Shown here: in pieces, positions 1-64,000 of the stretch
Numbering within the stretch: the stretch's first letter is position 1
Layout: every line of letters starts with the position of its first letter
Assembly: GCA_025435555.1 (NCBI GenBank)
Contig: JAIWWG010000008.1
Coordinates: 248,001 to 312,000 of the forward strand
Reading direction: 5' to 3'
Length of the DNA: 64,000 nucleotides
DNA from: Chytriomyces cf. hyalinus JEL632
Lineage: Eukaryota; Chytridiomycota; Chytridiomycetes; Chytridiales; Chytriomycetaceae
Notes under the pieces: model-generated
The model's input: the letters and a program-made list of their open reading frames with translations, nothing else
What the model was told of the DNA's origin: nothing
The model's database searches: none
Position numbers and translations under genes: made by a program

Positions 1-27
1 AGTAAAGCTTTGATTTCGCTCGCGATT

Positions 28-1418
28 TCAAACGTGAAGCGCTTCCTTGCGACCCATTTTGCTCAGAACGTAGATGGATAAAACGCCTGTGATACTTGCT
101 GTACAAGCAGCGACGCCACCCACGAAGAAAGGTCGCCATCCAACACCTCTTAGCATCGATACTTTGGTGCCAAGACCAACCCCCGCCATTGCCGTTCCCA
201 AGAATATTTTTCCACCCAGCATATCCCCGATAAAGGTGTAGCTGTCTTTCCAGGCTGCTCGCACCCCATCGGATAAAGATGGATTTGAGGAAATGAACAA
301 GTCACCAAGGGTGCGAAGCGCGGCCACCCCAAGGAAACCCAACACAAATAAAGGAAAAAGAGGAGGTTTTTTCAAATTGCCCGAAATTGCGACTGTAGAC
401 TGACCGCGATCGAGCGATCGATGCAGCAGAGACAACAGAGGTACAGCAACAACGAGGAGCAGGTTCCGCGTAAGCTTCGTCACTGTAGCCATACCGAACG
501 CTCCTTCATCGTTTCCATAAGTATCTCTAAACGACATGGCTGCGCCCAAGACTTGCGAGGAGTCGTGGATTGCAACTCCTAAAAGCAGGCCAGCCTTGGT
601 GCTTGGAGATAACGATGAATCCTTGTCTTCATTGTCGTCGAAAAATAGGTAATGCGCCAGAAGTGGGTACAGAATCATTCCTGCAGCAAGAATGTGAGCA
701 AGCGTTTTGATTGAGAAACGCGTTTGAGTTTTGTACCTAACATGCCAAACACCACGACATTTGCCACCGCCACGGCAACATGTGTCTTCGCGGCCCCTAT
801 AGCAGGCCCAACAGTGGAAATGGCAGTGACACCGCAGATGGCAGTGCCGGCAGCCATCAAAACGGCAAAGTCTCGATGCAGGCCCAGGACATGAGCAGTA
901 CCCACGGCGGCCACAACAGTAGCAGCAATGGTCGGAACAACGACAGGCAGACACAGTGCGGCACTGGTGGCAACGGACGCGAGAGATAGCTTCGCACCCA
1001 CGCACACAACACCGAGACGCAGAAGCGTGGTTGATGCGAATGAAGGATCGAGTTTTAAACTGACTAGATTTGAGGGGCTACTTGAAGTTGCGTTATCTTT
1101 GGCTGTTGTATTGCTGGTATCGTTTCCAACAAGCGGCTGGTCAGCGGCAGGAGGAGCCGAGACAAAGGGAAAGCGCTCGTGCAGTGCACCAACAGCAACA
1201 CCAGCAATCACAGCAATTGGCACTGGAGACACGGTCCCGCCAAAGACTGTCGCAGATATCGTCGTTGCTAACCCAAGAACACCCACGCATGCCGCAGTGC
1301 CGGCCACCTTATCACGACTCACGCTGAGTAAGCGGGGCTTCGTATGGCGCCAAGCCCCTCCCGTGATGGAGATGGAGATGGCGTTGCGGCCCACGCATCG
1401 AATCCCAGTCCGAATCAT
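28..1418 (-). CDS. YeiH/UPF0324-family polytopic membrane protein (putative anion exporter)
   Basis: Two exons (1418-737 and 680-28) joined across a 56-bp GT-AG intron give 444 residues. Between the exons the frame reads ...VFGMLG/MILYPLLAH. The product is a multi-helix membrane protein. The stretch GTAICGVTAISTVGPAIGA resembles the glycine/alanine-rich core of the bacterial YeiH family (Pfam Cons_hypoth698), annotated as putative sulfate exporters; the substrate is not experimentally secure. The chosen ATG at 1418 is the first in frame; the frame stays open upstream with only non-ATG codons. The N-terminus is basic and lacks acidic residues for about 40 positions (MIRTGIRCVGRNAIS...), so mitochondrial targeting is possible. 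The family is mainly bacterial as far as I know, which makes a spliced fungal copy notable. The family call is fairly sure; function and location are inferred. Confidence 0.75.
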
Positions 1419-1761
1419 GTTATTTCGAAGCGCACGTTCGAATTTATGTTCAAGCAATCATTGTCAACCAGCCTAGTATCTGCACGTGAGTTGATGAACC
1501 ATCATGTGAACCCATCTGCCCAGTACAAACGCAGACTTTATTAATTCGTCCGGCACAGCTGAGTTTGCAAGCAACGCGGCTACTCAAATGGATTCTGAAT
1601 CGCATTTGCATTCATATGATCCGTCTCTTTTTGGACTTTTTTAAGTCTCTTTGCCTCCTTCTTTTCCTCGTCTTGCTTCTTGCGCTTCGCGTGTCTGTTC
1701 GATCCATCATGATGTCAAAACGCTGTCTGCAGCACAGCGACAAGCTCGTGAAACGAAGCAC
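1419..1761. other. Intergenic, nothing recognised
   Basis: This stretch lies between the start of the YeiH-like gene and the 3' end of cyclin H, both on the minus strand. Only short overlapping frames were seen, with no family resemblance and no RNA gene. It probably holds the cyclin H 3' UTR and the YeiH promoter. Confidence 0.5.
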
Positions 1762-2969
1762 TTACAACTTGCTGTCCGGCAAAAACTCGGGATTCAAACA
1801 TCCAGCCAGCTTCGAGTTGATTTCCTTCCTCTTCAAACTCACAAGCGAGTTTGCATCTTTCGCCATATCTTCAAACTCCTTCTGCGCTTTAATCGCGTCT
1901 GTCACTTGCCCCAGTTTCTCGTGCAGCCCAACTAACGTGTCCGTGTCGACCCAAGAAATTCGGAAGCTCAGGTATTGCTCGAAATCGGACCGCGCATTTT
2001 GACCCTGCTCGGTGGATGCAAGCAAAAAACATCCAAGGGCTATTTGGCTCCCCCAATGTGTCAATTGTAGGTCGGTGCACGTGGCGATTTGCGAGAGTTC
2101 ACGGGCGCGGGCGTAAATGCGGGCCAAAGAATTGAGGGCGGTTTTACGTTGGTCCAGCAGTGGGTATTTTGTTGCGTAAAACGTCTGCATAATAAATCAG
2201 AGAAAAGATGCTTTTGTAAGATGGACCAAAAAACTTGGCGCTTTGCTTGCAAAAACATTTCATGCGTGGGTTTTACCTGCAAGTCAAGAAATAATCCGTG
2301 CAAAGGCCAGTGCACGTGCTGAACTGTAAACGCGAATCCTACAGTGTCTGCCACAATCAGCTCCTTTTCCCAAACAGCCTCCTTTTCGGGCCTTGATGAT
2401 TGAGGGACTTTGAGTAAAAAATCGGACAGCGGAATATACGAATTTTCAGCTTTGGCAGCAAGGAAAATGCAGGTTATCAGAATAATGCGCGGGTCGTGGT
2501 TGAAGATGGATTGATGGAGGTAGAAGCGTTTGAATAGGGAGACAGATGTGGCCTGCGAAGCACCGCATGTTAAATGTTGACGCCACAGCGACCACCAATG
2601 TTCCACAACATACATGAACCGCTTCATCCAGTTTGAATGCTTTTATGTACACGGATATCTTTGTTTCGTACACTTTGCACACAAGAAGTTGATCTTGCAG
2701 CGACACAAAGGCAGTCTCATCTGGTTTTACGTAAGAAGGATCGGCAGCCTTCGGTCAGTACGAAGTTGAACGAGTTTAGCTGGTCTATTGAGGGCAAAAC
2801 CAGCAATGAAAGTCACCATTTCCTCGTCCATGGCTTCGAGCGCACCAGCCACGTTACTGCTGAACCTTGACACGCGCATTTCCATCAAAGCTTGTGCATC
2901 TGCGAATGGCTTGTTTGAGCACTGGGAGTGCAGCGGCTTTGGGGCTGAGGTTGAGGGGTCCAGTGTCAT
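1762..2969 (-). CDS. CCL1: Cyclin H (TFIIH/CAK subunit, Ccl1/Mcs2-like), possible frameshift near the start
   Basis: Three exons are read: about 2969-2614, 2552-2277 and 2184-1762. The introns are 61 and 92 bp. The cyclin box shows LLVCKVYETKISVYIKAF followed by SVSLFKRFYLHQS and IILITCIFLAAKAEN, the pattern of cyclin H. The tail resembles the C-terminal helix of that family (KRKEINSKLAGCLNPEFLP). Cyclin H activates the CDK7/Kin28 kinase, which phosphorylates RNA polymerase II. The N-terminal exon carries PAKLVQLRTDRR, expected just before the cyclin box, but the next conserved stretch (ADPSYVKPDE) lies in another frame. A one-base indel near 2748-2753 would join them. No intron with suitable phase fixes this, so either the sequence or the gene is broken there. 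The first 60 residues and the true start are uncertain. The gene is divergent from NUP98-96 with only 64 bp between start codons. Confidence 0.78.
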
Positions 2970-3033
2970 GCTTCAGCAAAATATTATCTTGCGTTTATTT
3001 TATTTACACTCCTGAAAAAAACTACGCAGATTC
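2970..3033. promoter_or_regulatory. Compact bidirectional promoter, cyclin H / NUP98-96
   Basis: Only 64 bp separate the proposed ATG of cyclin H (minus) from the ATG of the nucleoporin gene (plus). The stretch is A/T-rich. No binding site was recognised. If the cyclin H start is further downstream, the region is longer. Confidence 0.4.
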
Positions 3034-6000
3034 ATGTTTGGTGGATTTGGGGCAGCCAACAACAACAACGCTGGAGCCTTCGGACAACAGCCGCAGGGAC
3101 AGCAGCAGCAGCAAGGTGGTCTTTTTGGGGCCGCACCTGCGGCAGGCACTGGCGGATTCGGCGGTAAGTTGTTAATATTACATGTATTCATATATTTATA
3201 TGCATCGCAGGCTTCGGGGCGCAGCCACAGCAAAATGCATTCGGTCAACCACAGCAGCAACCTCAGCAAGGAGGCTTCGGCTGTGAGTGTCACCCTCACC
3301 ATCGTTGTCTGCAACTCACTTGACTTCTCCACAGCATTTGGTCTCAATACCAACACAGGCGCGACGTCACAATTTGGATCAGCTGCACGCCCTGCCTTTG
3401 GCCAGGCCCAAAGTGCTACAACTGCAGCTCCGTCAATGTTTGGACAACCCCAACAACAACAGACGTCTTTCGGGTTTGGTGGTATTTCGGCTTTCTCGCT
3501 TTTTTGTTTCAGCTCATGAATGCAGTTCAATGACCCATTTTGTTCAACAGCCCAACAGAACCAGCAGACGGGAGGCCTGTTCGGTGCTGCAGCGTCGAGC
3601 ACTCCTCAAAACGCATTCGGCGCAGCCCCTGCATCAAGTTTTGGTTTCGGAGCCCCTGCAGCAGGTGCCGCGAATGCAACTACTCCATCCTTTGGAGCTC
3701 CCGGACAAACAACTCCAACGAATAACTTTGGAACGGGAAATCCAGCGTATGCTGTCACGCAAGAAAGAGAGTCGAGCACTGGTCTCAACGCTGGAGCCGT
3801 CAGCAACTTCTTGGCTATTACGGCTATGCCGAATTACAAAAATTGGAGCTTTGAGGTACGACCTTTTGATTGGTGATAAATTTGTGTCATTCACGCTTGT
3901 CTTGTCACAGGAACTTCGAGTGCAAGATTACATGATGGGAAAAAAGTTTAGCAGCACAGCACCAGGTATGGGTGGTGCCTCTGGTGCATTCGGTGCCCCA
4001 GCAAACACTGGATTTGGTGCTGCGTCAAACACTGGATTTGGAGGATCCACACTCGGAGGAGGAGGGGGTTTATTTGGTTCGTCACAACCTGCGCAGCCAT
4101 CCACTGGGTTCGGGTTTGGGGCAGCAGCGGCTCCTTCCTCAACTGGTATGATATTGCTGTGCAAATTCTATTACAAATATGGTTCTGAAATTTCTTGCTG
4201 TAGGATTGTTTGGAGCTCCAGCGGCCGCAGCTCCATCTATGTTTGGAGCCGCAGCACCAACTGGCTTTGGAGCACCTGCTGCAGCATCAACTGGCTTCGG
4301 TGCAGCTTCAGCGGGGGGTTTTGGCCAACCAGCAACAGGAGGCGCCTTTTCATTCGGTGCAGCGGCTAATACTGCACCAAAAACCGGATTTGGATTTGGT
4401 GAGACCAGACTGTCTCGCGTGGGAATGATTTCAACTGACTGGAATTATAAATTTTGTTGACAGGATCTGCAGCAACGACTCCATCGGCTTTTGGTGCCGC
4501 TCCAACCACATCCGGATTTGGACAGGCTACCACAAATGCGTTTGGTCAACAGCAGCAAACAACTGGAGCATTTGGAGCAGCCGCACCGACTTCTGGTGGA
4601 CTATTTGGTGCCAAGTCGAATACAACTTCACCGTTTGGAGGAGGTGCAACTACTGGATTTGGTGCAACCCCAGGGGCGTTTGGAGCGCCTGCTCCAGCTG
4701 GTAAGAAAGATTCTGTTTACCCAACTCCTTTTCTAATCTCTTTACATCAGCTGGCGCGTTTGGACAGCAAGCAGCCACAACTGGGGGACTATTTGGTCAA
4801 AATCAATCTGCCGCTCAAACAAATCCGTTTGGAATGGGTGGTGGAACTACAACGCCCGCTGCGGGTGGTGGACTTTTTGGATCAACCGCACCTGCTTCAG
4901 GCGGTGGCTTTGGTTCGTCTTTGGGTGGCGGATTTGGCGCAACTCCCGCAAAGCCAGCGACTGGTAAGCGATACCTGTGCCGTCAGACATTATCGATGTG
5001 CTAATTCTGTTTACTTCTATTCGCGTCAGGTGGTTTGTTTGGGCAACCTGCAAATAACACAGGGGCGTTTGGTGGATTCGGCCAAACCGCAGCGCCAGCC
5101 ACAGGTGGCGGTCTGTTTGGAGGAGGTTCATCGTTTGGAGCAGCCGCAACTCCAGCACCCGCTGCAACTGGCGGTCTGTTCGGTGGTGGGTTTGGTCAGT
5201 CCACTCTTGGAAGTGGAGCTGGTGCGTTCTCTTTAGGTGGAAATCAACAGCAGCAGCAACCCCAACAGTCATCCATGTTTGGCGGAAGTGCCCTTGGTGG
5301 GGGTGGATTGTTTGGAGGGCAGAGTACAAACTCTTCCATGCCGTTTAATTCGCAGCAACAGCAACAACAGCAGCAACAACCTACAATGCAAGCATCTATC
5401 AACAAAAATCCTTATGGAAACAACCCTCTTTTTAGTTCATCAGCCACGAAGCCAAATACCAATGCATCCGCTTCACAATTGTCAGGGGGTGCTCCGGCGC
5501 TATTTCCAGCGACTGAAGAAAAGAAACAAGCGGTGCTTCCACACTATAAAATGACCCCAAAAAGCGCCAGTAAAATTAAACTTCGCGGCTTCACGCCTAG
5601 CCGGATTCCTGGTGACTTTTTCGGAGGAATTGGAGCAGGATCTGTTGACTCGAAAGGAGCTGCGGCCACTGGTGGGCTTCCTCAATCTGTTTTGGGAATG
5701 TTGAAGGATGAGTCAGGGGACGCTCTTGGAGGCGGTGCCATGTTCAAACCGCGGATCAAAAAGCTCGTGATTACTGAGGAATCCGAATCCAATGCGGAAA
5801 CAAATGGATCCATCATTGCCGCTCAAAACGGGACACCTGGTGGGGCCAATCGAAGTGTGCGATTCCTCGATGAAAGCCCAGCATTCAACGTCCCCGTTGT
5901 GGATGTGACGGCAGGTGTATCGGGATCTGCGACTCCTCGTGGTGGCAAAAGTCCAGCGGCAAGCAAAACACTTGCCTCTCCTGGAGTCAAGACCGGTACC

Positions 6001-9000
6001 CCATCGAAATCAAAACAGAGCATTTCGCGTTACAACAGTCCTGGAGCTACAGTTTACGAGACAGAGCCCAGTTACGAAGAACTGCTGCAAATGTCTGACA
6101 CAGAACTGACGCAAGTTGAAGGATATACTGTTAGTCTCCCAAACATTGGAAGAGTCAAGTTTCTTCAACCCGTTAATCTGCTGCAAGCGAGCCCAAGCGG
6201 CACCAGAGCTGGAATTCAGGACATCCCTGGCAATGTTGTCATTTTGAAGCACAAAGTGATTGAAGTGTACCCCGATGAAGGTGGTGTAAAACATCCTGTT
6301 GGAATGGGTGTCAATGTTCCGGCGGAGGTTTATTTGGAGCGATGCTGGCCTGTGGACAAGCGATCGGGAGAAATCATTACAGATGAAACAGATCCTCGAT
6401 TTGACCGGCATTTCAAGAAGCTGGAAGGTATCGAAGGGACGAAGCTTCTTGGCTACAACAAGACATCTGGAACGTGGAGGTTCAAAGTTGACCATTTCAG
6501 CAAGTACGCGCTGGACGACGATGAAGATGATGAAGAAGAAGCAACTGTTCAGACTGTTCCTGGGGCCAAGGCTGCAGATGCCTCTAAACGACCTGCTTTG
6601 GAAATCGAAGATGATATCGAGCTTGAAGAGGGAGAAAATCATGAGGAAGACGAGGAAGACGAAGATTTTGAGGATGAATCCATGTCTGTGGGAAACGACT
6701 CTTTTGCGTTCGTAAAGGCACGCAAAGGAGAGGTTCTGAAAACTAAAGGTGCTGCTGGCGATCTTCGCAAGTTTGTTGCTTTGAAACAGATGCAGCAAAA
6801 TAAGAGCCGCCTTGTAGTGGAACAGCAACAGCGACCCAAGAACCCAGCTCAGATTCTGGAAGATATCTTTTCCTCTTCTGAAGACGATAAAGATGCGGGG
6901 AGCGAAAGCTTTGAGGAAGAGGAGGAGGAAGACGAAGACGAGGAGGAGTCAGATTTTTCCGGAGAAGACGCGAATGGTGAAATCCTCGCTCAGTTCAGTG
7001 AAGAATCAGGTGGTTCATCGGATGGAGATGATGGCCTTTATGATTTGGAGCCTGCTCAGCAACAGTTTCTCGAAGAGCAAGTAGCCTCTCCAATGCGCCC
7101 TTTGCTCGGAACGCCAAAAGATGCGCGTCGAATCAGCGTGATGAGAGCAAGTTTGTTTCAAACCGGTGTTACAGGGTCGGCCGCAAAAACTGCCAAGTCT
7201 CCGTTTGAAGGACGCTCGACCAATGCGTTCAGTGCATCAAGTATTTCTCCATCAAAACGAGGTGTTGACTTATTGATGGAAGTGGATGCGAAAGAGGATC
7301 TGTCTATTCAGGGGAAACTGAATGTCATTGACGTGACGGCTGAGTTTCAAAGCAACAAAGTTGCAAAAACACAGCGTGACACGAATGTGAAAGCATCCCC
7401 GACCAAAGCGCCTGCTACCCGTTCGGAGGAGCATGTCGTTCCAGTCTCAATCGAAAAACCTTCTGTAGCGCACAAAAAAGCTATTCCTGTCAAAATTGAG
7501 GGTCAAGAGAAAAGTGAGAGTGTGCCCATGCCTGATCTGAGTGATAGTATCACTGCATCGCGAACAAATCATTGCATTGATGCAGGACTCTTTATGGGTC
7601 GTAGCTTTCGTGTGGGATGGGGGGCAGGAGGAAATCTTGCCATGTCAGGAAGGTGAGTTGCTCAAACCACCCCTATGGAAGTTCCATCTCTCAGATTTAT
7701 GCGTTGGGTGACGGGCTTTCCTTGTGGACCTTTGTCCTGCTTTCTTTTTTGAATTTACTCTACTCTCTCAACTTCCTTTTGAATTCCCTATTTCCGTTTT
7801 ATCGAATTGCTTGAAATAAACTGACCAAGTCTTTTCCTTTTGCATCGCTCCCGTCTAATCAACCAGAAGTTCCGACTGTGATTCACATTCACAAGTCCGC
7901 ATTGTTCGTGTTCACGCGTTTGACTGGGAGGTGAGTAAAATGCGGATGCTCAGTTAAGGATAAAAGTTAAAAGTCGCATATTTCATAGGCAGAGAAAGAT
8001 AAGCGTAAAAGAGAACTTCTTGCTGAGGCTGAGCGAAAACGTCATCTTGAAACTCTCGAATTGATTTTCGAGCACACAACGCTGCCTGCGACACAAGCCG
8101 ATGGTTTAAAGCAAGGCAATTTCGAACCGAATCGAATTGTCGTCGGAGATCTTTTCGAAGGATCCCGAAGCATGTTCCAAAACAACCCGACCGTTCCAGT
8201 CCCAATTTGCCCTCTTGGCGTGATTGACAGAAACTTTCGATTTACCGAACTTTTGAAAGTTGTTGAAAAGGATTTAACCACGTTTTCTCATGAGGAAGCA
8301 TCCGTTTGGCGGCTCGCATCTGCTTTATTTGACGAAATTGACTCAAGCGTCCATTTCGGCACTGGCACTAAATGCAGTAGTGCCAACCTTGCCCTTCGCA
8401 AGGAATTGGTATCCCAGTGGCTTCAAAAATCTATTTCATCCATCAAAAACCCTTCGTCTGCAAAAGAGTCGTCGCCTTATTGTGTTGCAAAAGAAGTGTA
8501 TGAACTTCTCACTGCCCGAAAGATCGCTGCCGCTGTTACTTGCGCGATTCGAGGCCGTGATTTCAGACTTGCGACTTGCGTGGGACAAATTGCTGGGCCG
8601 GGGGCGCATGTTGCAGTGGTAGGAAAAGATATTGGAAACTCTGTAAAAGTGGGCTCAGTTCTGAGTGGAAACGCTGGACCGGTCGGGCCTGGAAGTCCTT
8701 CGAGTGGACATGGTATCTTTGCGCGATCCAGCACGAGCGATTTGGTGTTGGACTATCTTGAATGGCAGATACAAGCTTGGACGAAAGATCCAGCAAGTAT
8801 GGCCAGCATTTCACCTGACTATATGAACGTGTGGAAATTGATGGCGGGTAACGTTGGTGCTTGGGATGCATCACTGATTGCAGCAGCTTCTCAAGACTCT
8901 TGGAGACAAGCGTTTGGGCTCTTTTTCTGGTACGCAAAAGGTGGTGGTCTTGGGTTGGAAGGAGCACTTGAAGAATATGACAATGCCTGGCGTCCTGCCG

Positions 9001-10294
9001 CCCGCCTTGACGCGAAACCGCCATTCCCAAAGTACCTTGCCGCCGCCAAGCAAAGTAATCAAAAGGACGGTGTTAAAGACGTTTGTTATAATCTCATGAA
9101 GCTGGCGACAAACTCGGAAACGGTTTTGGAAACTGTGTTGATTCCTGCGACGATGGGTTCAAACGTTCTGGATCATCGAATTTCTTGGCTATTGTGGTTG
9201 GTTTTGAGCCGTGCGAAGCGGTTGCGCGAGTTTTCTCAGCATGGTGGACTTGTTCGCGTCTTTGACGGCACCGTAAAAATGACAGACGCGAGTGATGAAG
9301 ACGTCGCAGATGAATCTGAGGCAAATGTGCTCACATCCATCCTCGTCAGTCAAACTGCAGATGCGTGCACGCTCTCTTTTTGCAGTTCTTTGCAAGCAAT
9401 TGGACTATGGCAATGGGCTGCGTTTGTTGCGTTGTTTTTGTCAACGCAAACCGGACGGGAAGCAGTTGTGCGCGATATCTTGGCTCGCTTCTACCCCATG
9501 GACGCTAAAGATGAAGAGAGTGAAGAGTGGCTGTTTCTCGTCGGAAAGCTGAGAATCCCACCTGTTTGGATTCATGAAGCAAAGGTTGGATTTACTTGAT
9601 TCATTGAAAAGCATCTAAGCAACGTTTCTAATTTATCTACTTTCAAGGCATTGGCCGCAAGATCCTCGGGAAATGTTGTTCAAGAAAGCATCAACTTGAT
9701 CTCTGCACACAAATACGTCCAGGCGCACCAGTTGATTGTGGCTCAAATTGCTGGATACGAATTGATAAACGCTCCCACAAATATCACAAAGCGTTTATTA
9801 TCGCTGCTGGAACCAAAAGCAAATGTCATTGACGACTGGAAAAACGGAGGCGGTTTCTTGCTCAAGTTCATCGAATGTCACGAGTCTGGCAAGACTCTTT
9901 CGCAGAAAAGCTCGACACTTTCAAAGGGTCAAGATCGTGAAGTGAATGCATGGATTGAAGAATGCTACACCGTGCTTTTGAGGGTTTCTGAGTTTGAAGA
10001 AAACACGGCTTGGATAACAAGCGACACACTTGGGAATCGCTTTTGCGAAGCAGCTTCCGTCGCTGTGAAGTCGCAGTGGCGTGTTTGTATCGCTGAAATT
10101 GCAGGTACGCTTGTTGAACTGTGTTTGCGGATGGAAAGGAGCTTTTCAGAATCGAAGAAGGTGAGCAATTTGTGGTTGAGCTGGTCTTGCCTTTCGTTTC
10201 AAAACCACTCACTACCTTTAACAAGATTCCAAATGACGTTCTGAAGAAGCTGCCTTTGACTGAAGATGTTCGTGCAAAATATGTGCTGGGTTGA
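3034..10294 (+). CDS. NUP98: Nucleoporin Nup98-Nup96 precursor (autoproteolytic)
   Basis: Thirteen exons encode 2,132 residues: 3034-3163, 3211-3282, 3335-3481, 3551-3855, 3911-4145, 4204-4398, 4464-4700, 4751-4963, 5030-7652, 7867-7930, 7989-9584, 9648-10160 and 10226-10294. The N-terminal third is FG/GLFG repeats forming the pore permeability barrier. A GLEBS-like segment in exons 4-5 (TQERESSTGLNAG, then ITAMPNYKNWSFEELR) should bind the mRNA-export factor Gle2/Rae1. The autoprotease domain ends in HFSKY near 6493-6507, the family's self-cleavage site between F and S. An acidic linker and a Nup96/Nup145C alpha-helical scaffold follow, closing with KLPLTEDVRAKYV. The cleaved halves would be a Nup98 and a Y-complex member. 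Seven of the eight introns in the FG part are phase 1. The protein is somewhat longer than known relatives (about 1,800). The call is very secure; the 214-bp intron 7653-7866 is the least certain boundary. Confidence 0.95.
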
Positions 10295-10758
10295 ATTATG
10301 GTTTATTGTGTGTGATGCTGGGTGCAAATAAAAGGGAGGCTTTCGACTATCAGGCAGAATGCGCGTTTCAAGTCAGCTGCTGAGATGGGTGGTATACAGC
10401 ACTTGAAACACGTCTTGGCAGGAGCAATTTTGAAGGAACGCGATCATTATTCAACTGGACCTGAATAGTCTTACAAACTGGTCAATCAGATGCTGATGCG
10501 CTTTACGGAAAACACCGCACGCGCATTATGCAAAAGGAGTTGGAACGAAGTCGATCTTGAGATGGAAATCCGCCGAACGTCCGCTCAATTATGGCGGGTA
10601 CGAGTTATCTGCGAGAATCATCACTGCATCGTCAGATGAATCATTTCTAAGAAGATGAAGATGCTCAGAGGAGAAGAGATGGAAGAATCGCGTTGGTGGA
10701 TGATGCTGTGGTGACCAGCAAGGTTGGCAGCCCATTTTAGTTTTAAACTGGACCAAAA
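10295..10758. other. Gap with possible decayed coding sequence
   Basis: No gene is supported here. The plus strand has several open stretches interrupted by stops (for example around 10361-10466 and 10478-10610) with protein-like composition. I could not link them to a family or splice them together. A polyadenylation-like AATAAA lies at about 10326-10331, just after the nucleoporin stop. Confidence 0.35.
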
Positions 10759-11994
<1,236 letters not shown>

Positions 11995-12195
11995 GTAGTA
12001 GTCTTCGAGTGGGGGTTATGACATCGGCAGATCCGACTGTGTTGATGCTCGGGTGTCGTTGTTTCGTTTTCTTCGCTTCCTTCGCATTTCCCGTTTGCCA
12101 GCAGTGCTCGTTTTATTATTCCGGCAGTAGTTGATGAGTGAATTTGCTTGTTCTGAACCATCAACGTGATCAAAAAAATTACTTCTTGAACACGC

Positions 12196-13359
12196 ATGAT
12201 CCATATTGAGATTGACCATCGCTTCAAAGGTAAGCACTGGACTTGAGACGAAACTCATCTGGGCATCTTGCCTGACACACACACACACACACTCTTTCGG
12301 CCTCCAACATACGCATGAACCAACCAACCAACCGGGCAACTCTACAACAACCAACAACGAACCTTGCCCGCAGTTATCCTTCTCGGCGATGCGAGCGTGG
12401 GCAAAACAAACATCATGACTCGGTTCACCAAAGACCAGTTCGACGAGTATTCAAAAGCCACGATCGGTGTGGACAGCGACTTCAAAATTCTGCAGATAGA
12501 CGGCAAAATTGTGCGGGTGAACATTTGGGACACTGCGGGTCAAGAGCGCTTCAGAGCCATCAATTCCGCGTGAGTTTTCTTTGTTTTTCGTCCTGTTGCG
12601 CCGCTGAGTTTTTTGTCCGGGCATGGCTTGAGTGTTCAACAAAAACTGTTCAATCGCAACAACAACCGCCCCCTTCTCAAATCCACCTCCTTTTTGCTCT
12701 TCACAGGTATTTCCGAGGAGCATCGGGCGTCCTTCTCGTGTATGACATCACCAGCAAAAACTCGTTCCTCAACATCAAGAACTGGCTCGCAGAAGCGCGG
12801 AAATACCACGATGAAGATTCAGACACCCGCGTGATGGTGATTGGCAACAAATCTGATCTGGGCGAAGGAGAAAAGTCGGCGCGAAAAGTTAAATACGAAG
12901 TGGGAAAGCAGTATGCAGGTAGCGATCTACCTTACACAAGCTGTGATACCGATGAGGACTCACTTGATGCTGACAACTTTTGTTCAGATGAGAACGGATT
13001 CATGTTTCTTGAAACGTCCGCGCTGAATTCCGACAACGTGGCAGCTGCATTTACGGCAATGTGTGAGGGTGAGTTGCGCGCACGGAAACCTTTCGAAACT
13101 GATTTCGAACAATTTCTCGTTAGAAATATATCAGCTAACAACGGAGCGAGAGAAGAAATGGGCAGAATTACACGCGTCTGATTCTCCGAACGAATCGTCA
13201 AAACCTTCTGCATCATCACAACAAGGAGCGCAGAATATCATTATTCGGGGTCCAGAAGAGGTATATTGAACGATAGTTGACGATTGGTGGTACGGATTTT
13301 TTCGATGCTTAATATTTGCATTCCCTTAGAAAACTGCTGCGAAGAGTGACTGCTGCTGA
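12196..13359 (+). CDS. Divergent Rab GTPase, tandem sister of Rab11
   Basis: Six exons (12196-12229, 12374-12569, 12707-12918, 12988-13068, 13124-13260, 13330-13359) encode 229 residues. The frame starts MIHIEIDHRFKVILLGD and has the P-loop GDASVGKT, switch II DTAGQERFRAINSA, GNKSDL, ETSALN and a C-terminal SDCC prenylation signal. The switch I region reads ATIGVDSDFKILQI where Rab11 has [14 protein letters not shown], so effector choice probably differs. The stretch EIYQLTTEREKKW matches the Rab11 position EIYRVVSNN. All five introns fall at the same codons and phases as the last five of the neighbouring Rab11 gene, pointing to tandem duplication. I cannot give it a standard Rab number. The first intron contains a (CA)n run near 12279-12293. 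Confidence 0.88.
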
Positions 13360-13688
13360 ATACAGTTACATTCACCAAAATGGCAGAGCCTAATGTAGTT
13401 CAACTCATAACACTGATGTGATAATAAATACTAGAAGCCAGCTACTTCACCAGCAAGTTTTTGGAAAACCTTTACCAAATGGCGCTTACACACCGCACTA
13501 CGAACCAGCCGTTTGACTTGCGTAATGGTGCGTCAGGCATCCAACCATGGAGTTTGCTGTTTGCAAGTGTTCGTTCAAAAAGCGAATCGTTATTTTTCCT
13601 TTTAATTGTTGCCATACTACGCTCCCCGTATGTGATTTTCGATGTTACTGGGCAAGAAAATAGAAAGAGAAAGAAAAGAGACGACATT
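13360..13688. other. 3'-to-3' intergenic region, nothing recognised
   Basis: This stretch separates the convergent Rab and TmcB-like genes. It holds AATAAA-like signals around 13422-13428 and no supported gene or RNA. Confidence 0.5.
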
Positions 13689-16600
13689 TTAAACCATTTC
13701 GTCTTGCGCCGTTGCCGTTTTCAGCACCTTTGCAGGAGTAGCGCCAGATTCAAACTGGGTCATCTTGACGGGATTCTCGCTCGCTCGATTGGGCCCCGCC
13801 GTCTTGATTCCTTCCATGTGCGCCCACTTTCGGAAGCTGGGCACGGATGTGATCAGCTCTGGAGGCAGCATATGCACCAGTCCCGATGTCCGGCGAAGCT
13901 CCTCAGCCAACGCGTTCATGATGACACGAATGATGAAGAAGTAGATCAGACATAGCGCCACAATGTAAGTTACGGTAAAGCTCTGGAACAAGGAATTAAA
14001 CGCGGATTAGGTCACTCAAGATGAATACCATTGGAATTTGTGAATGTACACGTACAATGTGAAATTCCGAAAACCAGTTTGCATAGCCTTGCAAGTCGCG
14101 CCAAAAGTAGTCGGCCGAGAGCTGCAAACTTGGAATGTAGTAGTCGCTCATGAGTTTTCTCATCAGAGACAATTGCATGTCTGCATCGATAACAAACGAC
14201 ATCTTGCCGGCAAGGTCAATTGCGGCCAAATGAACAAGCGGCGTCACATCCGCGAGAGAGTCGTCCATCGAATGGGATTGATTGAACGCAGCATCGCGCC
14301 CAAAGAGCGGTAAATCCGTGGCGGGAGCGGCTTTTGGCTTGATGACGGAGGTTGCGGCAGGTAGGTAGGCTGTCGTAGTAGTGGTTGCGTTGTCATCAAC
14401 AACAGTGAATCCAACCTCGCTTTGCAGCTCAATCTCATGTGTGACAAAACTGAGATTTTCAATCAACCAGGTGACAGCTGCGTGGAGACCATTTGAAAAG
14501 AGTCCGTGTGCCGTCGTAGTGCAAGCGGCTGATATGGCAGCCTCCTCGGGACATGCATTCACCATTTCTATAGCTGTGTGGGGGTCTCGGTCTGAGAACA
14601 GCACCAGCTGGACTCCGTTGTCCATGGATTCGCCGCTGATCTCGCCAAACATTCTTGTGTAATCCATCCACTCAAGATTTTCTGAGCAGAATATCGTGAT
14701 CCAGCCAGGTCTCTCGAGATTGCTTGTCCCCACGAATGACATGGTCAGATAGTTCCCGCCAATGGCTTTGTAGACGGGATACGTGATGATGGTTGCCAAG
14801 AAATGTTCTCGCGCTGAGAAAACTGCGGCTGATGAGTAAATTGCTCGCTGCTTCGACCAGAAGGTGGAAGTTGCAGTGTTTTCGACAGTCAGCGCATAAG
14901 AGTAGACTTGAACACCTGAGACAACAAAGAAAATGACGGTAATAGCAATGATTCCGAGTGAATACACACCGATGCGGTTGTGGTTCGTGAAAAAGCTGAT
15001 CAAGGCCGAAATGATATTGAATTTTCGAGGAGAACTTGAAGTCACGTTGGGATCAAAATCAGTTGGAATATTGTGCGTGTCAAAGCCATCAACAGAACCA
15101 ACGGCAGAGCTGTTTACACCAAGACTGAGACCCATTTTGGCTCGGAAGCCAGGTCCGGTATCCAAGTCGTCGTCTGAATTCTCCTCCGCCTCTACTAATC
15201 GTTTATAGTGGGCGTCATGAATGCCCTTCACAATTTCTTTGGGAATGTCGCAGAACATGTCCAGGAATCGATTCCGATACAGTTCGATACGGTAGTACAA
15301 GGGAAATACGACCAAAAATATGATGCATGTTACCCATACAGGCGCTAATGTTGCTTCGAAAGTAATAACTCCTGGTTGAGAATACGTGTAGTTTGTGAAC
15401 CTTTCTTTTTGAAGAACTGCAGACTGATTCAGGGCTCCCATAATAGTGTAAAGGCCATTGTCAAGAATCAGCTGAATCTGTGGTTGCAGTAGCGGGTCTG
15501 TCAAGTTTGCCTGCGCCGAGTATTCGGAAGCTGCGACGAACGTGGAGATTGCTTCGAAGACATTCAATTGCTGGATCACATCTCCATCCTTATTCAATAA
15601 GACCATGGTGTCTGTGACTCTGTCCAAATAGCGATCCAGAATATCCGTAATGTACTGCGTGTTGCTCAGCACGCTTCGAACAGCACTGTCATAGCCATCG
15701 GCGCTATAAAAGCCATTGCCCGTGACCTTTGCCGCACGCTGAAGATCGATTGAACGGACAGAGTCGCATATTTGAATGACCCGAAGAAGCGACTCCAGGT
15801 AGTTGTTGAGCTCAGTGATTTTATTGCAGATCTCCGAGTAAACGCCTCTGAGCTTCACATCATCGTAGATGGCGTAAGCTATCAGGACAATGAAGCAAAT
15901 GATGTAGGCAGAATGAATGTAGTTGAGCTGCTTGTTGGAGTACTGGCTCTTGTCGCTCAGGATTTTTTTGACGTTTCTGGCACTACTTCCTTTGGAGTAA
16001 CTGCTGGACTCATCTTTCTGGTGCAAGTTGGCCAGTTTGTGCGCATTCTTCTTTTTGATTTTGGCTGAGACTCGGGAGAAGCGACCTCCATCTGTGAAGT
16101 TGTCGGCTGACTTTGTAGAAATGACTTCTCCCGAGGATTCTTGCGCCGGCTCCGTCGTCAAGTCCGCCCTTGAATTCTTGACTGAAAATACGAGAGGCAT
16201 CGCGCCAATGTCTTCCAACGATTGATTTACGCAAGACTTCTCCTTATCGGCACATGCCAGCTCACCTTCACCAATATTCTTGCACGGACTGACGTTGCGG
16301 CTGATTGTCCTGCAGATCAGCACACTGAGTCCGGCGACTTCTACTTTTTGCCCGGCGATCTTCATTTTTGTAATGCAGTCCGGACGGATGAGCTCCGTGT
16401 CAAAGCCGCCCACCGCGGTGATTCGATCGATAGACGGTTGGCCAAATCCTGGGATCCAGTCGTGCAAGAAGACATCTTTCCCGTTCTTCTCGGGCACGTA
16501 ATTGAAGACGTTGGCCACGTTGAGTGTGACGTGCTTCACTTTATAGTCGCTGGGATCTAGGATCATGTACCCGTTCGCGGAGGAGTTCTTTGTCGGCTGG

Positions 16601-19376
16601 ATCACACCAATAAATGTCTGCTTCCCGTTGGGCTGCACAATGTGCTTGACGCACAGCATCAGCCGCATGAGGTACCCGTCTTTGTGCAGACCCAGCACTT
16701 CTCGCGACTTTTCCATCACCTTTTGTGAGCATTGGAACGAATCAAAGAATCAACATGAATCGAAAGGGCCAAAACAAACAAACAACGCACCTTTGCGACT
16801 CCAGTTTCGAGGTACTTTACCAAATAAGCATCGTGCGCCTCAGCAAATGGCGATGGGATGATTGTGTTAATATTCCTTCCGATGCATTCGCTTTTTTTGT
16901 AGCCAAACTGCTTGCATGCCTTGTCATTGATCGTTAGAATGGATCCCAGGTTGTTCTTTTCTCCGGAAATGGTGATGATGCAGTTGTCCCCAGAAAACAA
17001 GTTCTGGCACTTGTTTGCTGTTTTGCTGTTGCGTTCAGATCCATCGCTGTCGTAACCGGAGGACTCGTCCGAATCATCGTCGTCCGAATTGACCTCACGC
17101 TCCGCTTCATCAACCAGCTCGTCCGCATGGTCCAGTAAGTCTTGGCCGTTTTTCTTGTCATTCAATACGTCAATGAGAAACTTTCCGTATAATCTGTACA
17201 CATCTGGGGAATCTGGAGTCAGTTTGATGAGCGTCACGTAGTGGCTCTGAGCTACGGAGACTGAAGAAGAAATAGCAGCCCCATGCAGCTGCAGTTTGTA
17301 AAATGATGGTCGCTTCTTCATTAACTCAGACCAGAACTGGATTCCTGCTACGGTTGCCTTGCGTTCGTTCCTTTTGGAGGGAAAAAAAATATTTGATTGG
17401 GGGTAAATGTGAGGAAATCTGCGGGTATGTAGCCAATAAAATGCTTACAGTTTTGCAAGCTAGTTTTTAGGTGGAAGGCATGAGAAGAATATGTTAGGCT
17501 CTGTACTCAAGAGAAAGAGATAGCCGCGTACCTTCATGTTCTGCTCAAACGCAATAAAATCAATCACATCCCCCCCAGCAAACTTATCATTCAACAGCCT
17601 CTGCCGCTTAAAGATCATGAACGCCTCGTCTAGCTTCGGATGCATCAACGCAGCCTTCGCAGTCAAAGCCAGACACTGTGCGCGGTTGCCCATAAAGCTC
17701 AAGTGAAACGATGCTGCAAACAAGTACACGCGGCACGACTTTGGCATGGCTTTCAGGCACGTCAAGAATGTTTCATTGACTTCGTCGAGAAACTCCTTGT
17801 CCGTCTTTTCGTTTGTGGCTGCCTCTAAGGCTCCGAGGCCTGGTGCTGGCGGCGGGCTGGCAACGGCTTTGGTGTGATCCTTGAAGAAGATTCCACGGTC
17901 TAGAAGCTGGAACCGGACTTTGAGCTCGACTAGCAACGGATCGTTTATAACGCTCAGTGGCATACTTCCAATGAGTGTGCGTCGCAGTCTCATAAAGTAG
18001 TATGCAAAGATGAACGCAAAGGGACACAAAAGCAGGTAGACGATTCCGATTTCGCTGTATGGCCGAATATTGGAGTACACAAGACACAGCGAGGCCCAAA
18101 AGAAGTTGGTCATCATTCCCGCCTAGGAATCTTTTTTAACAGGGGGCTGCGACGCACAACAATACTCCATGCACTCACCCTCAAAATCGAGTAATTGTAG
18201 TGGTAAAAGGGAATGTACCAAATGTACCCAACTGCAAGGATGAAACTCAGAATGACACAGAGCCCAGTAAATGCCCACAACGCAGCAAACTTTCCCGGCG
18301 TAAGATGGCTGAATTGAACTTGAGTATTATCTCTGGAATAATACTGATGTGTGGACGTGGCTTCTGTGGAGTTATTGATAATTGAAGGCTCTGCAGTGGA
18401 ACTAGTGCCATGTTTTGCGTCGTAGTCGACAGCGAATACAATCGATAAAACAGTAAGCGCGGCTCGAAAGGCTACGTAGAGCATATCCAGTCGTGAATGT
18501 GGGCGGCATGTTATGTCTTTCATGTGTGGGTCGGGCTCGAAGAAGGTTGCTTTCACTGCCAGCGCCAGTCTTGAGATCAGCAGAAAGAGCTTTCATAGTT
18601 AGAAGAATGCGGACGAATCATGGGGGCAGGATATCCTTACATGACGAACAAAACCATGAGCACAACAGTCACAACACTTTGCAAGAGCGTGTCTCCGGTC
18701 CAACAGCTTACGGTATCACCATGCGCACTGGTGCAGTGCATGATTTGGTCGGTAAAGAATGCCAGGATCGGGATAAATAACACCGTGCTGAAAAGCCCCA
18801 GAGTGACGCGCAAGATTTTCAAAGTCCAGATGAAACGGAAGCGGTTTTGAGAGAAGGAATACCCAACCCAGGCGGCATTCATAAGCGTCAAACCGATAAT
18901 GGCAGACAGAATGTCGTAGAGAATTTGATTTTTTCCGATCTGATGGGTCGGGGGGTTGAGCGCCGAATAGGAATTTCACAGTTGTGCCAGATACAAACCA
19001 GTTTCTCTGGAGAAAACCAGGTGAGCATTTGCTGAAACCAGCCAATCGATGCTATCCAAGGAGCGAATACAAATGTCAGTGGAAACGCGAGGTCTTGCAT
19101 GTGATCAATGAAGATTTCTGTTCATTGAACTGTGATCAGCAACGCCAGTGTCGACTCCAATTAACTCACCCAGAAAGTGCCAGTATATATTATGATCGGA
19201 GTGCTGGTTGCAAGGAAGGGTTGCTTCAGATTCACTGAGAAAGAATCAACTTTTCTCACCTTGTTCGTGATGAACAGAATTCCGAAGAGCCCCTCGGATA
19301 TCTTGCCGATAATCTCGTCAACGCCCACGTCCTTTTTGGAGTCGTCCGTTTCGGTCTGGTTCTCGCTGAAGGGCAT
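13689..19376 (-). CDS. TmcB-like PAS-domain polytopic membrane protein
   Basis: Ten exons (19376-19260, 19203-19170, 19117-18999, 18939-18641, 18569-18179, 18122-17532, 17459-17449, 17370-16791, 16719-14056, 13982-13689) encode about 1,699 residues with all phases consistent. The N-terminal third holds several membrane helices. The middle has the family marker VYRLYGKFLIDVLND, then an acidic linker and a PAS domain containing CKQFGYKKSECIGRNINTI. The C-terminal half has more helices and large loops. The layout resembles TmcB/TmcC 'tiny macrocysts' proteins common in chytrids; their role is poorly known but sensory signalling is likely. Exon 7 is an 11-nt microexon (Leu-Ala-Lys plus two bases) with AG and GT on both sides. 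With it, the residue spacing of FEQ...FW fits the family. A longer N-terminus from an ATG at 19496 is possible. Confidence 0.82.
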
Positions 19377-19766
19377 TGGGGTAGTCGCGGGTTTAGTGAA
19401 AGAATTGTCAGTTGGGATCAAAGACCGCTGGAAAAAGTCCGGCACAAAAGGAACCAAAAATAATAAAAAAAAACCAACACTCCGACTTGTCGGCATTTCA
19501 GCATTCTGGAATAGGTAACAACTCCTTTGCTACTGCCAACCCGCATATGCAACAAGCCACGCACGCATTCACACCCAGCACTAGTAGTGGAGCCACGTGA
19601 ATGCCCGCGTTCTGCGCAAAGACCGTCTCTGATGCGGACAAGCAAGCAGAATGCCCGCGTTAATGTGCGAGCTTAACGCGGTAAATGCGCGAGTTTAAAA
19701 CCATAAATTGACGAAGCCACCTGCAACCAATCAATCACATTTCTGATACGATTCGAAAATACAAAA
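19377..19766. promoter_or_regulatory. Divergent promoter region, TmcB-like gene / Ras
   Basis: The region has an in-frame upstream ATG for the minus gene at 19496. The 13-mer GAATGCCCGCGTT occurs twice, near 19599 and 19650, and GCGCGAGTTTAAAACC lies near 19687, about 80 bp before the Ras ATG. CCACGTGAATG near 19592 contains a CACGTG core. The repeats may be regulatory; no factor is assigned. Confidence 0.4.
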
Positions 19767-20880
19767 ATGGTGCTCCACAGAATCGTTGTCCTGGGAGACG
19801 GCGGTGTCGGCAAGACCGGTAAGCACCGCCTTCCCTGTCCCAGCCAGAGCAGTGCAGACCCTTGCAGCACAGCCTGCGATGCGGCAAGGGTCGGCAATCG
19901 TGCCTGTCCTTCTGAAACACTGCACGTGTTACGAACGCTAACACTCTCTCCTCGCATTCCATACATCGGATCATGTCACCAGCTCTCACCATTCAGGTTT
20001 GTTCAATGCCACGGCCCCGAGCTGTTTCATGTTGGCACTGCTGGCGAACCAACTCACCTAACCCCACCCCACATCCCCATGATCGAACCATCTTCCAATC
20101 CCACTACCGTGCCTGTCGCAATGTTTGCGACGAATGCAGTTGTGTTTGAATCACTTTGTCGAGGTGAGCGTTTGAGATTTAATTGCCCCGCCCCACTTAT
20201 TTATACAGGGCAACTGTCGCACCTTATCGTGACCAGACGTACGACCCTACCATCGAAGACTCATACAACAAGCAAGTCGTGATCGACGACCAGCCATGCA
20301 ATCTGGAAGTGCTCGATACTGCTGGCCAAGAGGAGTACACAGCGTGCGTGCCCCCGTCTTGGCCTTGCGTTTCAGTTACTAATCCCACCCACTCACTGCA
20401 CTGCATGGATCCACAGTCTGCGAGATCAGTGGATCCGAGACGGGGAAGCGTTTCTTCTCGTCTATTCCATCACTTCCCGGGCAACGTTTTACCGGATCGA
20501 GCAGTTCCGTGAACAAATCCTACGTGTCAAAGACACAGATGACACCATCCCAATGATGCTCGTCGGAAACAAATGTGACCGCATTGCTGAGAGAGAGGTC
20601 TCGAAGGAAGAAGGCGCATACCTGGCCAGCAAGCTGCAGTGCGACTTTATTGAAACAAGTGCGAAAACGAGGGTGAACGTGGAGAAGTAAGTGTTCATCC
20701 CGCATTTGGTGGGCTGCCTTCCTTGACTCATATTGTCTTAAAATCAACAGGGCCTTCTACAATGTTGTGCGGGCACTTCGCAAGCAGAGAGAGCTGGATC
20801 ACATGGTGAAAAGTAAAGGGGCCAAAGGAACAGTGAAGGGCGCCAAGGGCAAGCAAGAGAAAGACTGCGTGCTGATGTAA
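19767..20880 (+). CDS. RAS1: Ras GTPase with CAAX box
   Basis: Six exons (19767-19818, 19983-19996, 20140-20163, 20237-20343, 20417-20686, 20751-20880) encode 198 residues. Exons 2 and 3 are only 14 and 24 nt; together they restore [13 protein letters not shown], the expected Ras sequence between the P-loop and switch I. G motifs are GDGGVGKT, the effector [23 protein letters not shown] and ETSAK. The tail is lysine-rich and ends CVLM, a farnesylation CAAX box. Glycines 12 and 13 of the human numbering are present, so the protein is not a constitutively active form. It should act at the plasma membrane upstream of adenylate cyclase or MAPK pathways, as in other fungi. The gene is convergent with the thiouridylase gene, 143 bp downstream. 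Confidence 0.95.
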
Positions 20881-21023
20881 AAAGGATGGGACTGTTTTTT
20901 GGATAATGCTGACTCTGCTGTTGCGCTGCGTCGTTTGTCGTTTTTTTTTATATTCTTTTTTCTCATTCTTGCTACTGAAATACAAAGCCCTATGTTCCTT
21001 CTCAACATCACTTCTCTCTTGTT

Positions 21024-22603
21024 TTATTTTATGGTCCCACCCCCCAGGCACACCTCATTAATGTAAAATGCCGCGTGCTGGAGAAACACACAAGGTTATC
21101 ACCCAACGCCAATTGCATAAAGAACGAGAAACGACACTTTACCTGTCCTCCCGCAATACCAAATTCAGGCTCGTCAAACTCGAATATGTACTGCGACGTG
21201 TCTTCATCAGGAGGACCTCTTCTTAAAAGTCCCGCTGCCGGTTCTGATTTGTGGCGCACTTTCAATGCGCCGCGAACAGAGTCATTCTGCGCCAGCGGTG
21301 ATATGCCGCTGATCCATGTGAATGCTTGAATACGGATCTCTTTTTTTCGTAAGGCTGGGTGGTTGCTGTGAGTAGCCCGAAAGAATGAAAGTTGGTGGCA
21401 AACGTTTCAAGCTTTTCGCGTGTATCATAAATACCTTCCCGGCACCACGGTTATATTCCCCGACTTTATATCTTTGTCTGCAATGAACCACCTGTGACGA
21501 TAAACATATTAGAAAACGCGAAGCAGCCGATGACCACAAATAGAATAGCAAAATACTTTTGCGATTCGCCAGATATTCTAGCTCTTTGTCCAACTGTGAA
21601 CTTTTGTATCCCATCGTGGACTCCTTTCACATCTCCATCAACCGTGACAAACGCACCAGGTTGCAGTTTCATGTACTCTCCCACAAAGTCACCGTATTTC
21701 ACACGAGGATTAATGAAACAGATTCCCATACTTTCGCGCTTTCGAGAGACATGTTCAAGACTGTGTTTTGATGCGATTTCCTTCACGAGCGTCTTTTTTA
21801 AATTCCCAACTGGGAATATTGTCTGAAAAACCAGACAGATTCCGGATGAAAGCTGAGAAACAAGTCAGACATGGGGAATGGAAAAATAAACTCACTCGTT
21901 CGAGCGATGCCTGAGAAATCGTCGACAAAAAGTAGGTTTGATCCTTTTTCCCATCCAAGGCCCGCACCAATTCAGAAGACTTGAAATTATCGATCGAATG
22001 ATTTCGCGCATAATGCCCAGTTGCAATGAAATCAGCGGTTCCAACAAGCTTGGAGATGGACTCAACAGGCTCATGCACAGTTGGGACATGGCAAGACTCG
22101 ACCAGAGGTGATTCTGAATGCGCCAGAGTTTCGATCTCTTCTTCGATATGCATCCTTATTTGCGCATAGCTTTGCTGTGATGGCAGTTGCAACTGTTTCA
22201 AGAACAGGTTTGCGAAAGCACCAAACTTGATCCATTGATTGCATTGTATATCCGGATTCGGCGTTAGCCCAGCTTCTAGGGCAGACACCATCGGTTGGAA
22301 TACGTTTGTCCAGTATTCCTTGGTAAAGTTGACGGTATAGAGAGGAATCTTCAAGGCAGAAGTTGTTTTTCGGGCATCGATGAAATCCTTGGAAGATGTT
22401 GGACACATTTCGCCGTCTGTATCCCAGTTATGCATATAGACTGCATGAAGATCCACTGGCTGCAATCGGAATGAGTGAGTCGCTGATGAAGCAGTCAGAT
22501 CAACCGCCGCAGCTGTGCGCACCTGTTTCTTCAGCGCGCGAAGGAGAAGCGCCGAGACGGACGAGTCCACCCCACCACTGATGCCCAGCACAACACGGAT
22601 CAT
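21024..22603 (-). CDS. Mitochondrial tRNA-specific 2-thiouridylase (MnmA/TRMU/MTO2)
   Basis: Five exons (22603-21896, 21822-21557, 21491-21435, 21365-21143, 21077-21024) encode 435 residues. The N-terminus has the PP-loop GISGGVDSSVSA for adenylating the tRNA. The first catalytic cysteine lies in NPDIQCNQWIKFG and the second in MGICFINPR; together they relay sulfur to U34. The stretch TADFIATGHYAR binds nucleotide and tRNA. The C-terminal barrel ends AAFYINEVCLGGGTIK. The enzyme makes 2-thiouridine in mitochondrial Lys, Glu and Gln tRNAs. There is no separate presequence before the PP-loop, so targeting is not obvious from this start. The gene is divergent from a mitochondrial DnaJ gene with 113 bp between starts. 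Confidence 0.93.
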
Positions 22604-22716
22604 TCAGCCGTGTAAAATCTGTTGCATGTAAAATTTGACAGCATGCAGAAGTTGCCAACATTTTCATTTTTCAACCACATCATTTTTTTCTCGACAACTG
22701 CGTCCCTCCTCCTCAC
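22604..22716. promoter_or_regulatory. Divergent promoter, mitochondrial thiouridylase / mitochondrial DnaJ
   Basis: The two start codons are 113 bp apart and both products are expected in mitochondria, so co-expression is plausible. No specific site was recognised. Confidence 0.4.
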
Positions 22717-24444
22717 ATGAAGCTCATGCCAGTCTCGCTCAGGGCGTCCAACCCACTCCTCGCATTCCGTCAACGGCGCTCATTCCATCTTCCGAAATCT
22801 CATTCACCCGCATTTGCGGCTCCACGCGCTGCTTCTTTCCACTCGTCCGGTACCGTTTCCAACTGTTTCCATCAGATTCCACCCCGCAGACAGCTGACTG
22901 CCCCCCCACATGTATCACCCCGCCCTCGCACACAACAACAGCAATACATCTATCCAAGAAGCAGAAAAACCCATACGATCTACTTGGTGTCGATAAAACC
23001 GCATCTTCCAACGAAATCAAAAAGGCGTACTACGCAAAGGCGAAGCAGTATCATCCGGACACTAACAAAGATCCCAGTGCGAAAGACAAGTTTCAAGAAC
23101 TGCAGCAAGCTTACGATGTTTGTTTCCAGCGTTCGAAATTTGCTCCTTTTTGCAGGGCTTTGCAACTGAACACTGGTTGTTTATCGAACAGATTCTTTCG
23201 GACGAAAACAAAAAGGCGTCGTTCGACCAGTACGGGCACGGTAATTTACCTTTTGTTTTAATTCTACTCTCGCCCTTTTTTTTTTATTTTTTATTTTATT
23301 TTGTCGTTTGTTATAATCTCAAACTCCCATGGGAGAAGCTGTAACTGACTACTTTTGTAAAGCTGATGGCAACCCAGGATTCGGGGGCGATGGAGGAGGA
23401 TTCCAGGGTGGATTCGGAGCAGGTCCTCAAAACGGAGGACACATTTTCGAAGAACTGTTTCGAAACTTTGGCGGAGGCGGTGCACGCGGATACGATATGA
23501 ACGAACCAGGTCGCGATGTGAATGTGAGTCTGCCCATTGGATTCATGGACGCTGTGAAGGGAGTCGAGAAGGCTGTCAACTATCAAAGTGTCGTCAACTG
23601 CGACGAATGTAAAGGAAGTGGAATTAAAAAGGGCGCGAAAAAGTCAGAGTGTGGTACGTGCGGGGGAACCGGCACTGTGAGTACTCTTTTTTTTATACAT
23701 GTAACTCGTGTGTTTCATTCGCCAATCTTACTCTTATTGGTGCAATAGCAAACTTTTATTAGAGGAGGATTCCAAATGTCAACGACATGCACCACTTGCG
23801 GTGGATCTGGGGTCCACGTCCCACGGGGCGCCCAATGCTCTCCATGTGATGGCAAGGGACGCGTGATCAAAGTGAAATCAGCGACTGTAGTAATCCCAGC
23901 AGGAGTCGACAACCTAATGAAAGTGCGAGTAGCCGGAAAGGGAGACGCGCCCATGTCTGGCGAAGGACCTGCGGGCGATCTGTACGTACATCTCGAAGTG
24001 CAGCCACACCCGAAATTCCATCGTGAAGGCCGCGACATTTTCGTCACAGCATCTGTGCCACTGCATATGGCGATTCTTGGTGGCAGTGTCCGTGTTCCCA
24101 CTGTCGATGGCGATGTGGACTTGAAGATTCCAGCTGGAACACAGCCTGAAGAAAAGAAACGATTGGCAAACCGTGGAGTTGTGAAAATTGGACGAAGCGA
24201 CCGAGGAGATCAATACGTGACCATCAAAATTGCCATTCCACGCGAAATTAATGAACGCCAGCGCAAAGCGTTTATGGAAGCGTTTGGAATCTCTGATCCA
24301 AAGGAAGAAGCTGTCTCTGATTCAACCGATTCGACAAACGAAAAGACAAGTAGCGGGACGGACACAAAATCAGGAAATCTGTTTGACAGGCTGAAAAAGA
24401 ACCTTGGCATGAAAGGAAAGGACGGTGGAGAGTCGGCCCAATAA
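22717..24444 (+). CDS. MDJ1: Mitochondrial type I DnaJ/Hsp40 (Mdj1-like)
   Basis: Five exons (22717-22849, 22942-23117, 23192-23240, 23363-23676, 23749-24444) encode 455 residues. The arginine/serine-rich N-terminus ([19 protein letters not shown]) looks like a mitochondrial presequence. The J domain begins [13 protein letters not shown] and has the HPD motif that stimulates Hsp70 ATPase. A Gly/Phe-rich region follows, then four CXXCXGXG zinc repeats ([32 protein letters not shown]). The C-terminal substrate-binding part follows. It should work with mitochondrial Hsp70 in folding imported proteins. The first intron is the weakest: the donor after TCC-G and the acceptor before CAATACATC restore frame, but the linker it removes is not conserved, so its exact ends may differ. 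Confidence 0.9.
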
Positions 24445-24764
24445 ACACACAAGTGTGCGGCCAATCCAGGACTGGATAATATTGGTTTCAAAATGAACAC
24501 GAATAAATACACAAAAGTACTTGAGCTCTCTGGCTTCACGAACCCCCCCTAAACTTCCGCTGCTTGCAAACCAACTTAGCGCTTACGTAAAAAGAGTGCG
24601 AGAGTGTACAGTCCAAACATTTAATGAAAGGCTTTCACGTTGCTCTATCTTAGTCACAAAAAAAAAACTAGCCGTTGGTTGTTGAGCAAATAAAAAACGC
24701 AATAAAAAAAGGAGACATAAAAACGCCAAAGTAATTAAACAATTGAAAGAGGAGACTGCCCTTC
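24445..24764. other. 3'-to-3' intergenic region, nothing recognised
   Basis: A/T-rich sequence between the convergent ends of DnaJ and nagA. It contains several AATAAA-like signals on both strands, consistent with polyadenylation of both genes. No gene or RNA is supported. Confidence 0.5.
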
Positions 24765-26829
24765 TTAAAACTGAACTTTTTCTCCATTCACATACACATC
24801 AGCAATGTTGAAAGCACTTGGGTCCATCTCATCAAATTCGTCCAAAATGACAAAGTCAGCATCGCTGTTGGGCATCAGTGTTCCTTTTCTGTCTGAAATT
24901 CCAATCGATGTGGCGGGTGCAATCGTTGCGGCGTTGATTGCTTGCGCCAACGTGCATCCAGTGAATCGAACCAGATTTTTGATGCAGTAAGGCATGGTAA
25001 CAACGCTGTGGGTAAGGAAACAAAAAGGTAAGACTCCAGCACTGAAAGAAATATATATAGAGAAAATTATGAACCTTCCAGCAAGAGTGTTCGTGCCGTC
25101 AATCACAACTTCGACTTCGCTTATCCTTCTAACGGTCATTGTGCCAAGGGAGAAAACGTCGCCTTCCATTCCAGCTGCAGCTATTGCGTCCGTCACAAGG
25201 ATGCAGCCATCCGGATGGGCAACATACGCGATTCTCACACTTGCTGGGTCGGCGCTGGAAAAAAATGAACGTTATAAATGCAATCAGAAGATGTAGAATG
25301 TCCAAAGGTTTTCAACTCACTGCACTCCATCTGCTATAATTCCATAGTATGGCTTGTCTACTCCACTGCTCGTCAACGAGCACCCAATCAATCCTACTGG
25401 ACCAGGGTCGCGGTGGTGGAACTGCCAAAAATGAACAGGCGTCAGACATAAGGAACTCAAGGGCGGGCAATAAAATACGACTCACAGGCTCCATTGCGTT
25501 GAACAAATGCGTGATCATAGTTGCGCCACAATTTAATGCTGCTTCGGCATCCTTGAAGCGCGCTTGAGTGTGTCCAAGACTAACTACAATGTTCTTATTC
25601 CGCTGCTTGAGTTCATAGATGCATGTGTGCATGCCTTCAACTTCGGAAGCGACAGTGATAATTTGAACCGCTGAATCTGCGGCTTCCAACGATGGCCCAT
25701 AGCAATCAAGCATGTCTTGATATCCGTTCGGACAGCTTTTGAGCGTGAATTTGTCATGAGCACCTTTCTTTGGCGGGGCCAGGAAGGGACCTTCGATATG
25801 AGCACCAAGAACCTCAGCATGGCCGGATCGCTTTCCTTTCCTGAGTGCAATCTTTGGGAGTACCTCGTGGTAGACCTCTGCAGGAGACGAGACGAGTGTT
25901 GGACAGAAGGAAGTGACGCCGTACTTCAGAAGGCCCCTGGACACGACATCCAGACTCTCTTCGATCTTGTCCGTGTCTGCGAAGTCGTAGCCAAAGTAGC
26001 CTGTCAAAAGTGCGTGAATTTCAATTAGATAAGAATTGCTTTCCCTCCCCAAAGGTGATTAAAATACCGTTGAGCTGAATGTCGACAAAGCCGGGCACAA
26101 TCAGCGTCTTTCGTCCCTTAAAGTCAACAATCTCGTCGGGTCCGCGCTCAGTCTCGTAGAATAAACTTGCTGGATCCACAATCTTTCCGCCTCGGACCCA
26201 GAGTGTCTCGTCCTTCACAATCTTGCCATTCCTCAAAACATCGCAGTTTGTAAACTTTGTGATTTTCTGATACGGCCCAGCTGTTGCTTCAGACATGAGC
26301 GCATCTTCAGGCTCCATGGTTTGCGGCGATGCCAGCATCTTTTCCTTCAAAGTGTCCAGCGTAATCTGAACTGAGAATGGGTGGTCTACAGGCCGCGGGC
26401 CTTGCGAGAAGATCCGGTCGGATAGAAGAGCCGGCCTACACGTGCAGCGAGCAAGGGCATTGAAGTTAGTTCATGCAGCAAAAAGACACTCGGTCAAGCA
26501 TACCTTGACTCTAGCACAGGCAGCACTGCATGCAGCTGGTGGTTGGTCAGGAAGCCAAAGGACGGCTTTGTGTGTACGTAGTCAGCGTTTGCTGACACAA
26601 GAACTGAGTCCCGCTTGATGTTTGCAAAGAAGGAGCGCATCTTTTCAGCTTCTGCGGACTTGTTTGCAAAGTCGAAGGCGGCGGGAGCTGGAACGGAAGG
26701 GGGAGAGATGTCCGAGTTCTTGCTGCGAGCGGCGGCGGCGGCCTTCTTTTGCTTTGATTTGGACTTCTTGGAGGAGCCAGGCTTGGTTGGCAGACTGGCT
26801 GATACGTTGGGTGTCTGGGATGAGAGCAT
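24765..26829 (-). CDS. nagA: N-acetylglucosamine-6-phosphate deacetylase with N-terminal extension
   Basis: Six exons (26829-26504, 26435-26068, 26000-25486, 25421-25321, 25254-25075, 25005-24765) encode 576 residues. From about residue 170 the protein is a typical NagA: VPGFVDIQLNGYFGYDF, LGAHIEGPFL, SLGHTQA, THLFNAMEP, GIIADGVH and VTDAIAAAGM hold the metal and substrate ligands of this amidohydrolase. It removes acetate from GlcNAc-6-P to give glucosamine-6-P. The first ~165 residues are extra: a Ser/Lys/Ala-rich start (KKSKSKQKKAAAAARSK) and a conserved-looking block (FGFLTNHQLHAVLPVLESR). The frame continues through intron 1 into NagA without a stop. NagA alone is usually near 400 residues. 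A second start near MEPEDALM (around 26316) could give the short form. The gene is divergent from nagB. Confidence 0.9.
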
Positions 26830-27066
26830 GGTTGTCAGTGGTGGGTTGCGGCAGTGCGGCTGGTGCTGTGCTAGGAGGGTTGTCTGGCTGACAGGTGGGC
26901 TGGTTAAATAGATGTCTAGTTATCGGGAGACTGTTTTATCGCCTTCTTGGAAAGGGAAAGCCTGATAAGCTGATTGGGAGTCCGAGTCACGTGACTTGTG
27001 CAGCCAGAAAAGTCAAATGGGAACGCCGCCCTTATCTGTTTATTTACTTGTCCAGAAACAGCAGCA
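26830..27066. promoter_or_regulatory. Shared nagA/nagB promoter with CACGTG palindrome
   Basis: The 237 bp between the two start codons hold a perfect 12-bp palindrome, AGTCACGTGACT (26985-26996), the extended E-box bound by bHLH factors such as the Cbf1/USF type. A reverse CCAAT box (ATTGG, near 26973) and several GATA cores (GATAAG near 26964, TTATC near 26919, 26938 and 27032) are also present. This suggests coordinated, nutrient-responsive control of GlcNAc use. The sites are seen directly; their use is inferred. Confidence 0.6.
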
Positions 27067-28269
27067 ATGAGACTCATCATCAAGGACAACTACGACGGTG
27101 AGCATCTGCTCCTTCTTCTGTGTCGTGCGTGCGCTGCAGAGCGACACCCACTGCCCCCATTCCCCGTTTGCATATGCTCAACTCAGACATCCCCATTCTC
27201 GCACACACCTCTCCCACAGATGTCTGCAAGTACACCTCAGAATACATTCTGAACAGAATCAACGAGTTCAACCCGTCCCCTGAGAGACCCTTCGTCATTG
27301 GTCTTCCCACCGGATCTTCGCCACTCGGCGTGTACAAGAAGTTGGTCAACTTCCACAGAGAGGGCATGCTCTCGTTCAAGAACGTCATTACTTTCAACAT
27401 GGTATGTGGATTTTACCGTCCCTCCCTCACCGTACACTCTGGCGCACAGACGTCGCCATTTTATTCCTTTCGCAACCTGGCGCTCGTTCATATCTGTGGC
27501 CGGCATTCTAAACCATCGCTGCATTCCCGTTTTCTTCTCTCAACAGGATGAGTATGTTCACCTGCCGCGAGACCACCCAGAGTCTTACCACTCTTTCATG
27601 TGGGAGAATCTGTTCAAACACGTCGACATTCCTCCACAGAATGTCAACATCCTGGATGGAAATGCAAAAGACTTGGAGAGAGAATGCACTGAATATGAAG
27701 CAAAAATTGCCGCTGTCGGCGGAATTGAGCTCTTCTTGGGAGGTTCGTTTTTTCTCTGCCTGAACATGTGATTGTTTTTGACTCACCCTGCATCAAATGG
27801 ACAAACAAAAAAAATAACAAAAGGAATCGGCCCAGACGGTCACATTGCCTTCAACGAACCTGGTTCATCACTCTCCTCGCGCACTCGTATCAAGACCTTG
27901 GCCTACGAAACTATCATTGCCAACTCCCGATTCTTTGGTGGAGATGTGAACAAGGTCCCAAAGCTTTCGCTTACCGTCGGTGTCGGAACTGTCATGGACG
28001 CCCGTGAAGTTGTTATTCTCATCTCTGGTGCCGGAAAAGCACTTGCGCTTGCCAAATGTATTGAGGAAGGTGTGAACCACATGTGGACTGTCTCTGCTAT
28101 CCAGCTGCATCCGAGAGGAATGATTGTCTGCGATGATGACGCGACGCTAGAGTTGCATGTCAAGACTGTCAAGTACTTCAAGTCGATTGAGAAGGTGCAC
28201 CGTTTGCTCACCACTGAAGAGAGCAAGGTTGGCATGGATGGAAAAGTGCGGTACTCTGCCACAAAGTGA
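27067..28269 (+). CDS. nagB: Glucosamine-6-phosphate deaminase/isomerase
   Basis: Four exons (27067-27097, 27220-27401, 27547-27742, 27824-28269) encode 284 residues, the normal length. It starts [20 protein letters not shown]. Motifs include [13 protein letters not shown] (phosphate loop), ITFNMDEYVHL with the catalytic Asp, [17 protein letters not shown] with the ring-opening His, and [22 protein letters not shown]. The enzyme converts glucosamine-6-P to fructose-6-P and ammonia, the step after NagA in GlcNAc breakdown. Intron 3 uses the rare donor GTTCGT. The C-terminal extension after residue ~260 is like other eukaryotic GNPDA proteins. Its position head-to-head with nagA implies joint regulation. 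Confidence 0.96.
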
Positions 28270-29236
28270 TATTGTTCTTTTCCTTCCTGTTGTTTTTTTA
28301 TCCATGTTGCAAAAAGAATGTGGTGTGCAAAGCCTTGTTGTATGTTGAAGGAGTTGTTGGCGATGTGTACTGCGTGAAATAGAACAGAGTTTGGTCTTGC
28401 CGGACCAGTTTTTTGATTGAAATCACGTGGTTGAACATCCGTCCGTCTCACAATTTGTATCCTGCACTTCCATCCCTCTGTTACAACGACAGACAGAGGT
28501 TACTTTTCCTGAGGAGCAGGGCGTTTTCTCCTCTTCTCCAAGTCCTCATCTTGGTCTGGTATTGCGCCCGATGTGTTACGTTTACACTGGGCCAGCTGTT
28601 TCCTGATCCCAAGGGGTTTGTTGATCATGCCATTATCCGTATATACAAGCAGCAAAGAGGCCGGACGACAGAAACTTTCCAAATCATGTCGAACTTCATG
28701 TTCGGGCATCTCCAGTTCTTACAGCACAGCCATCAAAAATTGATTCCAAAGCAATGAGAAAGTGCAATCTGGAAATTGCACCTCACTTTTCAAGCAGGGC
28801 ACATCACATATTGCATGGGGAGGGGGAATTCAATGCACTTTCACTTCCTGCCAGCAATGTCAAAATCTAAAAGTAAAAGTAGCCAGATGGTGTGACACGA
28901 AAAGTTTAACAGTTTACCAAGAGACTCAAAGTAACCGCAGTTGGCAGCCTGATCTTGCGCTGCCCCAATCGATGGATCCGTCCGTTGGTTGGTTGGTTGG
29001 TTGGTTTGGACCCAAAAGAGACTCGTCGCAATTCCGAACATCCCCACTGTAAAATTTTACAAAAAACAAACCCCCAATTTTTGCACAGATTGAGAGCACT
29101 CACAATCACTCTGTCGCCTTCTGACCCCCCAATTTAAACTGATTTAAACTGGTTTAAACTGGTTTAAAAAGGAGCCAGAAGAAACAACAAATGACCCACA
29201 CACTCAAACCACACACACACACACAAACCACACAAA
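28270..29236. other. Gene-poor interval with simple repeats
   Basis: No supported gene. A (GGTT)n tract lies at about 28983-29007. A tandem of four imperfect 10-mers based on ATTTAAACTG/GTTTAAACTG spans about 29131-29169, and a CA-rich run at 29205-29235 abuts the next ATG. CACGTG occurs near 28423. Short frames on both strands lack any family resemblance. Confidence 0.5.
29131..29169. repeat. Tandem 10-bp TTTAAACTG repeat upstream of a membrane-protein gene
   Basis: Four adjacent copies read ATTTAAACTG, ATTTAAACTG, GTTTAAACTG and a degraded GTTTAAAAAG, about 70-105 bp before the ATG at 29237. A related GTTTTAAACTGGACC occurs 5-20 bp before the Rab11 ATG, and GATTAAAACTGGTTC lies in the DPH1/tetraspanin promoter near 58234. 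Confidence 0.5.
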
Positions 29237-29971
29237 ATGTCATTTGGCTGCGACTCCTGGTCTGAAGCACTGCAAACCACCGTCTTCAACAACAACCCAT
29301 GCATAAACTCAGCTGGCATGAAGCAATGCACCTACATCACCAACGGAATCCACTCCTTCCTGTTTGGCCGCCAACAACTTGCCCTCGTAAAAGCATCCAA
29401 CTCTTCTCAACTGCTCCCAGCCACCGCAGAAACTCTATGGCAATTCTCTGTTCCCGACAAGAAGATGGAAAACCCAGTCATTTTTGTCGATTACGATCGA
29501 TGGGGTGTTGTCGACTCAATGCACTCGGATCGCAGGGTTTTTTTTAAAGTGGATCAAGGAAACGTCGTCAAGGGCCTTTGTCTTCAGTCAAAACAGCCGC
29601 TGTTGGCGCTTTTGAGCAACTCTGGGTCTGTTCTGTGGGATGTTGACTCGGGCGGTTCGATGCCTTTTAATTCGGATTCTACTGTTTCGCCCGGGTTCAA
29701 TTACAGGGGGGATGGTTCTGCTTTTGGGGCATACGTCTACGGCGGTGTTGCCGCCGTGTTGGGTATTTTAACTCTGGGACTGTGTTACTGGCAGTACAAA
29801 GTCAGGAAACAGAGGAGAGGAAAAGCTTCGCAGCCTTTGAGCATTGCGCTACAGTCCATTTCTGTCGTTCATCCGTCTCCTGCTGCTGCTGCGAAAACAT
29901 CCGAAGCCAACCAATCTGTCGTATACACTGCGTCGGTCCCTGCTCCGACTGGTGCAAAACCCGCTGAATGA
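29237..29971 (+). CDS. Single-pass membrane protein, unknown
   Basis: An uninterrupted frame encodes 244 residues starting MSFGCDSWSEALQTTVF. There is no signal peptide. One clear membrane helix lies near residues 165-187 (VYGGVAAVLGILTLGLCYW), followed by the basic stretch KVRKQRRGK, so the C-terminal ~55 residues are probably cytosolic and the N-terminal ~160 outside or lumenal. Cysteines near the start (GCDSW, NPCIN, MKQC) may form disulfides. The tail is Ser/Ala/Pro-rich. I recognise no family. The layout suggests a receptor- or wall-sensor-like protein, but the missing signal peptide may mean an unseen upstream exon. An AATAAA (about 30040-30045) follows the stop. Confidence 0.6.
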   Translation: MSFGCDSWSEALQTTVFNNNPCINSAGMKQCTYITNGIHSFLFGRQQLALVKASNSSQLLPATAETLWQFSVPDKKMENPVIFVDYDRWGVVDSMHSDRRVFFKVDQGNVVKGLCLQSKQPLLALLSNSGSVLWDVDSGGSMPFNSDSTVSPGFNYRGDGSAFGAYVYGGVAAVLGILTLGLCYWQYKVRKQRRGKASQPLSIALQSISVVHPSPAAAAKTSEANQSVVYTASVPAPTGAKPAE

Positions 29972-30265
29972 AATCAAACATATTTTCGGACATAATTCAA
30001 ACATCAATAAGCAAGTGTAGATCCTTCCGACTTTATTTCAAATAAATACCTAACCCAGTCAAGAAACTATACACTCGTGTCCCACCTCTTACCCCCCTAT
30101 ACTCAGTGTAAAGCTACAATAAAGACGCGCAAGTTAGCAGATACCCCACCCCACCCCTCAATCACCGAAAAAAAAAAATAGCTGCAGTCTCCTCGCCAGG
30201 GGTTACTCGAAAATAAATAGTAAAATATAGACTGCGCAGGGAAAGGAGAGGGCGGGGTTTGATTT
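29972..30265. other. 3'-to-3' intergenic region
   Basis: A/T-rich sequence between two convergent genes, with AATAAA-like signals on both strands. No gene was seen. Confidence 0.5.
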
Positions 30266-33200
30266 TTACACAGCTTCGGAAGATGCAAGTGCTGATGGGG
30301 GTGGATTTGAAAACCCAAGCCGATATCCGCTTGTTGCTGCCAATTCTGTGACAACCAGTGGTACAAATGTCATACTCTTCTCATGCGTCAGCACTGCAAC
30401 CAATTTTTCTTGATCCCCAATCGAAACACCAGAAACAATGGAGGACAGGTTGGTTTCCACATCTCGCCCACCTTCAAATACAATGGCGAAGCAGGGGCCA
30501 TTGAGAATCTGCACAACAATATTTCATTTTTTTTTTTTAGCAAAGGTGCAAAGACGCCAAAACGCCAACCTTTTTGATCTTACATTATTTACAGAAAACG
30601 CGTTTGCGCCTTCAGATCCGTCAACACACTCTGAAATCTGCATTGCAAGCGGTTCTGTCGCAACAAAGTAACTCATCCCAACAACAACGGCCACTGTACT
30701 CTTATCATTTCCAGGCGCAGATCGATGATACGGACTACCGTCAAGGTGGGTCTGCTGAGAGCCAGTTGTCTGCATTACCGCCGCCAAAATGCGATTCCAT
30801 TCAACCATATTCGCTTCAAAGGTTGGGTATACAGAGGTCATGATAAGCGTGGACAACGTTGTGGTTGGTGGTACAGCAGCCAAAAAGCCGCTTGGTTGCA
30901 GGCGTCTTTCATGCACCGGTAGCATAGATAGCCGACGAGGAATAAGTTTCCGTTGAAACTAAAACATGAAAATGATGGCAATATTAGGTTGTGAATATAA
31001 AATCAAACCATCATGCACTCAACTGTTCCTAACTGCCGAGGGAATTCGCGGACTTCAATCGGGAATCCTTTGGGACACAGAACACTGATTTGATATTGTC
31101 CAATTCCGAAATTGTTGGGCACATAAAAATCTTGAGATAAAACTGCGCTTCCACGACTCAATGCTTCGGCCACCTTTAAAGATGGCTTTGTGATTCCTCT
31201 ATGCACTGAAAACTCACCTGTTCAAGGCCACTAACACATGAGTAAACGCAAATTAAAAAAATACCAAAATTGAAGTGTACGAACTCATAATGTCATGTAC
31301 TCTTCGCGTTGCTGAGACTCCCCAAACCACGAGCATACAGAGAGGCGTCGAGCTCGCCCACTTGAGTAATCCATCTAATCCAACTCCAGCGCAATCCACG
31401 TCACTGCTTCCAGAGGCAATGTTCTTGCTGCTCTCCTTATCAAAAGACTCGGTTACATCCCACCGAGTCACAAGATCTGAATTCACAGACGAAAGCTTTC
31501 CCGCAGTTGTACTTGACAGGCTCATAAAACGCACAGAAGTCAATAAAAGCCCCGAGTCAAGTATTAACATATCCAAAAGAGACCCCAAACAGCGGCATGA
31601 TGATCCTTTCAACAGTAAAAGCGCATGGTGTCCACGAGGCGGACAAATGAGAGAAAGTGGAATAGCCGTGGGGTTGCTAATGACTTCAGGATCATCAGGA
31701 CTTGTAAGGCCTTTAATGTGTGCACTAGGCCCAGTCGATGCTCCAACCCATCGCTCGGGAATCAGATCTGAGTCGCGGAAGAATGACGTGAGGGTCGCAT
31801 ACGCCATTTCAGGATTCTGTGACACGAGTAGTGATAAATGTAGTTTATCGGTGGATGTGAGAGCGGATTCATCATGATCGCCATGGCCGGCATCAAGTCC
31901 AAGAGAGCTATAAGAATCGATAAATGACGCTGGGTGTGTGGGGCGACAATTAGAATTGCAATGGGGTGGTAAAGTAAAACAGAGACTCACAAATGAAACC
32001 ATCCACTTCCTGAAACGCGTTCACTTTCCTCAAAACAATGATCATGTACCCATGATCACTATTTTCCTCCTTATTATCGCCTCTAGCTTCCTCCTCATGC
32101 CCTACAAAAGCCTCATTGGCAACGCCTTCCCCATACACATCTGCGCATCCAGCACTCAAAAACCTGCAACTCGCCGCAAACTTTGGATCACAAACTCCAT
32201 ACGGCGTGACAATACGCGCTTGAAATGGCAACAACGCCTTCACATACCGCAATCCCAAAAACTCCAAGCCATCCTGTTTCTTCTTCAACAGCGTTCTCAT
32301 CACAGGCACACCAAAGCCTCCTCTTGCAAGAACGCAGAGTACTTGCGGTATTTGGACTCCACCCGGTGGAAGTGCCGCTTCCCCATTCGCATTTAATCCC
32401 CCAACATAGCATCCAAACAATTCCGCGCGCTGCAGACGAGCATGGCTTTTGCTCAGCGATCGCAAATCACTTGTGAAAAGTCCATTGCTATGAGGATCTT
32501 GCTCGCGTGATACTGAAAACATGGCTGGCCCGGGATGTTGCCGCTCCTTGGCGGTGCTGGCCTCAGCGTTGCTACGTGCAGAACTTGGGCGACTGCTTAT
32601 TCCACCATCGCCACCTTCAGATTGATGCTGCATTTGCTTGGCCATGTAAGTACGGAGGTGCTCCAGACCCAATTTAGATGTTAAAGGAGTGCTGCTTTCT
32701 GTTCGCTGCAAGTACAAATGCAGAGATCCTTTGGTGCACGGAGGTGCGAAGTCGGTTGAAAAACCCTCCTGACCAGCGACAATTCGCCGAGAATGGCCGA
32801 ATGCCATATTTTGCGGATATGAGTCGGGTTTTCTATTGGAATTGCATGCTTGTTAATATAGCGGGTGCAAAAATCTCGAGTTAAGTTGGCAAACCTGCAG
32901 ATGGAGACAAGTTTATACCCAAGTGTTCGAATAACTTCATCAATAAGGTCCGCGTAATATACGGTCGAAACATGGCTCGAAATGACAAGTTTTTGCCATT
33001 GCGGGATTTCGGGCAAAGGCTCCGACTCTGTTTTCAGAACGCTCGAAACATGAGTGCAGTTCAAGTTTTTTGCAATGGCGCTCTGTGGCTTAGTTGACGG
33101 ACATGGTTTCGTTTCGGAAACGCTGAGCTTTCGCGGGAGTTGCTCATGTGATGAGGACATTTTTGCGATGTCAAGAGGCGGAACTGGTTCAGCATTTAGA

Positions 33201-35129
33201 GCACTTGCCGGAGTATGCGGACTCAAGCTCGTTGTAGTGCCCAGCGCGCTTTTGGCAATCCCTCCCATATATGCTTTAGAATATTCCACTTTCAACGCTG
33301 GTTGGTCAGAACGGGTTCGATTTAGCTGAGAAGACACAGGCAAGCACAGTTTTTCGGCCAGTGGAACCCCGTCAAGCTCCAAAAAGAGATCGGACTCTTT
33401 TTTGGTTGATGTACTGTCACTTGGCACAGTCCGAAATGACTCCAAAGCCGCCCCTTCCAAGTAACCGCTTTTGGAGGTGCCGGATACAACAGCGGATGCA
33501 GGGTCATGCTTCCCAGCCGAAATTGTTTTCGATGCCAAGCCATTATTGGCACTTCCTCGACGAAGAACCGTGATGAAGCCTGTTTCTTCGGTTTCGTCCG
33601 TGGGTAATGCCCCATTCACGGTGTTGCTGGTTGCAGCTGCTTCAGCGTCGGCGCTCTTCTTCTTCTTGTTTTTCTTGCTGTTCTTGTTCTTGTTTTTCTT
33701 CTTCTTCTTCTTGCTGTTTTCTGAAACAGAGGCGCTTTCACTTGGGGATCCTTCCGCCTCCATCCCTTGTACAGCGTTTAGATTCTCCAACATGCCGTTC
33801 GCATTGTCGTCATCCTCACCGTCTTCGTTATGACTGTCGCTTTCGTACAAAGTAATGCTGCTTGATCCCCCAACACTGGCCAATGACGCAGCTGCAGCAT
33901 TCACCAAGTTTTGCAGCGGGTTCCAAAATCCACTCGCAGTTCGAGACAAGATCTTTGGAACAGATGAAGTGGTTGACTCTTTCTCCCCCAAGTCACGCGT
34001 AGATTTTTCCTTGCTTAAAGGCTGCTTGGCGGAAAATGTGCTGGTGCCTTTGCTCTGGGTGATGGGTTGCTTTGTTTCTGTGCAAGAGTCTTTCAGGCTG
34101 GGTTGGTTGCTGACTGATTTGTTGTTTGCTGTCGAAACTGCAGTTTCTGTCGAAAGACGAGTTGGGCTTTCGAGGCATGCTTTTGGCGTGGGTTTCCTGC
34201 TCTTTGCACTGGTACCACGATGAGGCCTCGAGTTGATATACATTTCATCAAAGACGCTGTCACCAGAAAACGAAGCATCAACTTTTGAGCCGGTCAACGG
34301 AGCTGAAAATCCAAAGTGAAAAGGGTTACTTCCAAAGTCGCAATACCATTTCTCAGGTGAGAGAAGGCTAAATGGCACAATTAAAATGGATACAGAAAAA
34401 AGTTTCCTCTCACCTTGTTTTAATACGTCCGCACTGAAAGCGGCCATGTTTGAGAGATTAAGCAACTTTTTTGAAGACGCTGTCTCATCTACCACACCAT
34501 CATTCATTGAAACAACCGCCGTCTGATATGACTCTGCGGAGGACAAAGAATCAAAAGAGAGACTTTGCTTGAACGAAGCTGGAGACGCTTATGTTTAATT
34601 CATCGTGCGCGGCAGATGTAGAGGAAAGATAATGCCCTCATCACTCACCAAGATCTAAATCCTCAACTAGGTCGTGATTGGAATCCGTGCCTTGTTTCTT
34701 GCGTCCTGACTCTTCGGCAGAGCTGGGAACCTGTTTAGGCTGTGCGTCGATATGGTTGTCGTTCGACGCGATTGCAGGCAAAGCAGCAGTTGCAAACGCG
34801 GGAAGAGTTGCTTGCAATATAACCGGGGTTGGTGAGTGTTCAAGCGGGTCAAGCAGAGCGCTTGACGAGCGAGACAGACGAGGACCAGCGAGAGCGCGTT
34901 GCTTGGCTGCAGGGGTTGCTTCATGCAAGGCTGTCATTGGCGGTACTGTTGATGATTGCGCTGATGCCAGTGGACCTGGCTCAGAGGAGGTCGACGAGAA
35001 AGATGACGCAGAAGCGTGTTCATCAGTGCATCCGGAGTCCGTTCGATTCTGCGTCTTTGCCCTCATTCCAGTTCTCGTTTCTTCCTCATTCTCCTTCTCA
35101 GTGCTTTTGACGCGGATGCTGCTGCGCAT
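30266..35129 (-). CDS. Large protein with three degenerate NDK-like domains
   Basis: Eight exons (35129-34649, 34578-32895, 32832-31991, 31929-31281, 31230-31218, 31173-31009, 30958-30584, 30508-30266) encode 1,483 residues with consistent phases. Exon 5 is a 13-nt microexon. The first ~600 residues are Ser-rich with a long lysine tract and look disordered. A conserved-looking segment follows (KLVSICRKPDSYPQNMAFG, then HSRRIVAGQEGFSTDF). Three later segments show the nucleoside-diphosphate-kinase fold pattern: VLCVLARGG...LEFLGLRYVKAL with YMIIVLRKVNAF; HALLLLKGSS...LLLTSVRFMSLS with LCMLVVWGVSATRRVHDIM; and YQISVLCPKGF with GPCFAIVFEGGRDVETNLS. The catalytic NxxHG histidine motif is not seen, so these are probably pseudoenzyme domains. 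Tandem NDK domains occur in axonemal proteins, which would suit a flagellate fungus; that role is inference. The NDK call is a pattern match only. Confidence 0.6.
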
Positions 35130-35381
35130 CTTTGTTTGTAAAAATAAAATCTATGGGTAGATTCAGCCACCTTTCTTCTTCACATGCTTTCCTCCGCACA
35201 GCATGCCAGTTTCCAATCTCATCGACAGCAGTACTGCCCCCACTTACGTCCTCTCTTTACCTCACGCGTCGGTGGTTCAAATTATCAGACGCCCCCAAAA
35301 GAAATAAAGGTTCAAAATTGAATGAAATATGGGCGCAGAATCCGCCCTCTGGTTTCGGACGCCTTTATTCTTTTCTGCGAC

Positions 35382-36845
35382 TCACTTGGCGGCTTTGTCG
35401 AGAAACCGTTTGAAGGATGCTTCCTCTCCTGCACTGTTTGTGCTCCTGTCTTCCAAGTTGACGCTGAATTCGTCATCGTCATCTATGTTGGCATAGAGAA
35501 ATGAACTGAATGAGACGGCATACACTGAGTTTTAGTTTACATCTGCGTCTCACCTGCGCCATCGTCATCGTAGAAATCGTCTGAATCCTGCTTGGAAGTC
35601 TCCTTCTTTGACCCAGCATCTCCTCCAACTTCCATATCTTTCATGAGCTTGCTTAAATTCTCTTCACGACTCTTTTTCAACGCCTCCTTCTTGTCAAAGA
35701 TTTTCTTCTCCATTGCAGGTCTGTAGTCTGTTTTATACTCGCTCACAGCTTCATCCACGGCTGTGAAAAAGTCGTCCATTCCCGCTCCTGTTACAGCAGA
35801 AACCGAAACAACCTGGTGTCGTCACAAAAAAAAAAAGGGAGTTTAAGTGTCCTCTATCCCACAAAAACAAAAATCAGCACCCACCTTCAATGCATTGTAA
35901 AATTCCTCCAAGACAAGTCCCATGCTTCCAACCAAACTACCCATGTACCCGCTTTCCTCGTCTCCTCGCACAGCTTCCTGGAAGCTTTCAAAATCGGTCA
36001 TCCATTCGCGCGCAAAGCTTGCATCCACCACATCACACTTGTTAAAAACGAGGATCATCGGTAGCTTCGTCTTGTAGAGAATTGAGAGGGCATACATCAT
36101 GTTGCTGATAAATGTTGCCGGGCTGCTGCTTCGTGGAGTATCGATAATGTAGGCGAGAACTGTCGGGTGAAGAGTTGCGAGCGTATCAGTAATGATCTGA
36201 CCACTTGCACTCCACGTGAAGATTTCGATTTGGCCAGGTGTGTCAAACACGACGTAACTGCGATTGGAGAAAGAATTACTCAAAGGTCGGTCATGCTGAA
36301 AGTAAATAAACACTTACTCCAGTTCTTTACTTCGCTTCCCAATCAAGTCCAGCACTTGATCAAACTTGGTTGTGAACAAATTCAGACTCGTAATAATGCC
36401 TCCGTTTGGACCCAGACCGTACTGCTTCATGACCTGCTTGTAGTTGACGACATCCTGAATATCAATGTTGCAACCAAAGGGCAGCTTTCCAACAGCCGGG
36501 TCCAAGTTGACAACGTAAGGCGTCTTCTTCGCCGAATGGATGGAGGCCGTGAGTCTCTGTGGTTGGGGAGGTCTCAGATTCGCACAACCGGAACTCAATG
36601 AGGAGTAAGCACCTGCATGAATGTACTTTTCCCACTGCCTGCCATTCTAAACGACGGATAAGGTTGGGTTGAACCGCCGGCGCTGTCAGCGAACTTCAAT
36701 GCATTCGAAATCGTGGTGTGAGTTACCCAATGCACAGAATCACAGCCGGCTCCTTATCCGTCTTAGGAGCATCTTTCAGACTTTGAGGCAGGGGCATTGC
36801 TGCATTCTCCAGGGAGGAATACGCCTGTTCTTGCTGTGTGGCCAT
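35382..36845 (-). CDS. NPA3: GPN-loop GTPase 1 (Npa3/XAB1-like)
   Basis: Six exons (36845-36727, 36646-36613, 36556-36318, 36257-35885, 35812-35554, 35482-35382) encode 374 residues. Exon 2 (34 nt) carries most of the P-loop GMAGSGKST. Other markers are YVVNLDPAV, the family-defining GPN in [10 protein letters not shown], the G3 motif FDTPGQIE with FTWSASG, and the G4 motif NKCD. The acidic tail ends [16 protein letters not shown]1 acts in the cytoplasm with GPN3 in assembly and nuclear import of RNA polymerase II. Length fits the family. It lies tail-to-head with the three-NDK gene (minus) and head-to-head with the plus-strand repeat gene at 37 kb. Confidence 0.95.
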
Positions 36846-37040
36846 TTGATCTTTTTGTTTTTTTTTTACTTGTTATTTTTATGTCAGAAAGCGTGCATCC
36901 AATCCAAGTGCATGCTCCGCTGACCAGTCCTTCTTTTCTCGGTCCGAACGCAGCGTGTTGTCCGAGAATGCTGATGCGAGGTAAAGCCGTGGAATCGAAA
37001 GGAAGGAAAAAAAAAATACTAAATCTTTGAAAAAAAAATA
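36846..37040. promoter_or_regulatory. Divergent promoter, GPN1 / exon-repeat gene
   Basis: Less than 200 bp separate the GPN1 ATG from the earliest ATG of the plus-strand repeat gene (37041; a second in-frame ATG is at 37092). It contains poly-T and poly-A runs; no known site was recognised. Confidence 0.35.
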
Positions 37041-40000
37041 ATGCTTGGAGCAGATTCACAGGTTTCCACTCTCATCAAAAAGTACGAAATTATGTCGCAT
37101 TCAGAGACACCAACATCCGAACCGACACCGGCCCTCGCCAGTCCTCCTGAGATCAACGCAGACACCACAGTCATGCACGTTGCTGAGAAAGCTGAACAGC
37201 CGCAGCAGAGCGAATCCCACGTCGTGGAGGAAGCTTCGAGCCTTGTGAAAGGGACTGAAACCACCCAATCGGAACCGGCCGCTGCGTCCGAATCTCACGA
37301 AGACGAGTCGATAGGCATTGCAGGTAGCGTAGACACAGCCTCCAAATTGTCATTCATTCCCTCTTTGCCCAAATTACAATGTATTACATCACATGGCATG
37401 AAGGAGGAGGGGGCTTTCCCACACCTCACTCTCTCCGCCCAACCCTCCCTTTATAAACCATGCGCATAAAGAGAGAACTCGCCCCTTCTCTTCACAAGCA
37501 TTGCTGCGTCCCTCCTACCGGCCCTGTTTGCAAAGGCCATGATCCAGCGCAGCACTTTAATTTTGAAAAATTTTTTTCACCCAAATTGACTGTTTGAACC
37601 CAACCAGACGAGCCTCCAGCTCACGCATCGAAACGAGCATCGCTGCTCGACAAGTTCCGGTACGTTCTCTCTGTCTGGTTTACATCGAACACCTTCTTAA
37701 CCTCACTCTCTGCCACTGCAGATTCAAGAAGGCCCCACTCCATGAACCAACCGAGCCTGCAGCGACCGAAGACTCCACTGAGCATGCACCAGCTGACAAC
37801 AACGTCGAAGCTGGAAAACCGAAATCGCCCTTCCAAGGATTCAAATTGCCGTAAGAAAATTCCAAAAAAAATTTTCTCGTCGGCGATTTAAGGGGAATCA
37901 ACCCTACGGGCAATTTTGAAAATATGCAGGTTCATCAAACGATCGCTTTCGACCCAGTCTGCGGAATTGTCCCACCCAGAGGTGACAGCGGCTGCCGTTC
38001 CAGAGGGTCCAGAGGAAGTGGCCACCCCAGCGCAAGAGGAAGTGACGCCAGAGCAAGACACGGTTCCCACCGCTGTCAAGAGCGAAGGCAAAGAGAAAGA
38101 TGCTCCGGCCAAATCAACCAAGAAACCATTCGGTGGATTCGTTTCGCCGTATGTTTTTCTGTTTTTTAGTTTCAATGTTTGGTGCTCACACATTTTCGAC
38201 GCAGATTCAAGAAGCAGGCTGACAGAAATTCCGCCGCAATTTCTGGTCACGTTGAGGAGACTACTGCTATTGCTGCCAATGAAGTCATTGCTACGATTGC
38301 AGCAGTCGAGTCTGCGGCTGAACCTATCGTGTCCACCCCTATCGAAAATCAGAACGCAGACAAGAGGGCGACCGTGGAAACCGAAAACGAAGAAGTAAAA
38401 GACGAAAATCCAGCTAAAGCCGCCAAGAAACATTTCGGCGCATGGTCACCGTTGAGTTCAACTCGCATTTGATCTCGTCATGTTCGATCTGTGCTTAATG
38501 TGTTTCTGTTATAACAGGTTCAAGCGGTCTGCTGATAAAGCATCCAGCGCTGTCAGCTCGCAAGCTGATACCACCAAGTCTGCTGAAGTCATTGATGTAG
38601 TGCCAGCAGCCGCAGAGGCAATTGAGCATCACGAAGCTGTGGGGACGGAGCCGTCAACTTCGAAAGAAGCGAAAGAATTGGATGCAACAAACGCAGAAAC
38701 GATTGTTGGCGATGAACACGCGAAAGAAGGAAGTCCTTCAAAGGCTCTCAAGAAACCTTTCAGCGGATTCTTGGCATCGTTGAGTCTTTTTTTCCTTTAA
38801 GCTTGTCAGCGTCAACAATCTCACCGTTTTGTTATTAGCTTCAAGAAATCGGGCGAAAAGGTCCCTGTCACCAGCAACGACAGTACAACCGTCCCCGAAG
38901 TTACTGTGACTGAAGTTGCTGAAGTTGCTGTAACTGAAGTTGCTGAAGAAGCGACAGAACTTGCCAAATTGCCTGTCGATGAAGCTGCAATTGCAGCCGA
39001 AGCAGCGCCAGCATTGGAGTTCGCTCCCTTCCCATCTGCGGGAGCCGAGATTGAAGTAGAAGAATCGACGCGGGATCAGGCAAAAACCAGGAAACCTTTC
39101 GGATTTAGTTTCTCAGGGTAAGTGAAATATCCTGCCTTTGATTGGGGCTAAAGTTTCAATTTTTCAGATTGAAGCGATCTGAAAAAACTGCGAGTGCATC
39201 AGCGACGTCAGAGCCAACAACAGAATCAACTGGAGAGATCGCATCCAGCAAAACTGAAGCCGTCATTGCGGAGGCATCAAAAACTGAAGATAAGGATGCG
39301 CAAATCTTGGCAGGTTCGGCTGAAGAAATTGCGACTGCCGAAGCAACTTCGCCAACCGCGGCTGGAGGCGAAAAATTGAAGAAGATCTTCAGCAACTTTG
39401 GAACCATGTGAGTTCCCAGATTTGTTTTTGTTCTCTTGTGTACTTAAATACAACCCAAATACAGCCTTAAAAAAGCCGCTGCAAATCCAGCAGCACCGTC
39501 GAATCCGGCCGACAAGCAAATTGCGTCAACAAAAGGCGAAGACACGACCATCGTCGAAGTTCCTTTAGAAAGCCTTGCCGTCGCGAGCGCCGAAACTCAA
39601 GAATCGGAGGATAAGGACATACATTCCGCACCCGCGGCAGTTGTCATCGTTGACGACAAGAAGGAATCCGTCTTTGCTACTTTGGGTCGAAAGTTTCCGT
39701 ATGAACTCTTTTTTCTTCTTTTGCAGGCACTTGTATGATTGCTGATTCTGTTTTTCATTCAGATTCAAGAGAAGCTCCGGAAGCCCAGCTCCTCCAAAAG
39801 ACCAAAGCGAAGCTTCCGGCTCAAGTGACGAGGAGGGCGAGCCAAATGCAAGCGAACCCCTCAAAACCGATGAATCGAAATCATCTCCTGCAGATCACAA
39901 ATTTTTGGGATACGTCCGGTCGCTGAGGTTCTGCGCAGTTTCTTCAAGTTGTCGCAACGGATTCTAAATTACTCCTTTTTTTCCACTGCAGTATCCCAAA

Positions 40001-40670
40001 ACTGCATCTTTCTAGCAACTCTGCCTCTGCTGCACCAGCTGCTGAGGCAGCCGAGACGGTACAAGTAGTTCCCGCAGACGAAATAGAAGCTGTAGCGGCT
40101 GTCGTCGAGGTTCCTGTGGCTACCACAACTAAAGCAGTCGCAGACAAGAAAAAGTTTAGCGTCTTGGGAATGCTGAAAAAGACTCCGTAATTCATTTATT
40201 TTTTTTGGCGTTCAGTCTCGTGGAAGGATTTTACTGACCAGTTTTGTGCAAACAGCAAATCCACCGTGGATTCAGTCGAGAAGAGCGTGGCGCAAGAAGT
40301 TGCTGTGGTTGCTGTTGCCGAAAAAGAGGAAGTTGCTGCTGTTGCCGTTGCAGCCAAAGAAGACGTTGAGCAAACGGTGGAGGAGGTGAAGGCTCTCGTT
40401 GCCGAAGCAGTGGCAGCAGTGAAGAGTGTGGATGCGGGACCAGCCGAAATCCCAGCTGTCGCTGAGAAAGATGTTATTGCACAAGTGCCAGCGAACGTGA
40501 TTGCACTTGTGGTGCCGGCGGCGAGTATGAAAGAAAGTGAAGTAGCAAATGAAAAAGCAGAGGTGACGAAGGTGGCCGACCCGAAGGCGGAGGTGGTGAC
40601 GGACTTGAAGGGGGCCCACACCGAAACGGTCCAATCAACAGTCGAGGAAGTAGCTGCGACTTCGACCTAG
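37041..40670 (+). CDS. Modular Ala/Glu-rich protein with repeated basic-aromatic motifs, unknown
   Basis: Twelve exons (37041-37323, 37608-37659, 37722-37850, 37930-38148, 38205-38450, 38518-38778, 38839-39117, 39168-39407, 39465-39698, 39763-39927, 39992-40186, 40256-40670) encode 905 residues, or 888 from the ATG at 37092. Ten of the eleven introns are phase 2; only the first is phase 1. Each internal exon codes for an acidic A/E/V/S/T-rich spacer. Each junction restores a short motif of the type KKPFGGF-xx-FKKS: KKPFGGFVSP/FKKQA, KKPFSGFLAS/FKKSG, RKPFGFSFSG/LKRSE, KKIFSNFGTI/LKKAA and so on. Basic-aromatic segments in an acidic disordered chain recall MARCKS or AKAP12-type membrane/calmodulin-binding, PKC-phosphorylated elements, but no homology is claimed. 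There is no signal peptide or membrane helix. The pattern suggests growth by exon duplication. Function is unknown. Confidence 0.8.
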
Positions 40671-40892
40671 GGTGCTAATTGAATCATACGCCGCTTCATT
40701 TTACTTATTATCTCTTTTTCTTTCCGTTTCATTTTGTGGGTTGATGGCTTGTTCGCTCTGATTCTTTACTTCCATTCAATCAGTTTCTTGTTGTAAGTGT
40801 ATCTTTTTTGTCGCTGCCATAGCTATAAAATGCAGTTCTTTGAAGTTCAAGAGCATGAAATAGCAGTGTGTTTATTCTCAAATTCGTTCATT
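40671..40892. other. 3'-to-3' intergenic region
   Basis: Sequence between the stop of the repeat gene and the stop of the first Zn2Cys6 gene. Nothing was recognised. Confidence 0.45.
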
Positions 40893-43800
40893 TTAGCCGA
40901 GGCGCCGATCATTCGTTGCAACATGACCCGGAATTCCCATAAATGGCTGTGCCACAGGTGTCGGAAACATCCCAGCACTCGCAGGACCTCCGCCAGCATA
41001 ACCGCCCTTCCCAATCGAAATCTCGGCCAGCTGATGCAAAGAACTCAACTCGCTTCTCACACCAGACTGACTTAGAGGCCCTGGTATCCGCAAAGACGCG
41101 CTGGAGGACGGCAAGCTTGGAGCATGTGGGGGACCGAAACTCTGAAAGACAGAAGGCCCGACATGAGACATGGGAGCATCTTGCCGCTGCAGAGACATGC
41201 GTTGTTGCTGCTGAGAAGAGGGTAGAGGTTGTGGCTGTGGTTGACTCAAGTAGAGAAAGTCCGTGTTGGCAAGCCCACCGAGACCCGCCAAATCAAAAAA
41301 GCTCAATCCATCCCAAAGGCTCAGATCATTGATGCCAAGCCCTTGACCCATGCTGAACTCAAACGGCCCGCCAGAGACAGCGCCGTTGCCGAAAAGTGAC
41401 GAGTTGGTGAAATTTGAAGTCGCATGCCACGAGTCTGGACTGACGCCGGTACCCATGGAGGAAACAGACGGAACATTCGAATTCAAATTTTGAACGAAAC
41501 CTGCGTTACTAGGAACGCCACCGCCGGCAGTCAAAGACGGTCCTCCAGTGCCACTGAACGGTCCTCCTGCCGAAGTAGTTCCAGTGCCCGTTGCTCCACC
41601 GTGCTGCTTGACACTGTCAAACAGTTCATCCAAACGAATTCCTTTTGCAGCCAAGAAATCGCAGATTGTAACCCAACTCCTTTCGGCGCTCACATAATTG
41701 CGACGCATGATGTCTAAAATCCGCATGCACTTTTCCAGCCCGTTGACGCTCCATTCAAATCGCGCCTTTCCTTCACTCGAGTTTCGATCGCTTGCAAGCA
41801 ACTGACTGATGAGAACTGTTACACCCATCATGGTGCAGTACATGAAATTTGGGAACAGAACTGTTGCCTCATTATCAGCTGCTGGGTTTTCAAGACGACT
41901 AATCACTCGGGTAATGGCCGCGGCACTCTCAAGGCATGCAGGGTAATCTATCCGGTTATAAGCAGTTCGATGGAACAAGATGACAGTGCTGTGAAACATG
42001 AGGGCCATCACAGATTTGGCGTTCCAGCGCTCAGAAAAGGTCAGATTTCGCCAAGGCTCGTCGAGACCCATCCACCATGCATCCAATCGAGACTTGATTT
42101 CCTCAGCAAATATTTTCACATCTGCAGGGCGAGCACGGTTTGCAAAGCGAAGTATACTGGCGATGATGAGTGAAAGATCGATGTGGTGTTTGAGAGTTGC
42201 AATTTCCGGAGTCGTTCCTTCAGGGTATTCAGCATCCCAATCATTATCATGGATTCCAAGGGGCCGTCCCGTCCAAATTCTAAATTCAGTGATCAATGTT
42301 AAAAATCGGACAATTTCATGTCAGATATCCTACCCGGTGTATGTTTCCATAATCATGACACAATGCCACGTTCTATTCCGAAGAGCAATGTAGTCGGGCG
42401 TGAAGACTCTATGCTTGACTCCAAGGCTATGAATACTTCGATGCAGACCGAGCTGCAAGTGGCACAATAAAATCAGCAAAGTGTTAACGAAACAAAAAGA
42501 TTCATCGTCACCTCTTGCGATAAACGAACAGCAATCCCCATATAGCTCCACGACCCTTGATAGTATTTACTCGCAATTCCCGTCGCAACCGTGAGCACGT
42601 TAAAGACCAAACTCTGGATGACGATCATGTCGGGGATACCAAAGTGATCGAGCATAATTCGTCGATATGAGTCCATCATGTGTTTAAGCACGGCGTCATG
42701 GTCTTTGAAATCATTGATGTCCGATAGTTGGGCTGTAGATGACTTATTATAGGATTTCCAATGGTTCACAGAGGGGGTACTGTTAATCATCAGGGACAAG
42801 ACCGATGTGAGGAGCAAAGCAAACTGCCAGTGATCGTCAATGTGAAAGTGGGGCAGCTTTCGCAAAGATTCTAATTGATTTTCGAACCAACTTCGCTCGA
42901 CCATTGGAAATTGAGGCTGGTGCGATGATATCAGTGGCTCATCCATCTCAAAGGTGATGCGCTTTTCTTACATGCATTTGCTCCCAGAAAATAGAGAGTA
43001 TATGGTCCAACAATTCATCCGGCAATGGCACGAGATCAAACAGGGTAATCGGCTTAACCACACCCTCTCCAGAGCAATGCTTGCATTTGGCGAGTGTTTC
43101 TTCAACGGTTTCTTGTTTTGTCGCGGTGTTTTGAGCGACTGCTGCGGGATTATACCCGAGTAAAATCCCGTTTCGAAATCGTGGGTTGGATTTCCACGGA
43201 TTTTTATCGTCTTTTGGACCACCTTGAAACAAATGTCAACACATGAGGAGCCCACTGAAACAGTTCGAAGCATTACCTAAACTACTGGTGCTTCCAAAGA
43301 AAAGCAATCGGTTTTCTTCGGCGTTTATCACGAATCCACCAGATTTCGACTGAGATGCGGTGTCCATACTCGGAGTAGATGGAATAGCGTCTTTCGTGAC
43401 AGCTTGAAATCCATCCACAGCACTTTCTACAGACAATGCAGAGGCAGCAATTGGTTGGCCAGCGAGTTGGTCCAAACGTGGCGGCGGTTGCTGTGGCTGA
43501 GCAGCATAGCCAGCTGGACACTCTGAGTAGATGAAGGATGATTTGTTCGCGTGGCTTATGGATGACTCGAGTGCAGCAACTCTGCGTTCGAGCATTTCGA
43601 AGCGTTTCTTTGACGAGAGGGGTGATGCTGCGTCTCGCTCTTGTTTGACGAGAGCATCGACAGATTGCTGATAGGGAGACTGCGTTTGTAACGACAGACA
43701 TAAGCCGATGCTCCCAGAAAATTGAAGCCCATAGTACTCACATACACGCACAAGTGGGCCTTGTTGGCGGCAACGCACTTTTCGCAAGGTGTTTCACCGG

Positions 43801-44081
43801 TGCACTTTACACTAAACCCAAGTATGCCAGAACAAACGCCATCCATATTGCATGAGATCCTTTCCATCCATCCAGACTGAATAAACAGAGACTTACCGTT
43901 TGCGCCGGCACAGATCGCATGCACGCACGATCCGCCTCCGTGCGCCTGCCACAGTTCCATGCTCGTGGTCATTGTCCTGCTCGCTGTCCGAGCCCGTCTC
44001 ATCATCGTGGCCGCCGTCTGCTCCTGCGATGCTGTTCTGGTCCTTGGCTGTGCGTCGTCGCTTGCCCGATTCCATCGCCAT
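40893..44081 (-). CDS. Zn2Cys6 transcription factor, copy A of a tandem trio
   Basis: Seven exons (44081-43897, 43811-43742, 43679-43277, 43222-42972, 42916-42512, 42452-42334, 42279-40893) encode 939 residues. The zinc cluster RRIVRACDLCRRKR/VKC with TPCEKC and a final HLC binds DNA as in Gal4-type factors, and is itself split by an intron. A coiled-coil-like linker follows. The fungal_trans (middle homology) domain includes MIVIQSLVFNVLT, GLHRSIHSLGVKH, ALRNRTWHCVMIMETYT and WTGRPLGIHDNDWDAEYP. The C-terminus is Gly/Ser/Gln-rich and likely activating. The ATG at 44081 is the first in frame. Two introns (in the zinc cluster and at METYTG/IWTG) are absent from copies B and C. Targets are unknown; the neighbourhood gives no pathway hint. 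Confidence 0.88.
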
Positions 44082-44161
44082 TGACCGATTTGCGGATGAG
44101 TATTTTTGGGATGACAAATTTGTGCGTGGGCGCTTCAATCAATCATTTGAAAAGGGGCACT

Positions 44162-47100
44162 TTATTTGGCATTGTTGATGCTGCCATTGCGCGCGTACAT
44201 GTCTGATGCTGCGTGTCGATGCAGCGGCTGTCCAGAGTAGACCGGCCCCTGAAGCCTGGCGTAAGAGTCCACCCCCGCCTGCATCCCAGCCACGCTCCCA
44301 ACGCTCACTTCGGCCAGTTGGTCCAGCGCGCTGCCGTTGTATGTCATGCTTTGCGATAAATTGTGTTGTCGGTGTGGGAGGGGAAATTGCGGCGCAGTTG
44401 AATATGCGGCCAGAATATTCGATGACGTGTGTTGCGGAGTAACGGGCGCAATTGGGACTTGATTGAAAGTTTCGTGTGACTGATGGTGATTGGGCACACC
44501 CGACAGCATGGACAAGTCGGGATGGGACGATATTCCGCCCAATCCGGCCAAATCGAACAAGCTCAAACCATCCCATAAGCCAAAGTTAGGATCCATTCCG
44601 AAACTATTCACGCCGGTTCCAGGCGGTATTGACAAAGCACCAAGCTGCTGAAGCTGCAGTTTCTGAGGAGATGTCAAACTGATGGGGGTGCTAAATTGTG
44701 CTGCCGAAACGGATCCAGTCCCTCCAAAGAGCGCTGATGCGAGACCTGAATTCATTCCCATCATTGTCCCTACGGATGCGCCCGCGGGTACTGGAAGAGA
44801 AGGCGCGATGGTGCCATTGCCGTTTCCAACATTTCCTGGCGCAGAGCCACCTGAAAAGTTCACTACTGGACGCGCTCCTGCCTCGCCGCCACCATTCAAG
44901 GTCCCCTTCTCACTGAATCGCATTGAAGCAGATCGACCGACTCCATTCATGATACTTTCCACCGCCCCACCCCCGTTGCTCTTGACAGCAGTCAACAGAT
45001 CGTTCAATTTAATCCCTCGAGTCATCAAGAAATCCAAGACTGTTTTCCAGCATCGCTCCGCGGCCAAGAACACACCGCGCAAGTTATCAAATACACACAT
45101 GCATTTTTCTAGCTGCCGGACAGACTCAACAAATGTTTGCGCATCCCCTTTCGCACTCGCCGAAAGGAGTCCGCCAATGTGAACTGTACATGCCATCATT
45201 GCGCAGTACGTAAAAGTGGGAAATAGAGCCACACATTCGTTTGGTTGCAACGGCGCTTCAAACCGAGAAACTAAATACGTAATTCCACGGGCAGCATTCA
45301 CACACTCCTGCGAATATGTATGGTTATGCGCAGTCCGATGAAAAAGAATCACGGCGCTGTGATACATCAAAAGCATCAAGGCTTTCGAGTTCCATCGTTC
45401 TGCAAAACGAACATTCCGCCAATCGCTGTCCAGTTTGGACCACCACAGATCCAATCGAGATGATACATCTTTTTCAAACGCAGCAGCATCTGCAGGACGA
45501 GCACGGTTCGCAAAGCGCAGGATGCTGGCAATAATCTGCGCCAAGTCAAAGTGATGCTTCAAAGTGGCGATTTCAGGACATGTGGCAAGAGGATACTCTG
45601 CATCCCAGTCGTTATCGTGAATGGCCAATGGTCTACCCGTCCAGATGCATGTATACGTTTCCATAATCATGACACAGTGCCAAGTGCGATTTCGCAGCGC
45701 AATTGTCTCCTTGTCAAATGTCTTGTGCTTGACGCCAAGTTGCGACACGCTTCGGTGCAGTCCCAGCTGAATTTATAGAATAATTTTGAGCCCAAATATC
45801 TTGAATGAAAGTCGCAGAATCGTAGTCACCTCTTGGGATAATCGCACGCAAATTCCCATGTATTGCCACGCCCCAGTAAATCGAGATCCACGCGCGCAGC
45901 CACCCGTGAGAACCATGAACAACAAACTTTGCACCATGATCACATCGGCAATTTCGAAATGATCAAAGAGTATTCGTTTATAGCTGTCAATCAGGTGTCG
46001 AAGCGCCACATCGTGATCCGCGAACGGGCACTCTGAGTATGTTGAATCATCCGTCGACGACATGGCATCTTCCGGTTTGATCTCAGCCGACTTGCTGACC
46101 CGCCAGTGTGTCAAAGATGGGGTAAAATTCAGCATGAGCGCAACAACGGACGTCAGTAACAGAATAAATCGCCAATGTTCTTCAACGCTGATGAGGGTCT
46201 GCCGCCGAAGTCGCGCGAGTTGTAAATTAAACCATGTTTGATCAATAAGTGGGAATTGTGGCTGTCGCAAAATGGGTCAGGAAACGGTCTGCCGAAAAGA
46301 ATAGAAATGACAAACATGAAATTGCTCCCAAAAGTTTTTCAAAATGTGATCGACCAAATCTTCCGGAAGCGGAATCAGTTCCCTCATTTCGACAGTCTCG
46401 GTCACGAGCGACAGAATGGATGCAGAAGTCTGCTCTTTTGCTTCATATAACCCTTTTTCCTGGTATGGATCCTTCTCTTTCATAAAGTCGGATGAGTGGA
46501 CGCTGGGCGAATTTTCAGAGCGCGGCGTTTCTGAGGCTTCTTTTGCTTCGTCGGCCAACGTTCGTGCTGGGATATGAACCATGAGGATACCGTTTATGAA
46601 TCGTGGGATTGCTTTATACAAATGCGCATTGTGGGTCCGACCGCCTGATTGAAATGGATGAGCAAGCTCGGACGATTTTGATGGATAAGAAACAAAATGG
46701 GAAACCATACCGAGGGCACTGGTGCTTCCCCAAAATGTCAAGGCAGTTTCTTCGGTATTGATCAGAAATCCTCCAGTTTTATACGAAGAGTCCTTTTCCA
46801 AGTCTACTCTTTCGTGAACTGCAGGTTTCGGAAGGGGCGGTGGTGGCAAGGCAACTGATTTTAAATCTTTGATGAGGGGATTCGTTGGGGCGTTTTGGGA
46901 TAACCTCTTCAGCTGCACTTGCTGAGGTGATAGCGGTTTATAAGTAAAGGGTAGTACGCTGCTTCCATTCTGCGACGGTCGGTGATCAACAGCTTGACTG
47001 TCCGATGATGGATTCGCTTGAGGGTTGAAATCAAAAACCTCGCTCTGAGACATGGATCGCGCAGTAAAATGATGATGGGGTGGCGTAGAACTTGCCGAGA

Positions 47101-47585
47101 GATTAGATGCGGTCAGACTCTGCTTCAGATGAGGTGGAGACAGATGTTCGAGGACTGAGATGAGGCTGGCCAAACGTTGCTCGATGCGTTCGAGACGCAC
47201 GTCGATCCTGTCCAGCTTTGACGGCTCATCAGCGTCGGGTTCCTTCTTTTTGGAAACTGGCGGAACCTGTGTTGAAGAGATTCGAGTACGGTCAACAAGC
47301 CCATCTCCTCACCGCCAATGAGGCAACCATCGGAACCGTCGCAATCGCCAACAACCAGTATCATGACGTATCACAGGTCATCACCACCACACTCACATAG
47401 ATACACAGACTGGGCTTTCCGGCACAATTCGCGCAGGGCAACTCGCCGCTGCACCGAGCCCGCTTCTTTCGGCACGGATCGCAAGCACGCACAATCCGCG
47501 CACGTTTGTTCAAGCCACGGTCCTCGTCGTCCGGTCCTCGAGGGTGCTGGTTGAGAGCGGAGGTGTCCGTGTGGCTTGCGTCCAT
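44162..47585 (-). CDS. Zn2Cys6 transcription factor, copy B of a tandem trio
   Basis: Five exons (47585-47397, 47266-46711, 46644-46316, 46261-45830, 45766-44162) encode 1,036 residues. The zinc cluster is ARIVRACDPCRKKRARC with ELPCANC and SLC, all in exon 1. The middle homology domain matches copy A in many blocks (IPLPEDLVDHILKNFWEQF, MVQSLLFMVLTGGC, ALRNRTWHCVMIMETYTC). A long low-complexity tail contains NFGLWDGLSLFDLAGLGG, a motif shared by all three copies near the C-terminus and perhaps an activation or interaction element. An in-frame frame extends upstream of 47585, but the intergenic position and alignment with the other copies favour this ATG. Only about 80 bp separate its stop from the start of copy A, so copy A's promoter is very short or lies within copy B. 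Confidence 0.88.
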
Positions 47586-47674
47586 TTGTAAGTAAAGCAG
47601 AAAGCTTTCAAAATAAATAACGCTATTTTTATACTGACTCTGAACACACTCTCTGAACATTAAATAGCGACAAT

Positions 47675-50600
47675 TTAACCATTGTACGGATTGGGACCAC
47701 CTTGCCCATCCGGATACACCACCCGATAAGTCTCGCCCCAGTCCATGGATCGGCCTTCCCCCGTGTTCCCCATCAACTGTCCACTGTTGCTGACCCGTGG
47801 ACCGGGCTGTTTCGGAGCATACACGGAAGCAGCAGGTGTCAGAAGTTTGTGTGGAATTGCCCCTCCAGCTGGCATTTTGTGCTGCTGTTGCTGATGCTGG
47901 ATCATGGGAATAAACTGCTGTGGTTGTTGCTGTTGTTGCTGTTGTTGCTGTTGTTGCTGCGATCGCCATTGCGGCTGCGGCTGAAAGGTAGCCTGCATTG
48001 CTGAGTTTGCCGGGATTGGGTTCACAGCGCGACTTTGAGCTTGCATCATTTGATGACTTGCCTGATGTGGAGTGGATAACATGGCTTGAGGTCGTTGTGG
48101 AGTTGGGAACGACGGCGGCACCGGAGAGGTAGTTTGAAATGGTGCCTGGAGCAGTTGATTATTCGTTACTTGATGATTTTGCAGCTGAAAGCTGTTGAAA
48201 TTGGGCGGTTGTTGAATCTGCTGTGGTCGTTGAGGAAATTGGTTGGGTTGCGGTTGGGAAAGGCCGAAGTCGCCCGTTCCAAGTCCCCCCAGTCCTGCCA
48301 AGTCAAACAAACTCAACCCATCCCACATGAAACCTAAATCCCCTCCACCCAATATACCAATATTAGCTGATGGAGATGATGAAGATGTGGATGATTCATT
48401 TCCATTCGTTCCTAGCAGGCCCATGTGTCCTCGGCTTCCAACTGACCGATTTCCTGACATGGGTTGTTGTTGCAGAGAAGGATTCACGTTCTGTATCATT
48501 TCATTCCGTGCCAGGGCTTCTTGTATAAAACCATAAGATCCCAGTTGCGTATTTGAAGAAGCCTTCTTGCCCGCTTTTGAAGACGCAACAAGTTTGTCTG
48601 CGCGTTCTGAACCGGCAGAAACCTTCCCTTCTGCTGATAATACCATCGAGGGAGAGCCACCCGAAACGCTCGCCAAGTCACTCATGCCCGCAATGGCATC
48701 CGCAACGGCGCTTCCGCTCTTCGCCGCAACAACCAACTCATCCAAACGAATCCCTTTCACCGCCAAAAAGTCCAAAATCGTTTTCCAGCACCGTTCAGCG
48801 TCCACAAACACACTGCGTAGCGTGTCAAACACACGCATGCATTTTTCAAGGTTTCCAACTGCTTTCACAAGTCGTTCCACGCTGTCGCTTGTGTTGCTAT
48901 GGCCGAGCATTTGTCCAAAGTGCACTGTGCACGCCAGCATTGCGCAATACGTGAAGGTTGGGAATAGTGCAATACATTCGTTTTCGTCCGGTGGTTTTTC
49001 AAAACGAGAAACAAGGACCGTAATTGCGGCTGCGGAGGCAAGACACACTGGTTGATCAATGCGATTGTGCGCCATTCGATGGAATAAAATCACTGCGCCG
49101 TGGTACCTGGATGAAAAAATTTAATACGACATTTTGAAGGGAACTACGAATCTCACATTAGCGCCATCAATGCCTTCGAATTCCAACGCTCTTTAAACAC
49201 GAGCGCCCGCCAGTCATCATCCAACCGTGCCCACCATCCCTCAAGCCGCGCAGTAGTATCACGAATAAACTCTTCCACATTGACAGCCCTCGCACGGTTG
49301 GCAAACCTCAAAATACTCGCAATAATTTTCGCAAGCTCAATATGATGCTTAAGAGTGGCTGTTTCCGGACTGGTTACTGCAGGATCCTCCGCGTCCCAGT
49401 CATTGTCATGAATTGCCATAGGCCTACCCGTCCAGATGCACGTGTAGGTTTCCATAATCATGACACAATGCCAAGTACGATTTCTGAGCGCCATAGTTTC
49501 TCGATTGAACCGCCTATGTTTGACTCCAAGTTCGGCAATACTTCGATGCAATCCAAGTTCTTGTGACATGCGCACCGCCATTCCCATGTACCCCCAGATT
49601 CCCGAGATTCTTGCGCCACGCCCACACCCGCCCGTTAGAACCATAATCAGGAGACTCTGAACAACATAGACATTTGGAAATTCGAAATGCTCAAAAATGA
49701 TTTTTTTGTAACTATCGACGAGGTGCTTGAGGACAACATCGTGGTCGGTGAATGCGGACGCTTCGCTCGTAACTGGAGTTGGAAGTTGCGGGGAGGCAGA
49801 AGACGGTTTTTTCCAGTGGGTCAGAGAAGGTGTGAAATTGATCATCAGCGCAACTACGGACGTCAGGACCAGCACAAATTGCCAGTGCTCCTCAATGTTA
49901 ATGGATGGAATGCCGCGGAGGTGGGCAAGCTGTGTGTTGAACCATTCCTTTTCAATCACTGGAAATTGAGGCTACAAAATTTTTTGTGGCGGTCAATGTG
50001 CGATGCCGAACATCAAAATAAATAAAAAAAGGGACGCACATGAAACTGATTCCAGTAATGCTTCAAGATATGGTCCAGCAGTTCGTCCGGTAACGGAATA
50101 ATTTGGCTGAACTCTTTGGTGTCCTCCAACAAAAACAACAGTGACCTAGATGTGGCACCAGCTCCCAAACATTGTAACTGAGAAGGTTCCTTCGCCGATA
50201 ATTTCGAAACTTTGCTCTCCACTTCGCATTGCGAGGAGGGCGGGTCCACATATGCAGATGGTTTCGGCGCCGGATCCACCCACTTTCGAAATTCAGTCGT
50301 CTCGACATAATTTGAATTACTTCCAATGTGGACGAGAAGCACACCATTGACAAATCTGGGTATTGATTTGTACAAGTGAGCCTTATTGTTGGTTCCTCCC
50401 AAAGCGCTCGTACTGCCCCAAAATGTTAGGGCAGTTTCTTCAGAATTGGTTAAAAATCCGCCCGTTTTGAAAGTGGGTTTTGCGCCGACTTGCGAAACTT
50501 GAGATTGGCCCACACGTGAATTGTCCACTCTTGCAGGATCATGTGGATGAGTTGGCCAAGCTGATGCGAGGTCGTCATTCGATGGAGAAACAAAGTTTGG

Positions 50601-51459
50601 CTGAACAGGCATATTCTGCACTTTGCTGGGATCGTCCAAACAGTTTGGAACAAGCTGATTGAGAACCCTTTCAACTGCTTGCAAGCGCATTTCCATTGAA
50701 CTGGACGGTAAAGAATCCGAGACAGTCTGAAGTGGCGAAGGCACTGCGGCCATCATTCCGGGTATGGGTGCAAGTGAGGGATCTTGCGGTGGGTTGGACG
50801 GAGACGCTGAGGGAGGTAGCGGCGATTCAGGCGCAGCTGTCGAGGGTCCTGTCGACGGTCCGGGAACAGGTCCGGCAACAGTTGCCGAGGCAAGAGGCCG
50901 TTCACGCTTTCTGCCCTTTTTGACAACGGGAGCCTGACGCAGGAAACAGGACGAGTGATGTAAGATGAGTCACAACACATTCTGACGCTGCCATGAATAT
51001 CAGCGTTGAACAAAGCACACTCACATACACGCACAAGTGGGGTTTCAGCCCACACAACGCACACGGCGTCTCTCCGGAGCACTTTGCTCTCTTTCGTCGG
51101 CATGGATCGCAGGCACGCACAATGCGCTTGCGGGGTGTGCCATCGGCAAGGTGGTGCTCAGAGTTGAGGGTACGTCGGCGACTGACTAATTCCCTCTTTT
51201 GGTGGTCCCGATGGCCATGATCGTGCTCCTGAAGGGATTCTTGGTCATGTTCGTGAGGATTGGCAAGCGCTGCTAGATCCTGCTTGTACTCCTGATCGTG
51301 GGCGTTGTACTGGTCATGCTCTGGATCTGAGGCTGAGTCGTCGCTGTCGTACTCTGGGTCATCGATGGCGCTGCTCCACATGCGCAGCCGCTTCGCCGCC
51401 CTGTCTGCTTCTGAGGACGTGCCTGCATCTCGTTCGGGTGCTGTGCTTCCAGTGAACAT
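47675..51459 (-). CDS. Zn2Cys6 transcription factor, copy C of a tandem trio
   Basis: Four exons (51459-51025, 50933-50040, 49971-49157, 49106-47675) encode 1,191 residues. The zinc cluster is KRIVRACDPCRRKRAKC with ETPCALC and HLC. An Asp/His/Glu-rich stretch precedes it. The middle homology domain is like copies A and B (VVQSLLIMVLTGGCGRG, GLHRSIAELGVKH, DNDWDAEDP). The C-terminus carries FMWDGLSLFDLAGLGG and a long glutamine run near 47915-47960. The frame is open upstream to an ATG at 51687; I prefer 51459 because the extra residues are unlike the other copies. It lacks two introns shared by A and B and has one (49156-49107) that neither has. Function is unassigned. Confidence 0.86.
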
Positions 51460-52223
51460 GTCAGCTTGTGCCCACTCTTTTTTTTGTTTTTGATATTTCA
51501 AACGAGCCAGGAATATTTCATCCGCCCTTGCCTGGCCTTGCCTGATTGAAAGCACATTTTTGAAACGAATGCGCTTATGAAATTTTGACTCTGGAAATGC
51601 ACCAACAAACTCGCAAAGCGTCCATTTCCCTACGCAACAGATGCCGGGCCCCAGCACCGCCATCACAGAGGGAGCGTACGTGCGCATGGGTGTTATCCCT
51701 CTGTCAGTTAACCTCTGAGGTATATTGCTGTCCGTGTCCCTGGCTGTACCGCAACCAACCCCGTTGACAGCAACGCGTCATCCCCACCCGAGACCTGTCT
51801 GCCCTCATGCGCGCATCCCGCTTCCCGTTGCGTCCAAATATGCAAAGTGCAAAATCAGCGCAAAAATTTGTGCAACTTGGCAAGCAGCATCTCCACCCAA
51901 AAACGGATTTCGAATGGCGCCTTTTTTAGCACACATCCATTTATTTGTTCGTACTGGCTTCCGTTCTGTCCGAGTCCGCTTAATTGACATACCTCTCTTG
52001 ATGCATGCCCAGTCTCCTCTGACACCGTCTCCCTAGCTGTCACTACCACAACATCTTTTCTTTAAAAGCAGCTCCACCAAGGCGTGTGTCAGCAGGGATC
52101 TGTGCCTTGTCCGTGTCAGTTATCAGCTTCGCCATTAAATTTGCGCAAACTTCTGGAAGTGGATTTTTGAGCCTGGAATTATTCCAAACCAAAAAGCAAG
52201 CGGGCTAACACCAAGACGGGGCC
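51460..52223. other. Divergent intergenic region
   Basis: Region between copy C (minus) and the paxillin-like gene (plus). Positions 51460-51687 could extend copy C's N-terminus in frame. The remainder shows no gene, RNA or clear repeat. Confidence 0.45.
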
Positions 52224-53457
52224 ATGGACGACTTAGGTGCGCGGTAGTCCGAAAAAACAATGTGGACCCTGCTGCTACTGAATATATTGAGTAGATAGTC
52301 TGTTAAGCGACCTCGAAAACGCGTCCGTGTTTGTCGAAGAAGCCGAGCCAACGGCACATCCAGCATCCCATTTACCAAATCTCCCTCCACCTGCTGCCAA
52401 AACCATCAAGCCGCTTTTTCAATCCAGAAAGAAGACGATTACAAGCGGTCGTAGCCGAACTGTCTCTTCCAGTTGCGAGAAACTTTCTTCAGCGAACGAA
52501 TCCCTTCCCAACTCTCTCGCTACTCTCACAGCTTCCAACCAGTCCCTCTTTACCCCACCAACCCCGCAAGCACAGAACACAAGAACCTCCTCAAGCAAAC
52601 CCATATCAGCCTTCTGCCGCAGCTCTCCAACAGTCTCAGCCCAGCCTGAGTCTGCCGCCCTCGAAGTAGTACCACCCAACCTGGAGTGCCATGGCTGCAG
52701 CTCCCTGATTACAAGTGCTCCGTTCATCACAACAAACAACGGCCACTCGTTCCACCCAAACCACTTCCTCTGCAAAAACGAGTCATGCAAACGCGCTTTG
52801 AAAGGAACTGTGTACATCCAAGAACCCAGCACCGGCGACGCATACTGCAAAACCTGCTTCACGCAACTCTACAGCGAGCCATGTAACTACTGCAAGGGTC
52901 CCATCCTCGAAGCATGCGTGAAGGCATGCAACAAGAGTTTCCACCCAGCCTGCTTCTTTTGCAGCAACTGCGGCTGCCAGCTGGGAACATCCCGCCAGCC
53001 GTTTGTCGAGACTCAAGGGAAAGTGTACTGTGTACCTGACTACGACTTGCTGTTTGGAAAGACTTGTAAAGGCTGTGGGTTAAAATGTGGGGCGACGGAG
53101 GAAGCCGTTTCGCTTGTTGAACGGGACCTGGTGTTCCATCTCGATTGTTTCAAATGCCACATTGGGGGATGTGCATTGCGTGCGCACGAGTTTTACGAAG
53201 ATGAAGTCACGGGGTTGCCGGTCTGTCAGTTGCATTATTACGGGGCTCGGGATGCAGTTTGCTTCGCCTGTGAGAAGATTGTGGTTGGAGCCTGCGTCAA
53301 TGCACTGGGTCGTAGGTATCACCGTGCCTGTTTTGTGTGCACGTTTTGTAGGAAGGCGCTGGATGGCGGCGGTGCAGCTGGCGGCAGCGTTGACCGCTTC
53401 AAGAGCAAAAACAACAATCCCTACTGCTCTGGATGCCACCTCAAGCTGTTTGGTTGA
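52224..53457 (+). CDS. Paxillin-like protein: N-terminal LD motif and four LIM domains
   Basis: Two exons, 52224-52236 (13 nt) and 52295-53457, encode 391 residues. Splicing the 13-nt first exon gives MDDLDSLLSDLENAS, a textbook paxillin LD motif; without it the frame has no ATG. About 115 disordered residues follow. Then come four LIM domains, each with paired zinc knuckles (CHGCSSL..., CNYCKGP..., CKGCGLK..., CFACEKI...), ending CSGCHLKLFG. Paxillin and Hic-5 family proteins are adaptors at actin-linked adhesion sites; fungal relatives such as Pxl1 act in cytokinesis and polarity. The N-terminal LD plus four-LIM layout is nearer to the animal type than to yeast Pxl1, which has fewer LIM domains. 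The LIM count is seen directly; the cellular role is inferred. Confidence 0.9.
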
Positions 53458-53646
53458 AGGGGGTACTTGGTTTGGTAGCATGCGAGCCATAATGTCCATG
53501 TCCAATATCAGTAAATTATTCAGGCATCGCATCTTGTTTCCTTAAACTGCAAAAAACAACAACAATTCCAAAAACAAACGCCGTTCCTCAGTTAATTCCA
53601 AAGAAGCGATACATAACTTTGCGGTACCTGTGGCATAGAATCTTTG

Positions 53647-56166
53647 TTAGCATTTGGCAACACGGTCAAACACATCAACGCACCCTTCATGAATGCTCGC
53701 AGGATCCTTCTGATACAAAGTCATAAGGACACCAGTCATGAGACAGAAGTAGATACCCTCCCCGTTACTGGAAAAATAAAAACGACTGAGTACAACATTC
53801 ACGCGAGCAAAGTACAACAAGCACACTCACTGAATATCTCGCCACCATCCCCATTTGACACCACACTTCCAAAAGCTTTCAAGCGCTCTTGGTAAGCAAT
53901 ATAATCCTAGTTCCAATCGGCGTCCGGGGGCTTCGAGGAGTACAGTTGCTCCCGACAGCATTCCATTCACCCAATACCTTGAAAGAGACAAAGAACGGGG
54001 GCCTTGTAAGAAGCACGATAAAAGGCGATAAAATAGAGTTTTGCCATACATCCACATGCTGTCTTTCTTGTTAATTCTTCGAAAGCAGCAAATAGAATAC
54101 CAAGCCATCGCGCAGTACGAGCTCAAAAACAGGCAGGAGCGCACAGTGCCTGTCAAATAATGATACAAATTTTTTCCAGGGTTCTTGAGAATCGTGTTTC
54201 CTTTGAAAACTAGCGTCATAATCTGCACGAGTTGACTTGATATTCAACAACAGTGACAAGTGGAAATGAAACTGAAACATGAAACTCACGGCATTCAACG
54301 GAATGTACAGCTGCATCGCGCGCACCCATTCCTGCCCAAAGAATTCCGCAGCACCAAGTTCGCAAGATGTGTGTTTTGGATGCTGCAATGAGCACATGAG
54401 GTATTTATGGGGCGCCTGGCTAATGTAATCAAAGTACGGCTCGAATCGCTTCAAATCAACTCCTGCAGGGAAGTTGGATTCAAATGATGGGGGAAGTGCG
54501 GTAAAGTCGGCGGGCATGGGTTGATTTGCGGATAGGTACGTGGTGGAAAACCCGTTCGCACCCGCACGAATAATGTGGCCCATAACATCGAGATAATCTT
54601 TTGCGTGTTTTGGTTGATGCGTTCGAATTCCACCGTGCGTCAGAAGAAAAGACTGGTAGGAACTCTTGAAAAAGACGTATTCGTGAGTCAGTAGAAGTGA
54701 TAAGTTACGACATGAACAGTACTCACTGCGACAGATTGAGGTTCGAGCACGTATGCCATAAGGATCTGACTGCTAGAGAGCATCATGACCATGGTTCCAG
54801 CAGCGTAACGCAGCTGCTTTCGCAGCTCAAAAATCTTTTCATTTTCTTTCTGAATTTCGGAGGCACTTTTAGTTGGAGCGACGATAACGCCCATTCGAGA
54901 GTCCATGGTTTCTTTCGGCGAGACTGGTGATACTTCGAACGATTTAGCCATCATCAGGGGTGTGCATTCGGCGCTGCTTTCGACTTTGATGGATTCAAAG
55001 GACCTTTCCATGGTCCCGTGACTCCGATGCTTTCTGGACTGATGATGCAAGCTGCTGTTTTGCTTTTTACTGTTGCTTGGCGAGCTGCCGCCAGACAGCT
55101 CGCTTTCCATGTCTTCAAGCCCCAAAACCGTCGAAACGCGACGTCCGGTAATTCGTTCTTCAAGCCTTCGCTGCCAAATCCAGCGACAAACGAAATGCAA
55201 AGTGCGCGTGCTCAAGTAAAGCGCAATCATGATTCTGCGCGAGCGATTTTGGTCGAGGAGGATTGAGGACCCGGCAATGCAGCCGGCCATGAATGGATTG
55301 AGTCCGTCCGCTTTCCCGCGCAGTCGCCGGAATCCGCACAAGCTCGCTTTATAACTGGAAATGAACACCGAGAGGAAAAGCGCAAATGATATCGTGTCTT
55401 TTCCGCCGATTTTTATGAGCGTTTTCGGCCTGGGTGCGGATTGATGAGTTTGAATTGATTTCTGTGTGGCGCCAAAACAACTGGGAAACAGGACTCAACT
55501 TGTTCCAGATTCTTCCCGTGATGAGAGCGGGCAAGAACGACAGGCCGTATTTGATGGCGTACAGAGTCAGGAACGCTTTGATAAAGCCGCGAAGGGCGTT
55601 TCCAGAGCAAGTTCCTTTGTGCTGCCAAGCAACGCAAAAAAAAAAAAAAAGGGTTTTAGCGGATGACGCTCAAATAAACGCTATTTCCATCGCAACAGTC
55701 GCGAGCGGAGTCGCAGAAATGGAAGCGTAGAAGAATAGAATAAAAGCAACGCGCACCTTGCAGAAGGGACGCTGCACCATGGCCTCAGCCTCCAGACGTC
55801 GGAGGTTCTCACTGAAGACACAAAAGCATTAACACAGAACAGAATATCGGACATCAAAAAGAGAAGGGCAGAAGAAAGGTGGTAACAGTTAACACGCACG
55901 TGGACAGATCCTTAAGCCGCGACTGCAGCGCCTTGAAGGACGTGAGCACCTTCTCTAGAGACCGTATTCTATTGGTAAGGATGCCTGCAAACCAAGACTA
56001 TTGGCATCAAAGTGTATTGCAGTTACCGGTCTCATCGTCCGTCAGAGCGCGGCTCATGACCTGGGCAATGGACTCGATGAAGCTGCGAAGGCGTTGTTAG
56101 CACAGGCGGTGGCAGTCACGGACAGCGAGCGTACTTCTCCCAGAAGTTGAGGTTGATGAACGACAT
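53647..56166 (-). CDS. TMEM135-like multi-pass membrane protein
   Basis: Ten exons (56166-56135, 56082-56027, 55984-55900, 55811-55757, 55621-55500, 55429-54727, 54664-54290, 54222-54050, 53977-53831, 53767-53647) encode 622 residues. A short coiled-coil N-terminus (IRSLEKVLTSFKALQSRLK) leads into CKHKGTCSGNALRGFIKAF, then LRGKADGLNPFMAGCIAGS and several further membrane helices; GTVRSCLFLSSYCAMAW lies near the C-terminal end. The pattern resembles TMEM135, a protein of mitochondria and peroxisomes linked to lipid and organelle dynamics in animals. A Ser-rich loop of about 130 residues interrupts the helices. Intron 2 is only 42 bp. One intron uses donor GTTGAG. The N-terminal exons could be a separate small gene, but phases join cleanly and no stop intervenes. 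Confidence 0.75.
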
Positions 56167-56432
56167 GGTGACTGATTTGGTGCAACTTCGGTTGGGTCTC
56201 AATTTGTTCGCTCAAGTTGGAATTTAAAATTGCGTTTCTCCCCGCCAAGCAAACCGCCCTCATTACAAAAATATCTGATCTGGTCATGTAAACGCGCTTC
56301 ATTGGCAAGACTCGCTGCATCCCGCAGTACGGGGTCCACATGATGGGAATACGGAGGAGCACGTAATGCCTTGTTCAATGAGTTTCTTTCCATATTCATT
56401 ACTTCATGTCTGCAGGTTCACTGAGAAACATT

Positions 56433-58127
56433 TTACTTGGACTTTAGCTTCAGCGCCTTTTCTCTTTCTTTTTCCAATGCGCCCTCAACATAGTTTGGTG
56501 TCCATTGCCCAAGTGATCCGCGAGAGTAAAAGTCCATCGGATAAATCTCCTTGCCAGAGTCACGCCACTTTGCCTCGGCTTTGCCAAACGCAACCGCAGC
56601 TTCGTACGGCGACAGCAGCGGAACCCCAAAGGAATGGCCCCAATCGATACTCAACCGCGGGCACGATGTCTGGATCCACGCATCCACAGTCCTTCCACCG
56701 CTTCCAATGTTTTTCAACTTTGGCGCAAAAATCTCGCTCAGAAGGACGAATATGCAGTCCACTCCTTGCGGCACCATTGAGTGAAGGTGGCTCAAAACTT
56801 TGGGGCTGCCTTGGCGTCCTAGAGTTCCCACAATGATAGCAACCAGCGGTCTTTCTTTCATGCTCAACGCGCGAGTCATTTTATCCACGACACCAGCTTC
56901 CTTGTCGTCCGCACTCGTGTCGGTCAAAGATGCAGGTGGAGATGAGGGAGTAAAGGTTTCGACCGAACGAATGGCCTTGGACCGCAACGAGCGCATCTGC
57001 GCATGATCGTAATACTCGCGAGTAAACGACTTTGGGTACGGATCATACCGATACGCGGGCAAATCAGGATTTGAAATCATGATGCTTTCCAAGTGGAATC
57101 GACCATCGCCCAAATAAACAATCACGCTCGAATCTGTCAAATGAAGTTGCGGGCTCGTGCATCCCAGGATTTCACCGGGGCTGAGGGGTTTCGACTGAGG
57201 GACTGTGACGGGATACGTGGGTTCGAGTTCTCGCCGGGCAGCTTGCAACGCAGATATGAATTGAATCGTAGCTACGAGCACGAGCGGGGTTCCGGGTTCA
57301 AAGTTTTTGTGGACTGTGTCGATGAAATGTTTGGTGTCGATTCCGATTTCCACGAATACATATAATGTTTTGATCGTGGTGACAGTGACCGGGACTGCAA
57401 AAAAACAAGGGAAGATTGGGTTGGCATTGGGCGAGCCGCTTTACAAAGATGAGTAGTATACCTAAGCATGAGTGTCCGTAATGGACCATGAAGTCGCATC
57501 CAAGAGCTGTTGCGGTGTAGTCATCGATGCAGCATGCCCCGTACGTCACGTCTCCCATTACCACAGTCTCTGCGCCGACGAACCTATTTCATGCACCCAT
57601 GTGAGCATGCGAGTGCGTCCGAAGGAGTAATCGAGGGTACCTTTCAACAATGTCGCAGATGGTCAGGGAATACATAAGAAGTCCTTCTGGGAACTGCAAT
57701 GCCACTGAAACAAAGAAAACGAAGCGTCAGATGTAATACGAGATCATAGTGAGGGTACCCATCGGAACGCACCTCGTTTGGCATCGTTTTTGCGGATTTG
57801 CCAGATGGTTTTGTGTATTTCAAAGTTGTAGTTTGCGGGAAGCTGCCGAGTGAACAGAAACAATGTCAGCCTCACGATCAACCAGTTGATCCAAGTTGAC
57901 CGTCTCACCAGTTTGATTGCCTCGTTCAAGCTCTCATCGAGTAGAATATCGTCTGGTACTTGGTTGGCAACCCGCTTGACTGCAGGCTTGTCCGCCGCAA
58001 CGATTTCAGTCTGGGGCGGCGCGCAGTCTTCGATGCTTGATGCTGTGGTCCCTGTAGCGGCGCTCTGAGCAGCCCGCTTGCCGCCAACGAATCGCTTTCG
58101 AGCGGCGTCTGTCTTTGAGTTGTTCAT
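56433..58127 (-). CDS. DPH1: Diphthamide biosynthesis protein 1 (2-(3-amino-3-carboxypropyl)histidine synthase subunit)
   Basis: Five exons (58127-57909, 57842-57773, 57704-57641, 57583-57462, 57394-56433) encode 478 residues. Markers are [13 protein letters not shown], the cysteine-bearing [29 protein letters not shown], a second cysteine in LGCTSPQ, a third in [12 protein letters not shown], and the terminal [18 protein letters not shown]. The three cysteines hold the 4Fe-4S cluster of this non-classical radical-SAM enzyme. With DPH2 it carries out the first step of diphthamide formation on elongation factor 2 in the cytosol. The ATG at 58127 is the first in frame. The Ala/Thr-rich N-terminus of ~60 residues is not conserved. 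It is divergent from the tetraspanin-like gene. Confidence 0.95.
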
Positions 58128-58384
58128 TTGCAAGAAAAACCAAACGTTGAAAATTCAAACAAAAAAGCGTTCAAAAATGGCCTCACCTTCTCCGCAACCA
58201 AAGCGGCCTTTATTTGACCACGTCGTTCTCGATTAAAACTGGTTCGGAATTTGATTCTCAATTTCTCCTTTCTTTTTTTTTTTTTTTTTTTTCAAACTCC
58301 GAAAACCCGCCGTTGCCACAGTCCCACCACAACAAAACGTTTCAAAAAAAAAAAAAGATACACAAGAATCCAAACCGGCAACGC
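58128..58384. promoter_or_regulatory. Divergent promoter, DPH1 / tetraspanin-like
   Basis: The 257 bp between starts hold a ~20-nt T run (about 58273-58292), an A run near 58345-58357 and GATTAAAACTGGTTC near 58234, related to the TTTAAACTGG elements seen elsewhere in the window. Poly(dA:dT) tracts commonly exclude nucleosomes in fungal promoters. Confidence 0.4.
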
Positions 58385-60014
58385 ATGTCCTTGGAAACAA
58401 CTTACGTTGACGCCATGTCAAAGTTCTCAAGATCCTCGTCTGTGGCCCCGTCCGACTGCGATGACTCCGACGCGACATTCACTCCTGGACACCACGCCGC
58501 CCATGCAAGACCAGCTGGAGCCCCGAACATTCGATCAGACACGGCCTTGATCAATCTTGATCATCGAAATGATCGCAGACGCGGAGGCTTGTTTGCCGGC
58601 GAAGATGTCGTGCAATCGTTGGCGCGTATGACTGGCTCCAATCAAAGAAACCTGCAAAGTCAACCGGTGGAGAACTGGACTCGCCCATCTTCCCTTGTTC
58701 TCATCCAGGAACAGCTAAGAATGCACAAGCGATTAATGCACGAAGAGTCTTGTGCAGTGGAGAAAAACATTATTGATTCGTACGGGTACGATGATGCGAT
58801 TGAGCTTTACGCCGTGAGGAACATCAGGAGCGAGTCACGGGCGTCAGAGAAGCGTGCTCTGGAACCAGTCGTTCCCCGACATGCAGACACGAAAGAGTCA
58901 GAACCGTTTCACTTCCCGCATGAACTCGTTGGCAAAAGAGCTAGCCGATTCATCGACACGGTTTCGAGGCTGACTGGGCCACGCAAGAAATCAAACGACG
59001 GTTGGACCCCGCCGAAACAACAGATTGAGCCGCTGGGTCGCATGGACGCGGTGTTTCTGATGGTCAACACACTGGTACGTTGGCAGTTCTTTATTCATGT
59101 AACTTTGTGCACTTACGAAGCTTCTGCCGAAATGGTTACTTCAGTACATGGTGTGGTCGCTTGCTTCATCCATGCTCGTAATTCTCACACTCCTCAATGC
59201 CTTCAAATTGGCAAATATCTTGACCGCAGTTCATCCAACTTCCTGGTACCTTCTTGCCGTGACGTCTCTCTTAACTTTTCCCTGTGCAGTGTTTGGTTTC
59301 TATGGAGTCCTCGCACGCTCCAAACCTACCCTTACTGGGACTTGTTTCCTCGCTGGCATCGTCCTCTGCCTGACCATTACCACAGCATGCATCACTGCAA
59401 AAGCCGCAAACACACCCAACGGCATGCAGATGAGCACGAACGCATTGTGGACCCTCTGGGGAAACGACCGTCACGGCAAGAATTTACGTTCCGTCATTGA
59501 AACGCAATATCAATGTTGCGGCTACCTGAGCTTTGAAGACCGTCCTGGCTCGTTCCTCACTGGAGGCTGTGCGGCCATTCTACCGGCGTTTGGCACTGGT
59601 TCCAAGCCAGATTTAAGCGGCTTGAGGGAAGGGCTCACGCCTGGTTTGGTGGATGATGCTACTGGCCTAGACAAGAGACAGGATGACGAGTTTGGATTTG
59701 AAACGGACGCGGAATGGGTAGCACCTGAGGCAGTGTCAACTCAATCCACGAGGTTTCAACTTGTCTCGCTTGAAACGGGTACTTTACGAGACATGCCATC
59801 GACTGTGGAGAGACCTCAGCCCGGACCGGTGGAAACCGCCTCCGGAATAACGAGCGAGAGTCCGTTGCAGCTGCCCGACGGATGTAAAGCGCATCTGGAG
59901 GAGTTTGGAACGCGTATGTTGGAAGCAATGTATCTGAGCCAGTTTTGGTTTATGATTTTCTCACTGCTGCATTTTGCGGTTGGGTTGATGGAGCGAAATC
60001 ATTTGGCGCGTTGA
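58385..60014 (+). CDS. Tetraspanin-like membrane protein with long cytosolic N-terminus
   Basis: Two exons (58385-59074, 59145-60014) encode 519 residues. The first ~225 residues are hydrophilic with no domain recognised. Four membrane helices follow: three close together (MVWSLASSMLVILTLLNAF, WYLLAVTSLLTFPCAVFGF, TCFLAGIVLCLTITTACIT) and one near the end (FWFMIFSLLHFAVGLM). Between helices 3 and 4 is a large loop with YQCCGYLSF, the CCG signature of tetraspanins, and further cysteines (GGCAAI, DGCKAH). Tetraspanins organise membrane microdomains; fungal Pls1-type ones act in host or substrate penetration. The N-terminal extension is unusual, since tetraspanins normally start a few residues before helix 1. 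The ATG at 58385 is the first in frame. Confidence 0.78.
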
Positions 60015-60571
60015 TTGTGGTGGACGTTTATCTTCTTTGGCAGTGATTCTTGATTATGTACCTATTTTTGAAGTGTGAATATTAAATGAGGTGTTTGCAG
60101 CTGCTGTTGCTGTCCGATAATGAGATTGGAGAGATCGGTTGAGGGCAAACATGTTTTGTGCAGTCGATTTTGATTGGTGCGCAGTTAAGTTGAGCGCCCA
60201 GTCGCACGGACTTTTGAATGAAAACGGATCCATTTCTGCATCCCATGTGCAGGAACTGGCACAGCAATGTTCAGATGCACACCGTGGCATGCAGCAACGG
60301 GCGCAGGTCGACATGGAATCACTGCGGACGCGCAGGCAGGTCCAGCAGGCACAGCACACACAGACCGACACGCTGGCAGACTGATACTCAGACTCGCGTG
60401 GGGCCTCACTGCACGCGGTGTTCCGGCGATGTTCATGGGTGGTGATCTGCGCTGTTTTCTGAATTGAGTTGGTCCAATCATTACTTTTTTTCCTCAATTT
60501 TTTAAACAGCAGGGCTTGAGAATCAGAGTAGGGTTTTTCAACTGCACATCTCAGCCCCAATTCTCACAAGA
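60015..60571. other. Intergenic region, nothing recognised
   Basis: No supported gene or RNA. It contains the tetraspanin-like 3' UTR (TATTAAATG near 60080) and presumably the promoter of the next gene. Only short overlapping frames were seen. Confidence 0.45.
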
Positions 60572-61303
60572 ATGGACAAGCGCAACTCAGACGGAAACTG
60601 CGAAGCTGTCCGCGCGAGCTTCATCCCGCCCTTCTTCGAGACAGCAATGGCATCACACTCCAACTTCGCATCATCACGCATGCTACCATCAATACTGCAT
60701 CCACTCCTGCAGCCTCCCACTACCACTCTCGCATTCGACATCACCCCTCTGGATCCCCAAGATGTAGAAACACTTGCCCCGTCTCCTCAGGCGATCAAGG
60801 ACTCAAGCACGGCCCCCTTGGACCATCTCCCCATCTCTGCCCATGAATCTCCATCTTCATCTCGGCCAATTCAGGCACCACCAATCAAACCCAAACAACC
60901 CCCCCACTCCTCCAATACTCCAAAACAACGTCCGCCCACCTCACGAACTCACGTAAAAAACACAACAAAACCAGTTAAAAAGCGTAAACTACTCGCTTCA
61001 CCTGTGGCAGTCCCAGATCCGACAATCCCGAAACCCCCGCCGCTGCCAAAAGGAAAATTTTTTCAAAACGGGGTTATCATCCATCCACCGCCGCAACCCG
61101 GCTTCAACGCAAACAACCAGTCGCCGCTTGACTCCCTGCTGGACCGAAGGGGAACTGATTTCCAGCCTGTGCCGCTGCATATCCATCCCAGTCGTGCATT
61201 TGACGCGACTCCGATGTCTGCGCCAATCTCCAGGGCAGCAGAGAGTGAAGATCAGCAGCACTCGCACCGAGACAAGCGGAAAAGGCGGTTGAGCGCATCA
61301 TGA
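60572..61303 (+). CDS. Proline/serine-rich hypothetical protein
   Basis: A continuous 243-residue frame starts at an ATG (MDKRNSDGNCEAVRASF). The product is low in order, rich in Pro, Ser and His. Basic clusters (KPVKKRKLL and DKRKRRLSAS at the C-terminus) could be nuclear localisation signals. The segment PPLPKGKFFQNGVIIHPPP looks more constrained than the rest. No domain or family is recognised. Length, ATG context and composition support a real gene, but it could be part of a longer spliced one. Confidence 0.5.
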   Translation: MDKRNSDGNCEAVRASFIPPFFETAMASHSNFASSRMLPSILHPLLQPPTTTLAFDITPLDPQDVETLAPSPQAIKDSSTAPLDHLPISAHESPSSSRPIQAPPIKPKQPPHSSNTPKQRPPTSRTHVKNTTKPVKKRKLLASPVAVPDPTIPKPPPLPKGKFFQNGVIIHPPPQPGFNANNQSPLDSLLDRRGTDFQPVPLHIHPSRAFDATPMSAPISRAAESEDQQHSHRDKRKRRLSAS

Positions 61304-61658
61304 GTGGGTTTTGAAGTGGATGTAGTTATGGTTTTTTCATATGGTTTGTTGCGGTGCGTCAATTTTAGTCATTGCTTTCGCGGGTTCCATTTCTTCGTAT
61401 TTATTACGCAAATAATAAACAAAAATTGGAAGAGAAGTCACGAACTGCAGAACCAGAACAAGGTTTGAACCCGTCTCCTATTCCAACAACCACCGGGCCC
61501 ACAACAGTCCGCTTCTCGCCTCCCTGTCCAAGTTGCAAGTTTTCTAGGGAGATTGACTGGACAGCGCCTGAGAAATTTTGACCGTGAAAAAGAGAATCTA
61601 CATGTGAAGCATTCGTCACCATCAGCTAACAAAATTGGTGATGCTATTTATTGTGAAA
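61304..61658. other. Intergenic region, nothing recognised
   Basis: Lies between the Pro-rich gene (plus) and the end of the ABCC relic (minus). Short frames exist on both strands without any family resemblance. Confidence 0.4.
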
Positions 61659-63060
61659 TCAGCTGACTTGAGTTTCATTCAATATCGCATGTGCGCGTGA
61701 AAGAGAGGACTCATCATTTTGAAGAAGGTTTCGCGGTGCATCAAATTCGACAAAGCATCCGGCATCCAGCATCCAACACCAGTACCTTATCAAAGTCATC
61801 CAACACCCTCTTTTGAAGCCGATGCAACACTGCTAGTAGCAGGGTGGTTTTGGAAAACTTTTCCCGAATAACCCGTCGAAGGGATGCTTCAATATCAGAA
61901 TCGACAGTACTTGTGGCTTCATCCATAAGATTAATCTTGGTCCTCGAAAGAAGGATACGCGCAAAAAAGAGCGATTGTCTTTGACCAAGAGACATATTAC
62001 TTCCACCGTTGTCATTCACGCTGTCCAAGCTTTGAGTCATTTTGGATACGTATAGTTTCATTCCAACGGTGTCCAGCGCCGTCCATAGCTCGTAATCGGA
62101 GAAACAGCCAGACGCGTCCAAAGTAGACCGAACCGATTTCGAAAATAAAAACGCATCTTGTGGAATTACTTCCATCGACTTGCGCAATGTCCTCACTCCG
62201 ACAGATCCAACGTATAAATAATAATGTAATGTTCAAGTTAAAGCCACTACCGATCCCGTCAATGGTCACACATCCCCTCACGTCGACGAAACGCAGCAGC
62301 ACTACCAAGATTGTAACTTTTTCCTGAACTCGTCCGTCCAACAATACAAACTTTCTCGCCCGCTTTGATTGAGACGGACAAATCGTGCAATGCAGGTATG
62401 TCTGGTTGACTCTTGTAGAATCCACTCACTGTTTTGAACTCAATGCATCCTGCCGTTGGCCACTCGGTTGCGCTTGGATCAGACGGGCAAGACGTATTGC
62501 CCTTCAGCTGGGAGTCTTTCCGCGTATTCAATCAGACTTTCGACACTGACCATCTGCCAAGAATGCAAATCAAGTTTCAGCTTTTAAACATCAACACAGC
62601 GCATACATCAGTTTCCATGTTTGCGGACGACACTTGGAAGAGGCGGAATCAGACGGGCTTCGATCATAAGCAGGACGACTGCCGTCTCCGTCATCAAATG
62701 GGATGATCTATTTCTTGTTGTTGGTTGAACTTCAGTATTGTAATTGCAGCCTCTTGAATCGTTTGTAGCCAATCCAATGGATATCTTAGTCAGTAAATAC
62801 GAGTGACACAGTGTTATTCTTAGCGCAACATTCCAGTTTGGAAGCAGGCATGAAATCGAGAGATCCGACCATGCGACAAGTGTGGAGGAAACACTTCTCT
62901 CCGATCGTATCGACGTTACTTTCTTCTTGTCAGGTATACATATCATATCCGAGACGCTGATCTGCCTTGCGAAGAACAGCGATCCTTTCAACTTGGCGTA
63001 ACTGTTTGATATGGTCTGTTAAGATGATCTTCCTTCGTCCAAGAATGTGCACCTTCTCCA
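61659..63060 (-). pseudogene. Decayed, 5'-truncated ABCC-type ABC transporter
   Basis: Reading the minus strand gives ABCC blocks in the right order but in different frames. ILTDHIKQLRQVERIAVL (about 62990-63045) resembles the end of NBD1. MVSVESLIEYAE is the segment before NBD2. ATEWPTAGCIEFKTV leads to the Walker A AGEKVCIVGRTSSGKS; VVLLRFVDVRGCVTIDGIG comes next in another frame. VIPQDAFLFSKSVRSTLD, a degenerate signature NMSLGQRQS and the Walker B with NLMDEATSTVDS follow. The C-terminal stretch FVEFDAPRNLLQ sits in a third frame, after a GGATGC tandem duplication near 61757-61776. At least three frameshifts, plus the missing N-terminal half, make it nonfunctional. The intact gene would have been an MRP/YCF1-like exporter. 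Which indels are real and which are sequencing errors cannot be told here. Confidence 0.75.
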
Positions 63061-63348
63061 TGTTTCAATAAGTGGGAGTGCCACATGAGGCAAATACCAA
63101 AATTAGAAAGATCTGAAAAAGTGTGCCTCAAGAAAAGGGCCACCGATGCGTTGGTAAAACGGATTTTGGCTGGGGTTTGCCCAGGAGCCTCCTCTGCTTC
63201 AGATTTTCCCCGCAAATTAAGCAGGCGCGTTCGGCTGCTTATATTCACCGCGCGTACGATCGGTCAGTTGTTCCAGATATAGGTGTGGGACATGCCGCAA
63301 GTCAAAATTGTTGCTCTGAAATGGACCCGAAAATTTCTTGTTAAAAAT

Positions 63349-64000
63349 ATGGAAAAACAGAGAATGGATGGAAAGGCCTGCGCACAAAATGCACCCACCG
63401 CTCTACCAATGACAACTGACTCGCAAGAACTCTCAAGTCATAGCCAGACGCCTGGTTTTATGGACGCGCCATCATTGCGTGGCAGTTTGGAAAGCAACAC
63501 CTTCGAAAGAGAGTCCCGTCTCCGCTCGTTCCAATGGAGCAACATCGTAAGTTCCCCCTTCCCTTCAGCTACCCTAGCCCAGCCATACCTTTGGCGCAGA
63601 GATACGCCCCAGTAAAGCGCGTCTTTGCCGGACTTTGCGGCTAAAGCAAGTTCGGTGGCTACCGCGGTCGCGCTCGCGTCGCAAACCCATACCCCACCAC
63701 TTCCAATGGCGTTCATAGATCCATATTTAACGACGTTAAACTTGCAGTCACAAGCCGGAGTCGAGTCAGCGGCTGCACCCGTGCAAGATTACCGCTGGAC
63801 TCAACATCGCGGACCCATTGTCTTCTACGGTGGCACCAGGAGCGCAGCGGCGCTGAACAGTACGCACACGCTGTACAATTCGCGCGACAGCCTTATGCCT
63901 TCGAGTTCGGGCAGCCCCCCGCCGTTCCTTCTGCTTCAGTCGGCCCATTACGAAGTGGAAGAAGAGCCCGAAGAGCCCGTGCTGGTGTCGCGGTCATACA
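63349..64000 (+). CDS. Unknown protein, 5' part only (runs off the right edge)
   Basis: Exon 1 (63349-63546) starts at an ATG (MEKQRMDGKACAQNAP) and ends SFQWSNI at a GTAAGT donor. A suitable acceptor, TTAAACTTGCAG, ends at 63747; the next exon is open to the window edge and includes DYRWTQHRGPIVFYGGTRS and a Ser/Pro-rich then acidic stretch (EVEEEPEEPVL). The reading frame after the intron is phase-consistent. No family is recognised; the GPIVFYGG segment may belong to a folded domain. Another acceptor within 63547-63747 is possible. Confidence 0.45.

What the first reader, a model, noticed from the sequence alone, without database searches (positions are those of the whole stretch)
37041..40670. 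Exon-repeat gene whose phase-2 introns each split a basic-aromatic motif
Ten consecutive introns are phase 2, and nearly every one falls inside a recurring K/R-K-P-F-(G/S)-G-F-xx-F-K-(K/R)-S element; the rest of each exon is an acidic A/E/V-rich spacer. This is what serial duplication of one symmetric exon would leave, since exons can be added, lost or skipped without a frameshift. The motifs resemble phosphorylation-switched membrane/calmodulin-binding segments (MARCKS, AKAP12), which would make the protein a multivalent tether with an exon-tunable number of sites. I know no described family with this layout.
Basis: partly seen in the sequence, partly recalled or inferred. Interest (0 to 1): 0.78.

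Follow-up and report, generated by a model that had tools for sequence, protein, structure and literature searches.

The report
Fungal repeat gene with split motifs
A gene in a flagellated fungus appears to have grown by repeated copying of one frame-neutral exon whose boundaries cut through a short lysine- and phenylalanine-rich segment, giving a chain of sticky patches that may work as a multivalent tether; this way of growing is known from other genes, but I found no relative of the protein in the collections I could search.

Summary
The layout is real as a sequence model (no RNA). Twelve exons, 905 aa, 37041-40670 (+): introns 2-11 all phase 2, exons 3-11 all multiples of three. 25 of 28 aromatic residues lie within 10 residues of a junction (null mean 7.0). 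A basic-aromatic element sits on 8 of 10 phase-2 junctions; 10 and 11 fail. Its full form occurs only at junctions 4 and 6. Between these two, pS is 0.72 and pN 0.25, against pN 0.72 with register scrambled: old copies with a constrained motif. 89 background junctions show no K/R excess and little aromatic excess, so a splicing by-product is unlikely. No relative appeared in Pfam, PDB, own genome (three exon queries) or, for a 264-aa part, viral and prokaryote contigs; fungal proteomes could not be searched. Phase-2 exon arrays that cut through a repeat are already described; a basic-aromatic fungal one would be a new variant. MARCKS/AKAP12-like membrane tethering is my best functional guess, unproven; it is not filed as a member of either. 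Exon-tunable valency has no evidence yet.

The parts
37041..37323 (+). exon 1: ATG, acidic leader (94 aa, net -13); ends in phase 1. A second in-frame ATG lies at 37092
37324..37607 (+). intron 1, 284 nt, phase 1 (the odd one out)
37608..37659 (+). exon 2: 16 aa, ends ...LLDKF, phase 1 in, phase 2 out
37722..37850 (+). exon 3 (2-2, 129 nt): starts FKKAP, ends KSPFQGFKL
37930..38148 (+). exon 4 (2-2, 219 nt): starts FIKRS, ends TKKPFGGFVS
38205..38450 (+). exon 5 (2-2, 246 nt): starts FKKQA, ends AKKHFGAWS; a donor 6 nt upstream would also give phase 2
38518..38778 (+). exon 6 (2-2, 261 nt): starts FKRSADK, ends LKKPFSGFLA
38839..39117 (+). exon 7 (2-2, 279 nt): starts FKKSGEK, ends TRKPFGFSFS; spacer holds a 24-nt tandem repeat (38897-38948)
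39168..39407 (+). exon 8 (2-2, 240 nt): starts LKRSEK, ends LKKIFSNFGT
39465..39698 (+). exon 9 (2-2, 234 nt): starts LKKAAA, ends VFATLGRKF
39763..39927 (+). exon 10 (2-2, 165 nt): starts FKRSSGS, ends KFLGYVRSL (junction 10 off-profile)
39992..40186 (+). exon 11 (2-2, 195 nt): starts IPKLHLS, ends KKKFSVLGMLKKT (junction 11 off-profile)
40256..40670 (+). exon 12: terminal 137 aa, A/E/V/K-rich acidic tail (net -14), stop at 40668-40670; contains a 33-nt tandem repeat (40294-40368)

Best explanation
Origin (better supported): an apparently single-copy gene of a flagellated fungus that grew by serial tandem duplication of one symmetric phase-2 exon. The exon begins with the second half (F/L-K-K/R-S) and ends with the first half (K-K-P-F-x-G-F) of one basic-aromatic element, so most exon-end to exon-start joins rebuild an element. 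Acidic A/E/V-rich spacers drift while the elements are kept. Function (inferred): a protein probably disordered for most of its length, whose eight or so basic-aromatic patches (net +3 to +5), repeated every 42-92 residues and separated by acidic spacers, bind acidic surfaces cooperatively, most likely phosphoinositide-rich membrane, in the manner of the MARCKS effector domain and the AKAP12/SSeCKS polybasic domains: lysines for electrostatics, phenylalanines for insertion, serines beside the basic pair (present at 4 of 10 junctions) as possible phosphorylation switches. Shown here: sequence layout, motif placement, constraint. Inferred: splicing, disorder, membrane binding, phosphorylation, multivalency. 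I put roughly 0.8 on the origin and 0.35 on the function.
For: Ten of ten introns from 2 to 11 are phase 2, with the cut at the same place of the element for 8 of 10. 25 of 28 aromatics within 10 aa of a junction. Exons 4/5/6 similar, z 6.1-8.7; in the genome search the exon 5 query region hits exon 6 at E 0.017, while the exon 6 query hits exons 5 and 4 only at E 0.11 and 0.16. pS 0.72, pN 0.25 for junctions 4 v 6; pooled junctions 3-9 pS 0.81, pN 0.54; register-scrambled pN 0.72. At 89 background junctions K/R is not raised. 0 of 45 skips create a stop. For function: MARCKS effector domain uses lysines for PIP2 and phenylalanines for insertion (PMC4607481, passages); SSeCKS has three phenylalanine- and lysine-rich domains that bind phosphoinositides (PMC4214753, passages).
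Against: 31 of 36 exon pairs are not similar above z 3 and trimmed cores never are; the best 2 of 45 intron pairs reach z 3.5 and 3.1. Junctions 10 and 11 lack the motif. pN for junctions 4, 5, 6 together is 0.46, partly because junction 5 is one residue shorter. Five of 11 donors are off-pattern and there is no RNA. Patch charge is far below the MARCKS effector domain (12 lysines in 25 residues). No Met-Gly start. MARCKS likeness 32 of 1000. Charge-hydropathy puts the whole protein on the folded side (|R| 0.070 against 0.121), so disorder is not demonstrated. Helical moments 0.02-0.60, so no shared amphipathic helix.
Confidence: 0.45

Rival explanations
1. Same gene, different function: alternating acidic spacers and basic-aromatic patches make a sticker-and-spacer polyampholyte that self-associates (charge and cation-pi contacts) into a condensate or cell-cortex meshwork; the ligand is the protein itself rather than a membrane.
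For: Charge is segregated: trimmed cores of exons 3-11 are net -5 to -15, junctions +2 to +5; aromatics are nearly absent from spacers (0.4%). Imperfect repeats, aromatic stacking and charge are described as drivers of phase separation (PMC7752083, passages).
Against: Only 28 aromatics in 905 residues, few of the basic residues are arginine (4% of motif residues); no assay.
Confidence: 0.22
2. Same gene, cytoskeletal or calmodulin ligand: patches bind acidic actin, microtubule or septin surfaces, or calmodulin, as a multi-site linker.
For: Basic-aromatic segments commonly do this (recalled); SSeCKS has an F-actin binding domain and scaffolds calmodulin (PMC4214753, passages).
Against: No Pfam family over its cut-off; no shared amphipathic helix (moments 0.02-0.60), which speaks against calmodulin.
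Confidence: 0.2
3. Introns were inserted in parallel into an already repetitive intronless gene, at a splice-prone site inside each repeat, rather than exons being duplicated.
For: Introns share little sequence and trimmed exon cores do not align.
Against: Needs ten insertions in the same phase and mostly at the same motif position; phase 2 is only 33 of 89 in the background.
Confidence: 0.12
4. The junction bias is a by-product of exonic splicing signals (lysine-rich codons near exon ends), not a protein motif.
For: Lysine is preferred near exon boundaries in human and mouse, and such biases are phylogenetically widespread (PMC2374712, passages). 9 of 89 background junctions here also pass the basic-aromatic test.
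Against: At 89 background junctions K/R is 0.103 near and 0.112 far, F/W/Y 0.092 and 0.077; for the 33 of phase 2, K/R 0.105 and 0.113, F/W/Y 0.086 and 0.081. The motif also needs P, which is reported as avoided near human and mouse boundaries. Amino acids are kept while synonymous sites are saturated.
Confidence: 0.04

Closest known systems
Tetrahymena leucine-rich-repeat genes with 90-bp exon arrays
   Same: long arrays of symmetric exons flanked by phase 2 introns, interlocked across the repeat (PMC6564038, passages)
   Different: folded LRRs, exactly 90-bp exons in tens of thousands, ciliate; here 129-279 nt exons, no recognised fold, one gene found, fungus
NLR (NLRP/NOD) leucine-rich-repeat exons
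   Same: frame-preserving exons with the boundary at a constant place in the repeat; skipping of NLRP3 exons is shown (PMC6642158, passages)
   Different: structured human LRRs; no skipping shown here
AKAP12/SSeCKS/Gravin
   Different: three domains, N-myristoylated isoform, kinase-scaffold regions; no Pfam match here
MARCKS
   Same: basic segment of lysine, phenylalanine and serine (PMC4607481, passages)
   Different: one effector domain with 12 lysines, myristoylated; here about eight weaker patches, no Met-Gly start, no Pfam MARCKS match

Membership tests
Symmetric phase-2 exon-array genes (a kind of layout, not a family) | consecutive exons of 3n length flanked by introns of one phase | tested here: met
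   exons 3-11, introns 2-11, on an RNA-less model
Symmetric phase-2 exon-array genes (a kind of layout, not a family) | exons homologous to one another | tested here: inconclusive
   clear for exons 4-6 (z 6.1-8.7), weak for 5/9 and 6/8 (3.4, 3.7), not detected for the other 31 of 36 pairs; trimmed cores never above z 3
Symmetric phase-2 exon-array genes (a kind of layout, not a family) | intron at constant position in the repeat | tested here: met
   8 of 10 junctions on an ungapped profile, 2 of 10 not
MARCKS | Pfam MARCKS match | tested here: not met
   Pfam scan of the 905-aa model to E 10 listed 3 families, none MARCKS and none over its cut-off. The PF02063 search of the own genome found nothing but had no positive control
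MARCKS | N-terminal Met-Gly myristoylation signal | tested here: not met
   model starts MLGADS, or MSHSET from the second ATG; 5' end not confirmed by RNA
MARCKS | effector domain sequence | tested here: inconclusive
   32 of 1000 shuffled effector domains fit the junction profile as well as the real one
AKAP12/SSeCKS | Pfam match to an AKAP model (that such models exist is recalled) | tested here: not met
   none among the 3 families listed
AKAP12/SSeCKS | kinase anchoring and phosphoinositide binding | not testable with these tools
   needs binding assays

The most novel reading that the evidence does not exclude
A fungal multivalent membrane (or cortex) tether whose number of binding patches is set by how many symmetric exons are kept, by splicing or by strain-to-strain exon copy number: because the intron lies inside the binding patch, an exon gained, lost or skipped changes valency by one while keeping the frame and, in most joins, rebuilding a patch.
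Probability: 0.1. Interest if true: 0.72.

Novelty: new variant of a known kind. Interest (0 to 1): 0.42.

Why it matters
In the papers I saw, growth of genes by symmetric exons is described for animal modules and for folded leucine-rich repeats. A fungal case that multiplies a short charged-aromatic patch in a probably disordered protein would show the same route building multivalency, and would give a compact system for testing how valency evolves and whether fungi use frame-neutral exon skipping.

Tried and rejected
Paralogues. A KKPFxGF codon pattern gave 4 places in the genome, 2 in this gene; the flanks of the other two read to me as a coatomer/WD40-like gene and an unidentified one, no search made. 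A 107-aa query (end of exon 4, exon 5, start of exon 6) gave 3 matches in this gene and 3 elsewhere at E 2.2, 2.2 and 4.6; I looked at two of those three flanks, which read as a DDHD-like and an RNA-binding gene, and took them as chance. Exon 6 and exon 12 queries matched this gene only. The other exons were not queried. A pattern for F-K-K/R-S after an acceptor gave 34 places against 31 for the reversed control, so it is uninformative by itself; only this gene has two on one strand within 5 kb.

Relatives elsewhere. A 264-aa part was scanned against viral contigs (35 pattern matches, 0 confirmed) and prokaryote contigs (84, 0 confirmed). These are not fungal collections and the tool reaches close relatives only. 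The PDB sequence search of the 905-aa model gave 0.

Background introns. The first caller drifted to an implausible donor consensus and was dropped (phase-2 share 0.19-0.29); the regex caller was used instead (9 ambiguous clusters dropped at the setting used). It would miss the 5 of this gene's 11 introns with off-pattern donors.

Other. The bacterial promoter scan is not meaningful here. Structure prediction was not run: the spliced protein is not a contiguous translation of the window, and single exons without relatives would tell little. The splicing-signal rival was tested and set aside.

Full report
Setting. The window is part of a 37.8 Mb genome in 242 contigs. The genome has three exon matches to IFT46, a flagellar transport family (its role is recalled), over the cut-off; 0 of 14 control genomes rang. 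Beside the finding lie reading frames with the fungal Zn(2)-Cys(6) and fungal-specific transcription factor domains and a PF03029 (ATP_bind_1, GPN-type by recall) gene. A flagellated fungus fits; 'chytrid' is inference, and no species was identified.

Gene model. From ATG 37041 to the stop ending at 40670 (+), twelve exons join into one frame of 905 aa. Intron 1 is 284 nt and phase 1; introns 2-11 are 50-79 nt and phase 2; exons 3-11 are multiples of three. All 11 introns are GT...AG. The donors of introns 1, 5, 6, 10 and 11 are off the GT[AG]NG[TA] pattern, and 5 of 11 introns have no YTRAY site. For intron 5 a donor 6 nt upstream is also possible and also phase 2. Retained, 9 of 11 introns hit a stop and the other two shift the frame. 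By my reading of the sequence about 195 bp separate the ATG from the start of the opposite-strand PF03029 gene, leaving little room for an upstream coding exon.

The motif. Ungapped around the ten phase-2 junctions, position +1 is F in 6 of 10 (L in 2, I and K once each), +2 is K in 7, +3 is K or R in 9, -6 is F in 5, 0 is P in 5, +4 is S in 4. The fullest versions are at junctions 4 (KKPFGGFVSPFKK) and 6 (KKPFSGFLASFKK). Leave-one-out with 500 shuffles each: junctions 2-6 are reached by 6, 0, 0, 4, 0; 7-9 by 23, 14, 13; 10 and 11 by 334 and 111. So the claim holds for eight of ten. Flanks are basic and aromatic, spacers acidic and alanine/valine-rich. Of 28 aromatics 25 lie within ten residues of a junction; 20000 rotations with permuted exon lengths gave mean 7.0, maximum 22.

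Is it a splicing by-product? Lysine is preferred near exon boundaries in human and mouse and such biases are widespread (PMC2374712, passages). At 89 background junctions of this genome K/R is 0.103 near and 0.112 far, F/W/Y 0.092 and 0.077, and 9 of 89 pass the test passed by 8 of 10 here. The background comes from a simple pattern-based caller and is rough.

Duplication. Background phase 2 is 33 of 89. Of 36 pairs among exons 3-11, five exceed z 3: 4/5 6.1, 4/6 7.2, 5/6 8.7, 5/9 3.4, 6/8 3.7; with eight leading and sixteen trailing residues removed none does. Among 45 intron pairs the best are z 3.5 and 3.1, not convincing. Between motif copies 4 and 6 pS is 0.72 and pN 0.25; junctions 4-6 pS 0.77, pN 0.46; junctions 3-9 pS 0.81, pN 0.54; register-scrambled motif codons pN 0.72, random spacer codons 0.65. 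Samples are small (about 12 synonymous sites for the best pair). The simplest reading is old duplications with motif constraint; parallel intron insertion needs many coincidences of phase and place.

Consequence of the layout. All 45 joins that skip one or more exons between phase-2 introns stay open, and 33 of 45 chimeric junctions pass the basic-aromatic test; single skips of exons 3-10 pass, of exon 11 not. Skipping would be tolerated; that it happens is not shown. Exon skipping is described as more frequent in animals than in other eukaryotes, and symmetric modules as playing a minor role outside them; a reviewer there objects that most skipped exons lie in disordered regions (PMC6335736, abstract and passages).

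Function. No Pfam family reaches its cut-off, no PDB chain matches, no paralogue shows with three exon queries. The composition suggests weak multivalent binding to acidic surfaces. MARCKS pairs lysines for PIP2 with phenylalanines for insertion (PMC4607481, passages), SSeCKS carries three such domains (PMC4214753, passages), and a review describes AKAPs as disordered scaffolds with three polybasic membrane-binding regions (PMC7752083, passages). Against: lower charge per patch, no Met-Gly start, weak alignment (32 of 1000 shuffles), no consistent amphipathic helix, and a charge-hydropathy value on the folded side. I file it as possibly working like AKAP12, not as a member.

Known or new. Phase-2 exon arrays interlocked across a repeat are described for Tetrahymena LRR genes (PMC6564038, passages), and boundaries at a constant place for NLR LRR exons (PMC6642158, passages). 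I made six literature searches; they list at most 15 papers each, out of up to 21,376, and the listed rows showed me no fungal or basic-aromatic case. I saw seven papers, all by passages and one (PMC6335736) also by abstract. Most subscription papers are not held. I rate it a new variant of a known kind.

Noticed in passing
window 40893-49971, minus strand: An apparent tandem cluster of three related fungal transcription-factor genes: Zn_clus at 47361-48158, Fungal_trans at 44162-45772 and 49153-49971; the frame at 40893-42320 has no Pfam match at E 1 but looks alike by eye. Three frames (40893-42320, 44162-45772, 47675-49120) share a peptide close to WDGLSLFDLAGLGG, possibly an activation or docking motif.
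   Followed up: partly
window 36846-37040: Short upstream region (about 195 bp by my reading) between the opposite-strand PF03029 gene and this gene, a possible divergent promoter.
   Followed up: no
window 38897-38948 and 40294-40368: Small tandem repeats (24-nt and 33-nt units) in the spacer of exon 7 and in exon 12, a second, intronless way in which the acidic parts may expand.
   Followed up: no
G000:C131:12954-13166 and G000:C172:254550-254762: Two contigs give hits with the same reported values and frame length, which may mean a duplicated or haplotype region in the assembly.
   Followed up: no
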